From Actinopolymorpha cephalotaxi (GTDB lineage: Bacteria; Actinomycetota; Actinomycetes; Propionibacteriales; Actinopolymorphaceae), in the NCBI RefSeq assembly GCF_013408535.1, contig NZ_JACBZA010000001.1, positions 2,502,850 to 2,566,849 of the forward strand: a DNA stretch of 64,000 bases. Direction: 5' to 3'. Every line of letters starts with the position of its first letter. Positions within the stretch are counted from its first letter, which is position 1. The notes below the pieces were generated by a model, which had not been told where the DNA came from, did no database searches, and saw only the letters and a list, made by a program, of their open reading frames with translations. Positions 1 through 64,000 of this stretch are shown here, in pieces. Position numbers and translations under genes: made by a program.

Positions 1-574
1 TCGCCGCCAGCGCGCGCCAGCGCTCCTCGGTGAACGTCGAGTTGGGAAACGAGGCCAGCCCCACCGCGACCCGATCCTGCACGATCCGATCGTCAACATG
101 ATCCGCGTCGAGCACTTCGATCCGGAGGCCACAGTCCTCCACCGGCGTGGCCAGGTCGCGACGTAGCGGTGTCCACGGCTCGTCGGCGGCCCAGCCGCCG
201 TGGTGCAGGAGTTTTCGGAACGCGGCACCAAACCGGGCCTCGACGGACCCACCACCGGCCGGCAGCACGCCACGCCCCGGGTCCGACAGATCGGCCAGAA
301 GTTGCGCGGCGAGCGCCTCGTCGTGGTCGACACTCGGCGCGACGGCCATCCGGATCAGCCCGTCCTCGCCGTCCATCATGCCCGCGGCCAGTAACTGCCC
401 GTCACGGTGCCACACGCGAACCTTCTCGGCCAGCGCCTGCGCGCCGAACCTCCAGGCCCAGCCGAGGTCACCGGAATGCAGCTGGACCGGCGCGCCTTCG
501 GTCTGCCAGCGCGCCACTTCCTCGACGATCTCGTCCAGCGTGGCGGGCGTCGCGGACTGCAGGGTGATCGACAT
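1..574 (-). CDS. GNAT-like N-acetyltransferase, partial (runs off left edge)
   Basis: An open minus-strand frame starts at ATG 574-572 and is stop-free to the window edge, giving at least 191 residues. It begins MSITLQSATPATLDEIVEEV and then shows an alternating strand/helix pattern (WAWRFGAQALAEKVRVWHRDG, a few residues of each) with a DGEDGLIRMAVAPS stretch, typical of the GNAT-like domains in actinobacterial acetyltransferases of more than 250 residues. The acetyl-CoA loop is expected in the missing C-terminal part, so the catalytic assignment is inference. Codon use is typical of the window. The ribosome binding site is weak (GGAT about 7 bases upstream). It could be another alpha/beta protein; its substrate cannot be guessed. 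Confidence 0.6.
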   Translation of the reverse strand, partial: MSITLQSATPATLDEIVEEVARWQTEGAPVQLHSGDLGWAWRFGAQALAEKVRVWHRDGQLLAAGMMDGEDGLIRMAVAPSVDHDEALAAQLLADLSDPGRGVLPAGGGSVEARFGAAFRKLLHHGGWAADEPWTPLRRDLATPVEDCGLRIEVLDADHVDDRIVQDRVAVGLASFPNSTFTEERWRALAA

Positions 575-924
575 GCGCCGATCCAACCCGACATCACAGC
601 CCGAAGCCACCGGGTTTTCGAACCTGCCCGCCGGTTGACAACCCGGCCTTGACAGCGGGGCGCCACGTCGGCCCCGAGCCCGGAGGTCCACGTCGTGTAA
701 TGCAGACATCGGGGACCCGAGGAGGGCACACCTCTCCCCCGCGTCGACGGTGCGCAACGACGATCAAATGTGGCGCACTCCCGCACCGGAAGGATGGGCA
801 TGCCGGCAGCCACCCCCGAAGCCGAACGAAACTCACGAGGCGTTGTCGAATCCGCCGTGGGTCGTTCGTCGCAGAAGTGCGTCGCCTTCCACCACAGGCG
901 CCAGGACCACTGAGGTGAGGAACC
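575..924. other. No gene recognised
   Basis: About 350 bases between the left acetyltransferase and the next small open frame. Several overlapping open frames exist on both strands, but none has a ribosome binding site with a protein-like translation. I see no terminator hairpin and no clear promoter: a TTGACA at 648-653 has no -10 box at a suitable distance. Confidence 0.4.
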
Positions 925-1251
925 ATTTTCAGCACACGGTTGACCCCGGACCTGATCGAGGCGGAGAAGGCCTACCGGCTGGAGCGAGCCAGGCGTTCGT
1001 TCCGGCCAGTGGGCCGATCCGCGCACCGCCGGGTACGCGCCGAGCGCCGTTCTCCCGCCACGGGAGCCGCGGCGAAGGCGAATCCGCCGCCGGATAACGT
1101 CGCTGTCGAAGGGCTCACGACCGGCCCGCCGCCGGTGCGTACCAGAGGGTTCCTGAAAGTACTCCTGGACGTGGTGTCGGATCGGGGCCGAGGCGTTCGT
1201 AGCAAGGGTGAACGGCCGCTCACGACGGGCGCCCAGGACCAGAGGAGATGA
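925..1251 (+). CDS. Hypothetical small protein with possible ATT start
   Basis: The frame reads ATT-TTC-AGC-ACA-CGG from 925 and continues LTPDLIEAEKAYRLERARR, a charged helix of the kind seen at the start of small conserved actinobacterial proteins. A purine-rich GAGGTGAGG (912-920) sits just upstream. A true ATG would need one base change (ATT to ATG), so this is either a rare ATT start or a start-codon mutation; the alternative is TTG at 940, which has no ribosome binding site. Only about the first 50 residues look protein-like. The C-terminal half is arginine-rich and may be a read-through of non-coding sequence. The frame ends TGA at 1249-1251. Function unknown. Confidence 0.3.
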   Translation: MFSTRLTPDLIEAEKAYRLERARRSFRPVGRSAHRRVRAERRSPATGAAAKANPPPDNVAVEGLTTGPPPVRTRGFLKVLLDVVSDRGRGVRSKGERPLTTGAQDQRR

Positions 1252-1256
1252 TCGGC

Positions 1257-1580
1257 ATGCAGTACCTCGTCTCGGTGATCGACGACCGGACCGGCTCCGC
1301 CGACTCCGACGAGATGGCGGCCATCGACGAGTTCAACGACGGGCTCCGCGCCGGGGGCCACTGGGTCTTCGCCGGCGGCCTCGCCTCCCCCAGCGCCGCG
1401 ACCGTCATCGACAACCGCGGTGAGGAGACGCTGTTCACCGACGGGCCCTTCCTGGAGTCCAAGGAGCACCTCGCCGGCTTCTGGGTCATGGAGGCCGCGG
1501 ACCTCGACGTGGCACTGAAGCTCGCGGCCGCAGGGTCGAAGGCCTGCAAGCGGAAGGTCGAGGTCCGGCCGTTCCTGTGA
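1257..1580 (+). CDS. YCII/DGPF-domain protein (partner of ECF42 sigma factor)
   Basis: A 107-residue YCII-superfamily protein starting MQYLVSVIDDRTG. The diagnostic TDGPF is at about residues 61-65, followed by the glycine-rich LAGFWVMEA core. I chose ATG 1257 over ATG 1248 because AGGAG at 1243-1247 gives a nine-base spacing to 1257 and none to 1248. The TGA stop overlaps the GTG start of the following sigma factor (GTGA), so the two are translationally coupled. DGPF proteins are the known genomic partners of ECF42 sigma factors; their biochemical role is unclear. It is not a catalytic enzyme that can be named from sequence. Confidence 0.88.
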   Translation: MQYLVSVIDDRTGSADSDEMAAIDEFNDGLRAGGHWVFAGGLASPSAATVIDNRGEETLFTDGPFLESKEHLAGFWVMEAADLDVALKLAAAGSKACKRKVEVRPFL

Positions 1581-2845
1581 GTCCCGTAAGCCCTGTGAGT
1601 CCTGTGAGTTCTGTGAACGAGGCCGACGTACAGCAGGCGATCACCCGGGCCCACCACGAGGAGTGGGCGCGGGTGGTCGCCTCCCTGACCCGCCGTTTCG
1701 GTGACCTCGACATCGCCGAGGACGCGGCCGCCGAGGCGTTCGCCACCGCCGTCGAGCGGTGGCCCGCCGACGGCGTTCCTCCCAACCCCGGCGCCTGGCT
1801 GACCACCACAGCCAACCGCAAGGCCATCGACCGGCTCCGGCGGGAGAACAAGCGCGACGACAAGCACCGGGAGGCTCAGATGTTGTCCGACGACGACCCG
1901 CCCGAGCCTGTCGGTGTCATCGACGACGAGCGGCTCCGGCTGGTCTTCACCTGCTGCCACCCCGCGCTGGCGATGGAGACCCGGGTCGCGCTGACGCTGC
2001 GCATGGTCGGCGGGCTGACCGTGCCCGAGATCGCCCGGGCCTTCCTGGTGCAGGAGGCCGCGATGGGGCAGCGGATCACTCGCGCGAAGGCCAAGATCAA
2101 GGCCGCTCGTATCCCCTACCGCGTGCCGTCCGCGGAGGACCTCCCGGCCCGGGTGTCCGGCGTACTCGCCGTGCTCTTCCTGGTGTTCAACGAGGGTTAC
2201 CTTGCGACCGGCCCCGGCTCCGATCCCGTACGCCACGAGCTGACCGCGGAGGCGATCCGGCTCACCCGCCTGATCCGTGCCCTCCTGCCCGACGACGGCG
2301 AGGTGGCCGGGTTGCTGGCGCTGATGCTCCTCACCGAGGCGCGCCGTACCGCACGGGTCTCCGCGACCGGCGAACTCGTCTCGTTGGACGAACAGGACCG
2401 CGGGGCGTGGAACGCCGCGCTCATCGCGGAGGGGCATCGGCTGGTACGCGAGCGGCTGGAGTCGGGGGTGCCTCCTGGTCGCTACCAGATCCTCGCGGCG
2501 ATCAACGCCGTACACACTTTCGCCAGGGACGCCCGTGACACCGACTGGTCGCAGGTCGTCGCCCTCTACGACCAGCTGGTACGCCTGGACCGCTCCCCGA
2601 TCGTCGCGCTCAACCGGGCGGTCGCGGTGGCAGAGCTCGACGGCCCCGAGGTGGCGCTGGCGTCGGTGGACCGGCTCGAGGACAGCCTGTCCGGCTACCA
2701 CGCCTTCCACGCGACCCGCGCGGACCTGCTGCGCCGGCTGGGCCGCAGCAGGGACTCACGCGCGGCGTACGAAAGGGCCATCGAGCTGACCGGAAACTCA
2801 GCCGAGATCGCCTACCTGACAAGGCGTCGCGACCAACTGGGGTAG
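1577..2845 (+). CDS. ECF42-type RNA polymerase sigma factor with C-terminal extension
   Basis: A 422-residue sigma factor. Sigma region 2 lies near residues 20-80 (GDLDIAEDAAAEAF, then PGAWLTTTANRKAIDRLRRE) and region 4 near 115-180 (LTLRMVGGLTVPEIARAF). A long helical C-terminal extension (about 190-422) resembles the TPR-like domain of ECF42/COG4941 proteins; ordinary ECF factors are about 180-200 residues. No anti-sigma gene is adjacent, which fits ECF42. The start is ambiguous: in-frame GTG codons at 1577, 1595, 1604 and 1613 encode a repetitive SPVSPVSPVSSV leader, and I use 1577 because it overlaps the upstream stop. It directs transcription of unknown targets, possibly its own DGPF operon. 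Confidence 0.9.
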   Translation: MSPVSPVSPVSSVNEADVQQAITRAHHEEWARVVASLTRRFGDLDIAEDAAAEAFATAVERWPADGVPPNPGAWLTTTANRKAIDRLRRENKRDDKHREAQMLSDDDPPEPVGVIDDERLRLVFTCCHPALAMETRVALTLRMVGGLTVPEIARAFLVQEAAMGQRITRAKAKIKAARIPYRVPSAEDLPARVSGVLAVLFLVFNEGYLATGPGSDPVRHELTAEAIRLTRLIRALLPDDGEVAGLLALMLLTEARRTARVSATGELVSLDEQDRGAWNAALIAEGHRLVRERLESGVPPGRYQILAAINAVHTFARDARDTDWSQVVALYDQLVRLDRSPIVALNRAVAVAELDGPEVALASVDRLEDSLSGYHAFHATRADLLRRLGRSRDSRAAYERAIELTGNSAEIAYLTRRRDQLG

Positions 2846-2986
2846 GGCCGGGACCGCGCAGAACCCGCCTGCGCCAGAACGCACGTGCACAGGGCTGCGG
2901 CCGCCCATCCGGTGCGAGAAGGACCGCAGCGGCAAGTCCGCACGGAAGTACGACGGACCGTCCGCCTCCTACCTCTACGACCGTAG

Positions 2987-3310
2987 ATTCTCACCGGGCC
3001 CGGCGGCACGCTGCGGCTGGGCCCGCTGCATTCCAAGAACCAGGAGGATTTCTTCGGCAAGGACGAGATCTCGATCCACGTCGAGGGCCAGAAGATCGGT
3101 GGGCCGATCGGCATCAAGCAGGGCCAGCGCAAGCGGATCAACAAGACTTTCCAGTTCACCGGCAACGCCCGGATCAAGCTGTACGAGAAGGACTCTCCCG
3201 ACCGCGACGACTACCTCGGCCAGCGCAAACTCAAGCCGGGCAAGGACAAGGGCATCCTCTCGTTCAAACGCAGTGGCGTCCACTACCGGCTCAGCTACTC
3301 GGTGCGCTGA
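2987..3310 (+). pseudogene. Remnant of a C2-like beta-sandwich protein, no start codon
   Basis: The plus frame ending TGA 3308-3310 reads as a convincing protein of about 107 residues: short alternating strands, a GPIGIKQGQRKRIN segment, a FTGNARIKLYEKD strand and a DRDDYLGQ acidic loop, like a small C2-type calcium-binding fold. The frame is closed upstream by TAG at 2984-2986 and contains no ATG, GTG or TTG codon except near the very end. The only conceivable starts are ATT 2987 or internal CTG codons, and there is no ribosome binding site. The preceding bases are stop-free in another frame (2916-2990), so a frameshift may have separated the N-terminus. I read it as a decayed gene; the fold is inference. 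Confidence 0.55.
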
Positions 3311-3354
3311 GCCCTCGTCCGGCTACAGATCTGTCGCCGGGCCGGCACCGTCGA

Positions 3355-3825
3355 TCAGGTGACGGCCCGGCGATAGACCTGCCGGGAGCCGCCTTCCGGG
3401 CCTGGATCGGCGGCCTCGGCCGGAGTGAAACCCAACGCCTCATAGAAGACGCGGGCGCCGCTGGCGACCGCGCCCGGATGGTCGGCCCCGAACGTGACCA
3501 CCTCGATGCTGCCCGGCCCCTGCACGAACCTGCGGGTCGCGGCCGCCATCAGCGCACGGCCGACGCCCATCCCGCGTGCTCTCTGCGACACGACGAGCCA
3601 GTGGACGTGGTACGTCGGCGGCGTCGCACCGAAGAGCAGGCCGCCGAGGAGATCCAGCCCCGAATCCGAGTCGAGTGCGACGAGCGCAGCCGACTGGCGG
3701 ATGTGCTCGTCCACCGCACGGTGGAATCCGGGGTTGTCGACCATCGGCCCGAACCACTGCTCGACCTGTGCTGCCAAGCCGAGGAGGCCAGGAAAGTCCT
3801 GCTCCCGCGCCAGTCTGACGATCAC
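3355..3825 (-). CDS. GNAT family N-acetyltransferase
   Basis: A 156-residue GNAT protein starting GTG 3825 (MIVRLAREQDFPGLL). The acetyl-CoA pyrophosphate-binding loop RARGMGVGR is at residues 82-90, followed by its helix, and the C-terminal ARVFYEALGF strand/helix is at 124-133. The length matches a single GNAT domain. The longer frame upstream to 4089 is low-complexity and not protein-like, so it is excluded. It is convergent with the C2-like remnant and about 160 bases downstream of the carboxymuconolactone-decarboxylase-like gene, probably a separate unit. It transfers acetyl from acetyl-CoA to an unknown amine. Confidence 0.88.
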   Translation of the reverse strand: MIVRLAREQDFPGLLGLAAQVEQWFGPMVDNPGFHRAVDEHIRQSAALVALDSDSGLDLLGGLLFGATPPTYHVHWLVVSQRARGMGVGRALMAAATRRFVQGPGSIEVVTFGADHPGAVASGARVFYEALGFTPAEAADPGPEGGSRQVYRRAVT

Positions 3826-3986
3826 CCCGTCAGTCTGGCAGACAGGCCGCCGTCGAGGATGATGCGTACGTTGCCGTTCCAGTGAATTCGGAAGGCCGGA
3901 CTTCTCCGTGCCGGCCCGGCACGACTCACCTGAACCGTGCCGGGCCGCTTCGGCCCCCGGCTCCCCGCCGATCAACTCCCCGTCGA

Positions 3987-4472
3987 TCAGCTCGTCGCCG
4001 CGGCGAACATCCCGGGTTCGTACGAGCCGCCCTGCTGGTGCAGGATGACGGCCATCCGGTTGGCCGCGTTGATCAGAGCCACCAGGCATACCAGCGCGGC
4101 GACCTGGTCGTCGTCGTAGTGCTTACGTACCAGAGCCCAGGTCTCGTCGGACACACCCTGGTAGGCGTCCGCGAGCCGGGTGCCCTCCTCGGCGAATGCC
4201 AGCGCGGCCTGTTCGGCATCGGTGAACACCGTGGACTCCCGCCACGCCGCCACCAGGTGAAGCCGGACCGCGGTCTCGCCCGCTGCCGCGGCCTCCTTGG
4301 TGTGCATGTCGATGCACCAGCCGCAGCCGTTGATCTGGCTGGCACGCAGCGACACCAACTCCTGCGTGGCCTTGGGCAGGGGCGACTTCTCGATGAACAT
4401 GCCGGCGTTGGCGAACCGCTTGGCGAACCCGGCGCCGATTTCGTTCTCGAACAGGTTCAGACGTGGTTCCAT
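3987..4472 (-). CDS. Carboxymuconolactone decarboxylase / AhpD-like protein
   Basis: A 161-residue all-helical protein of the CMD/AhpD family. The redox-type CGWC motif is at residues 50-53, followed by H57 (CIDMH), the pattern of alkylhydroperoxidase-like members rather than true decarboxylases. ATG 4472 follows a GAGGACGAAGT purine stretch. It lies on the same strand as, and 146 bases after, the SDR gene. CMD proteins are one of the defining genomic partners of ECF41 sigma factors, and an ECF41 gene is divergent here, so I infer it belongs to that regulon. Likely role: thiol-dependent peroxide or small-molecule redox chemistry; the substrate is unknown. Confidence 0.9.
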   Translation of the reverse strand: MEPRLNLFENEIGAGFAKRFANAGMFIEKSPLPKATQELVSLRASQINGCGWCIDMHTKEAAAAGETAVRLHLVAAWRESTVFTDAEQAALAFAEEGTRLADAYQGVSDETWALVRKHYDDDQVAALVCLVALINAANRMAVILHQQGGSYEPGMFAAATS

Positions 4473-4618
4473 CACTTCGTCCTCACTCGCGGTGGTGGGT
4501 GCTGCGTACTGGACGACCACAAGACGCCGGCGGACCAGGGTGTGTGACGGGCGCAGTCGCGTGACGTACGCCACCAGACCGCGACCGCCACCATCCGGCG
4601 GGCCCGAGCGTGGGCCGG

Positions 4619-5386
4619 CTACCAGGGCAACGGCCCGTCCTGGTTGAAGAAACCGCCGGTGGGCCCGTCCGGTCCGAGCGTCGCCAGCCGGACCACGACC
4701 GCGGCTCCCTGCGCCGGGGTGAGGAATCCCCTGTGGTTGTTGATGTCGGTGTCGACATAGCCGGGGTCGGCGATGTTGACGAGAACGCCGTCCTTGCGCA
4801 GTTCGTTGGCGTACTGCACGGTGAGCGCGTTCAGCGCGGTCTTGGAGGGGGCGTACGCGGCCGAGGCCGGCAGCCCGGCCAGCGGGCCGAACGGGTCGCC
4901 GGCGATGGTCAGCGACGCGACTCCGCTGCTGAGGTTGACGATCCGCGGTGCCGGTGAGCGCCGCAGCAGCGGGAGCATCGCGTTGGTCACCGTGATCACG
5001 CCGAAGACGTTGGTCTCGAACACCGCACGGACCATGTCCAGGTGGACGGTGCTCGGAATCTGGTCGACGGCGTCCTCTGGCGACACCTGCCCGGAGCCGG
5101 TGATGCCGGCGTTGTTGACCAGGACGTCGAGGTGGCCGAAGCGCTCCTCGATCCACCTCGCCGCCTCCCCCACGCCGGCCGGGTCGGTGACGTCCAAGGC
5201 CACCGCGTACGCGTCGCCACCCGCGTGGCGCAGGGCCGCGGCGGCCTCTTCGCCGCGCTGCCGGTCCCTGGCACCGATCAGGACCGCCATCCCCAGCGTG
5301 GCGAGGTGTTCGGCGATCGCGCGGCCGATTCCCTTGTTCGCACCGGTGACGAGGGCGACCAACTGGTGTGTGCTGTGCTCGTTCAT
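4619..5386 (-). CDS. SDR family oxidoreductase (ECF41-associated)
   Basis: A 255-residue classical short-chain dehydrogenase/reductase. The cofactor loop TGANKGIG is at 14-21, the adenine-binding Asp at about 65, NNAG at 91-94, catalytic Ser near 153-154, and the YxxxK pair Y178/K182. ATG 5386 is preceded by GGAGAGCTGTC, a good ribosome binding site. An arginine pair after the second strand (GARDRQR) suggests NADPH preference. It is transcribed divergently from the ECF41 sigma factor and precedes the CMD gene; oxidoreductases are standard ECF41 targets. The substrate is not predictable. Confidence 0.93.
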   Translation of the reverse strand: MNEHSTHQLVALVTGANKGIGRAIAEHLATLGMAVLIGARDRQRGEEAAAALRHAGGDAYAVALDVTDPAGVGEAARWIEERFGHLDVLVNNAGITGSGQVSPEDAVDQIPSTVHLDMVRAVFETNVFGVITVTNAMLPLLRRSPAPRIVNLSSGVASLTIAGDPFGPLAGLPASAAYAPSKTALNALTVQYANELRKDGVLVNIADPGYVDTDINNHRGFLTPAQGAAVVVRLATLGPDGPTGGFFNQDGPLPW

Positions 5387-5427
5387 GACAGCTCTCCGGA
5401 GTTCGATGAGTGAGTGCTGTCCCCTAG

Positions 5428-5454
5428 GTCGCGCCGACCGGGCCGTTTGTGACA
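5428..5454 (-). promoter_or_regulatory. ECF41-type promoter candidate for the SDR-CMD unit
   Basis: On the minus strand TGTCACA (5454-5448) is followed after exactly 16 bases by CGAC (5431-5428). The published ECF41 target motif is TGTCACA, 16 bases, CGTC, so this differs at one -10 base. Transcription would begin about 30-40 bases before the SDR start codon. The match is seen directly; its use by the neighbouring sigma factor is inferred. Confidence 0.6.
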
Positions 5455-5474
5455 GACGTTTCGTGGGGCGTGCC

Positions 5475-5508
5475 GTACGTCACACCCGGGCAGAAGAATG
5501 TGACGTAC
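5475..5508. repeat. 10-bp perfect inverted repeat between ECF41 gene and SDR gene
   Basis: GTACGTCACA (5475-5484) and TGTGACGTAC (5499-5508) form a perfect inverted repeat with a 14-base spacer. Each arm holds a TGTCACA-like heptamer with one mismatch (CGTCACA), one per strand. With the exact heptamers at 5448-5454 (minus) and 5524-5530 (plus), the intergenic region has four such elements, two on each strand. It may be a regulator site or additional -35 elements. Confidence 0.55.
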
Positions 5509-5523
5509 CTCACCCGACGCGGC

Positions 5524-5553
5524 TGTCACAGGACGCCGACGACCGGCATCGTG
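5524..5553 (+). promoter_or_regulatory. TGTCACA element upstream of the ECF41 gene
   Basis: An exact TGTCACA heptamer at 5524-5530, followed by CGTG at 5550-5553. The spacing is 19 bases, three more than the published ECF41 promoter, so autoregulation is possible but weaker than the minus-strand match. Confidence 0.35.
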
Positions 5554-5595
5554 TGGGGAGACGTGTCAGACCTGTCCTGGTCGGCAGCGGCCGGG

Positions 5596-5619
5596 CAGAC
5601 GGACAGACGGACAGACGGA
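5596..5619 (+). repeat. Three tandem copies of CAGACGGA in the sigma factor leader
   Basis: CAGACGGA is repeated three times without change, ending 27 bases before the ECF41 start codon and just before the GAGGAG ribosome binding site. It lies in the 5' untranslated region; its function is unknown and it may be simple slippage. Confidence 0.8.
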
Positions 5620-5646
5620 CACGAACGCGAACAAGAGGAGCAGGTC

Positions 5647-6582
5647 ATGCCCGAGCGAAGGACGGATTCGCCGCCGGCAACGGATACCGGCGCCGGCGAC
5701 CGGACCGGCCGGCTCACCGAGGCCTTCGTGACCCACCGGAACCTGCTCTTCACGATCGCCTACGAGATGCTCGGCTCGGCCGCCGACGCCGAGGACGTGC
5801 TGCAGGAGACGTGGCTGCGCTGGGTGGGCGTCGACTTCGACGAGGTACGGGAGCCGCGGGCGTACCTCGTCCGGATCACCACCCGGCAGGCGCTCAACCA
5901 CCTGCGTACCCTCGGCCGCCGCAAGGAGTCCTACGTGGGCTCCTGGCTGCCCGAGCCGCTGCTGACCGCGCCGGACGTGGCCGAGGACGTCGAGTTGGCC
6001 GAGAGCGTGTCGACGGCGATGCTGCTGGTGCTGGAGACCCTGACACCGACCGAGCGTGCGGTGTTCGTGCTCCGCGAGGTGTTCGCCGTGGAGTACGACC
6101 AGATCGCCGAGGCCGTGGACAAGACGCCGGTCGCCGTCCGGCAGATCGCCCACCGTGCGCGGGCACACGTGGCCGCCCGCCGCCCCCGCGAGTCGGTGTC
6201 CGCCGCCCAGGCCCGCGGCGCGCTGGAGGCGTTCAAGCTCGCGGTCGAGACCGGTGACCTGCAGGGTCTGCTGGACCAGCTCGCGCCGAACGTCGTCGCG
6301 ATGGGCGACGGCGGCGGGATCAAGCAGGCCGTGCCGCGGCCGGTCGTCGGGGCCGAGAAGGTCGCCCGCCTGTTCGTCGGCGGTATGCGCAAGTTCGGCG
6401 CCCGGATGTCGGCCGAACTGGTGCAGATCAACGGCGGCCCGGCGCTGCTCACCCGTCTGGACGACGAGATCGACGGCATCCTGTCGGTGCGCGTCGAGGA
6501 CGGTTTGGTGACCGCGTTCTACTACGTGCGCAACCCGGAGAAGCTGTCGCGGATCCAGCAGGAGACCGCGATGAGCCGCTGA
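5647..6582 (+). CDS. sigJ: ECF41-type sigma factor (SigJ-like) with SnoaL-like C-terminal domain
   Basis: A 311-residue sigma factor. Region 2 spans about 25-90, region 4 about 125-178, and a SnoaL/NTF2-like domain about 185-300. It has the ECF41 family marks: the linker YVGSWLPEPL at 96-105, DGGG at 221-224 in the SnoaL-like part, and NPEKL at 296-300 (family NPDKL). In studied ECF41 proteins the fused C-terminal domain replaces an anti-sigma factor and modulates activity. ATG 5647 follows AAGAGGAGCAGGTC; the longer frame to 5449 is leader. It is divergent from its expected targets, an SDR and a CMD protein. The symbol sigJ follows mycobacterial usage and is approximate. Confidence 0.93.
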   Translation: MPERRTDSPPATDTGAGDRTGRLTEAFVTHRNLLFTIAYEMLGSAADAEDVLQETWLRWVGVDFDEVREPRAYLVRITTRQALNHLRTLGRRKESYVGSWLPEPLLTAPDVAEDVELAESVSTAMLLVLETLTPTERAVFVLREVFAVEYDQIAEAVDKTPVAVRQIAHRARAHVAARRPRESVSAAQARGALEAFKLAVETGDLQGLLDQLAPNVVAMGDGGGIKQAVPRPVVGAEKVARLFVGGMRKFGARMSAELVQINGGPALLTRLDDEIDGILSVRVEDGLVTAFYYVRNPEKLSRIQQETAMSR

Positions 6583-6741
6583 GCGCGCTCGGCCATGCCG
6601 AGACCGCGACCCTACGAAAGTCGGTCGCCGGGCTCGCGGTCACTCCTTTCGTCGTACGCCGAACCGACGCCCAGCCCTGCCCGCCGCTGTGCCGTCTGCC
6701 GTGGAATGGAGCCCATGACGAGCACAGAAGGGGCACCCACG

Positions 6742-7179
6742 ATGTCCGAATCCGTTTCGCGGCGTGGAACGAACAGCACTGACACCGCATCGCCCGCCGC
6801 TGCCGGCCGGGCCGCGAACATCGGCCTGTGGGTCGCGCAGGCCGTCACGGCGCTGACATTCCTGGTCGCCGCCCTGGGCAAGTTCGGCGGCGACCCGATG
6901 GTGGTGGCGACATTCGACAGGATCGGTTTCGGGGACTGGTTCCGTTACCTCATTGGCGTTCTGGAGATTCTCGGCGCGATCGCGCTGTTCGTTCCGCGGC
7001 TGGCCGGCCTGGCCGGGCTGGCGTTCGTGGCGCTCATGGTCGGGGCGGTCGTCGTGACCCTGGCGGTCGCCGGTGGAAACGTCGTACTACCGCTGGCGCT
7101 GCTCATCCTGTCCGCGGTGATCGCCTGGGGCCGGTGGCGGAGCACGACGAGCCTGTGGAACGCGCTCACCCGGCGCTGA
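6742..7179 (+). CDS. DoxX-family membrane protein
   Basis: A 145-residue protein with four hydrophobic segments (about 30-47, 65-85, 88-108 and 110-128). The first is followed by ALGKFGGDP, as in DoxX-like proteins. I chose ATG 6742 because GAAGGGG (6727-6733) lies eight bases upstream; ATG 6715 is possible but has only a close GGAG. It lies 159 bases after the ECF41 gene with no evident terminator between, so cotranscription is possible. DoxX proteins are inner-membrane proteins linked to redox or thiol stress in some bacteria; the role here is unknown. Its 3' end overlaps the convergent VOC gene by 14 bases. Confidence 0.8.
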   Translation: MSESVSRRGTNSTDTASPAAAGRAANIGLWVAQAVTALTFLVAALGKFGGDPMVVATFDRIGFGDWFRYLIGVLEILGAIALFVPRLAGLAGLAFVALMVGAVVVTLAVAGGNVVLPLALLILSAVIAWGRWRSTTSLWNALTRR

Positions 7180-7588
7180 CGCCGCACCGCGCGAGCATCT
7201 CCAGGTAGTGCGCGTTGTACATGATGCCGAGGATGTTCCCGAACGGATCGACGACGGACGCGGTGACGAATCCCGGGCCGTGCTCGGTGGCCGGCTGGAG
7301 TACGGTCGCGCCCATCGCCGTCAGCCGGTCCACCGACGCGTCCAGGTCGTCCACGTGCCAGAAGACCACGGCGCCGCCCGGCCTGTCCGCGGTGCCGGGC
7401 GAGGCGTAACGGCGGTCGATCAGGCCGAGCTCGTGCAGGTGATCGCCGATCCGGAACTCGATGTAGGCCGGCGCTCCCTCCTCGGGGCGCTGGAAGTACG
7501 GCTCCACGCCGAGCAGGTCGGCGTACCAGCCGGCGGCGGCGGAAACGTCGTCGGCGTAGAAGCTGACGGTCGACAGTCCTCGCAGCAT
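7166..7588 (-). CDS. VOC (glyoxalase-fold) family protein
   Basis: A 140-residue protein starting ATG 7588 after GAAGGAGACC. It has the paired beta-alpha-beta-beta-beta modules of the vicinal oxygen chelate fold: LSTVSFYADDVSAAAGWYAD at the start, AVVFWHVDDLDASVDRL in the middle, and VVDPFGNILGIMYN near the end. It may be a dioxygenase, resistance or lyase-type protein; no substrate residues can be assigned. It is convergent with the DoxX gene, with a 14-base overlap of the 3' ends. Confidence 0.87.
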   Translation of the reverse strand: MLRGLSTVSFYADDVSAAAGWYADLLGVEPYFQRPEEGAPAYIEFRIGDHLHELGLIDRRYASPGTADRPGGAVVFWHVDDLDASVDRLTAMGATVLQPATEHGPGFVTASVVDPFGNILGIMYNAHYLEMLARCGVSAG

Positions 7589-7713
7589 GGATGGTCTCCT
7601 TCGTGAGTGTCGCTGACGGCCGGCCCCGGGCGGTTGGCGCGCCGGGACCATGACCACCATCCTGGACGTCAAAGTGCGCACCTACCGAGCACTTTCCCGG
7701 GTACTTTCCCGGG

Positions 7714-9171
7714 CTACCTCGGCGCCTGGAAACCGCCGATCCGCTGCTCGAGTAGTTCGGCCAGCCGCAGCGGGGTGCGGTCCTCGAACATCGGGCCGAT
7801 GAGCTGCACCCCCACCGGCAGGCCCTCGGGGGACCTGCCCGCCGGTATGGCGGTGGCGGGCAGGCCGGGCATGGTGGCCAGGCCGGCCCAGACGAGATGG
7901 TCGAAGAAGGGGTACCCGACGCCATCGATGTCGATCCGGCGTTCGAACAGATCGGGGTCGTGGTCGTGGGGGAACGCGGGCGTCGGCGCGACCGGGCACA
8001 CCACGGCATCGAACTCGGCGAACAGCTGCCGCCAGCCGTGACGGTGGAGCTCGCGACGGGTGGTCGCCTCGATCCAGTCGCGGTGGCCGAACACCATCCC
8101 CCGCAGCCGCGCCGCGTCGAGACTCCGGTCGTCCGCGCTCAGTCCGGCGGCGCGGACCTGAAGCTGCTCGTGCGCTTCGATGGGAAAACTGGCGACGGAG
8201 CCCGAGACCAGCAACTGCATGTAGAGCGTCGCGGCTTCGGTCAGGTCGGGCAGCAGCGACGTGTGCCGTTCGACGCGGGCGCCGCTGTCGACGAGCGCGT
8301 CGGCCACCCGGTTCACACCCGCCCGCACCGCGGACCCGGTCGGAACAATCGGATGCTCGTCGATGACCAGGACCCGGAAGTCGTTCAGCCGCTGGTGGCG
8401 CGCGGGCGGCAGCTTCAGGTCGTACGCCACACCGTGTGTCAGCGGGTCCGGCCCGGCCATGACGTCGAGCAGGAGCGCGAGGTCGCGGGCGGAGCGCGCC
8501 ATCGGGCCGACGACGGCGAGGTCGAGGTCCACCGGCAACGGCGGCGCCGGCGGCGCGATCATGCCGCGGGTTGCCGCCAGCCCGACAGTCGGCTTGTGCG
8601 CATAGATGCCGCAGAAATGCGCGGGCGTACGCAACGAACCGGCGAGGTCGGAGCCGATGGACAACGCGCCGATCCCGGATGCCAGAGCCGCCGCTGATCC
8701 GCCCGAGGATCCGCCCGGCGTACGACCGTGGTCCCACGGGTTGTTGGTGGTGCCGTAGATCTCGTTGAAACTCTGCCAGTCCTGCAGCCCCACCGGCACG
8801 TTGGTCTTGCCCAGCACCACCGCGCCCGCGGCCCTCAGCCGCGACACCTGGACCGCGTCCTCCTCCGGAACGAAGTCCCGGTACGTCGGCATGCCCCAGG
8901 TCGTGGGCAGCCCGGCCACGTCGTAGGACTCCTTGACCGTCACCGGGACACCCAGCAGCGGCCTGTCCTCACCACGCGCGCGTGCCTGGTCGGCACGGTG
9001 CGCGGCGGCCCGCGCGCGGTCGAAGTCCGGCACGCAGATCGCGTTGATCTCCTTGTCGTCACCCTCGATACGGGCGATCGCCTCGTCGGTCAGCTCCACC
9101 GATGTCACTTCCCCGGCCCGCATGGCGGCCATGAGCTCTTCGGCGGTCGGAAAATGCCGTTCCGTGAACAT
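7714..9171 (-). CDS. Amidase (amidase signature family)
   Basis: A 485-residue amidase-signature enzyme with the Ser-cisSer-Lys triad: Lys80 in VPVTVKES, cis-Ser155 in GGSSGGSAAA (153-162), and nucleophile Ser179 in GSDLAGSLR. The canonical glycine before GS is alanine here, which is tolerated in many family members. I start at ATG 9171 (MFTERHFPTAEEL); the upstream extension lacks protein-like sequence and neither start has a clear ribosome binding site. It hydrolyses a carboxamide to acid and ammonia in the cytoplasm; it is a stand-alone enzyme, not GatA (no GatB or GatC nearby). It is divergent from a VOC gene 103 bases away. Confidence 0.92.
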   Translation of the reverse strand: MFTERHFPTAEELMAAMRAGEVTSVELTDEAIARIEGDDKEINAICVPDFDRARAAAHRADQARARGEDRPLLGVPVTVKESYDVAGLPTTWGMPTYRDFVPEEDAVQVSRLRAAGAVVLGKTNVPVGLQDWQSFNEIYGTTNNPWDHGRTPGGSSGGSAAALASGIGALSIGSDLAGSLRTPAHFCGIYAHKPTVGLAATRGMIAPPAPPLPVDLDLAVVGPMARSARDLALLLDVMAGPDPLTHGVAYDLKLPPARHQRLNDFRVLVIDEHPIVPTGSAVRAGVNRVADALVDSGARVERHTSLLPDLTEAATLYMQLLVSGSVASFPIEAHEQLQVRAAGLSADDRSLDAARLRGMVFGHRDWIEATTRRELHRHGWRQLFAEFDAVVCPVAPTPAFPHDHDPDLFERRIDIDGVGYPFFDHLVWAGLATMPGLPATAIPAGRSPEGLPVGVQLIGPMFEDRTPLRLAELLEQRIGGFQAPR

Positions 9172-9274
9172 GAGTCGGGACCGTAGCGGCCTCTTCGTGA
9201 GGCCATAAAATGCCGATCGGCACAATGGGGTGGACGTCCCAACTCATCAAGAGGCGACTGGAGAAGAGGCCGCA

Positions 9275-9646
9275 GTGACGGAACTGACCCTGACCACCGT
9301 CAACCTCGCCACGCCGGATCCGCCCGGTCTGGCCCGCTTCTACCAGCGGCTGCTGGGCTGGGAGATCACCGCCGAGGAGCCGCACTGGGTCAAGCTGGAC
9401 AACCCGGCCGGCGGGGTCGCGTTGTCGTTCGAGTACGACCGGGCCTACGTCCGCCCGGTGTGGCCGTCGACCCCCACCGCGCAGCAGATGATGATGCACC
9501 TGGAGATCAGGGTCGACGATCTGGAGAAGGCTGCGGCGCACGCCGCCGAGTGCGGTGCGACGTTCGCCGGCCACCAGCCCCAGGACGACGTGCGCGTGTG
9601 CCTGGATCCGGACGGGCACCCGTTCTGCCTGTGGCTCGGGGAGTGA
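9275..9646 (+). CDS. VOC (glyoxalase-fold) family protein
   Basis: A 123-residue VOC protein starting GTG 9275 after GAGAAGAGG. MTELTLTTVNLATPDPPGLA begins the first module and MMMHLEIRVDDLEKAAAHA the second; VCLDPDGHPFCLWLGE is the typical closing strand. It has the common small actinobacterial glyoxalase-like architecture. It heads a plus-strand run (DinB, phosphotransferase, RmlD-like, maleylpyruvate-isomerase-like), with an 87-base gap to DinB. Substrate unknown. Confidence 0.88.
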   Translation: MTELTLTTVNLATPDPPGLARFYQRLLGWEITAEEPHWVKLDNPAGGVALSFEYDRAYVRPVWPSTPTAQQMMMHLEIRVDDLEKAAAHAAECGATFAGHQPQDDVRVCLDPDGHPFCLWLGE

Positions 9647-9733
9647 CCGGCCCTCTCCCGTACGCTCTCGCCGTAGCGCATCCACCGCCTATCCGGGTTG
9701 CGGCCGCCGACCGGCGAAGGAGAGGATGCGCCG

Positions 9734-10240
9734 GTGACGTACGAACGCCCCGACCCGCCCCTGATCGCCGGCGAGCGGGAGATGCTGCGCGGCTTCCTCG
9801 ACTTCCACCGCGGGACGATCGCGATGAAGTGCGAGGGCCTGTCCGACGAGGAACTCCGCCGGCAGTCGATGCCGCCGTCCACACTGTCCCTGCTGGGGCT
9901 GGTACGGCATCTGGCCGAGGTCGAGCGCACGTGGTTCCGCCGGGTGATCGACGGCGAGGACGTCCCGCTGGTCTGGTCCGCCGAGGGTGACTTCCAGGTG
10001 GCCTACGACGCGAGCGGATCGACCCGTTCGGAGGCGTTCGAGGCCTGGCAGGCCGAGGTCGAGCACTCCCGCCGGATCGAGGCGGCCGCTGAGTCCCTCG
10101 ACGTCGTGGTGCACAACCCGCGCTGGGACGAGGACGTGTCGTTGCGGCTGGTGATGCTGCACCTGATCCACGAGTATGCCCGGCACAGCGGCCACGCCGA
10201 TCTCCTCCGCGAGGGAGTCGACGGAACCGTCGGCGTGTGA
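9734..10240 (+). CDS. DinB / DUF664-family protein
   Basis: A 168-residue four-helix DinB-superfamily protein. LLGLVRHLAEVERTWFRR (about residues 56-73) carries the first metal-site histidine region, and LRLVMLHLIHEYARHSGH near 137-154 holds the H-x3-E-x2-R-H pattern of the thiol-transferase-like members. GTG 9734 is used, with GAAGGAGAGG just upstream; ATG 9726 is out of frame. The family includes mycothiol- and bacillithiol-dependent enzymes, so a thiol-dependent detoxification role is a reasonable inference in an actinomycete. Its stop overlaps the next start as GTGA. Confidence 0.88.
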   Translation: MTYERPDPPLIAGEREMLRGFLDFHRGTIAMKCEGLSDEELRRQSMPPSTLSLLGLVRHLAEVERTWFRRVIDGEDVPLVWSAEGDFQVAYDASGSTRSEAFEAWQAEVEHSRRIEAAAESLDVVVHNPRWDEDVSLRLVMLHLIHEYARHSGHADLLREGVDGTVGV

Positions 10241-11175
10241 GCGCCGCCGAACCGCCCGCTGCCATGACGATCCCCGAAGCCGGGCACAGCCTCGCCGACC
10301 TGCTGGCGCTCGCCGCCGCGGAGGGCCGCGACGACGTCGACCCGACCGGCGCGGTGCTGCGGACCGGCTGGGAGAACCTCGTGCTGGAGACCCGCGACGG
10401 GTGGATCCTGCGCTTTCCCAGGCCTGGTGTGGACTTCGAGCGGGAGCTGGCGGTGCTGGCCGCGGTCGCCGGGCGGCTGCCGGTCGCCACCCCCGAGGTG
10501 GTCTGGACCGGGCGCCGGTCCAGGTTCGCGGCGTACCGGAGACTGACCGGGGCGGGGTTCGACCCGGCCGTCTACGAGCGCGCCTCCACCGCGGAGCGTG
10601 ACCGCCTGACCTTGTCGCTGGCGGACTTCCTCGCCGCGATGCACACCTGCCTCTCCCCCACCTTGATCGCCGAGCTCGGCATTCCGGCGGCCTGGGGATC
10701 GGCGGTGGGCGCGGAGCTCGCGACGGGTCCGGAACCTCCGGAGGGTCCGGTGAGCGAACGCCTCGCCGCGCAGCTGCCCCTCATGCCCTCCGCGGCCCGG
10801 AAGCCGGTCGAGGCGCTGATCGAGGAGTACGCCCGAGCCTGGGAGGACGGCGGCGTTCAGGGCCCGGAAGTCCTGCTGCACAACGACTTCCACGCCGGCA
10901 ACTTCGTGCTGGACGCGCCGGTCGGTGTGCTCGCCGGGGTGTGGGACTTTTCCTGCGTGGCCCGTGGCCGGCCGACCGCGGACCTGAGGTACTTCGCCGA
11001 CGGGTCGCCGGACCTCCTGCACCGGCTGGCCGACGCCTACGAACGCCGGACGGGGTGGCCGATGGACGTGCGTGCCGCGGTCGTCGCCCTGCGGGCGGAG
11101 AACGTCTGCGACGAGCTGGAGCTGGGGCACCCCGAACGCATCGGCCGGCTCGCCGAGGAGTGGGGGACGCCGTGA
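10237..11175 (+). CDS. Aminoglycoside-phosphotransferase-like (APH-fold) kinase
   Basis: A 312-residue APH/choline-kinase-fold protein. The ATP-side strand pair is at about 40-60 (WENLVLETRDGWILRFPRPG). The catalytic HNDFHAGNF (Brenner motif) is at 215-223 with D217 and N222, and the metal-binding Asp is in VWDFSCVARG near 237. GTG 10237 overlaps the DinB stop. The family phosphorylates small molecules, including sugars, amino alcohols and antibiotics; resistance is not implied by sequence alone. It is also coupled downstream by GTGA to the RmlD-like gene, so the three were probably translated together. Confidence 0.88.
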   Translation: MSAAEPPAAMTIPEAGHSLADLLALAAAEGRDDVDPTGAVLRTGWENLVLETRDGWILRFPRPGVDFERELAVLAAVAGRLPVATPEVVWTGRRSRFAAYRRLTGAGFDPAVYERASTAERDRLTLSLADFLAAMHTCLSPTLIAELGIPAAWGSAVGAELATGPEPPEGPVSERLAAQLPLMPSAARKPVEALIEEYARAWEDGGVQGPEVLLHNDFHAGNFVLDAPVGVLAGVWDFSCVARGRPTADLRYFADGSPDLLHRLADAYERRTGWPMDVRAAVVALRAENVCDELELGHPERIGRLAEEWGTP

Positions 11176-12020
11176 TCCGGATTCTGGTCGTCGGCGGAAG
11201 CGGATACCTGGGCGCCGAGGTCGTCCGTCAGAGTGTCGCCGCCGATGACGAGGTGGTGGCGACGTACGCCAGCCGGCCGGTCGTCTCCCCCGCCGTCGGG
11301 TGGCGCGCGGTGGACATCCGCCGCCGTTCCGACGTGGTCGCCCTGGTCGCCGACGTGCGGCCGGACGTCGTGGTGAACGCCGCTTACGTGAAGCCGGACT
11401 GGCGGACGAACGCCGACGGCGCGGCGCACGTGGCTGTGGCGGCGGCCCAGGTCGGCGCCCGGCTGGTGCAGGTGTCCAGCGACGCGGTGTTCTCCGGCGC
11501 CGCCTCCTCCTACACCGAGAACGCCGTACCCGACCCGCTGAATCCGTACGGTGCGGCAAAGGCGGCCGCGGAGACGGCGGTCGCCGCGATCGATCCCACC
11601 GCCGTGGTGGCGCGCACGTCGCTGATCCTCGGCGACGGGACCTCACCTCACGAGGCGTTCGTGCACGCCGTGGCGACCGGTGTCCAGGACGGCGTGCTGT
11701 TCACCGACGACGTGCGCTGCCCAGTGCACGTGGCCGACCTGGCGGCCGCGCTGCTCGAACTCGCCGCCTCCGGCCATGCCGGAGTCGCCCACGTCGCCGG
11801 GCCCGACCCGGTCAGCCGGTACGAGCTGGGCCTGCTGGTCGCCGCGCGGGACGGCCTGGACCCGTCGCTGCTGCCCACCGGTCTGCGGGCGGACCTGCCG
11901 GTTCCCGGGCCGCTGGACGTACGCCTGGACTGCCGGCGTACGCAGGGTCTTCTTCGTACGCGACTGCGCGGCGCACGGGAGTTCCTCGCCGGCCCGCCGG
12001 GGACGCCGCGCACCGACTGA
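11172..12020 (+). CDS. RmlD-like sugar-nucleotide reductase / extended SDR
   Basis: A 282-residue extended SDR starting GTG 11172 (MIRILVVGGSGYLG). The nucleotide loop GGSGYLG is at 8-14, VSSDAVFSG at about 101-109, and the catalytic pair Y126/K130 in NPYGAAK. Length and motifs match the RmlD/dTDP-4-dehydrorhamnose reductase group, but no rhamnose operon is present, so the substrate may be different. The start overlaps the kinase stop (GTGA). The C-terminal LRGAREFLAG is the usual family end. Cytoplasmic and NAD(P)H-dependent. Confidence 0.88.
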   Translation: MIRILVVGGSGYLGAEVVRQSVAADDEVVATYASRPVVSPAVGWRAVDIRRRSDVVALVADVRPDVVVNAAYVKPDWRTNADGAAHVAVAAAQVGARLVQVSSDAVFSGAASSYTENAVPDPLNPYGAAKAAAETAVAAIDPTAVVARTSLILGDGTSPHEAFVHAVATGVQDGVLFTDDVRCPVHVADLAAALLELAASGHAGVAHVAGPDPVSRYELGLLVAARDGLDPSLLPTGLRADLPVPGPLDVRLDCRRTQGLLRTRLRGAREFLAGPPGTPRTD

Positions 12021-12048
12021 ACCGCCGCAAGGAGAGGTTGACGACGAA

Positions 12049-12711
12049 TTGGGAACGAACATGGGAACCAACGTGGGAACGAACATCGGCGCGGCCGACG
12101 TGGAGTCCGTGGTGGCGTACGCGGCGGACACCCTCGGCGAGGCAATGGGACAGGACTGGAAGGTGCCTGCCGGTGAGCTGGAATGGACCTGCTGGGAGAC
12201 CCTCGAGCACACCGCGGACGACCTGTTCGCCTACGCCGCCCAGCTCGGACCACGCCGGCCTCCGCTCGACACGCACGTGCCGTTCATCTGCGAGCCGCGG
12301 CGCGAGGGCGGTCCGGCCAGCACCATCTTCGCCGAACCGGCCGCGGGTAACGCCGGTCTGGTGCAGGTGCTGGAGGCCAGCGGCGCGTTCCTCGCGGCGA
12401 TGGTGAAGACGGTCCCGTCGACGGTCCGGGCGCACCACATCTTCGGCATCGCCGACCCCGAGGGTTTCGCCGCGATGGGCATCGTCGAGGTCCTGGTGCA
12501 CATGTACGACGTGACCGCTGGTCTGGGCCTGACCTGGGAGCCGGACCCGGACCTGTGTGCCCGCGTCCTGACCCGATTGTTCCCCGACGTCGAACGCGGC
12601 GATGATCCGTGGACGGCGATGCTGTGGGCGACCGGGCGGACTTCCCTGCCGGGCAAGGCGAAACTCGACCGCTGGCGGTGGTACGCCGCACCGGCGCAGG
12701 ACACGCCCTGA
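12049..12711 (+). CDS. Maleylpyruvate isomerase-like / DinB-superfamily protein
   Basis: About 220 residues. The N-terminus has the mycothiol-dependent maleylpyruvate isomerase-like bundle (ELEWTCWETLEHTADDLFAY), and the middle has MGIVEVLVHMYDVTAGL with the second histidine region. I use TTG 12049 because AAGGAGAGG (12029-12037) lies 11 bases upstream; ATG 12061, 23 bases from that site, is the main alternative and gives 216 residues. GGGAACGAAC is repeated within the first codons. It probably belongs to the same transcript as the preceding genes. A mycothiol-linked function is a family-based inference. Confidence 0.78.
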   Translation: MGTNMGTNVGTNIGAADVESVVAYAADTLGEAMGQDWKVPAGELEWTCWETLEHTADDLFAYAAQLGPRRPPLDTHVPFICEPRREGGPASTIFAEPAAGNAGLVQVLEASGAFLAAMVKTVPSTVRAHHIFGIADPEGFAAMGIVEVLVHMYDVTAGLGLTWEPDPDLCARVLTRLFPDVERGDDPWTAMLWATGRTSLPGKAKLDRWRWYAAPAQDTP

Positions 12712-12739
12712 GCGGAGGGCCCGGCCTGGGCGGGGTGGT

Positions 12740-13951
12740 CTAGGGTCGGTGGCGGGGCCGGATCCCGGCACCGAGCCCGGCCGCGGCCGCGGCGACCAGG
12801 AAGGCGCCGGGCAGGGTGACCGCGTCGGCGACGGCGCCCAGAACGGGTGCGCCGGCCGCCTGCCCGAGGGCGAGGAGCAGGAACGCCGCGCCGACGCCGA
12901 CCACGGGCCGCACGGGAAAAACGCGCGTACCCCACAGGAGCAGCAGCCCGGTGAGCGCGATGTACAGCGCACCGAAGGCGGCACCGGCCACGATGGCGAC
13001 GACAGCGCTGCTCGCGGCGAGACCGAGAGTGGCCGTGACCACACCCAGCAGCAGCATCCCGATGGTCCAGCAGCGCGCCGGCCCGACGCGGGTGGTGAGG
13101 TCGCCGGCGAAGGCGCCGAGGAGCCCGGCGGCACCCAGGGCGATCCACATGGTCACGCCGGTGAGGGCACTGTTGCCGGCGGCGGTGACGAGGTCCCGGC
13201 CGAACGTCCAGGTCGCCGCGCTGGCCAGCCCCATCGAGAAGGCAGCGGCGAACAGCCGCCAGCCGGCTCGGGGAACCCGGATCCCGGAGACGGGCGCCAC
13301 ACCTCGGTCACCGTCCCGCCCGGGTCCGCCCGGTCGCGGCATCGTGAGCCACACCCACATCGTGATCGCCAGCGCCAGGACGGAGAACGCTGCCCAGGCC
13401 CAGCGCCAGCTCCCGGCGAAGAGCAGCGCGACCGGGCCGGAGACCAGCACTCCCAGGCCGGTGCCCGCGTTGACCACGGTCTGCAGCCGCGGTTCCAGGC
13501 GCGGTGGCGCGGACCGCGCCACGGCCTCGGCCATCGGAGGCGAGGCGAGCCCGGTGCTCGACCCGGCGAGAACGACGCCGAGGGCGAGTACGACGGTCCC
13601 GGGTGCCGCGGCGATGACCGCCGTCCCGACCGTGGCGCAGGCCCCGGCGGCGACCGCGACCGGGCGGGCACCCCACCGCGAGGTGGCAACAGTGGCCACG
13701 ACGATCGCCACGCAGTAGCCGGCGTAGCTGCCGGCCGCCACCGCGCCGGCGGTGGCGGCGTCGAGGTGGAACTCCGTGCGGAACGTGGGCACGAACAGGC
13801 CGTAGGCGAACCGGGCCAGGCCATAGCAGGCCGCGATCAGCGACATCCCGGCCGCGGCCAGGCCGACCGCGCCGCCGGCTCCGCCAGAACCTGCCCGGCG
13901 CCGAAGCCGCACCACCGTCCCCGTCACGGGCCCGGCCATAGGTTGCCGCAT
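12740..13951 (-). CDS. Major facilitator superfamily transporter
   Basis: A 403-residue membrane protein with about 12 hydrophobic segments, starting ATG 13951 after GAGGGGAAGTG. Segment one contains LIAACYGLARFAYGLFVP, typical of YbfB/YcaD-like MFS proteins, and the first loop has RWGARP near residue 88. A central cytoplasmic loop (MPRPGGPGRDGDRG) separates the two halves. Probably an efflux or uptake permease of the arabinose-efflux type. Two operator-like palindromes lie 20-75 bases upstream, suggesting control by a TetR-family repressor, but no tetR gene is adjacent. Confidence 0.9.
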   Translation of the reverse strand: MRQPMAGPVTGTVVRLRRRAGSGGAGGAVGLAAAGMSLIAACYGLARFAYGLFVPTFRTEFHLDAATAGAVAAGSYAGYCVAIVVATVATSRWGARPVAVAAGACATVGTAVIAAAPGTVVLALGVVLAGSSTGLASPPMAEAVARSAPPRLEPRLQTVVNAGTGLGVLVSGPVALLFAGSWRWAWAAFSVLALAITMWVWLTMPRPGGPGRDGDRGVAPVSGIRVPRAGWRLFAAAFSMGLASAATWTFGRDLVTAAGNSALTGVTMWIALGAAGLLGAFAGDLTTRVGPARCWTIGMLLLGVVTATLGLAASSAVVAIVAGAAFGALYIALTGLLLLWGTRVFPVRPVVGVGAAFLLLALGQAAGAPVLGAVADAVTLPGAFLVAAAAAGLGAGIRPRHRP

Positions 13952-13966
13952 GCACTTCCCCTCAAC

Positions 13967-14024
13967 TAAACCGATCGGTATACCGAAGGAGGCTACCAGT
14001 CCACTAGCCATACCGGTCGGTGTA
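13967..14024. promoter_or_regulatory. Paired operator-like palindromes upstream of the MFS gene
   Basis: ACCGATCGGT (13970-13979) is a perfect 10-bp palindrome overlapping CGGTATACCG (13976-13985), another perfect palindrome. ATACCGGTCGGTGTA (14010-14024) matches the reverse complement of 13967-13981 at 13 of 15 positions. This pattern of ACCG/CGGT half-sites resembles TetR-family operators. The MFS gene begins 16 bases from the proximal copy. Confidence 0.6.
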
Positions 14025-14099
14025 GTCCCCCACGCCACCTCCCATGTCGGGAACGTCCGGAGCCGGCGTCCTGACCATCATGCCGGCGGCCGTTCCGGC

Positions 14100-15092
14100 T
14101 CAAGGGTCGAGGAACTCGACCCGCATGGAGGCGTTGGGTATGGGCATGGAGAGCGCCTCTGCGGCCACCAGGTCCCGTATCCGCGCGGGGACAACACGGT
14201 CCAGGCCGATCTCGACCCGGCCGCCGCGCCGTCCCCACTGTCCGGTCAGTTCACCGTCGATCAGCACGCCGTTGGGGTGGTACCAGTCGTACGACGTGGA
14301 CTTGCGGCGTACGGCAGGACCCACGAACAGCCCCGCCCGGTCCGCGCCGAGCAGTCCCAGGTCCTCCGCCGGCAGCAGCCGCACCCCGCGTACGGCGCCG
14401 GCGGCGCGGACCGCCTGCTCGTCACGGGCCAGGATCCACGCCTGCTGCCCCTCGAAGTCGACCGGCAGCAGCTCGCCGGCCAGCTGCTGCCACACCTGCC
14501 GGGCGCCTCGCGGGTGCATCCCCGCCCACCACGCCAACGTCGGCGGTGCCGTCGGCCCGAACGCGTGCACGTGCCGCCGGGCGAGTTCGGCCCGGGCCGC
14601 GGCGGGGTCGACGTCCGGCGGGGCGATCTCTCGTACGGTGAGCGACGTGGTGTCCCATCGCACGGCGAGCCGCCCGCCGGCGGCGCCCACCCGCACCAGT
14701 GCGCCCTCGTCCCGCGAGATCCGGGTTGCCCGCACGGGCTCACCCGCCAGCATCCGGCAGGCCTTCTCCGCCGCCTGCTCGACCTCGCGCCGTACGGACG
14801 GGTCGTCGGGCAGCCGGCCGACGGTGAACACGCCCCAGTCCGCGGCCGGCAGGACGTGCACGGCCCGTCGTGGGCTGTAGGTCTGCAGCAACCCGTCGGC
14901 CTCCCACGCGCCCGGCTCGCAGTCCTCGACCCGGGCGTGCAGGGACACCAGCGCCGCCCGCGGGGCGGAGTCCTGCAGGCCGTACCGCGCGGCCTCGACG
15001 TAGCTGCCCGCGGGCAGCCGGTCGACCAGGTGGTGCACCTTCAGCCGGTGGGCGACCGCCTGGGCGCGGGTGATCCGGAGGGCTGCCGTCAC
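14100..15092 (-). CDS. Winged-helix DNA-binding protein (AlkX/YcaQ-like, HTH_42)
   Basis: A 330-residue protein starting GTG 15092 after GGAG with an eight-base spacing. It begins LRITRAQAVAHRLKVHHL and has YGLQDSAPRAALVSLHAR and a central WAGMHPRGARQVW segment, the arrangement of the actinobacterial YcaQ/AlkZ-related winged-helix family. Some members are DNA glycosylases that act on interstrand crosslinks; I do not see enough of the catalytic QxQ-type motif to claim that here. The frame upstream of 15092 is non-protein-like. Confidence 0.8.
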   Translation of the reverse strand: MTAALRITRAQAVAHRLKVHHLVDRLPAGSYVEAARYGLQDSAPRAALVSLHARVEDCEPGAWEADGLLQTYSPRRAVHVLPAADWGVFTVGRLPDDPSVRREVEQAAEKACRMLAGEPVRATRISRDEGALVRVGAAGGRLAVRWDTTSLTVREIAPPDVDPAAARAELARRHVHAFGPTAPPTLAWWAGMHPRGARQVWQQLAGELLPVDFEGQQAWILARDEQAVRAAGAVRGVRLLPAEDLGLLGADRAGLFVGPAVRRKSTSYDWYHPNGVLIDGELTGQWGRRGGRVEIGLDRVVPARIRDLVAAEALSMPIPNASMRVEFLDP

Positions 15093-15248
15093 GAGTCGTA
15101 CTCCGATCGCCTGCTCATGTGCCCGACCGTACGACCCGTGCAGGACAGCCCCGGTCCCCCACGTCCGCGCGCCCACGGCGAATTCGCGTGACGCCCCGCG
15201 CCGCGGTCGTGCGGTGCCGCGCGGAGGTCCGGAACCGGTGACGGCACA

Positions 15249-15821
15249 ATGAGGACGATGAGCACCGACTCCACGTTCGGCACGCTGAAGGCCGTCCCCG
15301 CGCTCGACCGAACCGACCTGCTGGCCCCACCGGTCACCGCCGCGATCCGCGAGTGGGAGCACCCCGGCATTCCCGCCGGGGAGTTCCAGGTCGCCGAGAT
15401 CGATCCCGAACTCGCCGACACGGCCGCGTTCTGCGCGGCCTACGACGTGGCGCTGGACGCCTCCGCCAACTGCGTGATCATCGCCGGGAAACGGGGCGGT
15501 GAGACCCGGTACGCCGCCTGCATGGTCCTCGCCACCACCCGGGCAGACGTCAACGGCGTGGTCCGGCGGCGGCTGGACGCCCGCAAGGCGTCGTTCGCGC
15601 CGATGGACGACGCGGTGGAACGCACCGGCATGGAGTACGGCGGGATCACGGCGTTCGGCCTGCCCGCCGACTGGCCGGTGCTGGTGGACCGGCGGGTGGC
15701 CGAGTCGGCGGGCGTAATCGTGGGCAGCGGCCTGCGCCGGTCGAAGCTGCTGGTGCCCGGACGGGCGCTTACCGAACTGCCGGGCGCGGAGGTGCTGGAC
15801 GACCTCGGGCTGTCAACCTGA
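15249..15821 (+). CDS. YbaK/EbsC-type aminoacyl-tRNA deacylase-like protein
   Basis: 190 residues from ATG 15249, or 187 from ATG 15258, which is closer to GAGG; neither start has a clean ribosome binding site. The YbaK fold is indicated by AAFCAAYDVALDASANCVII, where the substrate pocket begins, and by MEYGGITAFGLPADWPVLVD near 120-140. The closing GSGLRRSKLLVPGRAL is also a YbaK/ProX signature. Family members hydrolyse mischarged tRNAs such as Cys-tRNA-Pro; its exact specificity is unknown. It is divergent from the winged-helix gene. Confidence 0.83.
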   Translation: MRTMSTDSTFGTLKAVPALDRTDLLAPPVTAAIREWEHPGIPAGEFQVAEIDPELADTAAFCAAYDVALDASANCVIIAGKRGGETRYAACMVLATTRADVNGVVRRRLDARKASFAPMDDAVERTGMEYGGITAFGLPADWPVLVDRRVAESAGVIVGSGLRRSKLLVPGRALTELPGAEVLDDLGLST

Positions 15822-15869
15822 CCTTGCGCACGGCCGCCGCAGCAGCCCGCACGCGCAGTCTGGCCGAGG

Positions 15870-16904
15870 TCAGCTGGAGCCGGAACCGGACCGGTTGCCT
15901 AACCAGCCGTTCACCCGGTCGCGTACGCCGTCGACCGCACCGCCCAGGTCACCGAGGATCTTCGCCAGCGGGTCCTGCGAACGGGCGAAGGCGTCGCGGT
16001 AGGAGTCGGCCGCCCGGCGGGCCTCGTCGCTCATCCTGGCGTTGGCGTCGTCCTCACGCCGGGGGTAGTCGCCGTCGAGGATGCGGCGGTAGTCGCCGTG
16101 GTCCACCCAGTGCCGCAGCTCCGCGGCGCGGACGGCGAGGAACGGGTGACTGCGGGCCTCCAGCAGCAGCAGCTTGAGCACGCTGTCGCGCAGGTCGCCA
16201 CTGGCGTCGTACTCCGCCGCCTGGGCGAGGAACGCGGTCGCGTCGACGTCTTCCAGGTGCCCGCCGGAGGCGAGCTTCATGTGGGTGCGCAGCGCGGCAG
16301 CGGGGTCCTGGCAGGCCAGCAGCCCCGCCCGGTCACCTGACAACTCCGCCTTGCGCGACCACTCCATCAGGGCCGCGATGATGGCCCGCAGGCCGAGGAC
16401 GCCGAGCGGCATCCAGGCGATCGCACCGCTGAGCCGGATGAGGAACACCAGCACCGACTGGTAGAGCGCGTGGCCGCTCTGGGCGTGCCCGAGCTCGTGG
16501 CCGAGGACGAACCGCAGCTCCTCCTCGTCCAGCAGGTCGATCAGCCCGCTGTTGACGACGATGAACGGTTTGTCCAGCCCGATGCACATGGCGTTGGGCA
16601 TCGGCCCGGTCATCACGAACAACTCGGGCAGCTCCCGCACGTCGAGCGTGGCGGCGGCCTCGGCGTACAACCGGTGCACCTTGGGGAACTGCCGGTCTCC
16701 CGCGCGCACCGCCGACCCGAGGAAGATCAACCGGAGCGCGCGTTCGTTGATCAGGCCGGACAGCTTGCGCAGCACGACGTCGAAACCCTTGAGCTGACGG
16801 ACGGCGACCAGCGCGCCCCGGTCGGCGGGATGCTCCCACGCACGCGAGCTGACGCCGGTGAGCGTGAGCCGTGACCGGGCCGGCCGGTCCTCGATGTCCG
16901 TCAT
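15870..16904 (-). CDS. M48-family zinc metalloprotease (HtpX-like)
   Basis: A 344-residue protein with the zinc motif HELGH at 136-140 and the third ligand Glu in AELSGDRAG near 187. Two hydrophobic segments between (about 149-180) suggest membrane anchoring with the active site in the cytoplasm. ATG 16904 follows GGGGGAGCGGTC. The domain arrangement matches actinobacterial M48 proteins rather than canonical HtpX (about 290 residues): a C-terminal tail of about 130 residues ends in a Gly/Ser-rich stretch. Probable role: quality control of membrane proteins. It has a separate promoter region from the TauE gene. Confidence 0.9.
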   Translation of the reverse strand: MTDIEDRPARSRLTLTGVSSRAWEHPADRGALVAVRQLKGFDVVLRKLSGLINERALRLIFLGSAVRAGDRQFPKVHRLYAEAAATLDVRELPELFVMTGPMPNAMCIGLDKPFIVVNSGLIDLLDEEELRFVLGHELGHAQSGHALYQSVLVFLIRLSGAIAWMPLGVLGLRAIIAALMEWSRKAELSGDRAGLLACQDPAAALRTHMKLASGGHLEDVDATAFLAQAAEYDASGDLRDSVLKLLLLEARSHPFLAVRAAELRHWVDHGDYRRILDGDYPRREDDANARMSDEARRAADSYRDAFARSQDPLAKILGDLGGAVDGVRDRVNGWLGNRSGSGSS

Positions 16905-17015
16905 GACCGCTCCCCCATTCGCTGGACACTCGCCCCGAACGCTATCGGGTTCGGGTGCCTCCCGGAAGACAACGACGACGGCGGGTCGGCCCGGCGTACC
17001 GCCTCCGAAATCGCC

Positions 17016-17777
17016 CTACCGGCGCAGCAGCATGACGATCGCGATCACTCCGACGGTGACGATCACGCCGCGCAGCAACGTCGGTGGAAGCCGGCGGCCG
17101 AGCCGGGCGCCGATCAGGCCGCCGAGGACCGAGCCCACGGCGATCAGGACGGCGGGCACCCAGGCCACGTGCGCGACCAGGATGAAGACGACGGCGGCGA
17201 CGGCGTTCGCGACGCAGGCAAGAACGTTCTTGGCGGCGTTCGCCCGCTGCAGCGCCTCGTCCAGCCCGATGCCGAGGACCGCCATCAGGATCACGCCCTG
17301 GGCGGCGCCGAAATAACCGCCGTAGACGCCGGTCAGGTAGACCAGCACCATCATCAGCCAGCTGCCGTGGTGCCGGTGCACGGGCTCGTTGCGGCGTTCG
17401 GCCAGCTTCCGCGACAGCCACGGCTGCAGGATGACCAGCGCGACGCCGAGGCCCACCAGAACCGGGACGATCATGTCGAACGCGCTCGACGGGAGCGTGA
17501 GCAGCAGGATCGCGCCGGTGATCGCGCCGAGCAGGGACATCGAGCCCAGCCGGATCAGCCGGGTGCGCTGCCCCCTGAGCTCGGCGCGGTAGCCCCAGGC
17601 GGCCGCGGCCGAGCCGGGGGCGAGCCCAATCGTGTTGGAGACGTTGGCGGTGACCGGCGGGATACCGAACGCGATCAGGGTCGGGAACGTGATCAGCGTT
17701 CCCGACCCGACGATGGCGTTGATCGTGCCGGCCGCCGCCCCCGCGAGGAAGACGGCGAGATATCCGAGTTCGCTCAC
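17016..17777 (-). CDS. TauE/SafE family membrane permease
   Basis: A 253-residue integral membrane protein with about eight hydrophobic helices. AGTINAIVGSGTLITFP in helix one and VYGGYFGAAQGV at the start of the second half are the repeated TauE signature regions. GTG 17777 overlaps the stop of the SPFH gene (GTGA), so it is the last gene of the nfeD-SPFH-tauE transcript. The family includes putative sulfite or sulfonate exporters; the substrate here cannot be assigned. Its pairing with SPFH/NfeD is unusual but the coupling is plain. Confidence 0.9.
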   Translation of the reverse strand: MSELGYLAVFLAGAAAGTINAIVGSGTLITFPTLIAFGIPPVTANVSNTIGLAPGSAAAAWGYRAELRGQRTRLIRLGSMSLLGAITGAILLLTLPSSAFDMIVPVLVGLGVALVILQPWLSRKLAERRNEPVHRHHGSWLMMVLVYLTGVYGGYFGAAQGVILMAVLGIGLDEALQRANAAKNVLACVANAVAAVVFILVAHVAWVPAVLIAVGSVLGGLIGARLGRRLPPTLLRGVIVTVGVIAIVMLLRR

Positions 17778-18937
17778 TCCGGCCGGGGCTCCTGCGCGGC
17801 CGGCTGCGCCGGTCCCGCCGAATCCCCGTTGGTCCCGGTCTCCTGCTGGTTGCGCCCGCCGCCCAGGCCGCCCTTGGCGGCGTCCTCGGCGGCGGCGATC
17901 GCCGCCTGCACCTCCGACTCCGCGTCCTGCAGGGCGCTGACGGTGGCCTCCTCGGCCTCGGCCGCCACGGCCGCATGAGGCTTGGGAGTGCGCCGGCGCG
18001 GGCGGTCGGCCGCACGCGGGGTGGACTCGCCCTCCTCGGCGAACTGGCCGACCATCGAGCCGATGCCCTCCAGCGCCTTGCCGATCTCGCTCGGGACGAT
18101 CCACAGCTTGTTGGCGTCGCCCTGGGCGATCTTCGGCAGCATCTGGAGGTACTGGTAGGACAGCAGGCTCTGGTCGGGCTCGCCGTCGTGGATCGCGTTG
18201 AAGACGGTCTCGATGGCCTGCGCCTCACCCTGGGCTCGCAGGATCTGCGCCTCCCGCTGGGCCTGGGCACGCAGGATCTGCGACTGCTTCTCGCCCTCCG
18301 CGGTGAGGATCGCCGACTGCTTCGCCCCCTCAGCGGTCAGGATGGCCGACTGGCGGGTGCCCTCCGCGGTGAGCACGGCGGCCCGCTTGTCGCGGTCGGC
18401 GCGCATCTGCTTCTCCATCGAGTCCTGGATGGAGGGCGGCGGGTCGATGCCCTTCAGCTCCACGCGGTTGACCCGGACACCCCACTTGCCGGTGGCCTCG
18501 TCCAGGACGCCGCGCAGCTCGGTGTTGATCTGCTCGCGGCTGGTCAGCGTGCGCTCGAGGTCCATGCCACCGACGATGTTGCGCAGAGTGGTCATGGTGA
18601 GCTGTTCGATCGCCTGGATGTAGTTGGCAATCTCGTAGGTCGCGCGCACCGCGTCGGTCACCTGGAAGTAGATCACCGTGTCGATGGACACGACGAGGTT
18701 GTCCTCGGTGATCACCGGCTGCGGCGGGAAGGACACCACCTGCTCACGCAGGTCGATGGTGTATCGCACCTTGTCGACGACCGGCACGATGATCGACAGG
18801 CCGGGATCCAGGGTGGAGGAGTATCGCCCTAGGCGTTCGACGATGCCGGCCCGCGCCTGCGGGATGATCTTGACCGACTTGTACAGGAAGAAGACGACAA
18901 CGAACGCAATAAATGCGAAGACGATCAAAGGTGCCAC
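17774..18937 (-). CDS. SPFH/Band 7 (stomatin-like) membrane protein
   Basis: 387 residues: an N-terminal transmembrane helix (about 4-19), the SPFH domain (22-190, with VKIIPQARAGIVERLGRYSS and the RNIVGGMDLERTLTSREQIN loop), then an alanine/glutamate-rich coiled coil with repeated ILTAEG-xx-QS units (about 195-235), then a low-complexity tail. GTG 18937 follows CGGAGCAGCC. It is paired with NfeD upstream, the standard bacterial stomatin/NfeD arrangement, and forms oligomers in membrane microdomains. A truncated paralogue lies about 530 bases away. Confidence 0.94.
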   Translation of the reverse strand: MAPLIVFAFIAFVVVFFLYKSVKIIPQARAGIVERLGRYSSTLDPGLSIIVPVVDKVRYTIDLREQVVSFPPQPVITEDNLVVSIDTVIYFQVTDAVRATYEIANYIQAIEQLTMTTLRNIVGGMDLERTLTSREQINTELRGVLDEATGKWGVRVNRVELKGIDPPPSIQDSMEKQMRADRDKRAAVLTAEGTRQSAILTAEGAKQSAILTAEGEKQSQILRAQAQREAQILRAQGEAQAIETVFNAIHDGEPDQSLLSYQYLQMLPKIAQGDANKLWIVPSEIGKALEGIGSMVGQFAEEGESTPRAADRPRRRTPKPHAAVAAEAEEATVSALQDAESEVQAAIAAAEDAAKGGLGGGRNQQETGTNGDSAGPAQPAAQEPRPE

Positions 18938-19398
18938 GGCTGCTCCGATTCATGGACGTACGCGGTGACGCCCTCGATCGTGAGAACGTCGACGGACTTG
19001 CCGGGTTCGATCGTCGAATGCTCGTCGTAGGGACGCGCAGTCCAGACCTCTCCCCCGATTCTGACTCTCCCACCATGGGGACTGACTTCCTCGACGACCA
19101 CGCCCGTCTTGCCCACCAGTGCGGATATACCCGTGCGGATGGACGGCGCCTCCTTCAGGTGCCGGAGCGCCACCGGGCGTACCGCCGCGAGCATTCCCAG
19201 CGCCACGACGATCGCGGCAACGATCGAGATGACCGGCCCACCGCCGACCAGGGCCGCCAGCGCACCGGCGGCCGCCCCCGCGGCCACCATCAAGAACACC
19301 AGGTCGAGCGTGAGCAGTTCGACCGCGGCCAGGGCCGCCGCGAGCACCGCCCATGCCACCCACAGGTGTTCGCTGATCCAGGCGAGCAGGTTGCCCAT
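18925..19398 (-). CDS. NfeD-like membrane protein
   Basis: A 157-residue NfeD protein of the short (NfeD1b) type: three hydrophobic helices (about 8-80) then an OB-fold domain (about 90-157, ALVGKTGVVVEEVSPHGGRV and a WTAR strand). It has no ClpP-like protease part, unlike long NfeD. ATG 19398 is used; TTG 19404 is an alternative. It overlaps the SPFH gene by 13 bases, so it is cotranscribed. NfeD binds and regulates stomatin-type proteins. Confidence 0.92.
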   Translation of the reverse strand: MGNLLAWISEHLWVAWAVLAAALAAVELLTLDLVFLMVAAGAAAGALAALVGGGPVISIVAAIVVALGMLAAVRPVALRHLKEAPSIRTGISALVGKTGVVVEEVSPHGGRVRIGGEVWTARPYDEHSTIEPGKSVDVLTIEGVTAYVHESEQPWHL

Positions 19399-19417
19399 GG
19401 TCAAAACCTATGCGATC

Positions 19418-19472
19418 ACGACCTTCTTCTGCGTACCGGCAGGTCACGAATTGTGGACAACCCGCAGATCAG
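19418..19472. repeat. Copy A of a duplicated promoter-side block
   Basis: This 55-base block upstream of nfeD matches 20086-20140 at 52 of 55 positions. It includes the core TTGTGGACAACCCGC on the plus strand. In both copies the block also contains the TGA stop of the gene preceding it on the minus strand, so the duplication breakpoint lies at that stop codon. The upstream copy lies before the truncated SPFH gene. Confidence 0.93.
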
Positions 19473-19963
19473 GCGATGTCCTTCAGCTCCACGCGGTGGA
19501 CCCGGACGCCGAACTTGCTGGTGGCCGCGTCCAATACCGTTCGCAGCCTGATGCTGATCTGCTCGCGGCCGGCCCGGGTCCGCTCGAGGTCCATGCCACC
19601 GACGATGGTGCGCAGGTGGTTCGTGGTGAGCTCCTCGATCGCCCGGGTGTAGTTGCCGATCTCGTAGATCGCGGACACGGGGTCGGTCACCTGGAAGGTG
19701 ATGACCGGGTCGATGGAGACGACGAGGTCGTCCTTGGTGACCACCCGCTGCGGCGGGAACGACACCACCTGCTCCCGCAGGTCGACGGTGTGCTGCACCT
19801 TGTCCACGAACGGCACGATGATCGACACGCCGGGCGGAAGGACGCGGGAGAACCTACCCAGTCGCATGACGATGCCTGCCCGCTCCGGCGGGACGATCTT
19901 CACCGACCTCGCCAGGACGAGGACGACGACCACAAGAATTGCGATGAGCATCGACGGTTCCAC
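19469..19963 (-). pseudogene. Truncated SPFH/Band 7 paralogue
   Basis: 164 residues from GTG 19963, closely resembling the first 165 residues of the full SPFH protein: a membrane helix, VKIVPPERAGIVMRLGRFS, the YEIGNYTRAIEELTTN region and TIVGGMDLERTRAGREQI. It stops at RVELKDIA, exactly where copy A of the duplicated promoter block begins, so the coiled-coil half is missing. Its upstream ribosome binding site is degraded (GGGG where the full copy has GGAG). The frame is intact and could still produce a membrane-anchored SPFH fragment, but I think it a relic. Confidence 0.8.
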
Positions 19964-20085
19964 GGTTGCCCCGATTCATGGACGGACGCGGTGACGCCCT
20001 CGCCACGGGGACCGGCGCCACGTATGCCACCCACAGGTGTTCGCTGATCCAGGCGAGCGGACTGCCATGATCAAACTAGGTGATC
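19964..20085 (-). pseudogene. nfeD relic with internal deletion
   Basis: Plus-strand bases 19961-20002 match 18935-18977 (end of the real nfeD), and about 20015-20070 match 19344-19398 (start of nfeD). The roughly 370 bases between are missing and a short stretch at about 20003-20014 joins them. The ATG region also has a one-base deletion (ATGGCAGTCC for ATGGGCAACCT), so the frame is shifted. It was the N-terminal neighbour of the truncated SPFH copy. Confidence 0.8.
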
Positions 20086-20140
20086 ACGGCCTTCTTCTGC
20101 GTACCGGCAGGTCACAAATTGTGGACAACCCGCGGATCAG
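20086..20140. repeat. Copy B of the duplicated promoter-side block
   Basis: Matches 19418-19472 at 52 of 55 positions. It overlaps the end of the ABC ATPase gene, whose TGA stop (20139-20137) lies inside it. Confidence 0.93.
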
Positions 20141-20922
20141 CGGTCCGCCCGTGCGGTCCAGCGGTCGTCGGAGCGGACGACCTTCAGCGGCAGCCCGAAG
20201 GTCTCCGACAGCGCCGGCGAGGTGAGGGTCTCCTCGATCGGGCCGGCCGCCACCACGCTGCCGCCGCGCAGCAGCAGGACGTGGGTGAAGCTCGGCGGGA
20301 TCTCCTCGACGTGGTGGGTGACCAGCACGGTGGCCGGGGCGAGGTCGTCCGCGGCGATCTCGTCGAGAGTGCGCACGAGCGCCTCCCGGCCGCCGAGGTC
20401 CAGGCCGGCGGCCGGCTCGTCCATCAGCAGCAGTTCGGGGTCGGTCATCAGCGCCCGGGCGATCTGCACCCGCTTGCGTTCGCCCTCGGAGAGGGTCCCG
20501 AAAGTGCGGTCGGCGTAGTCGCCCACGCCCAGCCAGGACAACAGCCGGCGGGCACGGTCGTGGTCGACGTCGTCGTAGGCCTCCCGCCAGCGGCCGAGCA
20601 CGGCGTAGGAGGCCGACACCACCACGTCGTCGACGCGTTCGTGCCGGGGAATCCGGTCCGCGATCGCCGCGCTCGTCAGGCCGATGCGGGGACGCAGCTC
20701 GAACACGTCGACCCGGCCGAGGGTCTCCCCGAGGATGGTCGCGGTGCCGCTGGTCGGGTGCATCCGGGCGGAGGCGATCTGCAGCAGGGTCGTCTTGCCG
20801 GCGCCGTTGGGGCCGAGCACCACCCACCGGTCGGCGTCCTCGACGGACCAGGTCACCGCGTCCAGCAGCTTGGTGCCGTTACGGGTGATCGTGACGTCGG
20901 TGAGCTCGAGTACAGACCCCAT
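20137..20922 (-). CDS. ABC transporter ATP-binding protein, stand-alone
   Basis: A 261-residue single nucleotide-binding domain. Walker A GPNGAGKTT at 37-45, signature LSEGE at 144-148, Walker B LLLMDEP at 164-170, H-loop His203. There is no membrane partner or binding protein nearby. The sequence resembles the COG1119 (ModF/YlmA-like) soluble ATPases, whose role is not established. ATG 20922 lies eight bases after a TAGGTT -10 box, so the mRNA is probably leaderless. It is divergent from the next gene. Confidence 0.9.
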   Translation of the reverse strand: MGSVLELTDVTITRNGTKLLDAVTWSVEDADRWVVLGPNGAGKTTLLQIASARMHPTSGTATILGETLGRVDVFELRPRIGLTSAAIADRIPRHERVDDVVVSASYAVLGRWREAYDDVDHDRARRLLSWLGVGDYADRTFGTLSEGERKRVQIARALMTDPELLLMDEPAAGLDLGGREALVRTLDEIAADDLAPATVLVTHHVEEIPPSFTHVLLLRGGSVVAAGPIEETLTSPALSETFGLPLKVVRSDDRWTARADR

Positions 20923-20930
20923 GGATGCAC

Positions 20931-20936
20931 AACCTA
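20931..20936 (-). promoter_or_regulatory. -10 box of leaderless ABC ATPase mRNA
   Basis: TAGGTT on the minus strand, eight bases before ATG 20922, with no ribosome binding site between; transcription would start at or beside the start codon. Confidence 0.6.
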
Positions 20937-21041
20937 CGGCACGAGGTCGCCGTCCCCGCGTGCGGATCAGCGCGGCGCCACCCGTGCGCCGATCGGCGCG
21001 GACCGGCGTCCAGCGGGTCGGCGTCTGCCGGGCCGGGACCC

Positions 21042-21047
21042 TAGGCT
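21042..21047 (+). promoter_or_regulatory. -10 box of leaderless gene at 21055
   Basis: TAGGCT, seven bases before ATG 21055, with no upstream ribosome binding site. Confidence 0.6.
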
Positions 21048-21054
21048 GGAACCC

Positions 21055-21792
21055 ATGTCGACCATGGCGATGGTGCCCCGCTCGGTCCTGCTGTCGACCT
21101 GGGCCAACTCCTGGTTGCTCGGCGCGACCAGCCTGGACGAGGCCGACGAGGCCATCCGGGCCGGCGACGCCGCCCACCACGTCATCGGCCTGCCGGGCCA
21201 GGACGAGCCGGTGCCATTGCTGCTGTCGCTGGGCACGTTGCGCAATCTCGGCACCCGGGCGGTGTCCCCCGCGCTGCCGGTGCCCGGAGACCCGCTCGGG
21301 CTGGCCGGGCCGCCGGACTTCACCCAGGCGGCGATCGAGGCCGGCGAGGCCGTGGTGTGCGAGGGCGCCGGCCTCGGCCTGGTGCCGCACGTGATCGGAG
21401 CCGGGGTCCAGTGGCGGGTGTACGCCGCGACACCCGCTCCCCCGGAGGGGTTCGGCGACGCCTCGCTGGAGCTCGCCCACACCCTGCAAGAGGTGATTGA
21501 CACCCTCGCCGACCTCGACGTCGCCCGGTGGCGGCCGGAGATGGCCGAGGCGCTCATCGACCTGCGCGAGGTGGGCAGCCGGTCCCAGGACGGGCTGCCG
21601 CCCGGATACGCGCCGCGCGCCGAGGCGCTGGCCACCCGGGCCCGGCGGTGCCTGCTGGTCTGCGAGCTCGCCCTGGCCGACGAGGGCGGCTCGGCGTCGG
21701 CGTACGAAGCCGACTCCCGGCGGCGGGCGCTGCGCCGCCTCGAACACGCCTCGCGCCGCGCGCTGGTGGCCGCGTGCGCACCGCCCCGGTAG
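21055..21792 (+). CDS. Conserved actinobacterial protein of unknown function
   Basis: 245 residues. It opens with a hydrophobic LLSTWANSWLLGATSLDEAD and has a central GLGLVPHVIGAGVQWRVYAA strand region and a helical, basic C-terminus (RRRALRRLEHASRRAL). I recognise it as a type of uncharacterised protein common in actinomycetes, not as a named family. It is predicted soluble; the opening segment is too short and mixed for a clear signal peptide. ATG 21055 has a leaderless-type -10. It is divergent from the ABC ATPase, possibly functionally related. Confidence 0.8.
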   Translation: MSTMAMVPRSVLLSTWANSWLLGATSLDEADEAIRAGDAAHHVIGLPGQDEPVPLLLSLGTLRNLGTRAVSPALPVPGDPLGLAGPPDFTQAAIEAGEAVVCEGAGLGLVPHVIGAGVQWRVYAATPAPPEGFGDASLELAHTLQEVIDTLADLDVARWRPEMAEALIDLREVGSRSQDGLPPGYAPRAEALATRARRCLLVCELALADEGGSASAYEADSRRRALRRLEHASRRALVAACAPPR

Positions 21793-21891
21793 ACGTCCGG
21801 CAGACGTTCCGGGGCGGTACGCATACGGGCCGTACGACAGCCACGGCCGTACGACAGGTCGGCGCGGACGGCGTGGCCGGCGCTTTCCGGC

Positions 21892-23445
21892 TCAGCCGGT
21901 CTTCGTCATGCCCGCCTTGTCGGCCGCGTCGGCGTTGGACCGCGCGGCCTCCCGGTCCGCGGCCATCTCCTCCACGGACTTGGTGTGCAGGCGGGCCGCG
22001 CCCTCGGTGGTGACGGTCTTCACCCGGGTGCCGTCGCGTTCGGCGGTGGCGAGACGTTCCCGGGCCGCCGGGATCTCCTCGGCGAACTGCGGCAGCCAGC
22101 GCGCCTGCTCCACCAGCATCTCGTCGGTCATCTGCCACACCTCCTCCGGGTCACAGACCGCGCCGACCAGCGGGTCGTGCAGCATCGCCTGCTTGAGCAG
22201 GGTGGTGTCGGCGTGCACAGCCGCCTCCTTGCCCATCTCCTGCACCCGGATGCTGGCCGCACAGGTGGCCGCACAGGCCATCGGCAGGTCACCGACCACG
22301 GGGATGTTGATCCCGTTGCGGTCGACGTACCCCGGCACCTCCACCACGCTGCCCTGCGGCAGGTTGGTGATCACGCCGTCGTTCGGCACGTTGAAGTGGC
22401 CGCGGTAGACGCGTCCGGTCTCCAGCGCCTCGATGATGTAGGAGCCGTGCTCCTCGCTGCGGTCCTGCGCGGTGATCGGCTTGGGGTCCTCCTTCATCCA
22501 GTTCGGGAAGTCGGTCTCGAACCAGTTCCGCCCCTCGGTGCAGACCCGCAGGTAGCCGCCGGTCTCGCCGTTGATCCAGCTGGACAGGTCGATCCACTTC
22601 GAGATCTCCTCGGTCCGCTTGCGGTACCACGGGAGGTACTCCGACAGGTGGCCGTTGGACTCGGTGCTGTAGTAGCCGAAGCGGCGCAGCACGTCGATGC
22701 GGACCTTCTCGGTCTGCGGGTAGGTCGGGTGCCCCTCGAACAGTTCCCGCATCTTCGGGATCATGTCGATGCCGCGCCACTGCGCCTTGACGTACCACGT
22801 CTGGTGGTTGATGCCGGCGGCAACGATGTCGACCTCGTTGCGGTGCAGCGTCTCCTCCTGCCCGATCAGGCCCTCCCGCTTCGCCCAGTGCTCGATGCAG
22901 CGGGTGATCTGCCAGTGGCCGCCCTGGACGCCGTGGCACAGGCCGACGGTGCGCACGCCGCCGTACTCGTTGCAGGCCCAGGTGTTCATCGCCATCGGGT
23001 TGGAGTAGTTGAGGAACAGCACGTCCGGCTTGGCGACCTCGCGGATGTCGGTGCAGAAGTCCAGCAGCGCGGGGATGGTGCGCTGGGCGTACATCACCCC
23101 ACCCGCGCACAGCGTGTCACCTACGCACTGGTCGACGCCGTACTTCAGCGGGATCTCGATGTCGGTCCGGAACGCGTCAAGGCCGCCTTGCCGGATCACC
23201 GAGAACACGTAGTCGGCGTCGGCGACGGCCCGGCGGCGGTCCAGGCTCGGCTCGATCGTGGCCGGCAGCCCGCTGGCCTCGATGTCGCGGCGGATCAGCC
23301 TGGTCACCATGTCGAGGTTGCGTTCGTTGATGTCGTGGAACGCGAACGTCGTGTCGGCGAGTTCGGGGACGGACAGGATGTCCCGCACCAGGCGGCGGGT
23401 GAAGCCGAGCGATCCGGCGCCGAGCATCGCGATTCGGGTTGTCAT
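21892..23445 (-). CDS. melA: Alpha-galactosidase, glycoside hydrolase family 4
   Basis: A 517-residue GH4 enzyme. The NAD-binding GAGSLGFTR is at 9-17, NYSNPMA at 146-152, the metal-coordinating C170-H171 in LCHGVQ, and GINHQTWY at 211-218 with the second metal histidine. GH4 cleaves via a redox elimination using NAD and Mn2+. LCHGVQ and the length favour the MelA-type alpha-galactosidase/galacturonidase branch over 6-phospho-glucosidases, but I cannot rule out alpha-galacturonidase. ATG 23445 has no obvious ribosome binding site. No transporter is adjacent. Confidence 0.9.
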   Translation of the reverse strand: MTTRIAMLGAGSLGFTRRLVRDILSVPELADTTFAFHDINERNLDMVTRLIRRDIEASGLPATIEPSLDRRRAVADADYVFSVIRQGGLDAFRTDIEIPLKYGVDQCVGDTLCAGGVMYAQRTIPALLDFCTDIREVAKPDVLFLNYSNPMAMNTWACNEYGGVRTVGLCHGVQGGHWQITRCIEHWAKREGLIGQEETLHRNEVDIVAAGINHQTWYVKAQWRGIDMIPKMRELFEGHPTYPQTEKVRIDVLRRFGYYSTESNGHLSEYLPWYRKRTEEISKWIDLSSWINGETGGYLRVCTEGRNWFETDFPNWMKEDPKPITAQDRSEEHGSYIIEALETGRVYRGHFNVPNDGVITNLPQGSVVEVPGYVDRNGINIPVVGDLPMACAATCAASIRVQEMGKEAAVHADTTLLKQAMLHDPLVGAVCDPEEVWQMTDEMLVEQARWLPQFAEEIPAARERLATAERDGTRVKTVTTEGAARLHTKSVEEMAADREAARSNADAADKAGMTKTG

Positions 23446-23578
23446 GCAACCAGCGTCGATAGAGATCTGATGTCTCGACAACCCACCCGCCGCCACTCGT
23501 CCACTAGCGGTCAGCCCGGCCGCGCGCAGTGAGCGGGCGGCAGCGCCGGGAAGGCGTACGGTGCGGCATCCTGGCGGG

Positions 23579-24415
23579 ATGACGGACGAGGCGGTCGGCA
23601 CCCCCAGCACTCCCAGCACCCACGGCGCTCCGGTGGCGGTGGTCACCGGAGCGGGCTCCGGGGTTGGCCGGGCGGTCGCGGTCGCGCTGGCCGCCGAGGG
23701 CCACGTGGTGGTGCTCGCCGGTCGGCGGCCCGAGCCGCTGGCGGAGGCGGCGGCGGAGTGCGCACGGGCGTGGCGGGACGCCGGCCGGTCCCCCGGCACG
23801 GCAGGCTCGGCCGGCGAACCGGTGCTCGCCGTACCCACCGACGTCGCCGACCCCGACTCGGTGGCCGCGTTGTTCGGCGCGGTACGCACCGAGTACGGCC
23901 GGCTGGACGTGCTGGTCAACAACGCCGGGCGGAACGCGCCCGCCGCCTCGGTCGAGGACCTGTCCCTGGCCGACTGGCGCGCGGTGGTGGACGTCAACCT
24001 GACCGGCGCGTTCCTGTGCACCCAGCACGCCGTCCGGCTGATGAAGGAACAGCGCCCCCGTGGCGGCCGGATCATCAACAACGGTTCGCTGTCCGCGCAC
24101 ACGCCGCGTCCCCACTCGGCCGCGTACACCGCGACCAAGCACGCGATCAGCGGACTCACCAGGGCCACCGCGCTGGACGGCCGTCCGTACGACATCGCCT
24201 GCGGTCAGATCGACATCGGCAACGCCGCGACCGACATGACCGCCCGGATGGCCGAGGGCGTCGCGCAGCCGGACGGTTCGGTGCGGCCCGAGCCGACCAT
24301 CGACGTCGCCCACGTGGCCCGCGCGGTGGTCTACATGGCGGGTCTGCCGCTGGACGCGAACGTGCCGGCGATGACCGTGATGGCGACCCGGATGCCCTAC
24401 GTCGGCCGCGGATAG
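23579..24415 (+). CDS. SDR family oxidoreductase
   Basis: A 278-residue classical [11 protein letters not shown] at 23-30, NNAG at 114-117, Ser near 170 (NNGSLSAH), Y183/K187. An unusually long insertion of about 15 residues ([19 protein letters not shown]) lies between the second strand and the Asp-containing VPTDVAD. The end ([14 protein letters not shown]) is typical of a group of actinobacterial SDRs. ATG 23579 was chosen; GTG 23561 is the alternative. It is divergent from the alpha-galactosidase gene and could share a promoter region. Confidence 0.9.
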
Positions 24416-24459
24416 CTCGCGCCGGGCCGGGCTCTGGTCGGGAGCGCGGCCGGCACCAC

Positions 24460-24465
24460 TAACGT
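24460..24465 (+). promoter_or_regulatory. -10 box of leaderless serB
   Basis: TAACGT, seven bases before GTG 24473, with no ribosome binding site. Confidence 0.6.
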
Positions 24466-24472
24466 TGCCGAC

Positions 24473-25693
24473 GTGCCCGCGACCGATCCGCCCGCGTCGA
24501 AGCCGCCCGTCTCCACCCTGCTCGTCACCCTCACCGGCCGGGACCGCCCCGGCGTCACCTCCGCGGTGTTCGACACCCTGGCGAGGTACCCGGTCGAGGT
24601 GCTCGACGTCGAACAGGTCGTCCTGCGTGGACGGCTGGTCCTCGGCATCCTGGTGACCGCGCCGCGCGACGTGGGACGGCTGCGGCAGGCTGTGGAGAAG
24701 ACCGGCCGGGGCCTCGGGATGTACGTCGAGACCGAGGACGGCGCCGGCGACAACCGGCCGCGGCGCAGTGGCCGCAGCCACGTCACCGTGCTCGGCCAGC
24801 CGCTGCGGCCGAAGGCGGTCGCGGCGATCGCCGGGCGGATCTCCGACACCGGCGCCAACATCGACCGGATCGTCCGGATCGCCCGCTATCCGGTGGTCGC
24901 CATCGAGATGGACGTGTCCGGCGTCGACCCCGACCTGCTGCGCCAGGCGCTGGCCATCGAGGCCGCCGCCACGCAGGTGGACGTGGCCGTCCAGCCGACG
25001 GGTCTGTACCGCCGGGCCAAGCGCCTGGTCGTGCTGGACGTGGACTCGACCCTGATCCAGGGCGAGGTGATCGAGATGCTCGCCGCGCACGCCGGGTGCG
25101 AGGAGGAGGTCGCCCGGGTCACCGCCGAGGCGATGCGGGGCGAGCTGGACTTCGCCGAGTCACTGCGCCGGCGAGTGGCCCTGCTCGCCGGGGTGGACGC
25201 CGGAGCGCTGGAGGAGGTACGCCGCGAGGTCCTGCTCACCCCCGGCGCCCGTACCCTCACCCGTACCCTCCGTCGGCTCGGCTACCAGATCGGCGTGGTC
25301 AGCGGCGGGTTCACCCAGGTGGTGGAGCCGCTGGCCGCCGAGCTCGGCATCGACTTCGTGGCCGCCAACCGGCTGGAGGTCGCCGACGGGCGGCTCACCG
25401 GCCGGGTCGAGGGACCGATCGTGGACCGCCCCGGCAAGGCGGAGGCGTTGCGGGGGTTCGCCGCGGCGGCCGGCGTCCCGTTGTCGCAGACCGTGGCGAT
25501 CGGAGACGGCGCCAACGACCTGGACATGCTCGCCGCCGCCGGACTCGGGGTGGCGTTCAACGCCAAGCCGGTGGTCCGCGAGGCCGCCGACACCGCGGTC
25601 AGCGTGCCCTACCTGGACGCGATCATCTACCTGCTCGGGATCACCCGGGACGAGGTGGACGCCGCGGACGCGGAGACCACCGAAACAGCTTGA
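24473..25693 (+). CDS. serB: Phosphoserine phosphatase SerB with N-terminal ACT domains
   Basis: 406 residues: two ACT-like domains (about 14-90 and 100-175; TLTGRDRPGVTSAVF and SDTGANIDRIVRI), then a HAD phosphatase. The HAD motifs are DVDSTLIQGE at 189-198, a SGGFTQ phosphate loop, and GDGANDLDML near 344. This ACT-ACT-HAD layout is the mycobacterial/actinobacterial SerB2 type. It catalyses the last step of serine synthesis, removing phosphate from phosphoserine; the ACT domains usually mediate serine feedback. GTG start, leaderless-type -10. Confidence 0.95.
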   Translation: MPATDPPASKPPVSTLLVTLTGRDRPGVTSAVFDTLARYPVEVLDVEQVVLRGRLVLGILVTAPRDVGRLRQAVEKTGRGLGMYVETEDGAGDNRPRRSGRSHVTVLGQPLRPKAVAAIAGRISDTGANIDRIVRIARYPVVAIEMDVSGVDPDLLRQALAIEAAATQVDVAVQPTGLYRRAKRLVVLDVDSTLIQGEVIEMLAAHAGCEEEVARVTAEAMRGELDFAESLRRRVALLAGVDAGALEEVRREVLLTPGARTLTRTLRRLGYQIGVVSGGFTQVVEPLAAELGIDFVAANRLEVADGRLTGRVEGPIVDRPGKAEALRGFAAAAGVPLSQTVAIGDGANDLDMLAAAGLGVAFNAKPVVREAADTAVSVPYLDAIIYLLGITRDEVDAADAETTETA

Positions 25694-25715
25694 CGGACCT
25701 CCATCCGGCGGCGAA

Positions 25716-25745
25716 TACTCTGGTTCGAGTAAACGAGCCCGAGTA
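25716..25745. promoter_or_regulatory. Operator-like GAGTA repeats upstream of the PadR gene
   Basis: TACTC (25716-25720) and GAGTA (25727-25731) form an inverted repeat with a six-base spacer, and GAGTA recurs at 25741-25745. They lie about 45-70 bases before the padR start, consistent with autoregulation. The assignment is inference. Confidence 0.45.
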
Positions 25746-25787
25746 ACGATCGCTGCCCGAGTCGGCAGCGGACCCGACGGAGGAACG

Positions 25788-26471
25788 ATGGCCACGCCGC
25801 GTATGACGAACCCGCTGGCGCTGGCCGTGCTGGTCCTGCTCTACGAGCGCCCCATGCACCCGTACGAGATGTCCACCACGCTGCGCGAGCGGCGCAAGGA
25901 GGACAGCATCAAGCTCAACTACGGCTCGCTGTACTCCGTTGTCGCCTCGCTGCAGAAGTCCGGCCTGATCGAGGCGCGGGAGACGCTGCGGGAGGGCAAC
26001 CGGCCCGAACGGACGATCTACACGATCAGCGAGCCCGGCAAGGCCAGGATGACCGACTGGCTGAGCGAACTCATCAGCGTGCCGAAGAAGGAGTTCACCA
26101 ACTTCGAGGCGGCGCTGTCGCTGATGGGTGCGCTCGACCCGCAGGAGGTGCTCCGGCTGCTGGAGTTGCGGCTGAGCGCCCTGGAGATGCAGCGGACGGC
26201 GGGTGAGGCGGTCAGGGCGGCCGCACCGCCCAACTTCCCGCGGATCTTCATGATCGAGTACGACTTCACCTCCGCCCTGCTGGACGCGGAGATCGCGTTC
26301 GTCCGCTCCCTCGTGCACGACCTGCGCACGAAGGAGCTCGGCGGCTTCCGGCTGTGGCAGCGGATGTCGGAGCTGCGGGCCGGCGACCTCTCCTCCGGGG
26401 AAGCCTCGGCGATCCTGCACGAGGAGTTCCCCGACGAACTCGACTGGACGGAGGACGGCCACACGGGCTAG
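25788..26471 (+). CDS. PadR family transcriptional regulator
   Basis: A 227-residue PadR protein. The N-terminal winged helix has LAVLVLLYERPMHPYEMSTT and the recognition helix region SIKLNYGSLYSVVASLQKSG (about 45-64), then the wing. The C-terminal helical domain (about 100-220) marks the longer subfamily-2 (Vir-like) PadR. ATG 25788 follows GGAGGAACG. It precedes an ABC-2 exporter by about 250 bases, the common layout of PadR repressors with the drug or lipid exporter they control. Confidence 0.92.
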   Translation: MATPRMTNPLALAVLVLLYERPMHPYEMSTTLRERRKEDSIKLNYGSLYSVVASLQKSGLIEARETLREGNRPERTIYTISEPGKARMTDWLSELISVPKKEFTNFEAALSLMGALDPQEVLRLLELRLSALEMQRTAGEAVRAAAPPNFPRIFMIEYDFTSALLDAEIAFVRSLVHDLRTKELGGFRLWQRMSELRAGDLSSGEASAILHEEFPDELDWTEDGHTG

Positions 26472-26723
26472 CGCCGCTTCGGCGCTGGGCGCCGACGAAG
26501 ACGCGGCCCCCGACCAGGTGCGGCAACACCACGGTCAGGGGCCGGCTGAACAACCTCGAGTCGAGCCCGTCGCCGGGCGCGGATCCCAAGGCCTCCATCG
26601 CACAGGGTATCCGCGTACCGCGACCACTCGACTCCTTCACCCCCTGGGCTCACCCCACGGTTCACGCCTGGGTGACCCGGCCCGTCCGGCGACCGTCCGG
26701 CGGGCGTCACACGAAGGAGCACC

Positions 26724-27800
26724 ATGTCCGCGTACGCGGCGTCCGGGGTCCTCGACGACCTCGGACCACTCCCCTCCGGCCGGCCCGCCATCGAGGTGGC
26801 AGGCCTGACCAAGACCTACGGCAGCGGCGACAAGGCCGTCCGGGCCCTGGCCGGCATCAGCTTCGCCGTACCAGCCGGGTCGGTCTTCGGACTGCTCGGC
26901 CCCAACGGCGCCGGCAAGTCCACGACAGTGAAGATCCTCACCACGCTCTCCCGCGCCGACGCGGGCTCCGCGAGCGTCGCCGGAATCGACGTGCACCGCC
27001 GGCCGGCGCTGGTACGCCGGGCGATCGGGTACGTCTCGCAGAAACCGGCCTTCGACCCGATGGGGACCGGCCGGGAGAACCTGATCCTGGCCGGCCGTGT
27101 CCACGGGCTGTCCGGCCCGGCTGCCCGGGCCCGGGCACAGGAACTACTCGCCCGCTTCGGTCTCGCCGAGGCGGCCGACCGGCCGGCCGGCAAGTGGTCG
27201 GGCGGCATGCAGCGCAAGCTCGACGTCGCCACCGGCCTGGTGCACCGGCCGTCGGTGCTGTTCATGGACGAACCCACCACCGGACTGGACCCGCAGGCCC
27301 GGGCGGAGATGTGGGCCGAGATCGCCCGGCTGGCCCGCGACGACGGGCTGACCGTGCTGCTCACCACGCACTACCTGGAGGAGGCGGACCGGCTCGCCGA
27401 CCAACTGGTGATCATCGACCGCGGCCGGGTCGTCGCCGCCGGTACGCCGGACGAGCTGAAGGCCCAGCTGGATGGGGACACCGTCCAGGCTGAAATCGCC
27501 GGTGCCGGGCAGGCCGGGCAGGCCGGGCAGGCCGAGGCGGCCGAGGCGGCCCGGTCGGTGCTGGGCGGCGTACCGGGCGTGCACGACGTCACGGTGGAGG
27601 AGACGACCGTGCGGGCGCGGGTGACCAACGGTGCGGCCGCGCTGCCCGCCGTACTGGCCGCTCTCGACGCGGCCCGGATCGGCCTCACCGCGGTCACCGT
27701 GGCCCGGCCCTCCCTCGACGACGTGTACCTGCGCCACGCCGGCCGATCCTTCGACCGTGCCGACGCCGCACCCCTTCCCCGGCAGGAGACGAACCGATGA
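26724..27800 (+). CDS. ABC-2 exporter ATP-binding protein (DrrA-like)
   Basis: A 358-residue ATPase: Walker [10 protein letters not shown] at 59-67, Q-loop near VSQKPAF, signature [12 protein letters not shown], Walker B VLFMDEP and H-loop TTHYLEEA. The C-terminal domain (about 240-345) has the DrrA-type C-terminal fold, with a short [15 protein letters not shown] low-complexity insertion. ATG 26724 follows GAAGGAGCACC. Its stop overlaps the permease start (ATGA). It energises an exporter in the cytoplasmic membrane, perhaps of antibiotics or lipids. Confidence 0.95.
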
Positions 27801-28654
27801 CCACCTTCCCCGACACCCGCTCCGACACCCGGCCTGATCCCCGCACCGGCGTACGCGCCCGGCGGCGGGGAGGCTCGGCCGGCACGTTCCTGGCCCACTC
27901 CGCGTACCTCACCGGACGGTCGTTGCGCACCTTGACCAGGCAGCCGGCGTACCTCGCGTTCACCCTGATCCAGCCCATGATCTGGCTGCTGCTGTTCGGC
28001 CAGCTGTTCCGCAACGTCGCCCGGCTCCCCGGCTTCGGCACCGGCTCCTACCTGGAGTACCTCACGCCCGGCGTGGTGGTGATGACGGCGATGTTCTCCG
28101 CCGGCTGGGCGGGCACGTCGTTCATCCAGGACATGGAACGCGGCGTGATGGACCGCAACCTCACCTCACCGCTCAGCCGCGGCGCGCTGATCACCGGGTC
28201 GCTGGCCTTCCAGGCGGTGACCACGGTGATCCAGTCGCTGATCGTCCTCGGCGTCGGGTTCGCGGCCGGTGCACGCTTCGCCGGCGGCGTGCCGGGCGTG
28301 CTGGTCGTACTGGTGTGCGCCGTCGCGCTGGCGGTCGTGTTCGCCGCCCTGTCGGACGCGATCGCGCTGCTGGTGCACCAGCAGGAGGCGCTGATCGCGA
28401 TCTCGCAGTTCCTGATCCTGCCGCTGTCGTTCCTGTCCTCGGTGATGATGGCGCCCGCGCTGATGCCGGCCTGGGTGGGCGACGTGGCGAGGTTCAACCC
28501 GGTGGACTGGGCCGCCGTCGCCGCCCGCTCGGCGGTCTCCGCGACGCCGGACTGGGGCCTCGTCAGTGGCCGGCTCGGGCTGCTGGCGGCGCTCGTCGCC
28601 GTGATGGGCTGGCTCGCGGCGCGAGCGTTCCGCTCCTACCAGCGCTCGGTCTGA
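27797..28654 (+). CDS. ABC-2 type exporter permease (DrrB-like)
   Basis: A 285-residue membrane protein with six hydrophobic segments (about 62-82, 97-115, 137-158, 165-185, 192-213 and 249-268). The motif MDRNLTSPLSRGALI (about 117-131) after the second helix is typical of ABC-2/DrrB permeases. ATG 27797 overlaps the ATPase stop (TGA 27798-27800), so the pair is translated as a unit. It is followed immediately by a strong hairpin. Confidence 0.93.
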   Translation: MTTFPDTRSDTRPDPRTGVRARRRGGSAGTFLAHSAYLTGRSLRTLTRQPAYLAFTLIQPMIWLLLFGQLFRNVARLPGFGTGSYLEYLTPGVVVMTAMFSAGWAGTSFIQDMERGVMDRNLTSPLSRGALITGSLAFQAVTTVIQSLIVLGVGFAAGARFAGGVPGVLVVLVCAVALAVVFAALSDAIALLVHQQEALIAISQFLILPLSFLSSVMMAPALMPAWVGDVARFNPVDWAAVAARSAVSATPDWGLVSGRLGLLAALVAVMGWLAARAFRSYQRSV

Positions 28655-28655
28655 G

Positions 28656-28696
28656 GGTCCGGGCCCGACCCGGAGTTCGCGGGTCGGGCCCGGACC
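28656..28696. terminator. Bidirectional terminator between exporter and sixA
   Basis: A perfect 17-bp stem, GGTCCGGGCCCGACCCG (28656-28672) with its complement at 28680-28696, and a 7-base loop. No T run follows on either side, as is common for GC-rich actinomycete terminators. It begins two bases after the permease stop. Confidence 0.85.
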
Positions 28697-28753
28697 ATGC
28701 TCAGAAGGCAGGCTCGGGTCGGGCCCGGCTTCGGCCAGGCTTGCGTCCCAGAG

Positions 28754-29377
28754 TCAGGATGGCTGCCGGACGACCGCCCGGAGCCGGCCCGACCCCGGCC
28801 CCACCGTCTTCCACGGGCCCGCGACGTCGAACACCGCGAGCGTGCCGGTGGGGTATCCGCCGGCCAGCCCGTGCCGGTCCGCCCCGGACGAGCCGTCGTC
28901 GAGTACGGCGGCGAGGCTCCCGATCGACGGGTTGTGCCCCACCACGAGCAGGGTCCGCACGTTCTCGGGTGCCTCGGTCACGATGTCGAGCAGGTCGTCC
29001 ACGGTGTTGGCGTAGACCCGCCGGTCGACGTCGACCTCCACCTCGACCTTCACCTCAGGTCCAGCAGGCTCGACCTCCACCTCAACTCGAGAGTCGGTGG
29101 ACGAGCCGGACGTGGTCGACTGGTCCGGGCTGCCGCCCGCGGCGTACACACCCGCCGCCTCGGCGAACTCCGTCCAGGTCTGCCGGGTCCGCAGCGAGGG
29201 CGACACGACCACCAGGTCGGGGACCAGGCCGCGTTCCCGTACCTCCCGCCCGGCGTAGCCGGACTGCGCCCGGCCGCGGGCGGCCAGGGGACGGTCGGCG
29301 TCGGCCACTCCCAGCGGCGACTCGGCCTTGCCGTGGCGCAGGAGCAGCAACCGGCGGTTCGTCCGGAGCATCCTCAC
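28754..29377 (-). CDS. sixA: Phosphohistidine phosphatase SixA-like
   Basis: A 207-residue histidine-phosphatase-superfamily protein. The catalytic [10 protein letters not shown] is at about 10-19, and the second histidine is in [11 protein letters not shown]. Between them an insertion (about residues 80-118) is acidic and valine-rich, with repeated EVEVE and KVEVEVDVD tracts not found in usual SixA proteins of about 160 residues. GTG 29377 overlaps the ribH stop. It removes phosphate from histidine residues, classically on ArcB; the target here is unknown. Confidence 0.9.
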
Positions 29378-29895
29378 CCGATCACCGGAACCACGTGGTG
29401 GTCACCACCCGGCGGAAGCGCGCCGGCCAGGTCGCGCAGGGTCACCGCCGTCCGCAGCGCCGCCTGGGTGGACTCGTATCCCCGGTCCTCGTGTGAGCCG
29501 GGCAGCCCGGCCCGGTCCAGCGCCTGCTCGGCCGTGTCGCAGGTGAGCAGGCCGAAGCCGATCGGCACGCCGGTCTGCACGCTCACCTCGGTGAGGCCGA
29601 CCGTCGCCGCCTGGCAGACGTACTCGAAGTGCGGAGTGCCACCCCGTACGACGGTGCCCAGGGCCACCACGGCGTCCAGGCCGGACCGGGCGAGCCGCGC
29701 GGCCACCACCGGAAGCTCGAACGAGCCCGGCACCCGCACCATCACCGGGTCGCTCACCCCGGCCTCGGCCAGCGCCCGCAGCGCGCCGTCCACCAGGCCG
29801 CCCATCACCTGGTCGTGCCACGACGCGGCGACCACGCCGACCCGCAGGCCGGCGCCGTCGATCCGGTCCGCGCCCGGTGCACCCGTTCCGCTCAT
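29374..29895 (-). CDS. ribH: 6,7-dimethyl-8-ribityllumazine synthase
   Basis: 173 residues with the lumazine synthase core: [18 protein letters not shown] near 22-40, [15 protein letters not shown] (substrate pocket), [15 protein letters not shown], and [19 protein letters not shown]. The active-site His is in GGTPHFEY. It condenses the RibA/RibB-derived dihydroxybutanone phosphate with the pyrimidine. ATG 29895 overlaps the ribBA stop (ATGA), and its own stop overlaps sixA. It is the last rib gene of the FMN-riboswitch transcript. Confidence 0.96.
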
Positions 29896-31151
29896 GAAGC
29901 CCTCCCGGTGGTCTGCCGAACGACGCCGGCCTCGGCCGGCAGCGCGTGCCCGAGCCGGTCCCGCTTGGTCGCGAGGTAGCGGGCGTTGTCGCCGTTCGGT
30001 GTGATCGTCAGTGGTGTGGTGGCGGTGACCGTCAGGCCGTACGCCTCCAGCCCGGCTCGTTTGGCTGGGTTGTTGGTGAGCAGGCGCATCCGGTCCACGC
30101 CGAGGTCGGACAGGATCTGCGCGCCGATCCAGTAGTCGCGCGCGTCGACCGGCAGCCCGAGCGCGAGGTTGGCCTCCACCGTGTCGTGGCCGGTGTCCTG
30201 CAGGGCGTACGCGGACAGCTTGGCCAGCAGGCCGATGCCGCGTCCCTCGTGGCCGCGCAGGTAGACGACCACCCCGGCTCCGTCGGCGGCGACCGTCGCG
30301 AGCGCGCGGTCCAGCTGGGGTCCGCAGTCGCAGCGCAGCGAGCCGAACGCGTCGCCGGTGAGGCATTCGGAGTGCAGCCGGACCAGGGGCTCACCGGCAG
30401 CATCAGGAGTGGTCCCGGGTTCGCCGCGGACCAGGGCGACGTGTTCGGACCCGTCGACCGTGCAGCGGTACCCGACGGCCCGGAAGTCGCCGTGCCGGGT
30501 CGGAATCCGGGTCTGCGCGACGCGTTCCACCAGCCGCTCGTGCCGGCGTCGGTGGCGTACGAGATCCTCGATCGTGATCAGCGCGAGGTCGTGCGCGTCC
30601 GCAAACCGGCGGAGCGCGTCCCCGCGCATCATCGTGCCGTCGTCCTCGACCAGCTCGGCGAGTACGCCCACCGGTGGCAGGCCGGCGAGCCGGACCAGAT
30701 CGACCGCGGCCTCGGTGTGCCCCCGTCTGACCAGGACACCGCCGGGCCGGTAGCGCAGCGGGAACACGTGCCCCGGCCGTACGACGTCCGCGGGGCCGGC
30801 GCCCGGATCGGCCAGCAGCCGGATGGTGTGCGTACGGTCCTCGGCGCTGATACCGGTGGTGACCCCGGCGGCCGCGTCCACGGTCACGCAGAACGCGGTG
30901 CGCATGGCGTCCCGGTTGTCCGCGGTCATCGGCCCGATGGCCAGCCGGTCCAGGTCGGCGCCCTCCATCGGTACGCACAGCACGCCGCTGGTGTGCCGCA
31001 CGGTGAACGCCACCAGCTCCGGGGTCGCGGCGGACGCGGCGAAGATGATGTCGCCCTCGTTCTCGCGGTCCTCGTCGTCGACCACGACCACCGCCCGTCC
31101 GGCGGCGAGGTCGGCCAGCGCGCGCTCGACCGGGTCGCGCTCGGTGCTCAT
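29892..31151 (-). CDS. ribBA: Bifunctional DHBP synthase / GTP cyclohydrolase II
   Basis: A 419-residue fusion. The RibB half has [11 protein letters not shown] near residue 26 and [11 protein letters not shown] near 144; the RibA half has [20 protein letters not shown] with the three zinc cysteines, and [13 protein letters not shown]. The two halves make dihydroxybutanone phosphate and the first pyrimidine intermediate from GTP. ATG 31151 overlaps the pnuC stop. The fusion is typical of actinobacteria. Confidence 0.96.
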
Positions 31152-31840
31152 GCCGGATCACCCGCCGCCACGGTGTTCGCAGGCTGGGGTGCCGCCGCGA
31201 TCCGTGCCCGGACACGGGTCCAGGTGACGAAGCCCAGCACGCAGAACCCGCCGTAGACGAGGTAGAGGATCGCCGACGGGTAGTACCCCGCCGCCAGCAG
31301 CAACGGCACCCCGACCGCGTCCACCGCGATCCAGATCAGCCAGAACTCCACCCACCCGCGGGCCATGCCGTAGGTGGCCAGGATGCTGCCGGTGAGGATC
31401 CAGGCGTCGGCGAGCGGTCCCCACGAGCCCAGCAGGCCGAGGAGGTAGGTGAACACCGCCACGCCCACCGCCGCGCCGACCAGCATGCCGACGCGTTCGC
31501 GCCAGGTCGCCCACCGCGGTGCGACCGCGCCGCCGTCACCGGCGTCGGTGCGGGCCTGCCGCCACCGCCACCAGCCGTACGCGCTGACGGCGAAGAAGAA
31601 CACCTGCCGGCCGGCCTGCCCCCACAGGTCCTTGTCCTGCGGGGCGTGGAAGACGCCGCCGAGGAAGACGGTGAACAGCAGGATGTTGCCGATCATGCCG
31701 ACCGGCCAGGCCGCGACCCGGCGGCGCATGCCGAACAGCGCGCTGGCCAGGCCGAAGCCGTTGCCGACGATCTCGCGCCAGAGGATGGTGGAGCCGCCGA
31801 TGTGCAGCTCAGCTCCGACCAGCCAGGTCAACCAGTTCAT
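31148..31840 (-). CDS. PnuC/PnuX family vitamin transporter (probable riboflavin importer)
   Basis: A 230-residue membrane protein with about seven hydrophobic segments. The PnuC signature [20 protein letters not shown] (about 21-40) and the second repeat [13 protein letters not shown] are present. PnuC members import nicotinamide riboside, but actinobacterial members in FMN-riboswitch operons (PnuX, RibM) import riboflavin. Its location between ribE and ribBA under the riboswitch makes riboflavin the likely substrate. ATG 31840 overlaps the ribE stop. Confidence 0.9.
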
Positions 31841-32523
31841 GCGTGTGCTCCTTGGGTGTGCGACCGCTCGCCGGCCTGGTCCGCGACCTGGTCTGTGGGC
31901 TGGGCCGTGGGCTGGGCCGCGCCGGTGGCGGTGAGTCGTTCGACGTACTTCGCGATGACGTCCACCTCGAGGTTGACCGCGGCACCGGGCTGCTTCCCGC
32001 CCAGCGTGGTGACGTCGAGAGTGGTGGGGATGAGCGCGACGGTGAACGCCGGCTCGGGAAGGTCGCGGACCTCGACGACGGTGAGGGACACCCCGTCCAC
32101 GGCGACGGAGCCCTTCTCCGCGACGTAGCGGGCCAGCGGTGGCGGCAGGGCGATCTCGACCAGGTCCCAGCGGGGGGTGGGCCGGCGGGACAGGATGTGG
32201 CCGGTGCCGTCCACGTGCCCCTGCACGATGTGGCCGCCGAGCCGGCCGCCGGCGGGTACGGACCGCTCCAGGTTGACCGGGTGGCCGGGCGCGAGGGCGC
32301 CGAGGCTGGTTCGGGACAGGGTCTCGGCCATCACGTCGGCGGTGAACCGGCCCTCGCCGGGCTCGACCTCGACGACGGTGAGACAGCAGCCGTCGACGGC
32401 GATCGAGTCGCCGTGGCGCGCGTCACTGGTCACCTCGGGTCCGCGTACGGTCAACCGCGCGGAGTCCCCCAGGCGCACGAGGTCGACGACCTCGCCGCGT
32501 TCTTCGACAATTCCGGTGAACAC
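31837..32523 (-). CDS. ribE: Riboflavin synthase alpha chain
   Basis: A 228-residue trimeric riboflavin synthase built of two lumazine-binding repeats: FTGIVEERGEVVDLV at the start with DGCCLTVVEVE, and the second repeat with HIVQGHVDGTGHI and DGVSLTVVEV. The C-terminal tail is a low-complexity QPTAQPTDQ extension of about 30 residues. GTG 32523 follows GAGGGAG, which is partly buried in an adjacent hairpin. It dismutates two ribityllumazines to riboflavin. It is the first gene after the FMN riboswitch. Confidence 0.96.
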   Translation of the reverse strand: MFTGIVEERGEVVDLVRLGDSARLTVRGPEVTSDARHGDSIAVDGCCLTVVEVEPGEGRFTADVMAETLSRTSLGALAPGHPVNLERSVPAGGRLGGHIVQGHVDGTGHILSRRPTPRWDLVEIALPPPLARYVAEKGSVAVDGVSLTVVEVRDLPEPAFTVALIPTTLDVTTLGGKQPGAAVNLEVDVIAKYVERLTATGAAQPTAQPTDQVADQAGERSHTQGAHA

Positions 32524-32532
32524 CGGCTACTC

Positions 32533-32578
32533 CCTCGCCTTCCGGTCTGCCCGAGCGGGCACCGGGGAAAAGGCGAGG
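32533..32578 (-). promoter_or_regulatory. Hairpin over the ribE ribosome binding site
   Basis: AAGGCGAGG (minus, 32541-32533) pairs with CCTCGCCTT (minus, 32578-32570), a 9-bp stem, with an inner CCGGT/ACCGG stem. The 3' arm covers the GAGG part of the ribE ribosome binding site. It lies between the FMN aptamer and ribE, so ligand-dependent hiding of the ribosome site is the likely mechanism. The pairing is seen; the control is inferred. Confidence 0.7.
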
Positions 32579-32654
32579 TCACGGCAGGGGCCGACCCGTC
32601 GACGCGGACGAGGAGTGCCCTCGCCCGCACTGCGGGTACGGAAGCCGTGGCCCG

Positions 32655-32793
32655 CGTGCTGCCTCCCATCCGGACTTTAACCGTCGGTCCAGGAATTCCA
32701 CCTGGTCAACCGGGCGAGGCCGTTGGAACGACTTCGCACGGGTCGCGGACTGTCACCGCCGGTTCGGACTTTCACCGACCCCGGAGCACGCAG
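32655..32793 (-). promoter_or_regulatory. FMN (RFN) riboswitch aptamer
   Basis: The minus strand carries the full set of RFN consensus blocks in order: CTCCGGGGTCGGTGAAAGTC, GGCGGTGACAGTCC, a variable arm, GACGGTTAAAGTCCGGATG and GGGAGGCAGC closing the first helix. This is the FMN-binding aptamer that represses riboflavin genes. It sits about 130 bases before ribE and controls ribE-pnuC-ribBA-ribH. Confidence 0.96.
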
Positions 32794-32840
32794 CGAGCTT
32801 TGAGCTCGTACGACGTTCAGTCTCGCACGGCCTGCCAAGT

Positions 32841-32883
32841 CCGGGCACGGGAGTCCGGCCTCCCCGAACTCCCGCGCGCCCGG
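32841..32883 (-). terminator. Terminator after the cupin gene
   Basis: A stem of CCGGGC plus CGGGAGT (32841-32854) with ACTCCCG and GCCCGG (32868-32883), interrupted by one bulged base on one side and three on the other. It lies about 30-70 bases past the cupin stop and just before the riboswitch promoter area. Confidence 0.65.
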
Positions 32884-32913
32884 ACGGGGGCCGAAGCAAG
32901 GTCCGGTTGACGC

Positions 32914-33423
32914 TCAGACCCAGAACGTGTCGTGCCGGAGGAAGAACTCCGCGCGCTCGGCCTCGTCGGTCCTCGACAGGTCGGGCAGGCCCTCGAAGTA
33001 GCCCTCCCGCGGCGCGCCGGGTGCGAAGTGCAGCAACATGGCGGCCGGTTCGCCGGACTCGTTGCGGAACGCGTGGATTCCGCCCTCGGGCACGTGCACG
33101 TAGTCACCGGGCTCGGTGTCGACCCAGCGGGAGCCGTCGAAGATCCGCACGGTGCCGGTGAGGATGTAGAACGACTCCGAGATGGACCGGTGGAAGTGCG
33201 CGCTCGGCCCGGAGGGTTCGGAGCCCATCTCCCAGCGGTAGAGCCCGAACTCGCCGTTGGTGGACGCACCGGTGGACAGGTAGTGGACGCTGCCGCCGGA
33301 CCGATAGGTGAACTCCGGTGGGTGGTTCGCCGGGCGATGGGTCGCGCTGACCTCGCCGCCGGTGCCGGTGTAGCGCGGCTCGGGATACCGAACGTCGGAG
33401 TAGTCGTACTCGGGAAAGCTCAT
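32914..33423 (-). CDS. Cupin-domain protein
   Basis: A 169-residue single-cupin protein. The first metal motif region HFHRSISESFYILTG (about 76-90) and second PGDYVHVPEGGIHAFRN (about 105-121) match the cupin consensus, with H76, H78, E83 and H117 as probable ligands. ATG 33423 follows GGAGTCCTTC, nine bases after the rpe stop, so it is cotranscribed with rpe. Small-molecule dioxygenase, isomerase or binding function cannot be separated. It occupies the position where many actinobacteria have ribD. Confidence 0.86.
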   Translation of the reverse strand: MSFPEYDYSDVRYPEPRYTGTGGEVSATHRPANHPPEFTYRSGGSVHYLSTGASTNGEFGLYRWEMGSEPSGPSAHFHRSISESFYILTGTVRIFDGSRWVDTEPGDYVHVPEGGIHAFRNESGEPAAMLLHFAPGAPREGYFEGLPDLSRTDEAERAEFFLRHDTFWV

Positions 33424-33432
33424 GAAGGACTC

Positions 33433-34104
33433 CTACCCGATCGGCTTGGATGCCTCCGCCGCCAGCGCGCGCAGGTGGTTGACCGCTCGGTCGGGATCCT
33501 CCGCGCCGAAGACCGCCGAGCCCGCGACGAAGACGTCGGCGCCGGCCTCCGCGCAGCGTTCGATGGTCTCCGCCGAGACTCCGCCGTCCACCTGCAGCCA
33601 CAGGTCCAGGCCCCGCCCGCTGGCGAGCTCCCGGGCCCGCCGGATCTTGGGCAGGCACAGGTCGAGGAACTTCTGACCGCCGAACCCCGGCTCGACCGTC
33701 ATCACCAGCAGCATGTCCAGCTCGCCCAGCAGGTCGGCGTACGGCTCGACCGGCGTCGCCGGCTTCAGCGCCATCCCGGCGCGGCTGCCGAGCGCGCGCA
33801 GCTCACGGGCCAGCCGGATCGGCGCGTGCGCGGCCTCCACGTGGAACGTCACGCTGGCCACCCCGGCGTCGGCGTAGGCGGGTGCCCACCGGTCGGGGTC
33901 CTCGATCATCAGGTGGCAGTCGATCGGCAGGTCCGTCGCCGCCTGCAGGGACTCCACCACCGGAAGTCCCAGCGTGAGGTTGGGGACGAAGTGGTTGTCC
34001 ATCACGTCGACGTGCAGCCAGTCGGCCGCCTGGACCGACTCGGCTGCCTGGGCCAGCCGCGCGAAGTCGGCCGACAGGATGCTCGGTGCTATCTGAACGC
34101 CCAT
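33433..34104 (-). CDS. rpe: Ribulose-phosphate 3-epimerase
   Basis: A 223-residue TIM barrel. [12 protein letters not shown] at the start, [17 protein letters not shown] (metal His/Asp) near 30-46, [23 protein letters not shown] (catalytic Asp region) and [10 protein letters not shown]. It interconverts ribulose-5-P and xylulose-5-P in the pentose phosphate pathway, supplying ribulose-5-P also needed by RibB. ATG 34104 lies 13 bases after the rsmB stop. Confidence 0.96.
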
Positions 34105-34117
34105 GGTGGTCGCGACT

Positions 34118-35761
34118 CTACTGGGACGAGCGGCCGTCCTCGGTGCGGGTGCCGTGGTTGCCGTGGTTGGCGTCGTTGCCGTCGGTTCGGCGCAGCAGGG
34201 CGAGGAACATCGCGTCCGTGCCGTGCCGGTGGGGCCACAGCTGCACCTCGGGGCCGTCGCCGAGGTCGGGTACGCCGGGCAGCAGCGGGCGTGCGTCCAG
34301 GCGTTCGACGTCGGAGCGGCCGGCCAGCACCGCGGCCACGACGTCGCGGGTCTCGGCCAGGTGCGGGGAGCAGGTGACGTACGCGACGACGCCGCCCACC
34401 CGCACCGAGTCCAGCGCCGTGGTGAGGAGTTCCGCCTGCAGCGGGGTGAGCCCGGCGACGTCGCCGGCTGCCCGCCGCCAGCGTGCCTCCGGACGGCGGC
34501 GCAGTGCACCGAGTCCGGTGCACGGCGCGTCGACGAGTACCCGGTCGAAGACACCGGGCGGCCAGGCCGGCGCGGTGCCGTCGGCGACCACGGTGCCGAG
34601 GACGCCGCGCGAGCGCCGGCCCCGGGGAGTGAGGGCCCGGTCGACCAACTCGGCCCGGTGCGGCTGGAGCTCGGCGGCCAGCAGCGCGGCCGAGCGCCGT
34701 CCGGCCAGGCCGGCGAGCAGGGCGGCCTTGCCGCCGGGGCCGGCGCACAGGTCGAGCCAGCGCTCGTCGGTGCCGCTGCCACTGCCGCTGTCGCCGCCGG
34801 CCAGCGGCGCCTCCGCCAGCGCGGTCGCGACGAGTTGGCTGCCCTCGTCCTGCACACCGGCGCGGCCCTGGGCCACCGCCTGGATCCGGTGCGGGTCCCC
34901 GCCTTCGGTCAGCACGACGGCGTACGGAGACCACCGGCCGGGTTCGGCGCCCTCGGCCCGAAGGTCCGCCACACTCGACCGGCCCGGCCAGGCCGCGAGT
35001 GTCACCCGGGCCGGCTCGTTGTCGGCCGCGAGCGCGGCGGCCGTCTCGGCGAGCGAGCCGTCGAGCGCGGCCGCGAACGCCTCCACCACCCACCGCGGGT
35101 GCGCGTGCACCGCGGCCAGGTGGCCGATCGGATCCCGGTCGTACGGCGGGGCGAGCTCGGCCTGCCAGCCGGGCAGGTCGCGGGCCGCCACCTTCCGCAG
35201 GACGGCGTTGACGAACTTCGACGGGCCGATGCCGGCCACCCCGCGGGCCAGGTCGACGCTGGTCGCCACCGCCGCGTGCGCGGGCACCCGCATGCCGAGA
35301 ATCTGGTGCGCACCAAGGCGAAGGACGTCCCGGACCTCGGGGTCGAGCTTCGTCAAGGGACGGTTGACACAGTGGGCGAGCACGTCGTCGTAACCGCCGC
35401 GCCGCAGGGTGCCGTGGGCGAGTTCGGTGGCGAAGGCGGCGTCCCGTCCGGACAGGCCGCGCTCCCGCAGGGCCGAGGGCAGCACGAGGTTGGCGTAGGC
35501 GTCGCGGACCGACACCGCGTGCACCACGTCGTAGGCGGCCAGCCGGGCGGGATCCACCCCGGCACGTCGCTGCCCGCCCGCGCCGCCGGTCGGACGGGGC
35601 TGTCGCCGGCCCGCGCCGCCTCGCTGCCCGCCGGCTGCGGGGGCGCCGGTACGCCGGGCGCCGCCGGACCTTCCACCCGTGCCGGAGCTACCGGAGCTAC
35701 CGGACCTGCCGGAACCGCCAAAACTGCCAACGCCGCCGGGCCTGCCGGACTCGGATGCCAT
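34118..35761 (-). CDS. rsmB: 16S rRNA (cytosine-967-C5) methyltransferase
   Basis: 547 residues: an N-terminal glycine/serine/arginine-rich disordered extension (about 1-68) not found in E. coli RsmB, a NusB-like RNA-binding domain (about 70-200, [20 protein letters not shown]), then a class I SAM methyltransferase: [16 protein letters not shown], the first cysteine in [13 protein letters not shown], and the catalytic cysteine in [11 protein letters not shown]. It methylates C967 of 16S rRNA. The ATG start shares one base with the fmt stop (TGATG). Confidence 0.94.
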
Positions 35762-36687
35762 CAGGTGAGGGACTCCTCGTCGGTCGGACGTACGCCACGC
35801 GCCCAGTCGGCCGCCTGCATCGCCTGCTTGCCCGGCGGGCGTACCTCACCGAGGGCCACCGGAACGCTGCCGGTGCCGACGAGGACCCTGGACTTCTCCG
35901 CCCGCAGCCGCCCGGGCGGCAGCACCTCCGCGTCCGGGACGACGGCGACCGGTCCGAGCTTGAGGCGTTCGTCGCAGAACGTCGTCCACGCGCCGGGGGC
36001 GGGCGTGGCCGAGCGGACCAGCCGGTCGACGGCGAACGCGGGGGCCTTCCAGTCCACGCGTACGTCGTCCACCTCGACCTTGCGTGCGTACGTCACGCCG
36101 TCGGCGGGCTGGGGCCGGGCCTCCAGCGTGCCCGCGGCGATGCCGTCGAGGGTGTCCGCCAGCAGCCGTGCGCCGCTGCGAGCGAGCCGGTCGAGCAGGT
36201 CGCCCGCGGTGTCGGTGGGGCCGATCGGCTCGGTGAGAACGCCGTAGACCGGTCCGGCGTCCAGCTCCTCCACGATCTGGAACGTCGACGCGCCGGTCAC
36301 GTCGTCACCGGCGCGGACCGCGTGCTGCACCGGTGCCGCGCCGCGCCAGGCGGGCAGCACCGAGAAGTGCAGGTTGATCCAGCCGTGCCGGGGGATGTCC
36401 AGCACGCTCGCCGGCAGCAGTCCGCCGTACGCCACCACCGGGCAGGCGTCGGGAGCGATCTCACGCAGCCGTTCGGCGAACGCCGGGTCCTTCGCGGACT
36501 TCGGGGTGAGCACCTCGATCCCGGCGGCACGGGCGCGTTCGGCGACCGGCGACGGATGCAGCCTGCGGCCCCGGCCCGAGGGCGCGTCCGGCCGGGTCAG
36601 CACTGCGACGACCTCGTGGCGGCCGGCCAGGATCGCCTCCAGGGCGGGCACCGCCGCCTCGGGCGTACCCGCGAACAGCAACCGCAT
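35761..36687 (-). CDS. fmt: Methionyl-tRNA formyltransferase
   Basis: 308 residues. [20 protein letters not shown] starts the formyltransferase fold; [14 protein letters not shown] and the folate/active-site [17 protein letters not shown] follow, with N, H and the catalytic Asp in ELDAGPVY. The C-terminal OB-fold is about 205-300. It formylates Met-tRNAi using 10-formyl-THF. ATG 36687 follows GGAGAACGCC, 50 bases after def; the enzymes act at opposite ends of the same cycle. Translationally coupled to rsmB. Confidence 0.95.
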
Positions 36688-36737
36688 CCGGGCGTTCTCC
36701 TCCGGCGCCGCGGACTCCCCCGCGTTCACCGCCGGCA

Positions 36738-37283
36738 CTACAGCGCCCGGCCCAGTGTCGGATGCGGCGACACCCGGACCGCGGGCGGCGCCTGGCCGGC
36801 CCACTCCGCCTCGCGGATCGCCCGCAGGGCGGCCTTGCGCGCCTCCCGGTCGAGCCGGTCGACGAAGAGCACGCCGTCCAGGTGGTCGGTCTCGTGCTGG
36901 ACGCAGCGCGCGAGCAGGTCCGACCCCTCCACGGTCACCGGCTCGCCGTGCAGGTCGTAGCCCTTGGCCACGACCCGCAGCGCGCGCCGGCAATCGAAGG
37001 TGAAACCGGGGATCGACAGGCACCCCTCCGGCCCGAACTGCTCCTCCTCGGACAGGTCGAGCTGCGGGTTGATCAGGTGACCGACGACGTCGTCGACGTG
37101 GTAGGTGAAGACCCGGAGCCCGACGCCGATCTGCGGCGCGGCCAGGCCGCTGCCGGGCGCTTCGAGCATGGTGTCGGTGAGGTCGGCGACCAGCTTGCGC
37201 AGCTCCTTGTCGAAGTCGCGCACAGGCTCGGCCGGAGTCCGCAGCACCGGATCACCGAACAGTCGGATGGGCTGGACAGCCAC
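36738..37283 (-). CDS. def: Peptide deformylase
   Basis: 181 residues with all three signature motifs: [11 protein letters not shown] at about 45-55, EGCLSIPG (metal Cys) near 86-93, and QHETDHLDG (metal histidines, catalytic Glu) near 128-136. It removes formyl from the N-terminal Met in the cytoplasm. GTG 37283 follows GAGGAGACCTGC. It starts the def-fmt-rsmB-rpe-cupin transcript and is divergent from the NUDIX gene. Confidence 0.96.
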
Positions 37284-37408
37284 GCAGGTCTCCTCGATCA
37301 GCTCACAGGCGTCCCCGCCAGTCTACGGACGCCCCGGATCCGGCCCGACCGGGCCATTTCGCCAGGAGATCGCCAGGTGTTCGCCGGGAGTGTGTCCGCC
37401 CCACACCG

Positions 37409-37414
37409 TAGGGT
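37409..37414 (+). promoter_or_regulatory. -10 box of leaderless NUDIX gene
   Basis: TAGGGT, seven bases before ATG 37422, with no ribosome binding site. Confidence 0.6.
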
Positions 37415-37421
37415 CTGCGCC

Positions 37422-38003
37422 ATGCGATGGACCGTGCACGGCGAGCGTGAGATCTACTCCAGCGACTGGGTGCGGCTCACCCTGGTCGACGTCGAGGTGC
37501 CCGGACTGCGCCGGTTCGACCACCACGTCCTGCGGATGCCCCGCCCGGCCGCCGGGGTGGTGGTGCACGACCCCGAGCGGGGTCTGCTGCTGCTGTACCG
37601 GCACCGGTTCATCACCGACACCTGGGGCTGGGAGATCCCGGCCGGCGGCGTCGACGCGGGCGAGAGCCCGGCGCAGGCCGCCGGGCGGGAGGTTCTCGAG
37701 GAGACCGGCTGGCGGCCGGGGCCGTTGCGCGAGCTGGCGGCGTACCACCCGAGCAACGGGATCGCCGACCAGCGCTTCCATCTCTTCCTCGCCGACGGGG
37801 CGACCAGGGTGGGTGCGCCGAGCGACCCCAGCGAGGCGGAGCGGGTCGAGTGGGTGCCGCTTCCGGAGGTACGCCGGATCGTGCGCGACGGGCGGATGCG
37901 CGATGGGCTGTCGTTCACCGCGGTGCTGTACGCGCTCGCGTTCGACGAGATGGAAAGCCCCGACCGGCCGGCGACGGAGGCGTCCCCGGCGCCGCTCTCC
38001 TGA
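37422..38003 (+). CDS. NUDIX hydrolase (ADP-ribose pyrophosphatase-like)
   Basis: A 193-residue NUDIX protein. The Nudix box runs from AGGVDAGESPAQAAGREVLE to ETGWRPG (about 67-93), with the REVLEET core intact. The strand before it (YRHRFITDTWGWEIP) resembles ADP-ribose pyrophosphatases, and E-rich strands after it complete the fold. It interrupts the usual priA-def neighbourhood on the opposite strand. Leaderless-type -10 upstream. Substrate not certain. Confidence 0.9.
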   Translation: MRWTVHGEREIYSSDWVRLTLVDVEVPGLRRFDHHVLRMPRPAAGVVVHDPERGLLLLYRHRFITDTWGWEIPAGGVDAGESPAQAAGREVLEETGWRPGPLRELAAYHPSNGIADQRFHLFLADGATRVGAPSDPSEAERVEWVPLPEVRRIVRDGRMRDGLSFTAVLYALAFDEMESPDRPATEASPAPLS

Positions 38004-38029
38004 CGTCCCTGTGACGGCGTGCTCGCCGG

Positions 38030-38731
38030 TCACACCGGCAGGCCGGCCGCCTTCAGCTGGCCGCGCAGCGTCGCGCCGTCCACGAAGACCTCCGCACGCA
38101 GTCCCACCTCGCGGGCGGCGTGCACGTTGACCGGCACGTCGTCGGTGTAGAACGTCGTGTCCGCGGTCAGGTCGTGCCGGTCCAGCAGCAGGCGGTAGAT
38201 CGCGGGGTCCGGTTTGGAGACCCGCTCCACACCGGACACCACCGCGCCGTCGAGGTCGGCGAGGAACGGCCACTGCTCGCAGGCGACCGTCCACTTCTCC
38301 GCGGAGAAGTTCGTCAGGGCGTACGTCGGGACGCCGGCGGCCCGCAGCGTGTCCAGCACCGCGACGGTCTCCTCCAGGGTGCCGGCGACCATCTCCGCCC
38401 AGCGTTCGTCGTAGGCCTGGATCAGGTCCCGGTGCTCGGGGAACCGGCCGGTCAGCTCGGCCACACCCTCGGCCCAGGTCCGGCCCGCGTCCTGCGCGGC
38501 GTTCCATTCCGGAGTGCAGACCTGCGCCAGGAACCGCTCGATCTCGGCCTCGTCGGACAGCAACGTGCGGTAGAGGTAGCGGGGGTTCCAGTCCAGCAGG
38601 ACCCCGCCCACGTCGAACACGACGGCCTCGAGCGATGTCCGGGACGGCTGGGACGGCGAGGCCTGGGACGGCGAGGCCTGGGACGGCGAGGCCTGGGACG
38701 GCGAAGCGGTTGGCTGGTCTGCGTGCGTCAC
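38030..38731 (-). CDS. HAD family hydrolase with repetitive N-terminus
   Basis: A 233-residue HAD-like protein. FDVGGVLLDWNPRYLYRTL (motif I, about 39-57), ALTNFSAEKW (motif II), SKPDPAIYRLLL (motif III) and FYTDDVPVNVHAA (motif IV) are present, with a haloacid-dehalogenase-type cap. The N-terminus before residue 33 is a tandem SPSQA repeat encoded by a 15-base repeat, so it may be slippage-prone. It removes phosphate or halide from a small molecule. GTG start with a leaderless-type -10 (TAGGGT). Confidence 0.9.
   Translation of the reverse strand: MTHADQPTASPSQASPSQASPSQASPSQPSRTSLEAVVFDVGGVLLDWNPRYLYRTLLSDEAEIERFLAQVCTPEWNAAQDAGRTWAEGVAELTGRFPEHRDLIQAYDERWAEMVAGTLEETVAVLDTLRAAGVPTYALTNFSAEKWTVACEQWPFLADLDGAVVSGVERVSKPDPAIYRLLLDRHDLTADTTFYTDDVPVNVHAAREVGLRAEVFVDGATLRGQLKAAGLPV
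38650..38694. repeat. 15-bp tandem repeat inside the HAD gene
   Basis: Three perfect copies of GGGACGGCGAGGCCT (plus strand), with diverged copies on both flanks. The unit is a multiple of three, so copy changes keep the frame (SPSQA repeats). Confidence 0.92.
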
Positions 38732-38739
38732 GAACGCCG

Positions 38740-38745
38740 ACCCTA
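38740..38745 (-). promoter_or_regulatory. -10 box of leaderless HAD gene
   Basis: TAGGGT, eight bases before GTG 38731, with no ribosome binding site. Confidence 0.55.
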
Positions 38746-38770
38746 CCCGCGGCGCTCGCCCGGGCCGGAG

Positions 38771-40966
38771 CTACCCGAGGACGGCGGGGTCGACCTGGAC
38801 CCGGACCGGGCCGGGCGCCTTGCGGGCACTGCGTACCGCCTGGGCCGCCTTCAGCGCCGCCGACAGCCGGGCACCGTCCGTCCACCGCACCCGGAGGACG
38901 AGGCGGACGACCTCGTCCTCGGCGGCCAGGGGCACCGGGCCGAGCTCCTCGGTCCCCGGTGGAAGCTCGACCAGCCGGGCCAGGTCGCGTACGGCGTCCG
39001 GGGCGCCGGTCAGGGTGGCCAGCCGGACCGCCGGGGGGAACCTAGCGGCCTCGCGCTCGGCGAGCTCGCGGGCGGCCTGGTCCTGCGGCGACCACCGGAC
39101 CAGCGCCTGGAGTGCCGGCGAGCCCGGGTCGCCCACGACGACGACCGATCCACCGGCACGCGCCGGCCGGACCAGGGCGGCGGCGTTGAGCCAGCGGCGC
39201 AGCGCCTCCTCCCCCGCCCGCAGGTCCGCGCGCGCCAGCGCCAGCCAGGAGTCCAGCAGCAGAGCGCCGGCGTAGCCGCCCTCGGCCACCGGCTCCGCGC
39301 CCGGGGTGGCGACCACCAGGGCGGGTTCGGCGCCGACTGTGGACAGCACGCGGGGACCACCGGACGTGCGCACCGGAACTCTGGGGAACGCCCGGCCGAG
39401 CTCCTCCGCGGTGCGCCCCGCGCCGACCACGGGAGCGCGCAGCCGGCCACCGCCGCAGGTGGGGCACCTCCACGACACCGCGGGCCGGCCGCACCATCCG
39501 CAGCTCGGCGGTGCGCCGGCGGAGCCGAGCTGGAGCGGCCCGGCGCAGGTGGCGCAGCGCGCCGGGCCCCGGCAGGTCTGGCAGGCCAGGGCGGGGAGAT
39601 AGCCGGAGCGAGGGACCTGGACCAGCACCGGCCCGGAGCTCAGCGCCGTCCGGGCCTGTTCGAACGCCCGGTGCGGCAGCCGGACCGCGCGGGCGGCCGG
39701 GTCGCGGGCGAGGTCGGTGTCGTTGTCACCGGCCACCACCACGCGCGGGCCGCGCTCGCGGACGACGGCACGCTCGGGGACCAGCGGACGCGCCCAGCCG
39801 GTGGTCAGCAGGTGAGCGCCTTCGGCGGTGCACGCGAACCCGCCGAGCAGCGCCGCGCAGCCGGTCTCGTGCGCCCGCAGCAACAGGACCTCGCGCACGT
39901 GGGGGTAGGGAGCGCGCGGCTCGGCGTGCAGGTCGTCACCGTCGTCCCAGCAGGCGACCAGGCCGAGGTCGGCGACCGGCGCGAACGCCGCCGAACGGGT
40001 GCCGACCACGCATCGCACCGTGCCGCGGCGGACGGCCAGGAAGCGGCGGTAGCGCTCGGCCGGGCCGAGCTCGGCGGTGAGAACGACGTGCCGGTCCGGG
40101 CCGAGCACCGCACCGAACGCGGCGTCCAGCCGTGCCACGTCGCGCTGGTCGGGGACGACCACCAGCACGCCCTTGCCACCGGCGAGGGTCGCGGCGGCGG
40201 CGTGGGCGAGTGCTGCGGGCCAGTCCTCGCCGGGTACGGCGGTCCAGACCGCCCGCGGCGCGTCGCCGCGGCGCAGCGCCTCGATGAAGGCGACACCGGT
40301 CTGGTAGGCACTCCACGGCCCGGGCCGGATGCCGCCGTCGTGGCCGGCGAGCGAGTCCTCACCGGAAGCCTGGGTGCCGTCGCCCGGACCCGCCGCTTCC
40401 CCGCCGGGAGCCCCGGCCGCGTCGACGGACTCCGTGGACCGGGCGGTGCCGGAGGCAGCGGAAACGGAGGCAGCGGAACCGGCGGAGTCGCCGGAGTCGG
40501 CGGAACCGGCGGCGGGTGTGCCGGTGGCTTTGGCGGTGGCGCCTTCCACCCGCGCGTGCCGTGGCGGCACCGCCAGCCGCAGCACGTCGGCGAGCGTGCC
40601 GGCGTAACGGTCGGCGACCCGGCGGGCCAGCCGGGCGATCTCGGGTGCGAGCACCGGCTCGGCGGACACCACCCGCCGCAGGGGCATCAGCCGGCCGCGG
40701 TGGTCGGACTCGGCCACGCGTTCGAGCACGAAGCCGTCGAGGTCCTGCCCGGCGAACCGCACGCGCACCCGGGCGCCCGGCACGCAGGTGGCGTGTATCC
40801 GCTCGGGCACGAGGTAGTCGAAGGGCCGGTCGAGGTGCGCCAGCGGCACGTCGACCAGCACGCGCGCGACCGGGAGCTCCGGGGCCGGCTGCTGCGGGCT
40901 CGCGGCGCGCGGCTTGCGCACCTTGCCCCGTACCAGCGCCAGCTGGCCTCCGTCGTCCTCGGTCAC
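38771..40966 (-). CDS. priA: Primosomal protein PriA (probable non-helicase actinobacterial form)
   Basis: A 731-residue PriA. The N-terminal 3'-end-binding domain (RVLVDVPLAHLDRPFDYLVP) and the eight zinc cysteines (CQTCRGPARCATCAGPL, then CGWCG and CPTCGG) are intact. The expected Walker A GxTGSGKT is replaced by a PGEDWPAALA-type sequence and the DEEH box by WDDGDDLHAE, so ATP hydrolysis is unlikely. A disordered Ala/Gly/Ser insert of about 70 residues (about 143-213) follows the first domain. Replication restart scaffolding is the inferred role. GTG 40966, leaderless-type -10. Confidence 0.92.
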   Translation of the reverse strand: MTEDDGGQLALVRGKVRKPRAASPQQPAPELPVARVLVDVPLAHLDRPFDYLVPERIHATCVPGARVRVRFAGQDLDGFVLERVAESDHRGRLMPLRRVVSAEPVLAPEIARLARRVADRYAGTLADVLRLAVPPRHARVEGATAKATGTPAAGSADSGDSAGSAASVSAASGTARSTESVDAAGAPGGEAAGPGDGTQASGEDSLAGHDGGIRPGPWSAYQTGVAFIEALRRGDAPRAVWTAVPGEDWPAALAHAAAATLAGGKGVLVVVPDQRDVARLDAAFGAVLGPDRHVVLTAELGPAERYRRFLAVRRGTVRCVVGTRSAAFAPVADLGLVACWDDGDDLHAEPRAPYPHVREVLLLRAHETGCAALLGGFACTAEGAHLLTTGWARPLVPERAVVRERGPRVVVAGDNDTDLARDPAARAVRLPHRAFEQARTALSSGPVLVQVPRSGYLPALACQTCRGPARCATCAGPLQLGSAGAPPSCGWCGRPAVSWRCPTCGGGRLRAPVVGAGRTAEELGRAFPRVPVRTSGGPRVLSTVGAEPALVVATPGAEPVAEGGYAGALLLDSWLALARADLRAGEEALRRWLNAAALVRPARAGGSVVVVGDPGSPALQALVRWSPQDQAARELAEREAARFPPAVRLATLTGAPDAVRDLARLVELPPGTEELGPVPLAAEDEVVRLVLRVRWTDGARLSAALKAAQAVRSARKAPGPVRVQVDPAVLG

Positions 40967-40974
40967 GGCTGAAA

Positions 40975-40980
40975 AGAGTA
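40975..40980 (-). promoter_or_regulatory. -10 box of leaderless priA
   Basis: TACTCT, eight bases before GTG 40966, abutting the metK terminator hairpin. Confidence 0.5.
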
Positions 40981-41008
40981 GGGCAGGCCACCGACAGGTG
41001 GCCCGCCC
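40981..41008 (-). terminator. metK terminator
   Basis: A hairpin with a 12-bp stem (one G-U pair), minus-strand arms GGGCGGGCCACC and GGTGGCCTGCCC, a 4-base loop, and a short TACTCTTTTC tract after it. It overlaps the priA promoter area. Confidence 0.8.
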
Positions 41009-41026
41009 CTCTTGTGGGTCAGCGGA

Positions 41027-42223
41027 TCAGTGCATGCCCGCTGCGCTGCGCAGCTCCTCGGCGCGGTCGGTCCGCTCCCAGGTGAAGTCGGGCAGCTCCC
41101 GGCCGAAGTGGCCGTAGGCGGCGGTCTGGACGTAGATCGGCCGCCGCAGGTCGAGGTCGCGGATGATCGCCGCCGGCCGCAGGTCGAACACCTGCTGCAC
41201 GGCCTTCTCGATCACGTCGATCGGTGCGGCCTCGGTGCCGAAGCAGTCGACGTAGAAGCCGACCGGCTGCGCCTTGCCGATGGCGTAGGCGACCTGGCAC
41301 TCGCACCGCTTCGCCAGCCCGGCGGCGACGATGTTCTTCGCCACCCAGCGCATGGCGTACGCCGCGGACCGGTCGACCTTTGTCGGGTCCTTGCCGCTGA
41401 AGGCGCCGCCACCGTGCCGGGCGTACCCGCCGTAGGTGTCGACGATGATCTTCCGGCCGGTCAGGCCCGCGTCGCCCATCGGCCCGCCCAGCTCGAACCG
41501 GCCGGTCGGGTTGACGAAGAGCCGGTAGCCGGTGGTCTCGATGTCGAGCTCGCCGATGATCGGCTCGATCACGTGCTGGCGAATGTCCGGCGTCAGCATG
41601 TTGTCGAGGTCGATGTTGGCGGCGTGCTGCGTGGACAGCACGATCGTGTCGATCCGGGCGGGCCGGTCGCCGTCGTACTCGATCGTCACCTGCGTCTTGC
41701 CGTCGGGACGGAGGTAGGGCAGCGTCCCGTCCTTGCGGACGTCGGTGAGGCGCTTGGACAGCCGGTGCGCGAGCGTGATCGGCAGCGGCATCAGCTCGGG
41801 GGTCTCGTCGCAGGCGTAGCCGAACATCATGCCCTGGTCGCCCGCACCCTGAAGGTCGATCGGGTCGACCGAGCCGTCGGTGCGGCCCTCGTAGGCGGTG
41901 TCCACCCCCTGGGCGATGTCGGGCGACTGCGAGCCGATGGAGACCGTGACACCACACGAGGCGCCGTCGAAGCCCTTGGCCGAGGAGTCGTAGCCGATGT
42001 CGAGAATGCGCTGGCGCACCAGCGAGGCGATGTCGGCGTAGGCACTCGTGGTGACCTCGCCGGCCACCACGACCAGCCCGGTCGTCAACAGCGTCTCCAC
42101 CGCGACCCGGCTGCCGGGGTCCTCCGCGAGGAGTGCGTCGAGCACCGAATCGCTGATCTGGTCGGCGATCTTGTCCGGGTGGCCCTCGGTAACCGACTCG
42201 GATGTGAACAGTCGTCGGGTCAC
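41027..42223 (-). CDS. metK: S-adenosylmethionine synthetase
   Basis: 398 residues from GTG 42223. [20 protein letters not shown] is the standard start; [16 protein letters not shown] and [19 protein letters not shown] are the MetK signatures. I prefer GTG 42223 to ATG 42229 because GAAAGG directly abuts that ATG but is well spaced from the GTG, and family proteins begin near this point. It makes SAM from methionine and ATP. There is no SAM riboswitch in the leader. A terminator follows its stop. Confidence 0.96.
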
Positions 42224-42311
42224 GGCCATCCTTTCTTCTAGGTCTTCAAGGCACTGCCTTCGGGACGCCCGGGGTGCCAGGGGATGGTCGTCCGGGCGGG
42301 CGCGCGGAGGC

Positions 42312-42330
42312 CGCGAGCGGCCCGCTCGCG
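42312..42330 (-). terminator. Hairpin between radical SAM gene and metK
   Basis: CGCGAGCG and CGCTCGCG, a perfect 8-bp stem with a 3-base loop, about 30 bases after the radical SAM stop. It may act as its terminator or sit in the metK leader. Confidence 0.5.
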
Positions 42331-42359
42331 ATCGTGCGGTGTCCGCAAGCCTAACCAGG

Positions 42360-43391
42360 TCAGCTGGACGGAGCGCGCCTATGGGGGGCGTTTCGACGAG
42401 AATCGCGTTCTGTGCCCACTCCGTGGCGTCGGGCGAGCAAAGCGATGGTCGCGGAGATCCGCTTCCGGTAGGCCGCCGGGGCGTAGGCGCCGGCGGCGTA
42501 GAGATCCTCGTAGACCGGCGCCAGCTCGGGATGCTCCCGGCCGAGCCACCGGAGATACCACTCCCGCGCGCCGGGCCGCAGGTGCAGCACGAGCGGGGTG
42601 AGACTGCTCGCTCCCGACGCGGCGATCGCGCGTACGGTCTCCTCGAGCCGGTCGGGTGCGTCGCCGAGGTGCGGCAGGATCGGCGCCATCAGCACCCCCA
42701 CCCGAAAGCCCGCGTCGGTCAGCGTCCGGACCATCCGCAGCCGGGCCTGGGGACTCGGAGTCCCCGGCTCCACCCGCCGCCACAGGTCGGCGTCGACCGA
42801 ACCCACCGAGACGCTCAGCCCCACGTCGGTCACCTGCGCGGCCTCCCGCAGCAGGTCCAGATCGCGCAGCAGCAGCGTGCCCTTGGTGAGGATTGAGAAC
42901 GGGTTGCCCGCGTCGCGCAGCGCGGCGATGATCTCCGGCATCAGGGCGTATCTGCCCTCGGCCCGTTGGTAACAGTCGACGTTGGTGCCCATCGCCACCG
43001 GCTCACCGCGCCAGCTCGGCCGGGCCAGCTCCCGGCGCAGCACCGCCGCGGCGTTGACCTTGACGATCACCTTGGTGTCGAAGTCCCGCCCGGCGTCGAG
43101 GTCGAGGTACTCGTGGGTGCGCCGGGCGAAGCAGTAGACGCAGGCGTGCCCACAGCCGCGGTAGGGGTTGATCGTCCAGTCGAAGGGCACCCGGGCCGCC
43201 GAGGGCACCTTGTTCAGCAGCGACTTCGCGTGGATCTCGTAGAACGTCATCCCCCGGAACTCCGGGGTGTCGAACGTGCGGGCGCACGCGTCCAGCCCGA
43301 ACAACGTCAGCTCAGCCGGCTCGGCCGACGCGTCGGAGCGGCCGGCACCGGCGCCGGAGCGGCCGGAGAGTCGTTGGTTGTCCCATCGCAC
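42360..43391 (-). CDS. Radical SAM protein, Rv2578c/SplB-like
   Basis: A 343-residue protein with the cluster-binding CGHACVYC (CxxxCxxC) near residues 80-87, preceded by NPYRG and followed by [30 protein letters not shown] and [12 protein letters not shown] are also conserved. It matches the Rv2578c-type spore-photoproduct-lyase-like group of actinobacteria, whose reaction is unknown. It is not a true SplB. GTG 43391 lies six bases after TAGGCT, so leaderless. It sits upstream of metK in the same direction. Confidence 0.92.
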
Positions 43392-43397
43392 CGGACC

Positions 43398-43403
43398 AGC
43401 CTA
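43398..43403 (-). promoter_or_regulatory. -10 box of leaderless radical SAM gene
   Basis: TAGGCT, six bases before GTG 43391. Confidence 0.6.
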
Positions 43404-43473
43404 TCGAACGCGCGTTCGAGGAGTGGTCACCCGGCCCCGGCGCGCCGGGGCCGCCGGGTCGACAGGGTGGCGT

Positions 43474-43695
43474 TCAGCCGGTGATTGCCCTGGTGGCCAC
43501 GATGTAGACCCCCAGGCACGCCAGCAGGATCACCGCCGTACGCAGCGCCGGCCAGCGAGCCGCGCGGTAGCGGCGGACCTGCGCCCGGGCCCGCTTGTGG
43601 TCGTCGACCGTACGGACGAAGTGCTGCCAGCGCCGTCCGGCGACGAACGCGATCACCGCCGCACCGAGGATCAGGACGGAAGCGATTTCGGCCAT
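43474..43695 (-). CDS. Small two-helix membrane protein, unknown function
   Basis: A 73-residue protein with two hydrophobic helices (about 4-18 and 53-68) joined by a basic loop containing DHKRARAQVRRYRAARW. The loop is probably cytoplasmic. I do not recognise a family. ATG 43695 lies six bases after TAGTCT (leaderless-type). It sits between the radical SAM gene and coaBC, transcribed with them. Confidence 0.7.
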   Translation of the reverse strand: MAEIASVLILGAAVIAFVAGRRWQHFVRTVDDHKRARAQVRRYRAARWPALRTAVILLACLGVYIVATRAITG

Positions 43696-43701
43696 TCCGG
43701 G

Positions 43702-43707
43702 AGACTA
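43702..43707 (-). promoter_or_regulatory. -10 box of leaderless small membrane protein
   Basis: TAGTCT, six bases before ATG 43695. Confidence 0.5.
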
Positions 43708-43813
43708 ACCAGGGTCGACCGGTCTGGCCGGGGCATGACACGCCGGACACGCGCTGGATGAGGGAACTCCCATGAACGCCGGGGCGGCCGGGCCGGCCGG
43801 TGAACGCGGGGAG

Positions 43814-45073
43814 TCAGCGACCCGGCACGGAGGGGGGTACGCCAGGCCCCAGGCGGGCTGCCACGAGGTCCCAGATCCGGTGCGCGAGCGCTTCCTTGGG
43901 GCCGCGCGGCACCGCGGTCTGGGAGCCGTCCGCGCCCAGGATGACCGCCTCGTTGTCGGGGCTCTCGAACCCCTTGCCCGCACCCACCTCGTTGACCACG
44001 AGCAGGTCGCAGCCCTTGCGTGCCAGCTTGGCCCGGCCGTGGTCGAGGACTCCCCCGGTGGCGTCGCCGGTCTCGGCGGCGAAGCCGGCCACCACCAGGC
44101 CCGGCCGCGGCCGGGCCTGGGAAAGCTCGGCCAGGATGTCGGGGTTCTGGGTCAGCTCCACCGTCGGGGCGGACCCGTCGTCGGCCTTCTTGATCTTGGC
44201 GTCGGCGTAGGCCGCCGGGCGGAAGTCCGCGGGTGCCGCGGCCATCACCACCGCGTCGGCGTCTCGCGCGGCGGCGAGGACGGCGTCCCGTAGCTCCCGC
44301 GTCGAGCCGACCCGGGTGACCTTCACCCCGGCCGGGTCGGGTAGCGAGACGTTGGCCGCCACCAGGGTGACCGAGGCGCCCCGGAGGACCGCTGTGCGGG
44401 CGAGCGCGTAGCCCTGCCGCCCGGACGAGCGGTTGCCGAGGTAGCGCACCGGGTCGAGGTACTCCCGGGTGCCGCCGGCACTCACCACGACGTGCCGGCC
44501 GGTGAGGTCGTTCACCAGCGGCTCAGCGCCGCGGGCGAGAACGCCGCGGCAGACGTCGAAGATCTGCTCCGGCTCCGGCAGCCGGCCCTTGCCGGTGTCG
44601 GTGCCGGTCAGGCGCCCCTCGGCCGGCTCCAGGACCAGCGCGCCCCGCTCGCGCAACGTGGCGACGTTGGCCCGGGTCGCGGGGTGGTCCCACATCTCGG
44701 TGTGCATCGCCGGCGCGAACACGACCGGACAGCGGGCGGTCAGCAGGGTCGAGGTGAGCAGGTCGTCTGCCTGGCCGTGCGCCGCCTTGGCCAGCAGGTC
44801 GGCGGTGGCCGGTGCGACCACGACCAGGTCGGCCTCCCGGCCGAGCCGGACGTGGGGGACCTCGTGCACGTCGTCCCAGACCGCGGTGTGGACGGGCTGG
44901 TGGGACAGCGCCGCCCAGGTCGCCTCACCGACGAAGCGCAGGGCGCTCTCGGTGGGCACGACCCGGACGTCGTAGGGAACCTCCACCAGCAGGCGCAGCA
45001 ACGAGCACGCCTTGTAGGCGGCGATGCCGCCCGCGACGCCGAGCACCACGCGAGATCTGGGGGCACCCGGCAT
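43814..45073 (-). CDS. coaBC: Bifunctional phosphopantothenoylcysteine decarboxylase/synthase
   Basis: 419 residues. The CoaC flavin-binding part has VAGGIAAYKACSLLRLL and PAMHTEMWDHPATRAN (about 120-135). The CoaB part has SAGGTREYLDPVRYLGNRSS and ADFRPAAYADAKIKK. It couples cysteine to phosphopantothenate and decarboxylates it, two steps of coenzyme A synthesis. It lies 107 bases downstream of rpoZ, the conserved actinobacterial order. Confidence 0.95.
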   Translation of the reverse strand: MPGAPRSRVVLGVAGGIAAYKACSLLRLLVEVPYDVRVVPTESALRFVGEATWAALSHQPVHTAVWDDVHEVPHVRLGREADLVVVAPATADLLAKAAHGQADDLLTSTLLTARCPVVFAPAMHTEMWDHPATRANVATLRERGALVLEPAEGRLTGTDTGKGRLPEPEQIFDVCRGVLARGAEPLVNDLTGRHVVVSAGGTREYLDPVRYLGNRSSGRQGYALARTAVLRGASVTLVAANVSLPDPAGVKVTRVGSTRELRDAVLAAARDADAVVMAAAPADFRPAAYADAKIKKADDGSAPTVELTQNPDILAELSQARPRPGLVVAGFAAETGDATGGVLDHGRAKLARKGCDLLVVNEVGAGKGFESPDNEAVILGADGSQTAVPRGPKEALAHRIWDLVAARLGPGVPPSVPGR

Positions 45074-45180
45074 CGTCAGCTCCGAACTCCGGTCGGGAGA
45101 ACGCGGTCGTCAGGGCCGCTGGGGTTGGGCTGGGGTCGTTCAGGGGGGTGAGCGACGCTCGGCGCGTCGTCGCCGGGCGG

Positions 45181-45474
45181 TCAGGACGCCGCCGGCTGGC
45201 CGCCCTCGTCGGTGGGCTCGATGTCCTCGACGGTGAGCAGGCCCTCGTTGATCTCGCGCAGCGCGATGGACAGCGGCTTCTCCTGGACGTGGGTGTCCAC
45301 GAGCGGGCCGACGTATTCCAGCAGGCCCTCGCCCAGCTGGGCGTAGTAGGCGTTGATCTGCCGCGCGCGCTTGGCGGAGAACAGGACGAGCTTGTACTTC
45401 GAGTCGCTCTTTTCGAGCAGGTCGTCGATGGGCGGGTAGGTGATGCCCTCGGCAGCAGGCTGGGTCCCAGACAA
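45181..45474 (-). CDS. rpoZ: RNA polymerase omega subunit
   Basis: A 97-residue omega subunit: [20 protein letters not shown], then [16 protein letters not shown] (the conserved RARQI helix) and [15 protein letters not shown]. The start is TTG 45474 with CGGAGGC about eight bases upstream inside the gmk end; no ATG or GTG alternative exists in this part of the frame. Two bases after the gmk stop, so translationally coupled. It stabilises beta' and assists polymerase assembly. Confidence 0.95.
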
Positions 45475-45476
45475 GC

Positions 45477-46109
45477 TCAGGCCTCCGGAGAATATGGGTA
45501 GGAGCGCATCAAGGCTACCAACTCCTCCGCGGCGACGCCCACCTCGGTGTTGACGACGGTGACGTCGAACTCCTTCTCGGCGGCCAGCTCCTCGCGGGCG
45601 GTCTCCAGCCGGCGCTCCTGCTCCTCCGCCGACTCGGTGCCCCGGCCCAGCAGCCGGCGGACGAGTTCCTCCCAGCTGGGCGGTGCCAGGAACACGAACA
45701 GCGCGTCCGGCATGGTCTGGCGGACCTGCCGGGCGCCCTGCAGGTCGATCTCCAGCAGCGCCGGGCGGCCCTCGGTGAGCTTGTCCTGGACCGCTTCACG
45801 CGGGGTGCCGTAGCGGTGGGTGCCGTGCACGACCGCCCACTCCAGCAGGGCGCCGTCGGCGACCATCCGGTCGAACTCCTCATCGGAGACGAACCAGTAG
45901 TGCACCCCGTGGATCTCTCCCGGCCGCGGCCGGCGGGTGGTGGCCGAGACCGAGATCCACACCTCCGGATGCGTACGCCGGATCGCCGCGGCGAGGGTGC
46001 CCTTGCCCACGGCCGTGGGGCCGGCGAGCACGGTCAGCCGAGCCACCGGACGTCGGGTCTCCCCCGCCGCGGTCCGGTCGTACACGGTCTCAGGATTCGC
46101 CGAACTCAC
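45477..46109 (-). CDS. gmk: Guanylate kinase
   Basis: 210 residues. The P-loop [10 protein letters not shown] is at 30-39; [20 protein letters not shown] binds GMP and [20 protein letters not shown] and [10 protein letters not shown] complete the fold. It phosphorylates GMP to GDP. GTG 46109 overlaps the mihF end by 20 bases. The C-terminal tail [16 protein letters not shown] is the usual length. Confidence 0.95.
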
Positions 46110-46410
46110 GCTTCAGCGCAGCCACTTGGTTGTCTCCGAGCCCCCGCACGCGGCGGCTCTCGGAGATTCCGATGCGTTCCATGATCTGCTGGGCGCGGAC
46201 CTTGCCCACGCCCGGCATGGAACAGAGCAGGTCGAACACCCGCATCTTGCCGATCACTTCGTTGGAGTCACGCCCGAGCTTGACGACCTCGCCGAGCGAG
46301 GCGCCGGAGTTCTTGAGTCGGTTCTTCACCTCAGCACGCTCACGCCGGGCCTGTGCGGCCTTCTCCAGCGCGGCCTGCCGGGCTTCGGGGGTCAGGTGAG
46401 GTAGCGGCAC
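46090..46410 (-). CDS. mihF: Actinobacterial integration host factor (mIHF)
   Basis: A 106-residue mIHF with the lead helix [20 protein letters not shown], a basic segment [20 protein letters not shown], and the helix-two-turn-helix [20 protein letters not shown]; the end is [11 protein letters not shown]. It bends DNA as a nucleoid-associated protein; it is unrelated to enterobacterial IHF. GTG 46410 follows GAGGTGACC. The 169 bases upstream probably hold its own promoter. Confidence 0.95.
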
Positions 46411-46579
46411 GGACAGGTCACCTCGAGGCTGTACGACGGGTCTTGGGTGCAGCGATTCTTGCTCGGTGGGCCACGTGCCCGGCGGCCGGGGTCCCGAAAA
46501 CCGCCCGTGCATCGCGAACACCCACGATGAACGCGAACCTACCCAGCGGGGACGAGTGCGGCAAACCGGGGTCACCCAC

Positions 46580-47437
46580 TCACCGCAGCGGGGCGGGCCG
46601 GGTGCCGCCGAACGCGACGAACGGGGAGTTGGCGAACCCGGGTTTGGCGTAGCGCAGCGCGGCGCCGTCGGGCGTGACCACCGCTCCCCCGGCCGCCAGC
46701 AGGACCGCGTGGCCGGCGGCGGTGTCCCACTCCATCGTCCGGCCGAACCGCGGGTAGACGTCGGCGGCGCCCTCGGCGATCCGGCAGAACTTCAGCGAGC
46801 TGCCGGCCTGGACATGCGAGTCCACCTCCACACCCGCGAGCCACCGCTGCGTCTCCGGATCGAGGTGGCTGCGGCTGACCAGGGCCCGCGCGCCGGTGGC
46901 CGGGGTCGGTACGACCGCCAGCGGTGCGCTGCGGCCGCCCTCGAGCCGCTCGGCCCGTCCCGGACCGCCGACGTAGGTCACGCCGATCGCGGGCAGGTGG
47001 ACCACGCCGAGCACGGGCGTGCCGGCCTCGACCAGCGCGATGTTGACGGTGAACTCGCCGTTGCGGGACAGGAACTCCTTCGTCCCGTCGAGCGGGTCGA
47101 CCAGCCAGAACGGCGTACCGTCCACGTCCGGTGCGTCGCCGGCGGCTACGGCCTCCTCGGCCACCACCGGGAGGTCGGGCGACAGCTCGGCCAGCCCGGC
47201 CACGATCACCGCCTCCGCGCGCAGGTCGGCCTCGGTCACCGGGGTGCGGTCGGCCTTCTCCCGGGCGCCGGGGTCGTCGGCCGCGTAGACCGCGAGGATC
47301 TCCTCACCGGCACGCTCGGCGAGCGCCCGGATCCGGTCGACGAGCGTGGCGGCGATGGTCGGGCCGGTGGAGTTCGTGGTGCCGGTCGAGTCTTCGGTGT
47401 GGGCCGGGTCGGTCGTGTCAGCGGCGTCGGCAGGCAT
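46580..47437 (-). CDS. cysQ: 3'(2'),5'-bisphosphate nucleotidase / inositol monophosphatase family (CysQ-like)
   Basis: A 285-residue protein. LPVVAEEAVAAGD, the metal loop FWLVDPLDGTKEFLSRNGEF, and the C-terminal MEWDTAAGHAVLLAAGG are the IMPase signatures; KEF after DPLDGT and the length favour CysQ (PAP phosphatase) over inositol monophosphatase. The first 27 residues are Asp/Thr-rich and probably disordered. ATG 47437. It sits between pyrF and mihF, a place where most relatives have no gene. Confidence 0.9.
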   Translation of the reverse strand: MPADAADTTDPAHTEDSTGTTNSTGPTIAATLVDRIRALAERAGEEILAVYAADDPGAREKADRTPVTEADLRAEAVIVAGLAELSPDLPVVAEEAVAAGDAPDVDGTPFWLVDPLDGTKEFLSRNGEFTVNIALVEAGTPVLGVVHLPAIGVTYVGGPGRAERLEGGRSAPLAVVPTPATGARALVSRSHLDPETQRWLAGVEVDSHVQAGSSLKFCRIAEGAADVYPRFGRTMEWDTAAGHAVLLAAGGAVVTPDGAALRYAKPGFANSPFVAFGGTRPAPLR

Positions 47438-47479
47438 GCCGCCTATCGTGGCAGACCGACCGGGTGCGAGGCCCGGTGC

Positions 47480-48322
47480 TCAGCCCGGCGCGTCCAGCGC
47501 GGCGCGCAGCGAGTCGTTCGTACGATCGGCGGCCTCGGCCAGCGCCCGCGGCGACGGCCCGGTCCGCAGCAGTTCGCGTGAGGTGGCCGGAACGACGTTG
47601 CGCGCCGCGGCGCCGAAGACGCGCCGCACGTCGGCCGGCGTCGCGCCCTGGGCGCCGAGCCCGGGTGCCAGCAGCGGGCCGTTCACGGCGGTGAAGTCCT
47701 CGCCGCTGTCGCCGACCGTCGCGCCGACCACCGCGCCGTAGGACCCCAGCGGCTCGGCTCCGGCGTTGGCGGCGGCGAGCCGGTCGAGGATGCCGCCCGC
47801 GACCGTACGGCCGTCCTCATCGCGGGCTCGTTGCACCTGGGCACCTTCGGGGTTCGACGTCAGCGCGAGCACGAACACGCCGCTGCCGTTCTTGGCGGCG
47901 GTGTCCAGCAGCGGGCGCAGCGACTCGAAGCCGAGGAACGGGCTCGCGGTGAGCGCGTCGGCGAACAGCGGGGACGCGGGGTCGAGGTAGGCGTCGGCGT
48001 ACGCCTGGACGGTGGATCCGATGTCGCCGCGCTTGGCGTCCAGCAGCACCAGCGCGCCGGCGGCCCGGCTGGTGGCGACCACGCGTTCGAGCACTGCGAC
48101 GCCGCGGCTGCCGAACCGCTCGAAGAACGCCGACTGCGGCTTCACCACCGCGACCCGGGGCGCGAGCGCCTCGGCGGCGGTGAGGGCGAAGCGTTCCAGC
48201 CCGTCCGGGTCGTCGGGCAGGTCCCAGGACCGCAGCAGGGCGGCGTGCGGGTCGATGCCCGCGCACAGAGGCCCGCGCTCGTCCAGGGCGGCCCGCAGCC
48301 GGGCGCCGAACGTCTCGGTCAT
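47480..48322 (-). CDS. pyrF: Orotidine 5'-phosphate decarboxylase, type 2
   Basis: A 280-residue type 2 OMP decarboxylase. CAGIDPHAALLRSWDL, the catalytic VLLDAKRGDIGSTVQAYADA near residues 90-110, and APGLGAQGATPADV near the end, where type 1 has PGIR. It converts OMP to UMP. ATG 48322 lies one base from the carB stop, so it is tightly coupled. It is the last pyrimidine gene of the operon; no pyrD is between it and carB. Confidence 0.95.
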   Translation of the reverse strand: MTETFGARLRAALDERGPLCAGIDPHAALLRSWDLPDDPDGLERFALTAAEALAPRVAVVKPQSAFFERFGSRGVAVLERVVATSRAAGALVLLDAKRGDIGSTVQAYADAYLDPASPLFADALTASPFLGFESLRPLLDTAAKNGSGVFVLALTSNPEGAQVQRARDEDGRTVAGGILDRLAAANAGAEPLGSYGAVVGATVGDSGEDFTAVNGPLLAPGLGAQGATPADVRRVFGAAARNVVPATSRELLRTGPSPRALAEAADRTNDSLRAALDAPG

Positions 48323-48323
48323 G

Positions 48324-51658
<3,335 letters not shown>

Positions 51659-51659
<1 letters not shown>

Positions 51660-52897
51660 CAGGCGGCTCCTTCCGGGAGGGTGGTCGTCCCCGTGGAGTC
51701 GGCCATCAGGCCGACGAACCGGTCGAAGAGGTACGCCGCGTCGTGCGGGCCGGCGGCGGCCTCGGGGTGGTACTGCACGGAGAACGCCCGCGTCCGGCCG
51801 TCCCGGTCCGAGAGCGAGAGGCCCTCCACCACGTCGTCGTTCAGGCACACGTGGGTGACCCGGGCAGGCCCGAAGTCCGTCTCGATCTCGGCGTGGGCGT
51901 GCCGCCGCGACCGGCCGGCCGGCGAGGCGTCCCCCGCGTCGTCAGCACTGTCGGGGCTGTCGGCCGCGCCGGTGGGCCAGGCCACCGCGAAGCCGTGGTT
52001 GTGCGCGGTCACCTCGACCTTGCCGGTGGTGAGGTCCTGCACCGGCTGGTTGATCCCCCGGTGGCCGTAGCGCAGCTTGTAGGTGCCCAGGCCGAGCGCC
52101 CTGCCGAACACCTGGTTGCCGAAGCAGATGCCGAAGAACGGGATGCCGCGGTCGAGGACGCCGCGCAGCACCTTGACCGGGTGGTCGGCGGTCTCGGGGT
52201 CGCCCGGGCCGTTGGACATGAACACGCCGTCGGGCTCGAGCGCGAGCAGCTGGTCCAGCGTCGTGGTGGCGGGCAGCACGTGCACCTCGACACCGCGTTC
52301 GGCCAGCCGGTGCGGGGTCATCGACTTGATGCCGAGGTCGACCGCGGCGACGGTGTACTTCCGGGTGCCGACGGCGGGTACGACGTACGGCTCGGTGGTG
52401 GTGACCTCCGCGGCCAGCTCGGCGCCCTTCATCACGGGGCTGGCGAGGACGCGTTCCAGCAGCGCGTCCGGGTCGGTCTCGGTGCTGGAGATGCCGACCC
52501 GCATCGCGCCGCGTTCGCGCAGGTGCCGGGTGAGGGCGCGGGTGTCCACGCCGCTGATGCCGACCACGCCGTCGGCGCGCAGGGCGTCGTCCAGGCTGCG
52601 GCGCGAGCGCCAGTTCGACGGCAGCCGGGCCGGGTCGCGCACGACGTACCCGGCGACCCAGATGCGGCGGGACTCGGGGTCCTCGTCGTTCATCCCGGTG
52701 TTGCCGATGTGCGGGGCCGTCTGGACGACCACCTGGCGGTGGTACGACGGATCGGTCAGGGTCTCCTGGTAGCCGGTCATCCCCGTGGAGAAGACCGCCT
52801 CGCCGAAGGTCTCACCCTCGGCGCCGTAGGACCGGCCGCGGAACACGCGGCCGTCCTCGAGGACCAGCAGGGCACTGGGCTGGGTGTTCCTCGACAA
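51659..52897 (-). CDS. carA: Carbamoyl-phosphate synthase small chain
   Basis: 412 residues from TTG 52897. [20 protein letters not shown] and [17 protein letters not shown] open it; the glutaminase has [16 protein letters not shown] (nucleophile Cys) and the His/Glu in [13 protein letters not shown]. An acidic/Ser-rich insert ([20 protein letters not shown]) lies within the glutaminase domain after [16 protein letters not shown] supports the TTG; ATG 52918 (419 residues) has no ribosome site but cannot be excluded. It supplies ammonia to CarB. Confidence 0.93.
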
Positions 52898-52967
52898 CCG
52901 TCCTCCACTCACGCGCATGGCTTCGTGCTGATCAGATGTGCGTCCGGGCGGCCTCGCCGGGCGGCGC

Positions 52968-54253
52968 TCACTGCGGCTTCCCGTCGAGGACCGTCGCCCG
53001 GCCCCGCAGGAACGTCGCGACGACCCGGCCCGGAAGGGTCCGGCCGGCGAAGGGGGTGTTGCGCGAGCGGCCGGCGGACTCGGCCGGGTCGACCTCCCAG
53101 GCAGCGGCCGGGTCGTAGAGCGTGAGGTTGGCGGGCGCGCCCACCTCGACGTCGTGGCCGTGGCCCGCGAGCCGGGCGATCCGGGCCGGCCGGGCCGACA
53201 TCCGGTCGGCCACCCCGGCCCAGTCGAGCAGGCCGGTGTCGACCATGGCCTGCTGGACGACGGCGAGGGCGGTTTCCAGGCCGGTCATCCCCATCGCCGC
53301 GGCGAGCCACTCGCATTCCTTGTCCTCGACCGGGTGCGGCGCGTGGTCGGTGGCCACCGCGTCGATGGTGCCGTCGGCCAGCGCGGCCCGCAGCGCCTCG
53401 ACGTCCTCACCGGTGCGCAGGGGCGGGTTGACCTTGTAGATCGGGTCGTAGCTCGCCACCAGGTCCTCGGTGAGCAGCAGGTGGTGGGGCGTCACCTCCG
53501 CGGTGACGGGGTATCCCTTGCTCTTCGCCCAGCGCAGGATCTCCACCGAGCCGGCGGTCGAGACGTGGCAGATGTGTACGCGGGACCCGACGTGCGCGGC
53601 CAGCAGCACGTCGCGGGCGATGATCGCCTCCTCCGCGACCGCGGGCCAGCCGCGCAGCCCGAGTACGCCGGACAGCGCACCCTCGTTCATCTGCGCGCCC
53701 TCGGTGAGGCGGGGCTCCTGCGCGTGCTGGGCGATCACGCCGTCGAACGCCTTGACGTACTCCAGCGCGCGCCGCATCAGCACCGCGTCGGACACGCAGT
53801 CGCCGTCGTCGCTGAACATGCGCACGCCCGCGGCGGAGTCGGCCATCGCGCCGAGCTCGGCGAGCTGGGTGCCGCCGCGTCCCACGGTGACCGCGCCGAT
53901 GGGCTGGACGTCGCACCGGGCGTACTGCTGCCCGAGCCGGTAGACCTGCTCGACGACGCCCGCGGTGTCGGCGGCCGGAAGGGTGTTGGGCATCGCGCAG
54001 ACCGCGGTGTAGCCGCCGACCGCCGCCGCGACGGTGCCGGTCTCCACGGTCTCGGCGTCCTCGCGGCCGGGCTCGCGCAGGTGGGTGTGCAGGTCGACCA
54101 GGCCGGGCAGCAGCACCACGCCGGCAGCGTCGACCACGGTCGCTCCCCGGGCCGACGGGCGGTTGCCGATCTGGGCGACCTGCCCGTCGCGGACCAGGAC
54201 GTCGGTGGGCTTCGCGCCGAACGGGCTCGCCCCGCGCAGGACGTAGGTCTCAC

Positions 54254-54257
<4 letters not shown>
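52968..54257 (-). CDS. pyrC: Dihydroorotase
   Basis: A 429-residue class I dihydroorotase: [17 protein letters not shown] (metal His-x-His and Arg), [33 protein letters not shown] and the catalytic Asp in [15 protein letters not shown]. It cyclises carbamoyl aspartate. ATG 54257 follows AGGGAGACGCC and overlaps the pyrB stop (ATGA). Confidence 0.96.
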
Positions 54258-56140
<1,883 letters not shown>

Positions 56141-56196
56141 TATTTTGGGCGCGGCACCATCGTGTCCGTCGATGATCTAAGGATGGTTGAGCACGG

Positions 56197-56700
56197 ATGC
56201 CGAGTGACTACGCACGGTCCCTGGGCGCGAAACTTCGCGCGATCAGGCAGCAGCAGGGACTTTCTCTCCACGGGGTAGAGCAGAAGTCGAAGGGCCGCTG
56301 GAAAGCGGTGGTCGTTGGCTCATACGAACGCGGGGACCGGGCCGTCACCGTCCAGAAGCTCTCCGAGCTCGCCGAGTTCTACGGCGTGCCGATCACCGAG
56401 CTACTCCCCGGTGTCGGCCCGATCGGCGCGGCCGCCGAGCCGCCGCCGAAGCTGGTGCTCGACCTGGAGCGCCTCGGTGAGCTGGAGGGCGTCGAGGTCG
56501 CACCCCTGGCGCGGTACGCCGCGACCATCCAGGCCCAGCGCGGCGACTACAACGGCAAGGTCCTGTCCATCCGCAAGGAGGACATGCGGACCCTCGCGGT
56601 GATCTACGACGAGCGCCCCAGCGTGCTCGCCGACCGGCTGGTCGCCTGGGGCGTGCTGAACGCCGAGGCGGCCGAGGCGGTCAACGACGACGAGGCCTGA
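56197..56700 (+). CDS. bldD: Developmental regulator BldD
   Basis: A 167-residue BldD. The N-terminal HTH_XRE domain (about 5-72, LSLHGVEQKSKGRWKAVVVG) is followed by the C-terminal c-di-GMP domain with RGD at 115-117, eight residues, then RKED at 126-129, the RXD-X8-RXXD signature. c-di-GMP makes it dimerise and repress sporulation and development genes. ATG 56197; its leader contains a probable BldD box. Its presence supports a developing actinomycete. Confidence 0.96.
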   Translation: MPSDYARSLGAKLRAIRQQQGLSLHGVEQKSKGRWKAVVVGSYERGDRAVTVQKLSELAEFYGVPITELLPGVGPIGAAAEPPPKLVLDLERLGELEGVEVAPLARYAATIQAQRGDYNGKVLSIRKEDMRTLAVIYDERPSVLADRLVAWGVLNAEAAEAVNDDEA

Positions 56701-56828
56701 GCACCGTCGAACACACCGCCCGGGTGCTCGACAGTGTTTGCCGGGGTTCCGCCGCGGAACGCCACGGTTCGCCGTGATCCACGGTAGGTCGCGGTAGTCG
56801 GCGGCGAAACGCCGCGGCTCGTCCGGTT

Positions 56829-56867
56829 CGGCCCGGTAGCGGAGCTTTCTGCTCCGCTACCGGGCCG
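56829..56867. terminator. Bidirectional terminator between bldD and the opuC operon
   Basis: A perfect 17-bp stem, CGGCCCGGTAGCGGAGC with its complement, and a 5-base TTTCT loop, in a convergent intergenic region. Upstream (56735-56825) are several shorter palindromic stretches but no gene. Confidence 0.9.
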
Positions 56868-56948
56868 ACGGCGTCCAGGGCGTGCTTCGATCTCGACGAG
56901 CCGGATCGGGTGCGTACCCGATCCGGCCCGATGCGATCACGATCCCTG

Positions 56949-57989
56949 CTAGCGAACGAATCCCTTGGAGCGCATCCAGTCGCGGGCGACGAGTCCGGGG
57001 TCCTCCCCGTCGACGTCGACCTTCGCGTTCAGCTCGAGCATCGTGGCCGTGGTGAGCTTCGCGGTCAGCGGCTCCATCACCGCACGCAGCCGCGGGTACT
57101 TGCGGGCGACGTCCTCGCGCAGGTTGAAAGCCACGTTGTAGTTGGGGAAGAAGTGCTTGTCGTCGGCGAGCACCTTCAGGTCCAGCGCCTTGATCCGGCC
57201 GTCGGTGGTGAACACCTCGCCGAAGTTGCAGCGCCCCTTGTCGGTGGCGTCGTAGACGACGCCGGTGCTCATCGTGCGGATGTTGCCGCGCGGCACCTTG
57301 GAGCCGAGCGGGACGCCGTACGTCTTGAGCATCGGCTCGAAACCGTCGTCCCTGCTGGCGAACTCCGACTCCACGCAGAACGTCAGGTCCTTCTGCGGCA
57401 GCTTCTTCAGGTCCGAGAGCTTCGACACCCCGAGCTTCTTCGCTTCCTCGGAACGGATCGCGAACGCGTAGGTGTTGTTCATGGGCGCCGGTGCGAACCA
57501 CTCCAGGTGGTGCTTGGCAAGGTCCTCCTGCCGTACGGCCTTCCACTGCGCCTCTCGGCCGATGATCGGTTTGGTCTTGCCCAGGTAGCTGATCCAGGCC
57601 GTCCCGGTGTACTCCCAGTTGGCGTCGACGTCACCGCGCAGCAGCGCCTGGCGTACGGCGACGCTGCCGGTGATGTTGGTCTGGTCCACGACGTCGGCCC
57701 CCGCGGTCCGCAGGGCGATCACCGCCATCTTGCCCAGGATCAGCTGTTCGGTGAAGTCCTTCGACCCCACCACGATGCGGGCGTCCTTGAGCGAGGGTTC
57801 GGGTTTGATCGAACCGGGGTCGGCCTGGGGTGCGAACTGCGAGGCGCCCTTGAGTCCGCACCCGCTGGCCAGCAACAGGCCGGCCGCGACGACCAGCGCG
57901 ACCGCTCGCACCGGTGCGCGGCGCCCGAGCCGGGGCCGGCTGCGCCCGGTGCGACCCGGATGGGTTCGACGAGGATGTTTCTGCGACAT
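56949..57989 (-). CDS. Glycine betaine/choline-type ABC transporter substrate-binding lipoprotein
   Basis: 346 residues with an N-terminal basic region, a hydrophobic h-region (about 29-41) and lipobox ASGC with the lipid Cys at 44. GSKDFTEQLILGKMAVIAL opens the OpuC/OsmF-type (QAT) binding domain; GDVDANWEYTGTAWISYL and EVFTTDGRIKALDLKVLADD are also conserved. It captures quaternary amines such as glycine betaine, choline or carnitine outside the membrane. ATG 57989 follows GGGAGGCCGGTCAG. Confidence 0.93.
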   Translation of the reverse strand: MSQKHPRRTHPGRTGRSRPRLGRRAPVRAVALVVAAGLLLASGCGLKGASQFAPQADPGSIKPEPSLKDARIVVGSKDFTEQLILGKMAVIALRTAGADVVDQTNITGSVAVRQALLRGDVDANWEYTGTAWISYLGKTKPIIGREAQWKAVRQEDLAKHHLEWFAPAPMNNTYAFAIRSEEAKKLGVSKLSDLKKLPQKDLTFCVESEFASRDDGFEPMLKTYGVPLGSKVPRGNIRTMSTGVVYDATDKGRCNFGEVFTTDGRIKALDLKVLADDKHFFPNYNVAFNLREDVARKYPRLRAVMEPLTAKLTTATMLELNAKVDVDGEDPGLVARDWMRSKGFVR

Positions 57990-58004
57990 CTGACCGGCCT
58001 CCCT

Positions 58005-58784
58005 TCACATGCCCTTGGGGCGGGCGACTTCCTCGACGACCCGGCCGAGCCAGTCGATGAACAGGGCCAGCGCGGCCACCAGGACCGCACCGACCACCAG
58101 CACACTGGTGCGCTGAAGCGTGATGCCGGTGGTGATCAGGCTGCCCAGGCCACCACCGTCGATGAAGGTGGCGAGGGTGGCGGTGCCGACCAGCAGCACC
58201 AGGGCGACCCGGACACCGGCCAGGATCACCGGCACCGCGAGCACCACCTCGATGCGCAGCAGCACCCGCATCGCGGACATCCCCATCCCCCGGCCGGCCT
58301 CGACGAGGTTCGGGTCGACGCCCTGGATACCGGTGATCGTGTTGCGGAGCACCGGGAGGATCGCGTACGCGGCAAGGGCGATGATCGTGGTGGTGAAGCC
58401 GAGGCCGAGCCACAACGCGAGCAGCACGAGCAGGCCGATCGCGGGCGCGGACTGCCCGATGTTGGCGAATGCGACGATCACCGGGGCGGCGACCCGGGTC
58501 CGCCGCCGGGTGAGGATGACCCCGAGCGGCAGGGCGATCACCAGCACGACGGCGGTGGAGACCGCGGCCAGCACGATGTGTTCCCAGGTGCGTTCCATCA
58601 GTGCCGCAAGGTTGAGTTGACGGGCCGCCACCGCGTCGAGGTGGGCGAGCTGGACGTAGGCCACCACGCCCACGACCATCGCGACGACGACCAGCGGCTG
58701 GCCGATCCAGCGCAGCCGCGCGGGCCGGCCGGGTGCGTCCTCGGCGAGTTCGAGTGCGTCCGGATTTGCCGTGGCGGCACTCAC
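58005..58784 (-). CDS. Glycine betaine-type ABC transporter permease (second)
   Basis: A 259-residue permease with six hydrophobic segments and a binding-protein-dependent-permease loop EAGRGMGMSAMRVLLRIEVV (about 163-182). The other family mark VPVILAGVRVALVLLVGTAT follows. Typical of OpuCB/CD and OsmW/Y. GTG 58784 overlaps the ATPase stop (GTGA). The N-terminus has a longer cytoplasmic stretch than the partner permease. Confidence 0.93.
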   Translation of the reverse strand: MSAATANPDALELAEDAPGRPARLRWIGQPLVVVAMVVGVVAYVQLAHLDAVAARQLNLAALMERTWEHIVLAAVSTAVVLVIALPLGVILTRRRTRVAAPVIVAFANIGQSAPAIGLLVLLALWLGLGFTTTIIALAAYAILPVLRNTITGIQGVDPNLVEAGRGMGMSAMRVLLRIEVVLAVPVILAGVRVALVLLVGTATLATFIDGGGLGSLITTGITLQRTSVLVVGAVLVAALALFIDWLGRVVEEVARPKGM

Positions 58785-60112
58785 GGCGCGACCTCGGCGG
58801 TCCCGGCGCCGGCCGCGGACGGGTCGTCCGGGCCGCGTTCCGGCTCGCCGTTGGCGGCGGGCGGCCGCAAGCCGCCGTCGTTGCCGTGATTGCCGCCGGG
58901 GTTGCCGGACTGGAGTTCCTGGATGGCGTGCATCACCGTCTCGACCCGGATGACGCCCTGGTAGGTGTCGCGCCGCCCGGTCACCACGACCACGCCGTGG
59001 CTGGAGGTGAGCATGGTGTCCAGCGCGTCGTTGAGGGTCGCCTGGGTGCCGACGACCGCCATGCCCTCGTCGCGGCGCCGTGCGGCCAGCGAGCCCTGCT
59101 CACGGTCGAGCTCTCGCAGCGACATCCAACGCACCGGCCGGCGGCGCTCGTCCAGCAGGATGCAGTGCTCACGGTCGGCGGTGCGGGTGCGGGCCGCGAC
59201 CTCGTTCGCCTGCTCCCCGACGGTGGCGGTGACCGCCTCGTCCAGGTCGACACCGCCGACGCGCCGCAGGGTGAGCTGCTTCAGTGCCGCGCCCGCGCCG
59301 ACGAAGCCCTCCACCGACTCGTCGGCGGGGTTGGCGAGGATCTCGGCAGGGGTGTCGTACTGCACGATCCGGGAGCGCTCGGCCAGCACCGCGATCCGGT
59401 CGCCGAGCTTCACCGCCTCGTCGAAGTCGTGGGTGACGAACACGATCGTCTTGCCCAGCTCCTCCTGGATCCGCAACAGCTCGTCCTGCAGGTGCTGGCG
59501 GGTGATCGGGTCCAGCGCGCCGAACGGCTCGTCCATCAACAGCACGGGCGGATCGGCGGCCAGTGCCCGGGCCACGCCCACCCGCTGCTGCTGCCCGCCG
59601 GACAGCTCACGCGGGTAGCGGTCGCGGTACTGCGCCGGGTCCAGGCCCACCATGTCCAGGAGTTCCTCGACGCGTTCGGCGGTCCGAGAGCTCTTCCAAC
59701 GCAGCAGGCCCGGCACCAGGCCGATGTTGGCGCCCACGGTGAGGTGCGGGAACAGGCCGCCGGCCTGGATGACGTAGCCGATGCCGCGGCGGAGCTCGTC
59801 GGCGTTTCGGCGGCTCACGTCGTCACCGCCGAGCAGGATCTGCCCGCCGGTGGGTTCGATCAGCCGGTTGATCATCTTCATCGTGGTCGTCTTGCCGCAG
59901 CCGGACGGGCCGACGAAGACGACGATCTCCCCGGCGGGGATGTGCATGCTGACGTCCTCCACCGCGGCGGCCCGCTGGCCGGGATACCGCTTGGTGACGC
60001 CTCTGAGGTCGATGGGCACGCCGTGCCCGTTGTCGGAGTGCTCGGATCGGTCGGCACTGCCGGCACTGCCGGCGCCGGTGGACCCGGCAGACTGCTGGGT
60101 GGACTCAGACAC
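58781..60112 (-). CDS. Glycine betaine-type ABC transporter ATPase with CBS domains
   Basis: 443 residues: Walker A GPSGCGKTT at 68-76, signature LSGGQQQR, Walker B VLLMDEPFGAL. The C-terminal part (about 300-415) has CBS-like repeats (LNDALDTMLTSSHGVVVVTG), which in OpuA-type ATPases sense ionic strength. A disordered Gly/Asn tail follows. GTG start overlapping the upstream permease by eight bases. It energises both permeases. Confidence 0.94.
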   Translation of the reverse strand: MSESTQQSAGSTGAGSAGSADRSEHSDNGHGVPIDLRGVTKRYPGQRAAAVEDVSMHIPAGEIVVFVGPSGCGKTTTMKMINRLIEPTGGQILLGGDDVSRRNADELRRGIGYVIQAGGLFPHLTVGANIGLVPGLLRWKSSRTAERVEELLDMVGLDPAQYRDRYPRELSGGQQQRVGVARALAADPPVLLMDEPFGALDPITRQHLQDELLRIQEELGKTIVFVTHDFDEAVKLGDRIAVLAERSRIVQYDTPAEILANPADESVEGFVGAGAALKQLTLRRVGGVDLDEAVTATVGEQANEVAARTRTADREHCILLDERRRPVRWMSLRELDREQGSLAARRRDEGMAVVGTQATLNDALDTMLTSSHGVVVVTGRRDTYQGVIRVETVMHAIQELQSGNPGGNHGNDGGLRPPAANGEPERGPDDPSAAGAGTAEVAP

Positions 60113-60752
60113 GGATACCCCTCGATGTCGTGTACTTGCCGACGAGCACGAGGATGCCGTCGAAGATCAGGGCCAGCACGACGACGCCCAACGTGCCTGC
60201 CAACGCGGAGTTGACAGAGTTGGCGCCGCCCAGCCGGGACAGGCCGGTGAAGATCAGCCCGCCCAGACCGGGGCCGGAGACGTACGCGGCGATGGCGGCG
60301 ATTCCCATCACCATCTGGGTGGAGACGCGGATGCCGGCGAGGATCACCGGCCAGGCGAGCGGAATCTCGACCCGGACGAGCGTGGTCAGCCGCCCCATCC
60401 CCATGCCGCGGGCGGCGTCGACGAGGGCCGGGTCGACACCGGCGAGGCCGACCACGGCGTTGCGCAGGATGGGCAGGCTGGCGTAGAAGACGACCGCGGT
60501 GACGGCCGGGGCCACCCCGATGCCGAGCGGTGCGATCAGCAGGCCGAGGAGGGCGAACGACGGAATCGTCAGAGCCACGGCGCTGGTGGCGGTGGCCAGG
60601 CCGACCGCATGTCGGTTGCGTTGGACGAGAACCGCCACCACGAGGGCGAGCAGCGTGGCCACGACCAGGCACTGCGCCACCATCGAGGCGTGCTGGAAGC
60701 CCTGGAACACCAGCACTTCACGGCGGTCGACGAGGAAATCCCACAGGTTCAC
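60105..60752 (-). CDS. Glycine betaine-type ABC transporter permease (first)
   Basis: A 215-residue permease with about six hydrophobic segments: LVVATLLALVVAVLV, VAPAVTAVVFYASLPILRN, DAARGMGMGRLTTLVRVEIP (the permease loop) and a C-terminal LGVVVLALIFDGILVLVG. GTG 60752 follows AGGAGGAGACC. It heads the four-gene operon (permease, ATPase, permease, binding protein). The longer frame to 61049 covers the repeat-rich leader and is not protein-like. Confidence 0.92.
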   Translation of the reverse strand: MNLWDFLVDRREVLVFQGFQHASMVAQCLVVATLLALVVAVLVQRNRHAVGLATATSAVALTIPSFALLGLLIAPLGIGVAPAVTAVVFYASLPILRNAVVGLAGVDPALVDAARGMGMGRLTTLVRVEIPLAWPVILAGIRVSTQMVMGIAAIAAYVSGPGLGGLIFTGLSRLGGANSVNSALAGTLGVVVLALIFDGILVLVGKYTTSRGIRV

Positions 60753-60788
60753 GCGGCGGTCTCCTCCTAGTTGGACTGGCCACCTGGG

Positions 60789-60872
60789 CTGCCAACCCGG
60801 ACTTGCCGACAGGCAAGCCGACCTTGCCGGCTGCCAACCCCGGCTTGCGGCAGGCAACCCGGCCTTGCCACC
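60789..60872. repeat. Two imperfect 42-base repeats in the opuC leader
   Basis: 60789-60830 and 60831-60872 both begin CTGCCAACCC and each contains a CTTGC-N-GCAGGCAA-type block; the first holds a perfect CTTGCC-GACA-GGCAAG hairpin (60802-60817). It lies between the nusB terminator and the first permease. The rest of the 443-base gap (60753-61195) holds no protein-like frame. Confidence 0.7.
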
Positions 60873-61108
60873 CGGGTCGGGCGTACTCCCCGTGCGTTTG
60901 CTGCGAGCGGACTGTACCCCGCCGGACGAGCCGGCAGCCATGTCTGCGCTGGTCCGGTGCCGACTCGTGTCCTGACGAAGCCGGCGGTGCGGGCGGTGTG
61001 ACGGGTGCCCCAGGCGCCATCGCGTACGTTCGCGACGCGGACGGCCCACAGGTCTGCGCCGCCCGGCGCATGAGTGTCTTTCCTACCGAAATGGCAGCAG
61101 AAGTGCAA

Positions 61109-61143
61109 ATTCTCCCCGCGCGGCAGGGCGGCGCGGGGAGAAT
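61109..61143 (-). terminator. Terminator downstream of nusB
   Basis: A 13-bp perfect stem, ATTCTCCCCGCGC with its complement, and a 9-base loop, about 55 bases after the nusB stop on the minus strand. A short T-containing tract follows it. Confidence 0.85.
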
Positions 61144-61195
61144 CCGGAGTGGCGCGTCACGGTGGGCACCTGGTGGGCACCGCGCGCGAAACGCA

Positions 61196-61606
61196 TCAGG
61201 GCAGCAGCGTCGGCTTCAGCTCCAGCAGATGTGCCAACAGGCCGTTGACGAAGGCCGGGGACTCCTCACCCGCCAGCTCGCGGGCCAGCCGGACGGCCTC
61301 GCTGATCGCCACCGCGTCGGGCACGTCCTCGGCGTAGAGGAGTTCGTACGCACCGAGCCGCAGGATGTTGCGGTCGACCGGCGCCATGCGTTCCAGGCTC
61401 CACCCCTGCGAGTGCGCCGCCAGCAGCTCGTCCAGCCGCTCGGCGTGCTCGACCACACCCTCCACCAGCCGCGCGGTGTAGTCCGGCACCGGGGGGTCGG
61501 CCAGCTCGATCCGGTCGGCGAGGGTGGTCAGCGGGGCGCGGTCGCGCAGCTCGGACTCGTAGAGAACGTCGACCGCCCGCTTGCGTGCCTTCGATCGTGC
61601 GGGCAC
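61196..61606 (-). CDS. nusB: Transcription antitermination protein NusB
   Basis: A 136-residue all-helical NusB: ARSKARKRAVDVLYESELRD at the start, SLERMAPVDRNILRLGAYELL, VAISEAVRLARELAGEESPA and FVNGLLAHL near the end. It binds the boxA RNA of rRNA leaders. GTG 61606 shares one base with the efp stop, so it is translationally coupled to efp. Confidence 0.95.
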   Translation of the reverse strand: MPARSKARKRAVDVLYESELRDRAPLTTLADRIELADPPVPDYTARLVEGVVEHAERLDELLAAHSQGWSLERMAPVDRNILRLGAYELLYAEDVPDAVAISEAVRLARELAGEESPAFVNGLLAHLLELKPTLLP

Positions 61607-62163
61607 TACACCCGTCCGAGGTAGTCGCCGGAGCGGGTGTCGACCTTGACCTTCTCGCCGGTGGTGATGAACAACGGCACCGCGATCTCGTAGCCGGTCT
61701 CCAGCCGGGCCGGCTTGGTGCCGCCGGTCGACCGGTCGCCCTGCAGGCCCGGCTCGGTGTACTCGATGGTCAGCTCGACCGACGCCGGCAGCTCGACGTA
61801 CAGCGGCAGGTCCTCGTGCACCGCGACCGTGGCGGTCTGGTTCTCCAGCATGAAGTGGGCCGCGTCGCCCACGGTCTCGGCGGAGATCGGCAGCTGGTCG
61901 TAGGTCGTGGCGTCCATGAAGACGTAGGAGTCGCCGTCGTTGTAGAGGTAGGTCATCTCGCGCTTGTCGACCGTGGCGACGTCGACCTTCACGTCGGCGT
62001 TGAACGTCTTGTCGACCACCTTGCCCGACAGCACGTTCTTCAGCTTGGTGCGCACGACCGCGCCGCCCTTGCCGGGCTTGTGGTGCTGGAACCACACCAC
62101 GCCCCAGAGCTGGCCGTCGAGGTTGAGCACCATGCCGTTCTTGAGGTCGTTCGTGGTTGCCAC
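61606..62163 (-). CDS. efp: Elongation factor P
   Basis: 185 residues. The modified-lysine loop [17 protein letters not shown] (about 27-43) contains the conserved Lys; the C-terminal domains include [18 protein letters not shown] and the terminal [17 protein letters not shown]. It relieves ribosome stalling at polyproline. GTG 62163 follows GAGAGG about ten bases upstream. No lysine-modifying genes are nearby. Confidence 0.96.
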
Positions 62164-62264
62164 TGCGGTATTCGCCTCTCAGCTGCTGCGTTTCGTGTCG
62201 CTTCGACCCGTTCGGGCGGAGCCGGCCGGCGCGCCTGGCGGGAACCAGCCGGAGCCGCTTCCCG

Positions 62265-63365
62265 TCAGGCCAGGACGAGGAGGTCCCTGTCGGCCTTGGT
62301 GAGCACCTCCACCTCGCCGTCGTGGACGATCAACGTGTCCTCGATGCGGACACCACCGCGGCCCGGCAGGTAGATGCCCGGCTCGATGGTGACAGGAGTG
62401 CGAGGGCCGAGTTTACCCTCCGCGATCTGGGCGAAGAACGGGTCCTCGTGGATCTCCAGCCCGACCCCGTGCCCCAGGCCGTGGGTGAACCGCTCGCCGT
62501 AGCCCGCGGCGGCGATCACGTCCCTGGCCGCCGCGTCCACGTCCGACAGCGCGACCCCGGGTGCCAGCGCGTGCCGGCCCGCTCGCTGGGCGGCACGGAC
62601 GACGTCGTGGATCTCGCGCTGCCAGTCCGCCGGCGCGGCCCCCACGACGACGGTCCGGGTGCAGTCGGCGTGGTATCCCTCGTAGCGGGCGCCGAAGTCG
62701 ATCTTCAGGAAGTCACCCGGCGCGAGCAGCCGGTCGGTCGGCTGGTGGTGCGGAATGGCCGAGTGCTCACCGCCCGCGACGATCGTGTCGAACGCCACCG
62801 CCTCGGCCCCGGCGGCGAACATCCGCGCCTCCAGGTCGCGGGCGATCTCGCGCTCGGACCGGCCCACGAGCCGGCCGGCGAACAGCTCGGCCAGCGCCTT
62901 CGTGGACACCGCGCAGGCCTGCCGCAGGTGGTCGAGCTCGACACTGTCCTTGTCCACCCGCAGGCCCTCCACCGCCCGGTGCAGCGAGCCCGGCGCGAGG
63001 CCGGACTCGAGCGAAGGAAGCGACTCCAGCGCGTCGACGGTGAGCGAGTGCGTCTCCACACCGAGCCGGGACACGCCCCACGCGGCCGCGCGTCGGGCCA
63101 GTGCCGCCAGCAACTGCCGGTCGACGACGATCTCCAGGTCCGGGCACTGAGCCGCGGACTGGTCGGCGTACCGGCCGTCGGTGGCCAGCACCGCGGCGTC
63201 GTCGCCCTCGGTGCCGTCGGCGCGGACCAGCAGGGCGGCGTTGGAGCCGGTGAACCCGGAGAGGTACCGGACGTTGACGAGATGGGTGATCAGGGCGGCG
63301 GGAACGTCCCTGGCGGCGAGCAGGTCGCGCAACCGGGCCCGGCGGGCGGCGTGGATGTCAGGCAC
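62265..63365 (-). CDS. pepQ: Xaa-Pro dipeptidase/aminopeptidase (M24B)
   Basis: A 366-residue M24 peptidase. An N-terminal creatinase-like domain (about 1-125, VRYLSGFTGSNAALLVRADG) precedes the pita-bread domain with metal ligands in KIDFGARYEGYHADCTRTVV (two Asp), HGLGHGVGLEIHEDPF (His) and TIEPGIYLPGRGGVRIED (two Glu). It cleaves bonds next to proline in the cytoplasm. Precedes efp in the conserved aroQ-pepQ-efp-nusB order. Confidence 0.94.
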   Translation of the reverse strand: MPDIHAARRARLRDLLAARDVPAALITHLVNVRYLSGFTGSNAALLVRADGTEGDDAAVLATDGRYADQSAAQCPDLEIVVDRQLLAALARRAAAWGVSRLGVETHSLTVDALESLPSLESGLAPGSLHRAVEGLRVDKDSVELDHLRQACAVSTKALAELFAGRLVGRSEREIARDLEARMFAAGAEAVAFDTIVAGGEHSAIPHHQPTDRLLAPGDFLKIDFGARYEGYHADCTRTVVVGAAPADWQREIHDVVRAAQRAGRHALAPGVALSDVDAAARDVIAAAGYGERFTHGLGHGVGLEIHEDPFFAQIAEGKLGPRTPVTIEPGIYLPGRGGVRIEDTLIVHDGEVEVLTKADRDLLVLA

Positions 63366-63475
63366 CGCTCCACCCTTGCGCCCCGGCCCGCCCGGGGCAA
63401 GCCCCGGAGGTGATCACGTCCTGGACGTGCCTCGGACCGGACCTGCCTCGGGGACGGTGCGGAGCCGGCCGTGCC

Positions 63476-63910
63476 TCAGGGACGGTGGGTGGCCGCCACC
63501 GCCGACAGCGCCAGGCGGTACGACTCGAACCCGAAGCCCGCGATCGTCCCGGTCGCCACCCCGGCCACCACGCTGGTGTGCCGGAACTCCTCCCGCCGGG
63601 CCGGGTTGGTCAGGTGCACCTCGATCAGCGGAGCCGTGAGCTGGGCGCAGGCGTCGCGTACGGCGTAGGAGTAGTGGGTGAACGCGGCGGGGTTCAGCAC
63701 CACCGGCGTCGAGGCGTCGGCGGCCTCGTGCAGCCAGCCCACCAGCTCAGACTCCTGGTCGGTCTGGCGGACCTCCACCTCCAGGCCGAGCTCGGCACCG
63801 GTCTTGGCGCAGGAGGCCACCAGGTCGGCGTACGACGTGGAGCCGTAGACGTCCGGCTCGCGCGAACCGAGGCGGCCGAGGTTGGGGCCGTTCAGGACGA
63901 GAACACGCAC
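63476..63910 (-). CDS. aroQ: 3-dehydroquinate dehydratase, type II
   Basis: 144 residues. [18 protein letters not shown] with the catalytic Tyr, [19 protein letters not shown] with the active-site Asn and His, and [20 protein letters not shown] are the type II signatures. It forms dodecamers and dehydrates 3-dehydroquinate in the shikimate pathway. GTG 63910 lies six bases after TAGCCT, so the mRNA is probably leaderless. Confidence 0.96.
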
Positions 63911-63916
63911 CCGGTC

Positions 63917-63922
63917 AGGCTA
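63917..63922 (-). promoter_or_regulatory. -10 box of leaderless aroQ
   Basis: TAGCCT, six bases before GTG 63910, with no ribosome binding site. Confidence 0.5.
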
Positions 63923-64000
63923 GGGCATCCGCGGGCCGTCTCCCCGCCCGGCCGCCGCGCATCCGTGGCCAGGGCTGACGGACTGTGCGTACGGCATTAG

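Follow-up and report, generated by a model that had tools for sequence, protein, structure and literature searches.

The window that we analyzed, a stretch of 64,000 nucleotides from Actinopolymorpha cephalotaxi (G000:C1:2502850-2566849), carries a partial tandem duplication that is real, old, and common to two species, and that is decaying in an ordinary way; it runs from the end of an ABC transporter ATPase gene through nfeD and into an SPFH gene. The order on the minus strand is ABC ATPase, block B, nfeD remnant, SPFH-B, block A, nfeD, SPFH-A, and TauE permease (table 1), with the start codons of the ABC gene (ATG at 20922) and of the TauE/SafE permease gene being our own choices. The intact nfeD and SPFH-A frames are adjacent and co-directional with an overlap of 13 bp, and both families were matched in Pfam. 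The best PDB chain for SPFH-A was QmcA (8z5g, E 7.3e-68), with residues 3-290 of QmcA covered, and the gene is 387 codons long versus 164 in SPFH-B. For comparison, we used six congeners (G000-G005, where G000 is A. cephalotaxi) and two other genomes of the family (G006 and G007); nfeD was matched by tblastn in all eight family genomes compared.

Table 1. Features of the duplicated locus, in window positions, and the paired motif matches elsewhere in the A. cephalotaxi genome.
Feature	Position	Strand	Evidence and remarks
ABC transporter ATP-binding protein gene	20137..20922	-	Pfam ABC_tran, E 3.5e-27; upstream
Copy B of the ABC-nfeD intergenic block	20069..20140	-	68-nt repeat, 91%; found in G005 copy B too
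Copy-B nfeD remnant	19964..20068	-	52-nt and 87-nt repeats; three-frame translation; 18-codon NfeD match
SPFH-B, 164-codon fragment	19469..19963	-	Open frame; Pfam Band_7; same junction in G005
Copy A of the intergenic block	19405..19472	-	Repeat pairing; upstream of intact nfeD; block start is the duplication junction
Intact nfeD	18925..19404	-	Pfam NfeD, E 1.5e-14
SPFH-A, intact p-stomatin/QmcA-like SPFH gene	17774..18937	-	Pfam Band_7, E 1.7e-42
TauE/SafE permease gene	17016..17774	-	Pfam TauE, E 9.1e-41; downstream context
Inverted motif pairs (L049-L055)	G000:C1 near 60567, 159539, 895856, 3591244, 4136946, 5230669, 5640840		

Copy A (18445-19472) paired with copy B (19474-20140) as direct repeats of 300 nt (84%), 87 nt (82%), 68 nt (91%), and 52 nt (87%), a pairing far beyond chance. 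Within the SPFH part, the repeats are spaced 1,026-1,029 nt apart, and those covering the block and the beginning of nfeD 668-671 nt apart; this difference indicated that the original unit measured ~1,029 bp, of which copy B later lost ~360 bp. Counted from the ATG of nfeD to the GTG of SPFH, copy B was 356 bp net shorter, and three-frame translation placed the nfeD remnant out of frame; thus, the frameshift described in the initial annotation stood, whereas the loss, given there as about 370 bases, amounts to 356 bp. The promoter-side block (19418-19472 and 20086-20140) was indeed identical at 52 of 55 positions, and at 69 of 76 in a longer alignment, and the SPFH fragment of copy B does stay open as had been stated, over 164 aa from 19963 to 19469. 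Only one new junction was observed, at the boundary of SPFH-B and block A, where SPFH codon ~164 is joined to the end of the ABC gene. Here, SPFH sequence ending in GAC or GCC meets TGATCTGCGGG at the same base in both G000 and G005, and by our reading of the alignment at most about one base of homology is visible. The duplicated unit opens with the ABC stop codon (TGA at 20139-20137), and the TGA that closes SPFH-B (19471-19469) is the duplicated copy of this stop, fallen in frame. A TGA had been noted at both breakpoints; it does end both the ABC gene and the SPFH fragment, but because the new junction is single and the other TGA is simply where the parental ABC gene stops, the two codons reflect one duplicated codon rather than two breakpoint events. 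The homologous copies therefore lie head to tail with one new junction, and copy B is unable to encode complete products, both of which characterize a decayed partial tandem duplication.

Copy B was present in two of the six congeners, G000 and G005, and absent from G001-G004, G006, and G007, in which ABC-nfeD-SPFH-TauE is single copy. In G005, the nfeD span of copy B is 79 bp instead of 461, with deletion endpoints unlike those of G000, and the frame of SPFH-B is shifted by the loss of a single base near codon 150; the GTG start of SPFH-B is retained in both genomes. The comparison of copy number and reading-frame integrity that had been suggested for relatives thus found copy B in one of the five other congeners, frameshifted there. 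With the same junction, a frameshifted fragment, and other nfeD deletion endpoints in G005, and with the constraint on SPFH-B strongly relaxed (see below), the decayed tandem duplication proposed at the outset was borne out. An order-wide search of 391 genomes gave a match in 314, and among the best matches listed the open frames were at least 319 aa long, with copy B of G000 and G005 ranking below these. A contig scan returned 11 loci, two of them those of G002 and G003 and the remaining nine being 29-41% identical relatives from Pseudomonadota.

The flanks of G000, G003, G004, and G005 were 93-95% identical over 9,413 sites, and their tree does not resolve the branching (bootstrap 23 and 48); in a tree of the local genes (2,700 sites), G003 was the neighbor of G000 (support 88), and G005 joined next (69). 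The two SPFH-B copies grouped at 99% when all codon positions were used, and this pair was the neighbor of G005_A (71) and did not branch outside the four species; with third positions only, the B copies were not grouped (supports 36-56). In the coding part, 12 derived sites were common to the two B copies only, and none followed the cross pattern. The shared junction and shared derived sites indicated that the duplication predates the split of the A. cephalotaxi and G005 lineages; thus, as judged from the sequences, it is shared by both and old, and G003 and G004 either lost copy B or copy B has a more complex history.

Selection on SPFH-B was estimated with codon models on a fixed topology, in which four A copies and the B pair are joined at one node. 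The omega of SPFH-B was 0.37 versus 0.05-0.07 for the A background in an MG-style model, and 0.22 versus 0.025-0.036 in a GY-style model, which indicated relaxed selection; omega = 1 was rejected for the B branches together, with G000_A left free (2 delta lnL of 19.2 for MG-style and 39.4 for GY-style). Branch by branch, omega was 0.67 on the stem, not different from 1 (p 0.62), 0.39 for G000_B (p 0.006 vs. 1), and 0.22 for G005_B (p 0.006 vs. 1). In a placement test, that is, neutral placement keeping the observed types of change, the G000_B tip gave a milder picture than in the codon models, with 21 synonymous changes versus 17.6 expected (P 0.18), a neutral-looking count, and with changes spread as 23/25/23 over codon positions 1/2/3, but fewer residues had changed than the neutral mean (38 vs. 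48.2, P 0.001). The G005_B tip showed an excess of synonymous changes (16 vs. 8.9 expected, P 0.003) and of third-position changes (18 vs. 10.2 expected, P 0.0008), together with fewer changed residues (19 vs. 25.7, P 0.004). For reference, 14 and 13 synonymous changes were counted in the intact A copies of G003 and of G005, versus 4.8 and 4.4 expected. Of the residues invariant in the eight A copies, G000_B has changed 29 of 111, and G005_B 19 of 98. Two indels were counted in ~990 bp of SPFH-B versus five in ~330 bp of the remnants (P 0.013 for this post hoc count by hand). We concluded that SPFH-B evolves under strongly relaxed constraint that is not clearly neutral; the omega of a codon model may have been lowered by codon-usage bias, and likewise by gene conversion from copy A. 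None of the congeners examined had the fragment as a conserved, intact gene that is clearly under purifying selection, although weak residual constraint exists.

A separate observation concerns the intact SPFH-A gene, in which codons 2-60 (18758-18937, minus strand) are fast-changing in G000, with 31 changes (17 amino acids) versus 9 in the remaining 105 codons of the comparison; the omega of this branch was 0.32.

The intergenic block was analyzed over 78 columns. Two derived sites were common to A and B of G000 only and three to A and B of G005 only; three sites shared by the B copies only (one of them a gap) lay outside the within-genome shared sites, and one site followed the cross pattern. 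In the coding part, five sites in SPFH codons 7-23 were common to A and B of G000, and none to those of G005. These numbers are small, and they suggest short gene conversion tracts between the copies as the simplest account. Close to the nfeD ATG, by our reading, six of the eight family genomes have a TAGGTT element, from which the remaining two differ by one change; we take it to be the likely -10, as in leaderless actinobacterial promoters. At this element, the B blocks have lost two bases in G000 and one in G005. Scans of 19300-20250 gave no sigma-70 promoter match and no terminator. The name promoter block used in the initial annotation is a fair guess for what is a putative promoter. The block also holds TTGTCCACA (19452-19460 and 20120-20128, minus strand), which within the window occurs only in the two blocks (2 found vs. 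0.11 expected) and is preserved without change in each of the six copies of the block that the four close species carry. In Streptomyces coelicolor and Mycobacterium tuberculosis, TTGTCCACA is the high-affinity DnaA box according to a table in PMC4285127. Across the G000 genome it was found 58 times, versus 20 for a reversed control. In addition, 14 of these 58 matches form seven inverted pairs exactly 30 bp apart (table 1), and the stretches around them align as a dispersed repeat in two orientations.

Could the fragment be a gene in its own right? SPFH-B comprises a hydrophobic N-terminus and most of the SPFH domain; it matches Pfam Band_7 (E 7.9e-33) over profile positions 1-145 of 176 and QmcA over residues 4-162 of 305 only, and the C-terminal region that follows the SPFH domain is absent. 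Its AlphaFold2 model, made without an alignment, had a mean pLDDT of 51.6 and was too poor to use. A dominant-negative or membrane-anchor role had been proposed for this product and gained no support: an open frame is no evidence of function when neutral placement yields no stop codon with P 0.24 (G000_B; 0.50 for G005_B), and of the five other congeners four miss the fragment and one carries it frameshifted, so that it is not conserved intact. A dominant-negative product is conceivable, and nothing in our analysis backs the predicted role. If SPFH-B were a retained short gene, its membrane-anchored SPFH domain, lacking the part that comes after it in SPFH-A, would cap or poison SPFH-A assembly as a dominant-negative regulator; the open 164-codon frame with a single in-frame one-codon gap, the omega below 1 on both tips, and the GTG start kept in G000 and G005 agree with this. 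We nevertheless regard it as improbable, given the changes at A-invariant residues (29 of 111) and neutral-like codon positions in G000, the frameshift at ~codon 150 in G005, the absence from four of six congeners, and the fact that drift leaves the frame open in about a quarter of cases. It also seems very improbable that SPFH-B is a young truncated regulator, that is, a membrane-anchored SPFH domain with a borrowed stop that limits the assembly of the intact SPFH scaffold, kept here and lost by the relatives.

Another possibility is that copy B is kept for its block, as a second promoter and a second TTGTCCACA site before the operon with the SPFH fragment as a passenger. The higher identity of the G000 block repeat (91%, vs. 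84% for the 300-nt SPFH repeat) and the intact TTGTCCACA sites, confined to the blocks in the window, would fit; however, in G005 blocks A and B agree at 65 of 77 sites, and the coding part differs at 60 sites in 149 codons, so the block is no better kept there than the coding part, which argues against a block kept for its own sake. Moreover, the derived sites shared within each genome point to gene conversion, one or two bases of the TAGGTT element are missing from each B block, G003 and G004 manage without copy B, and the promoter scan had no sigma-70 match; we therefore consider retention for the block unlikely. Within-genome sharing of block parts and of the five SPFH sites in G000 would also fit two independent tandem duplications at the same place in G000 and G005, as would the failure of third positions alone to group the B copies. 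Yet the junction falls at the same base in both genomes, the B copies group at 99% on all positions, and they share 12 coding sites found in B only; independent duplications are scarcely credible and are largely refuted by the shared junction and shared derived sites.

Taken together, we hold it highly probable that copy B is a slowly decaying duplicate, accounted for by a shared tandem duplication, nfeD loss, and drift of SPFH-B. A segment of ~1,029 bp, from the ABC stop codon through nfeD to SPFH codon ~164, was duplicated in tandem before the split of G000 and G005, and with the ABC stop brought into frame by the junction, the upstream copy had no means of encoding the whole SPFH protein. 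Copy B then lost nfeD, with deletion endpoints differing between the two lineages, and its SPFH part drifts under strongly relaxed constraint, with a frameshift in G005. The single copy of G003 and G004 would most simply reflect loss through recombination between the repeats; short gene conversion probably keeps parts of the block alike within a genome, and it could also make copy B look less decayed than it is. Should the block serve as the promoter of the operon, transcription of copy B may persist and read into the intact operon. Against this overall reading, we counted the residual constraint, the rarer indels in SPFH-B, the third-position tree that does not group the B copies, the placement beside G005_A, the one cross-pattern site in the block, and the local trees that do not resolve the four species.

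Duplications, and tandem ones in particular, are described in PMC3857721 as often inherently unstable; according to this source, a duplicate is much likelier to end as a pseudogene than to take on a function, and gene conversion makes duplicates look younger. The locus resembles partial tandem duplications that end as pseudogenes in its head-to-tail copies, one of them incomplete, its relaxed constraint, deletions, and frameshift, and its absence in some close relatives; it differs in that the fragment frame is still open in G000 and the constraint is weak but not zero. The intact nfeD-SPFH-A pair has the SPFH-NfeD operon layout described in PMC2636767 for SPFH1 (p-stomatin) and NfeD operons, and we infer that SPFH-A belongs to subgroup SPFH1a. 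The same source reports that in 50 genomes SPFH1 genes have no identifiable NfeD1, and it suggests duplication followed by NfeD loss; copy B, in contrast to these operons, has neither a complete SPFH gene nor NfeD, and at this locus the suggested process also truncated the SPFH gene. None of the literature titles listed on NfeD/SPFH operons, on partial duplications that leave pseudogenes, on truncated SPFH forms, or on Actinopolymorpha genomes dealt with this locus. The locus is a clear worked case in which two species show one duplication event, each at its own stage of decay, and in which the regulatory blocks have probably undergone gene conversion. It further indicates that an open frame of 164 codons can outlast a duplication under weak selection, which is a warning against calling such frames genes.
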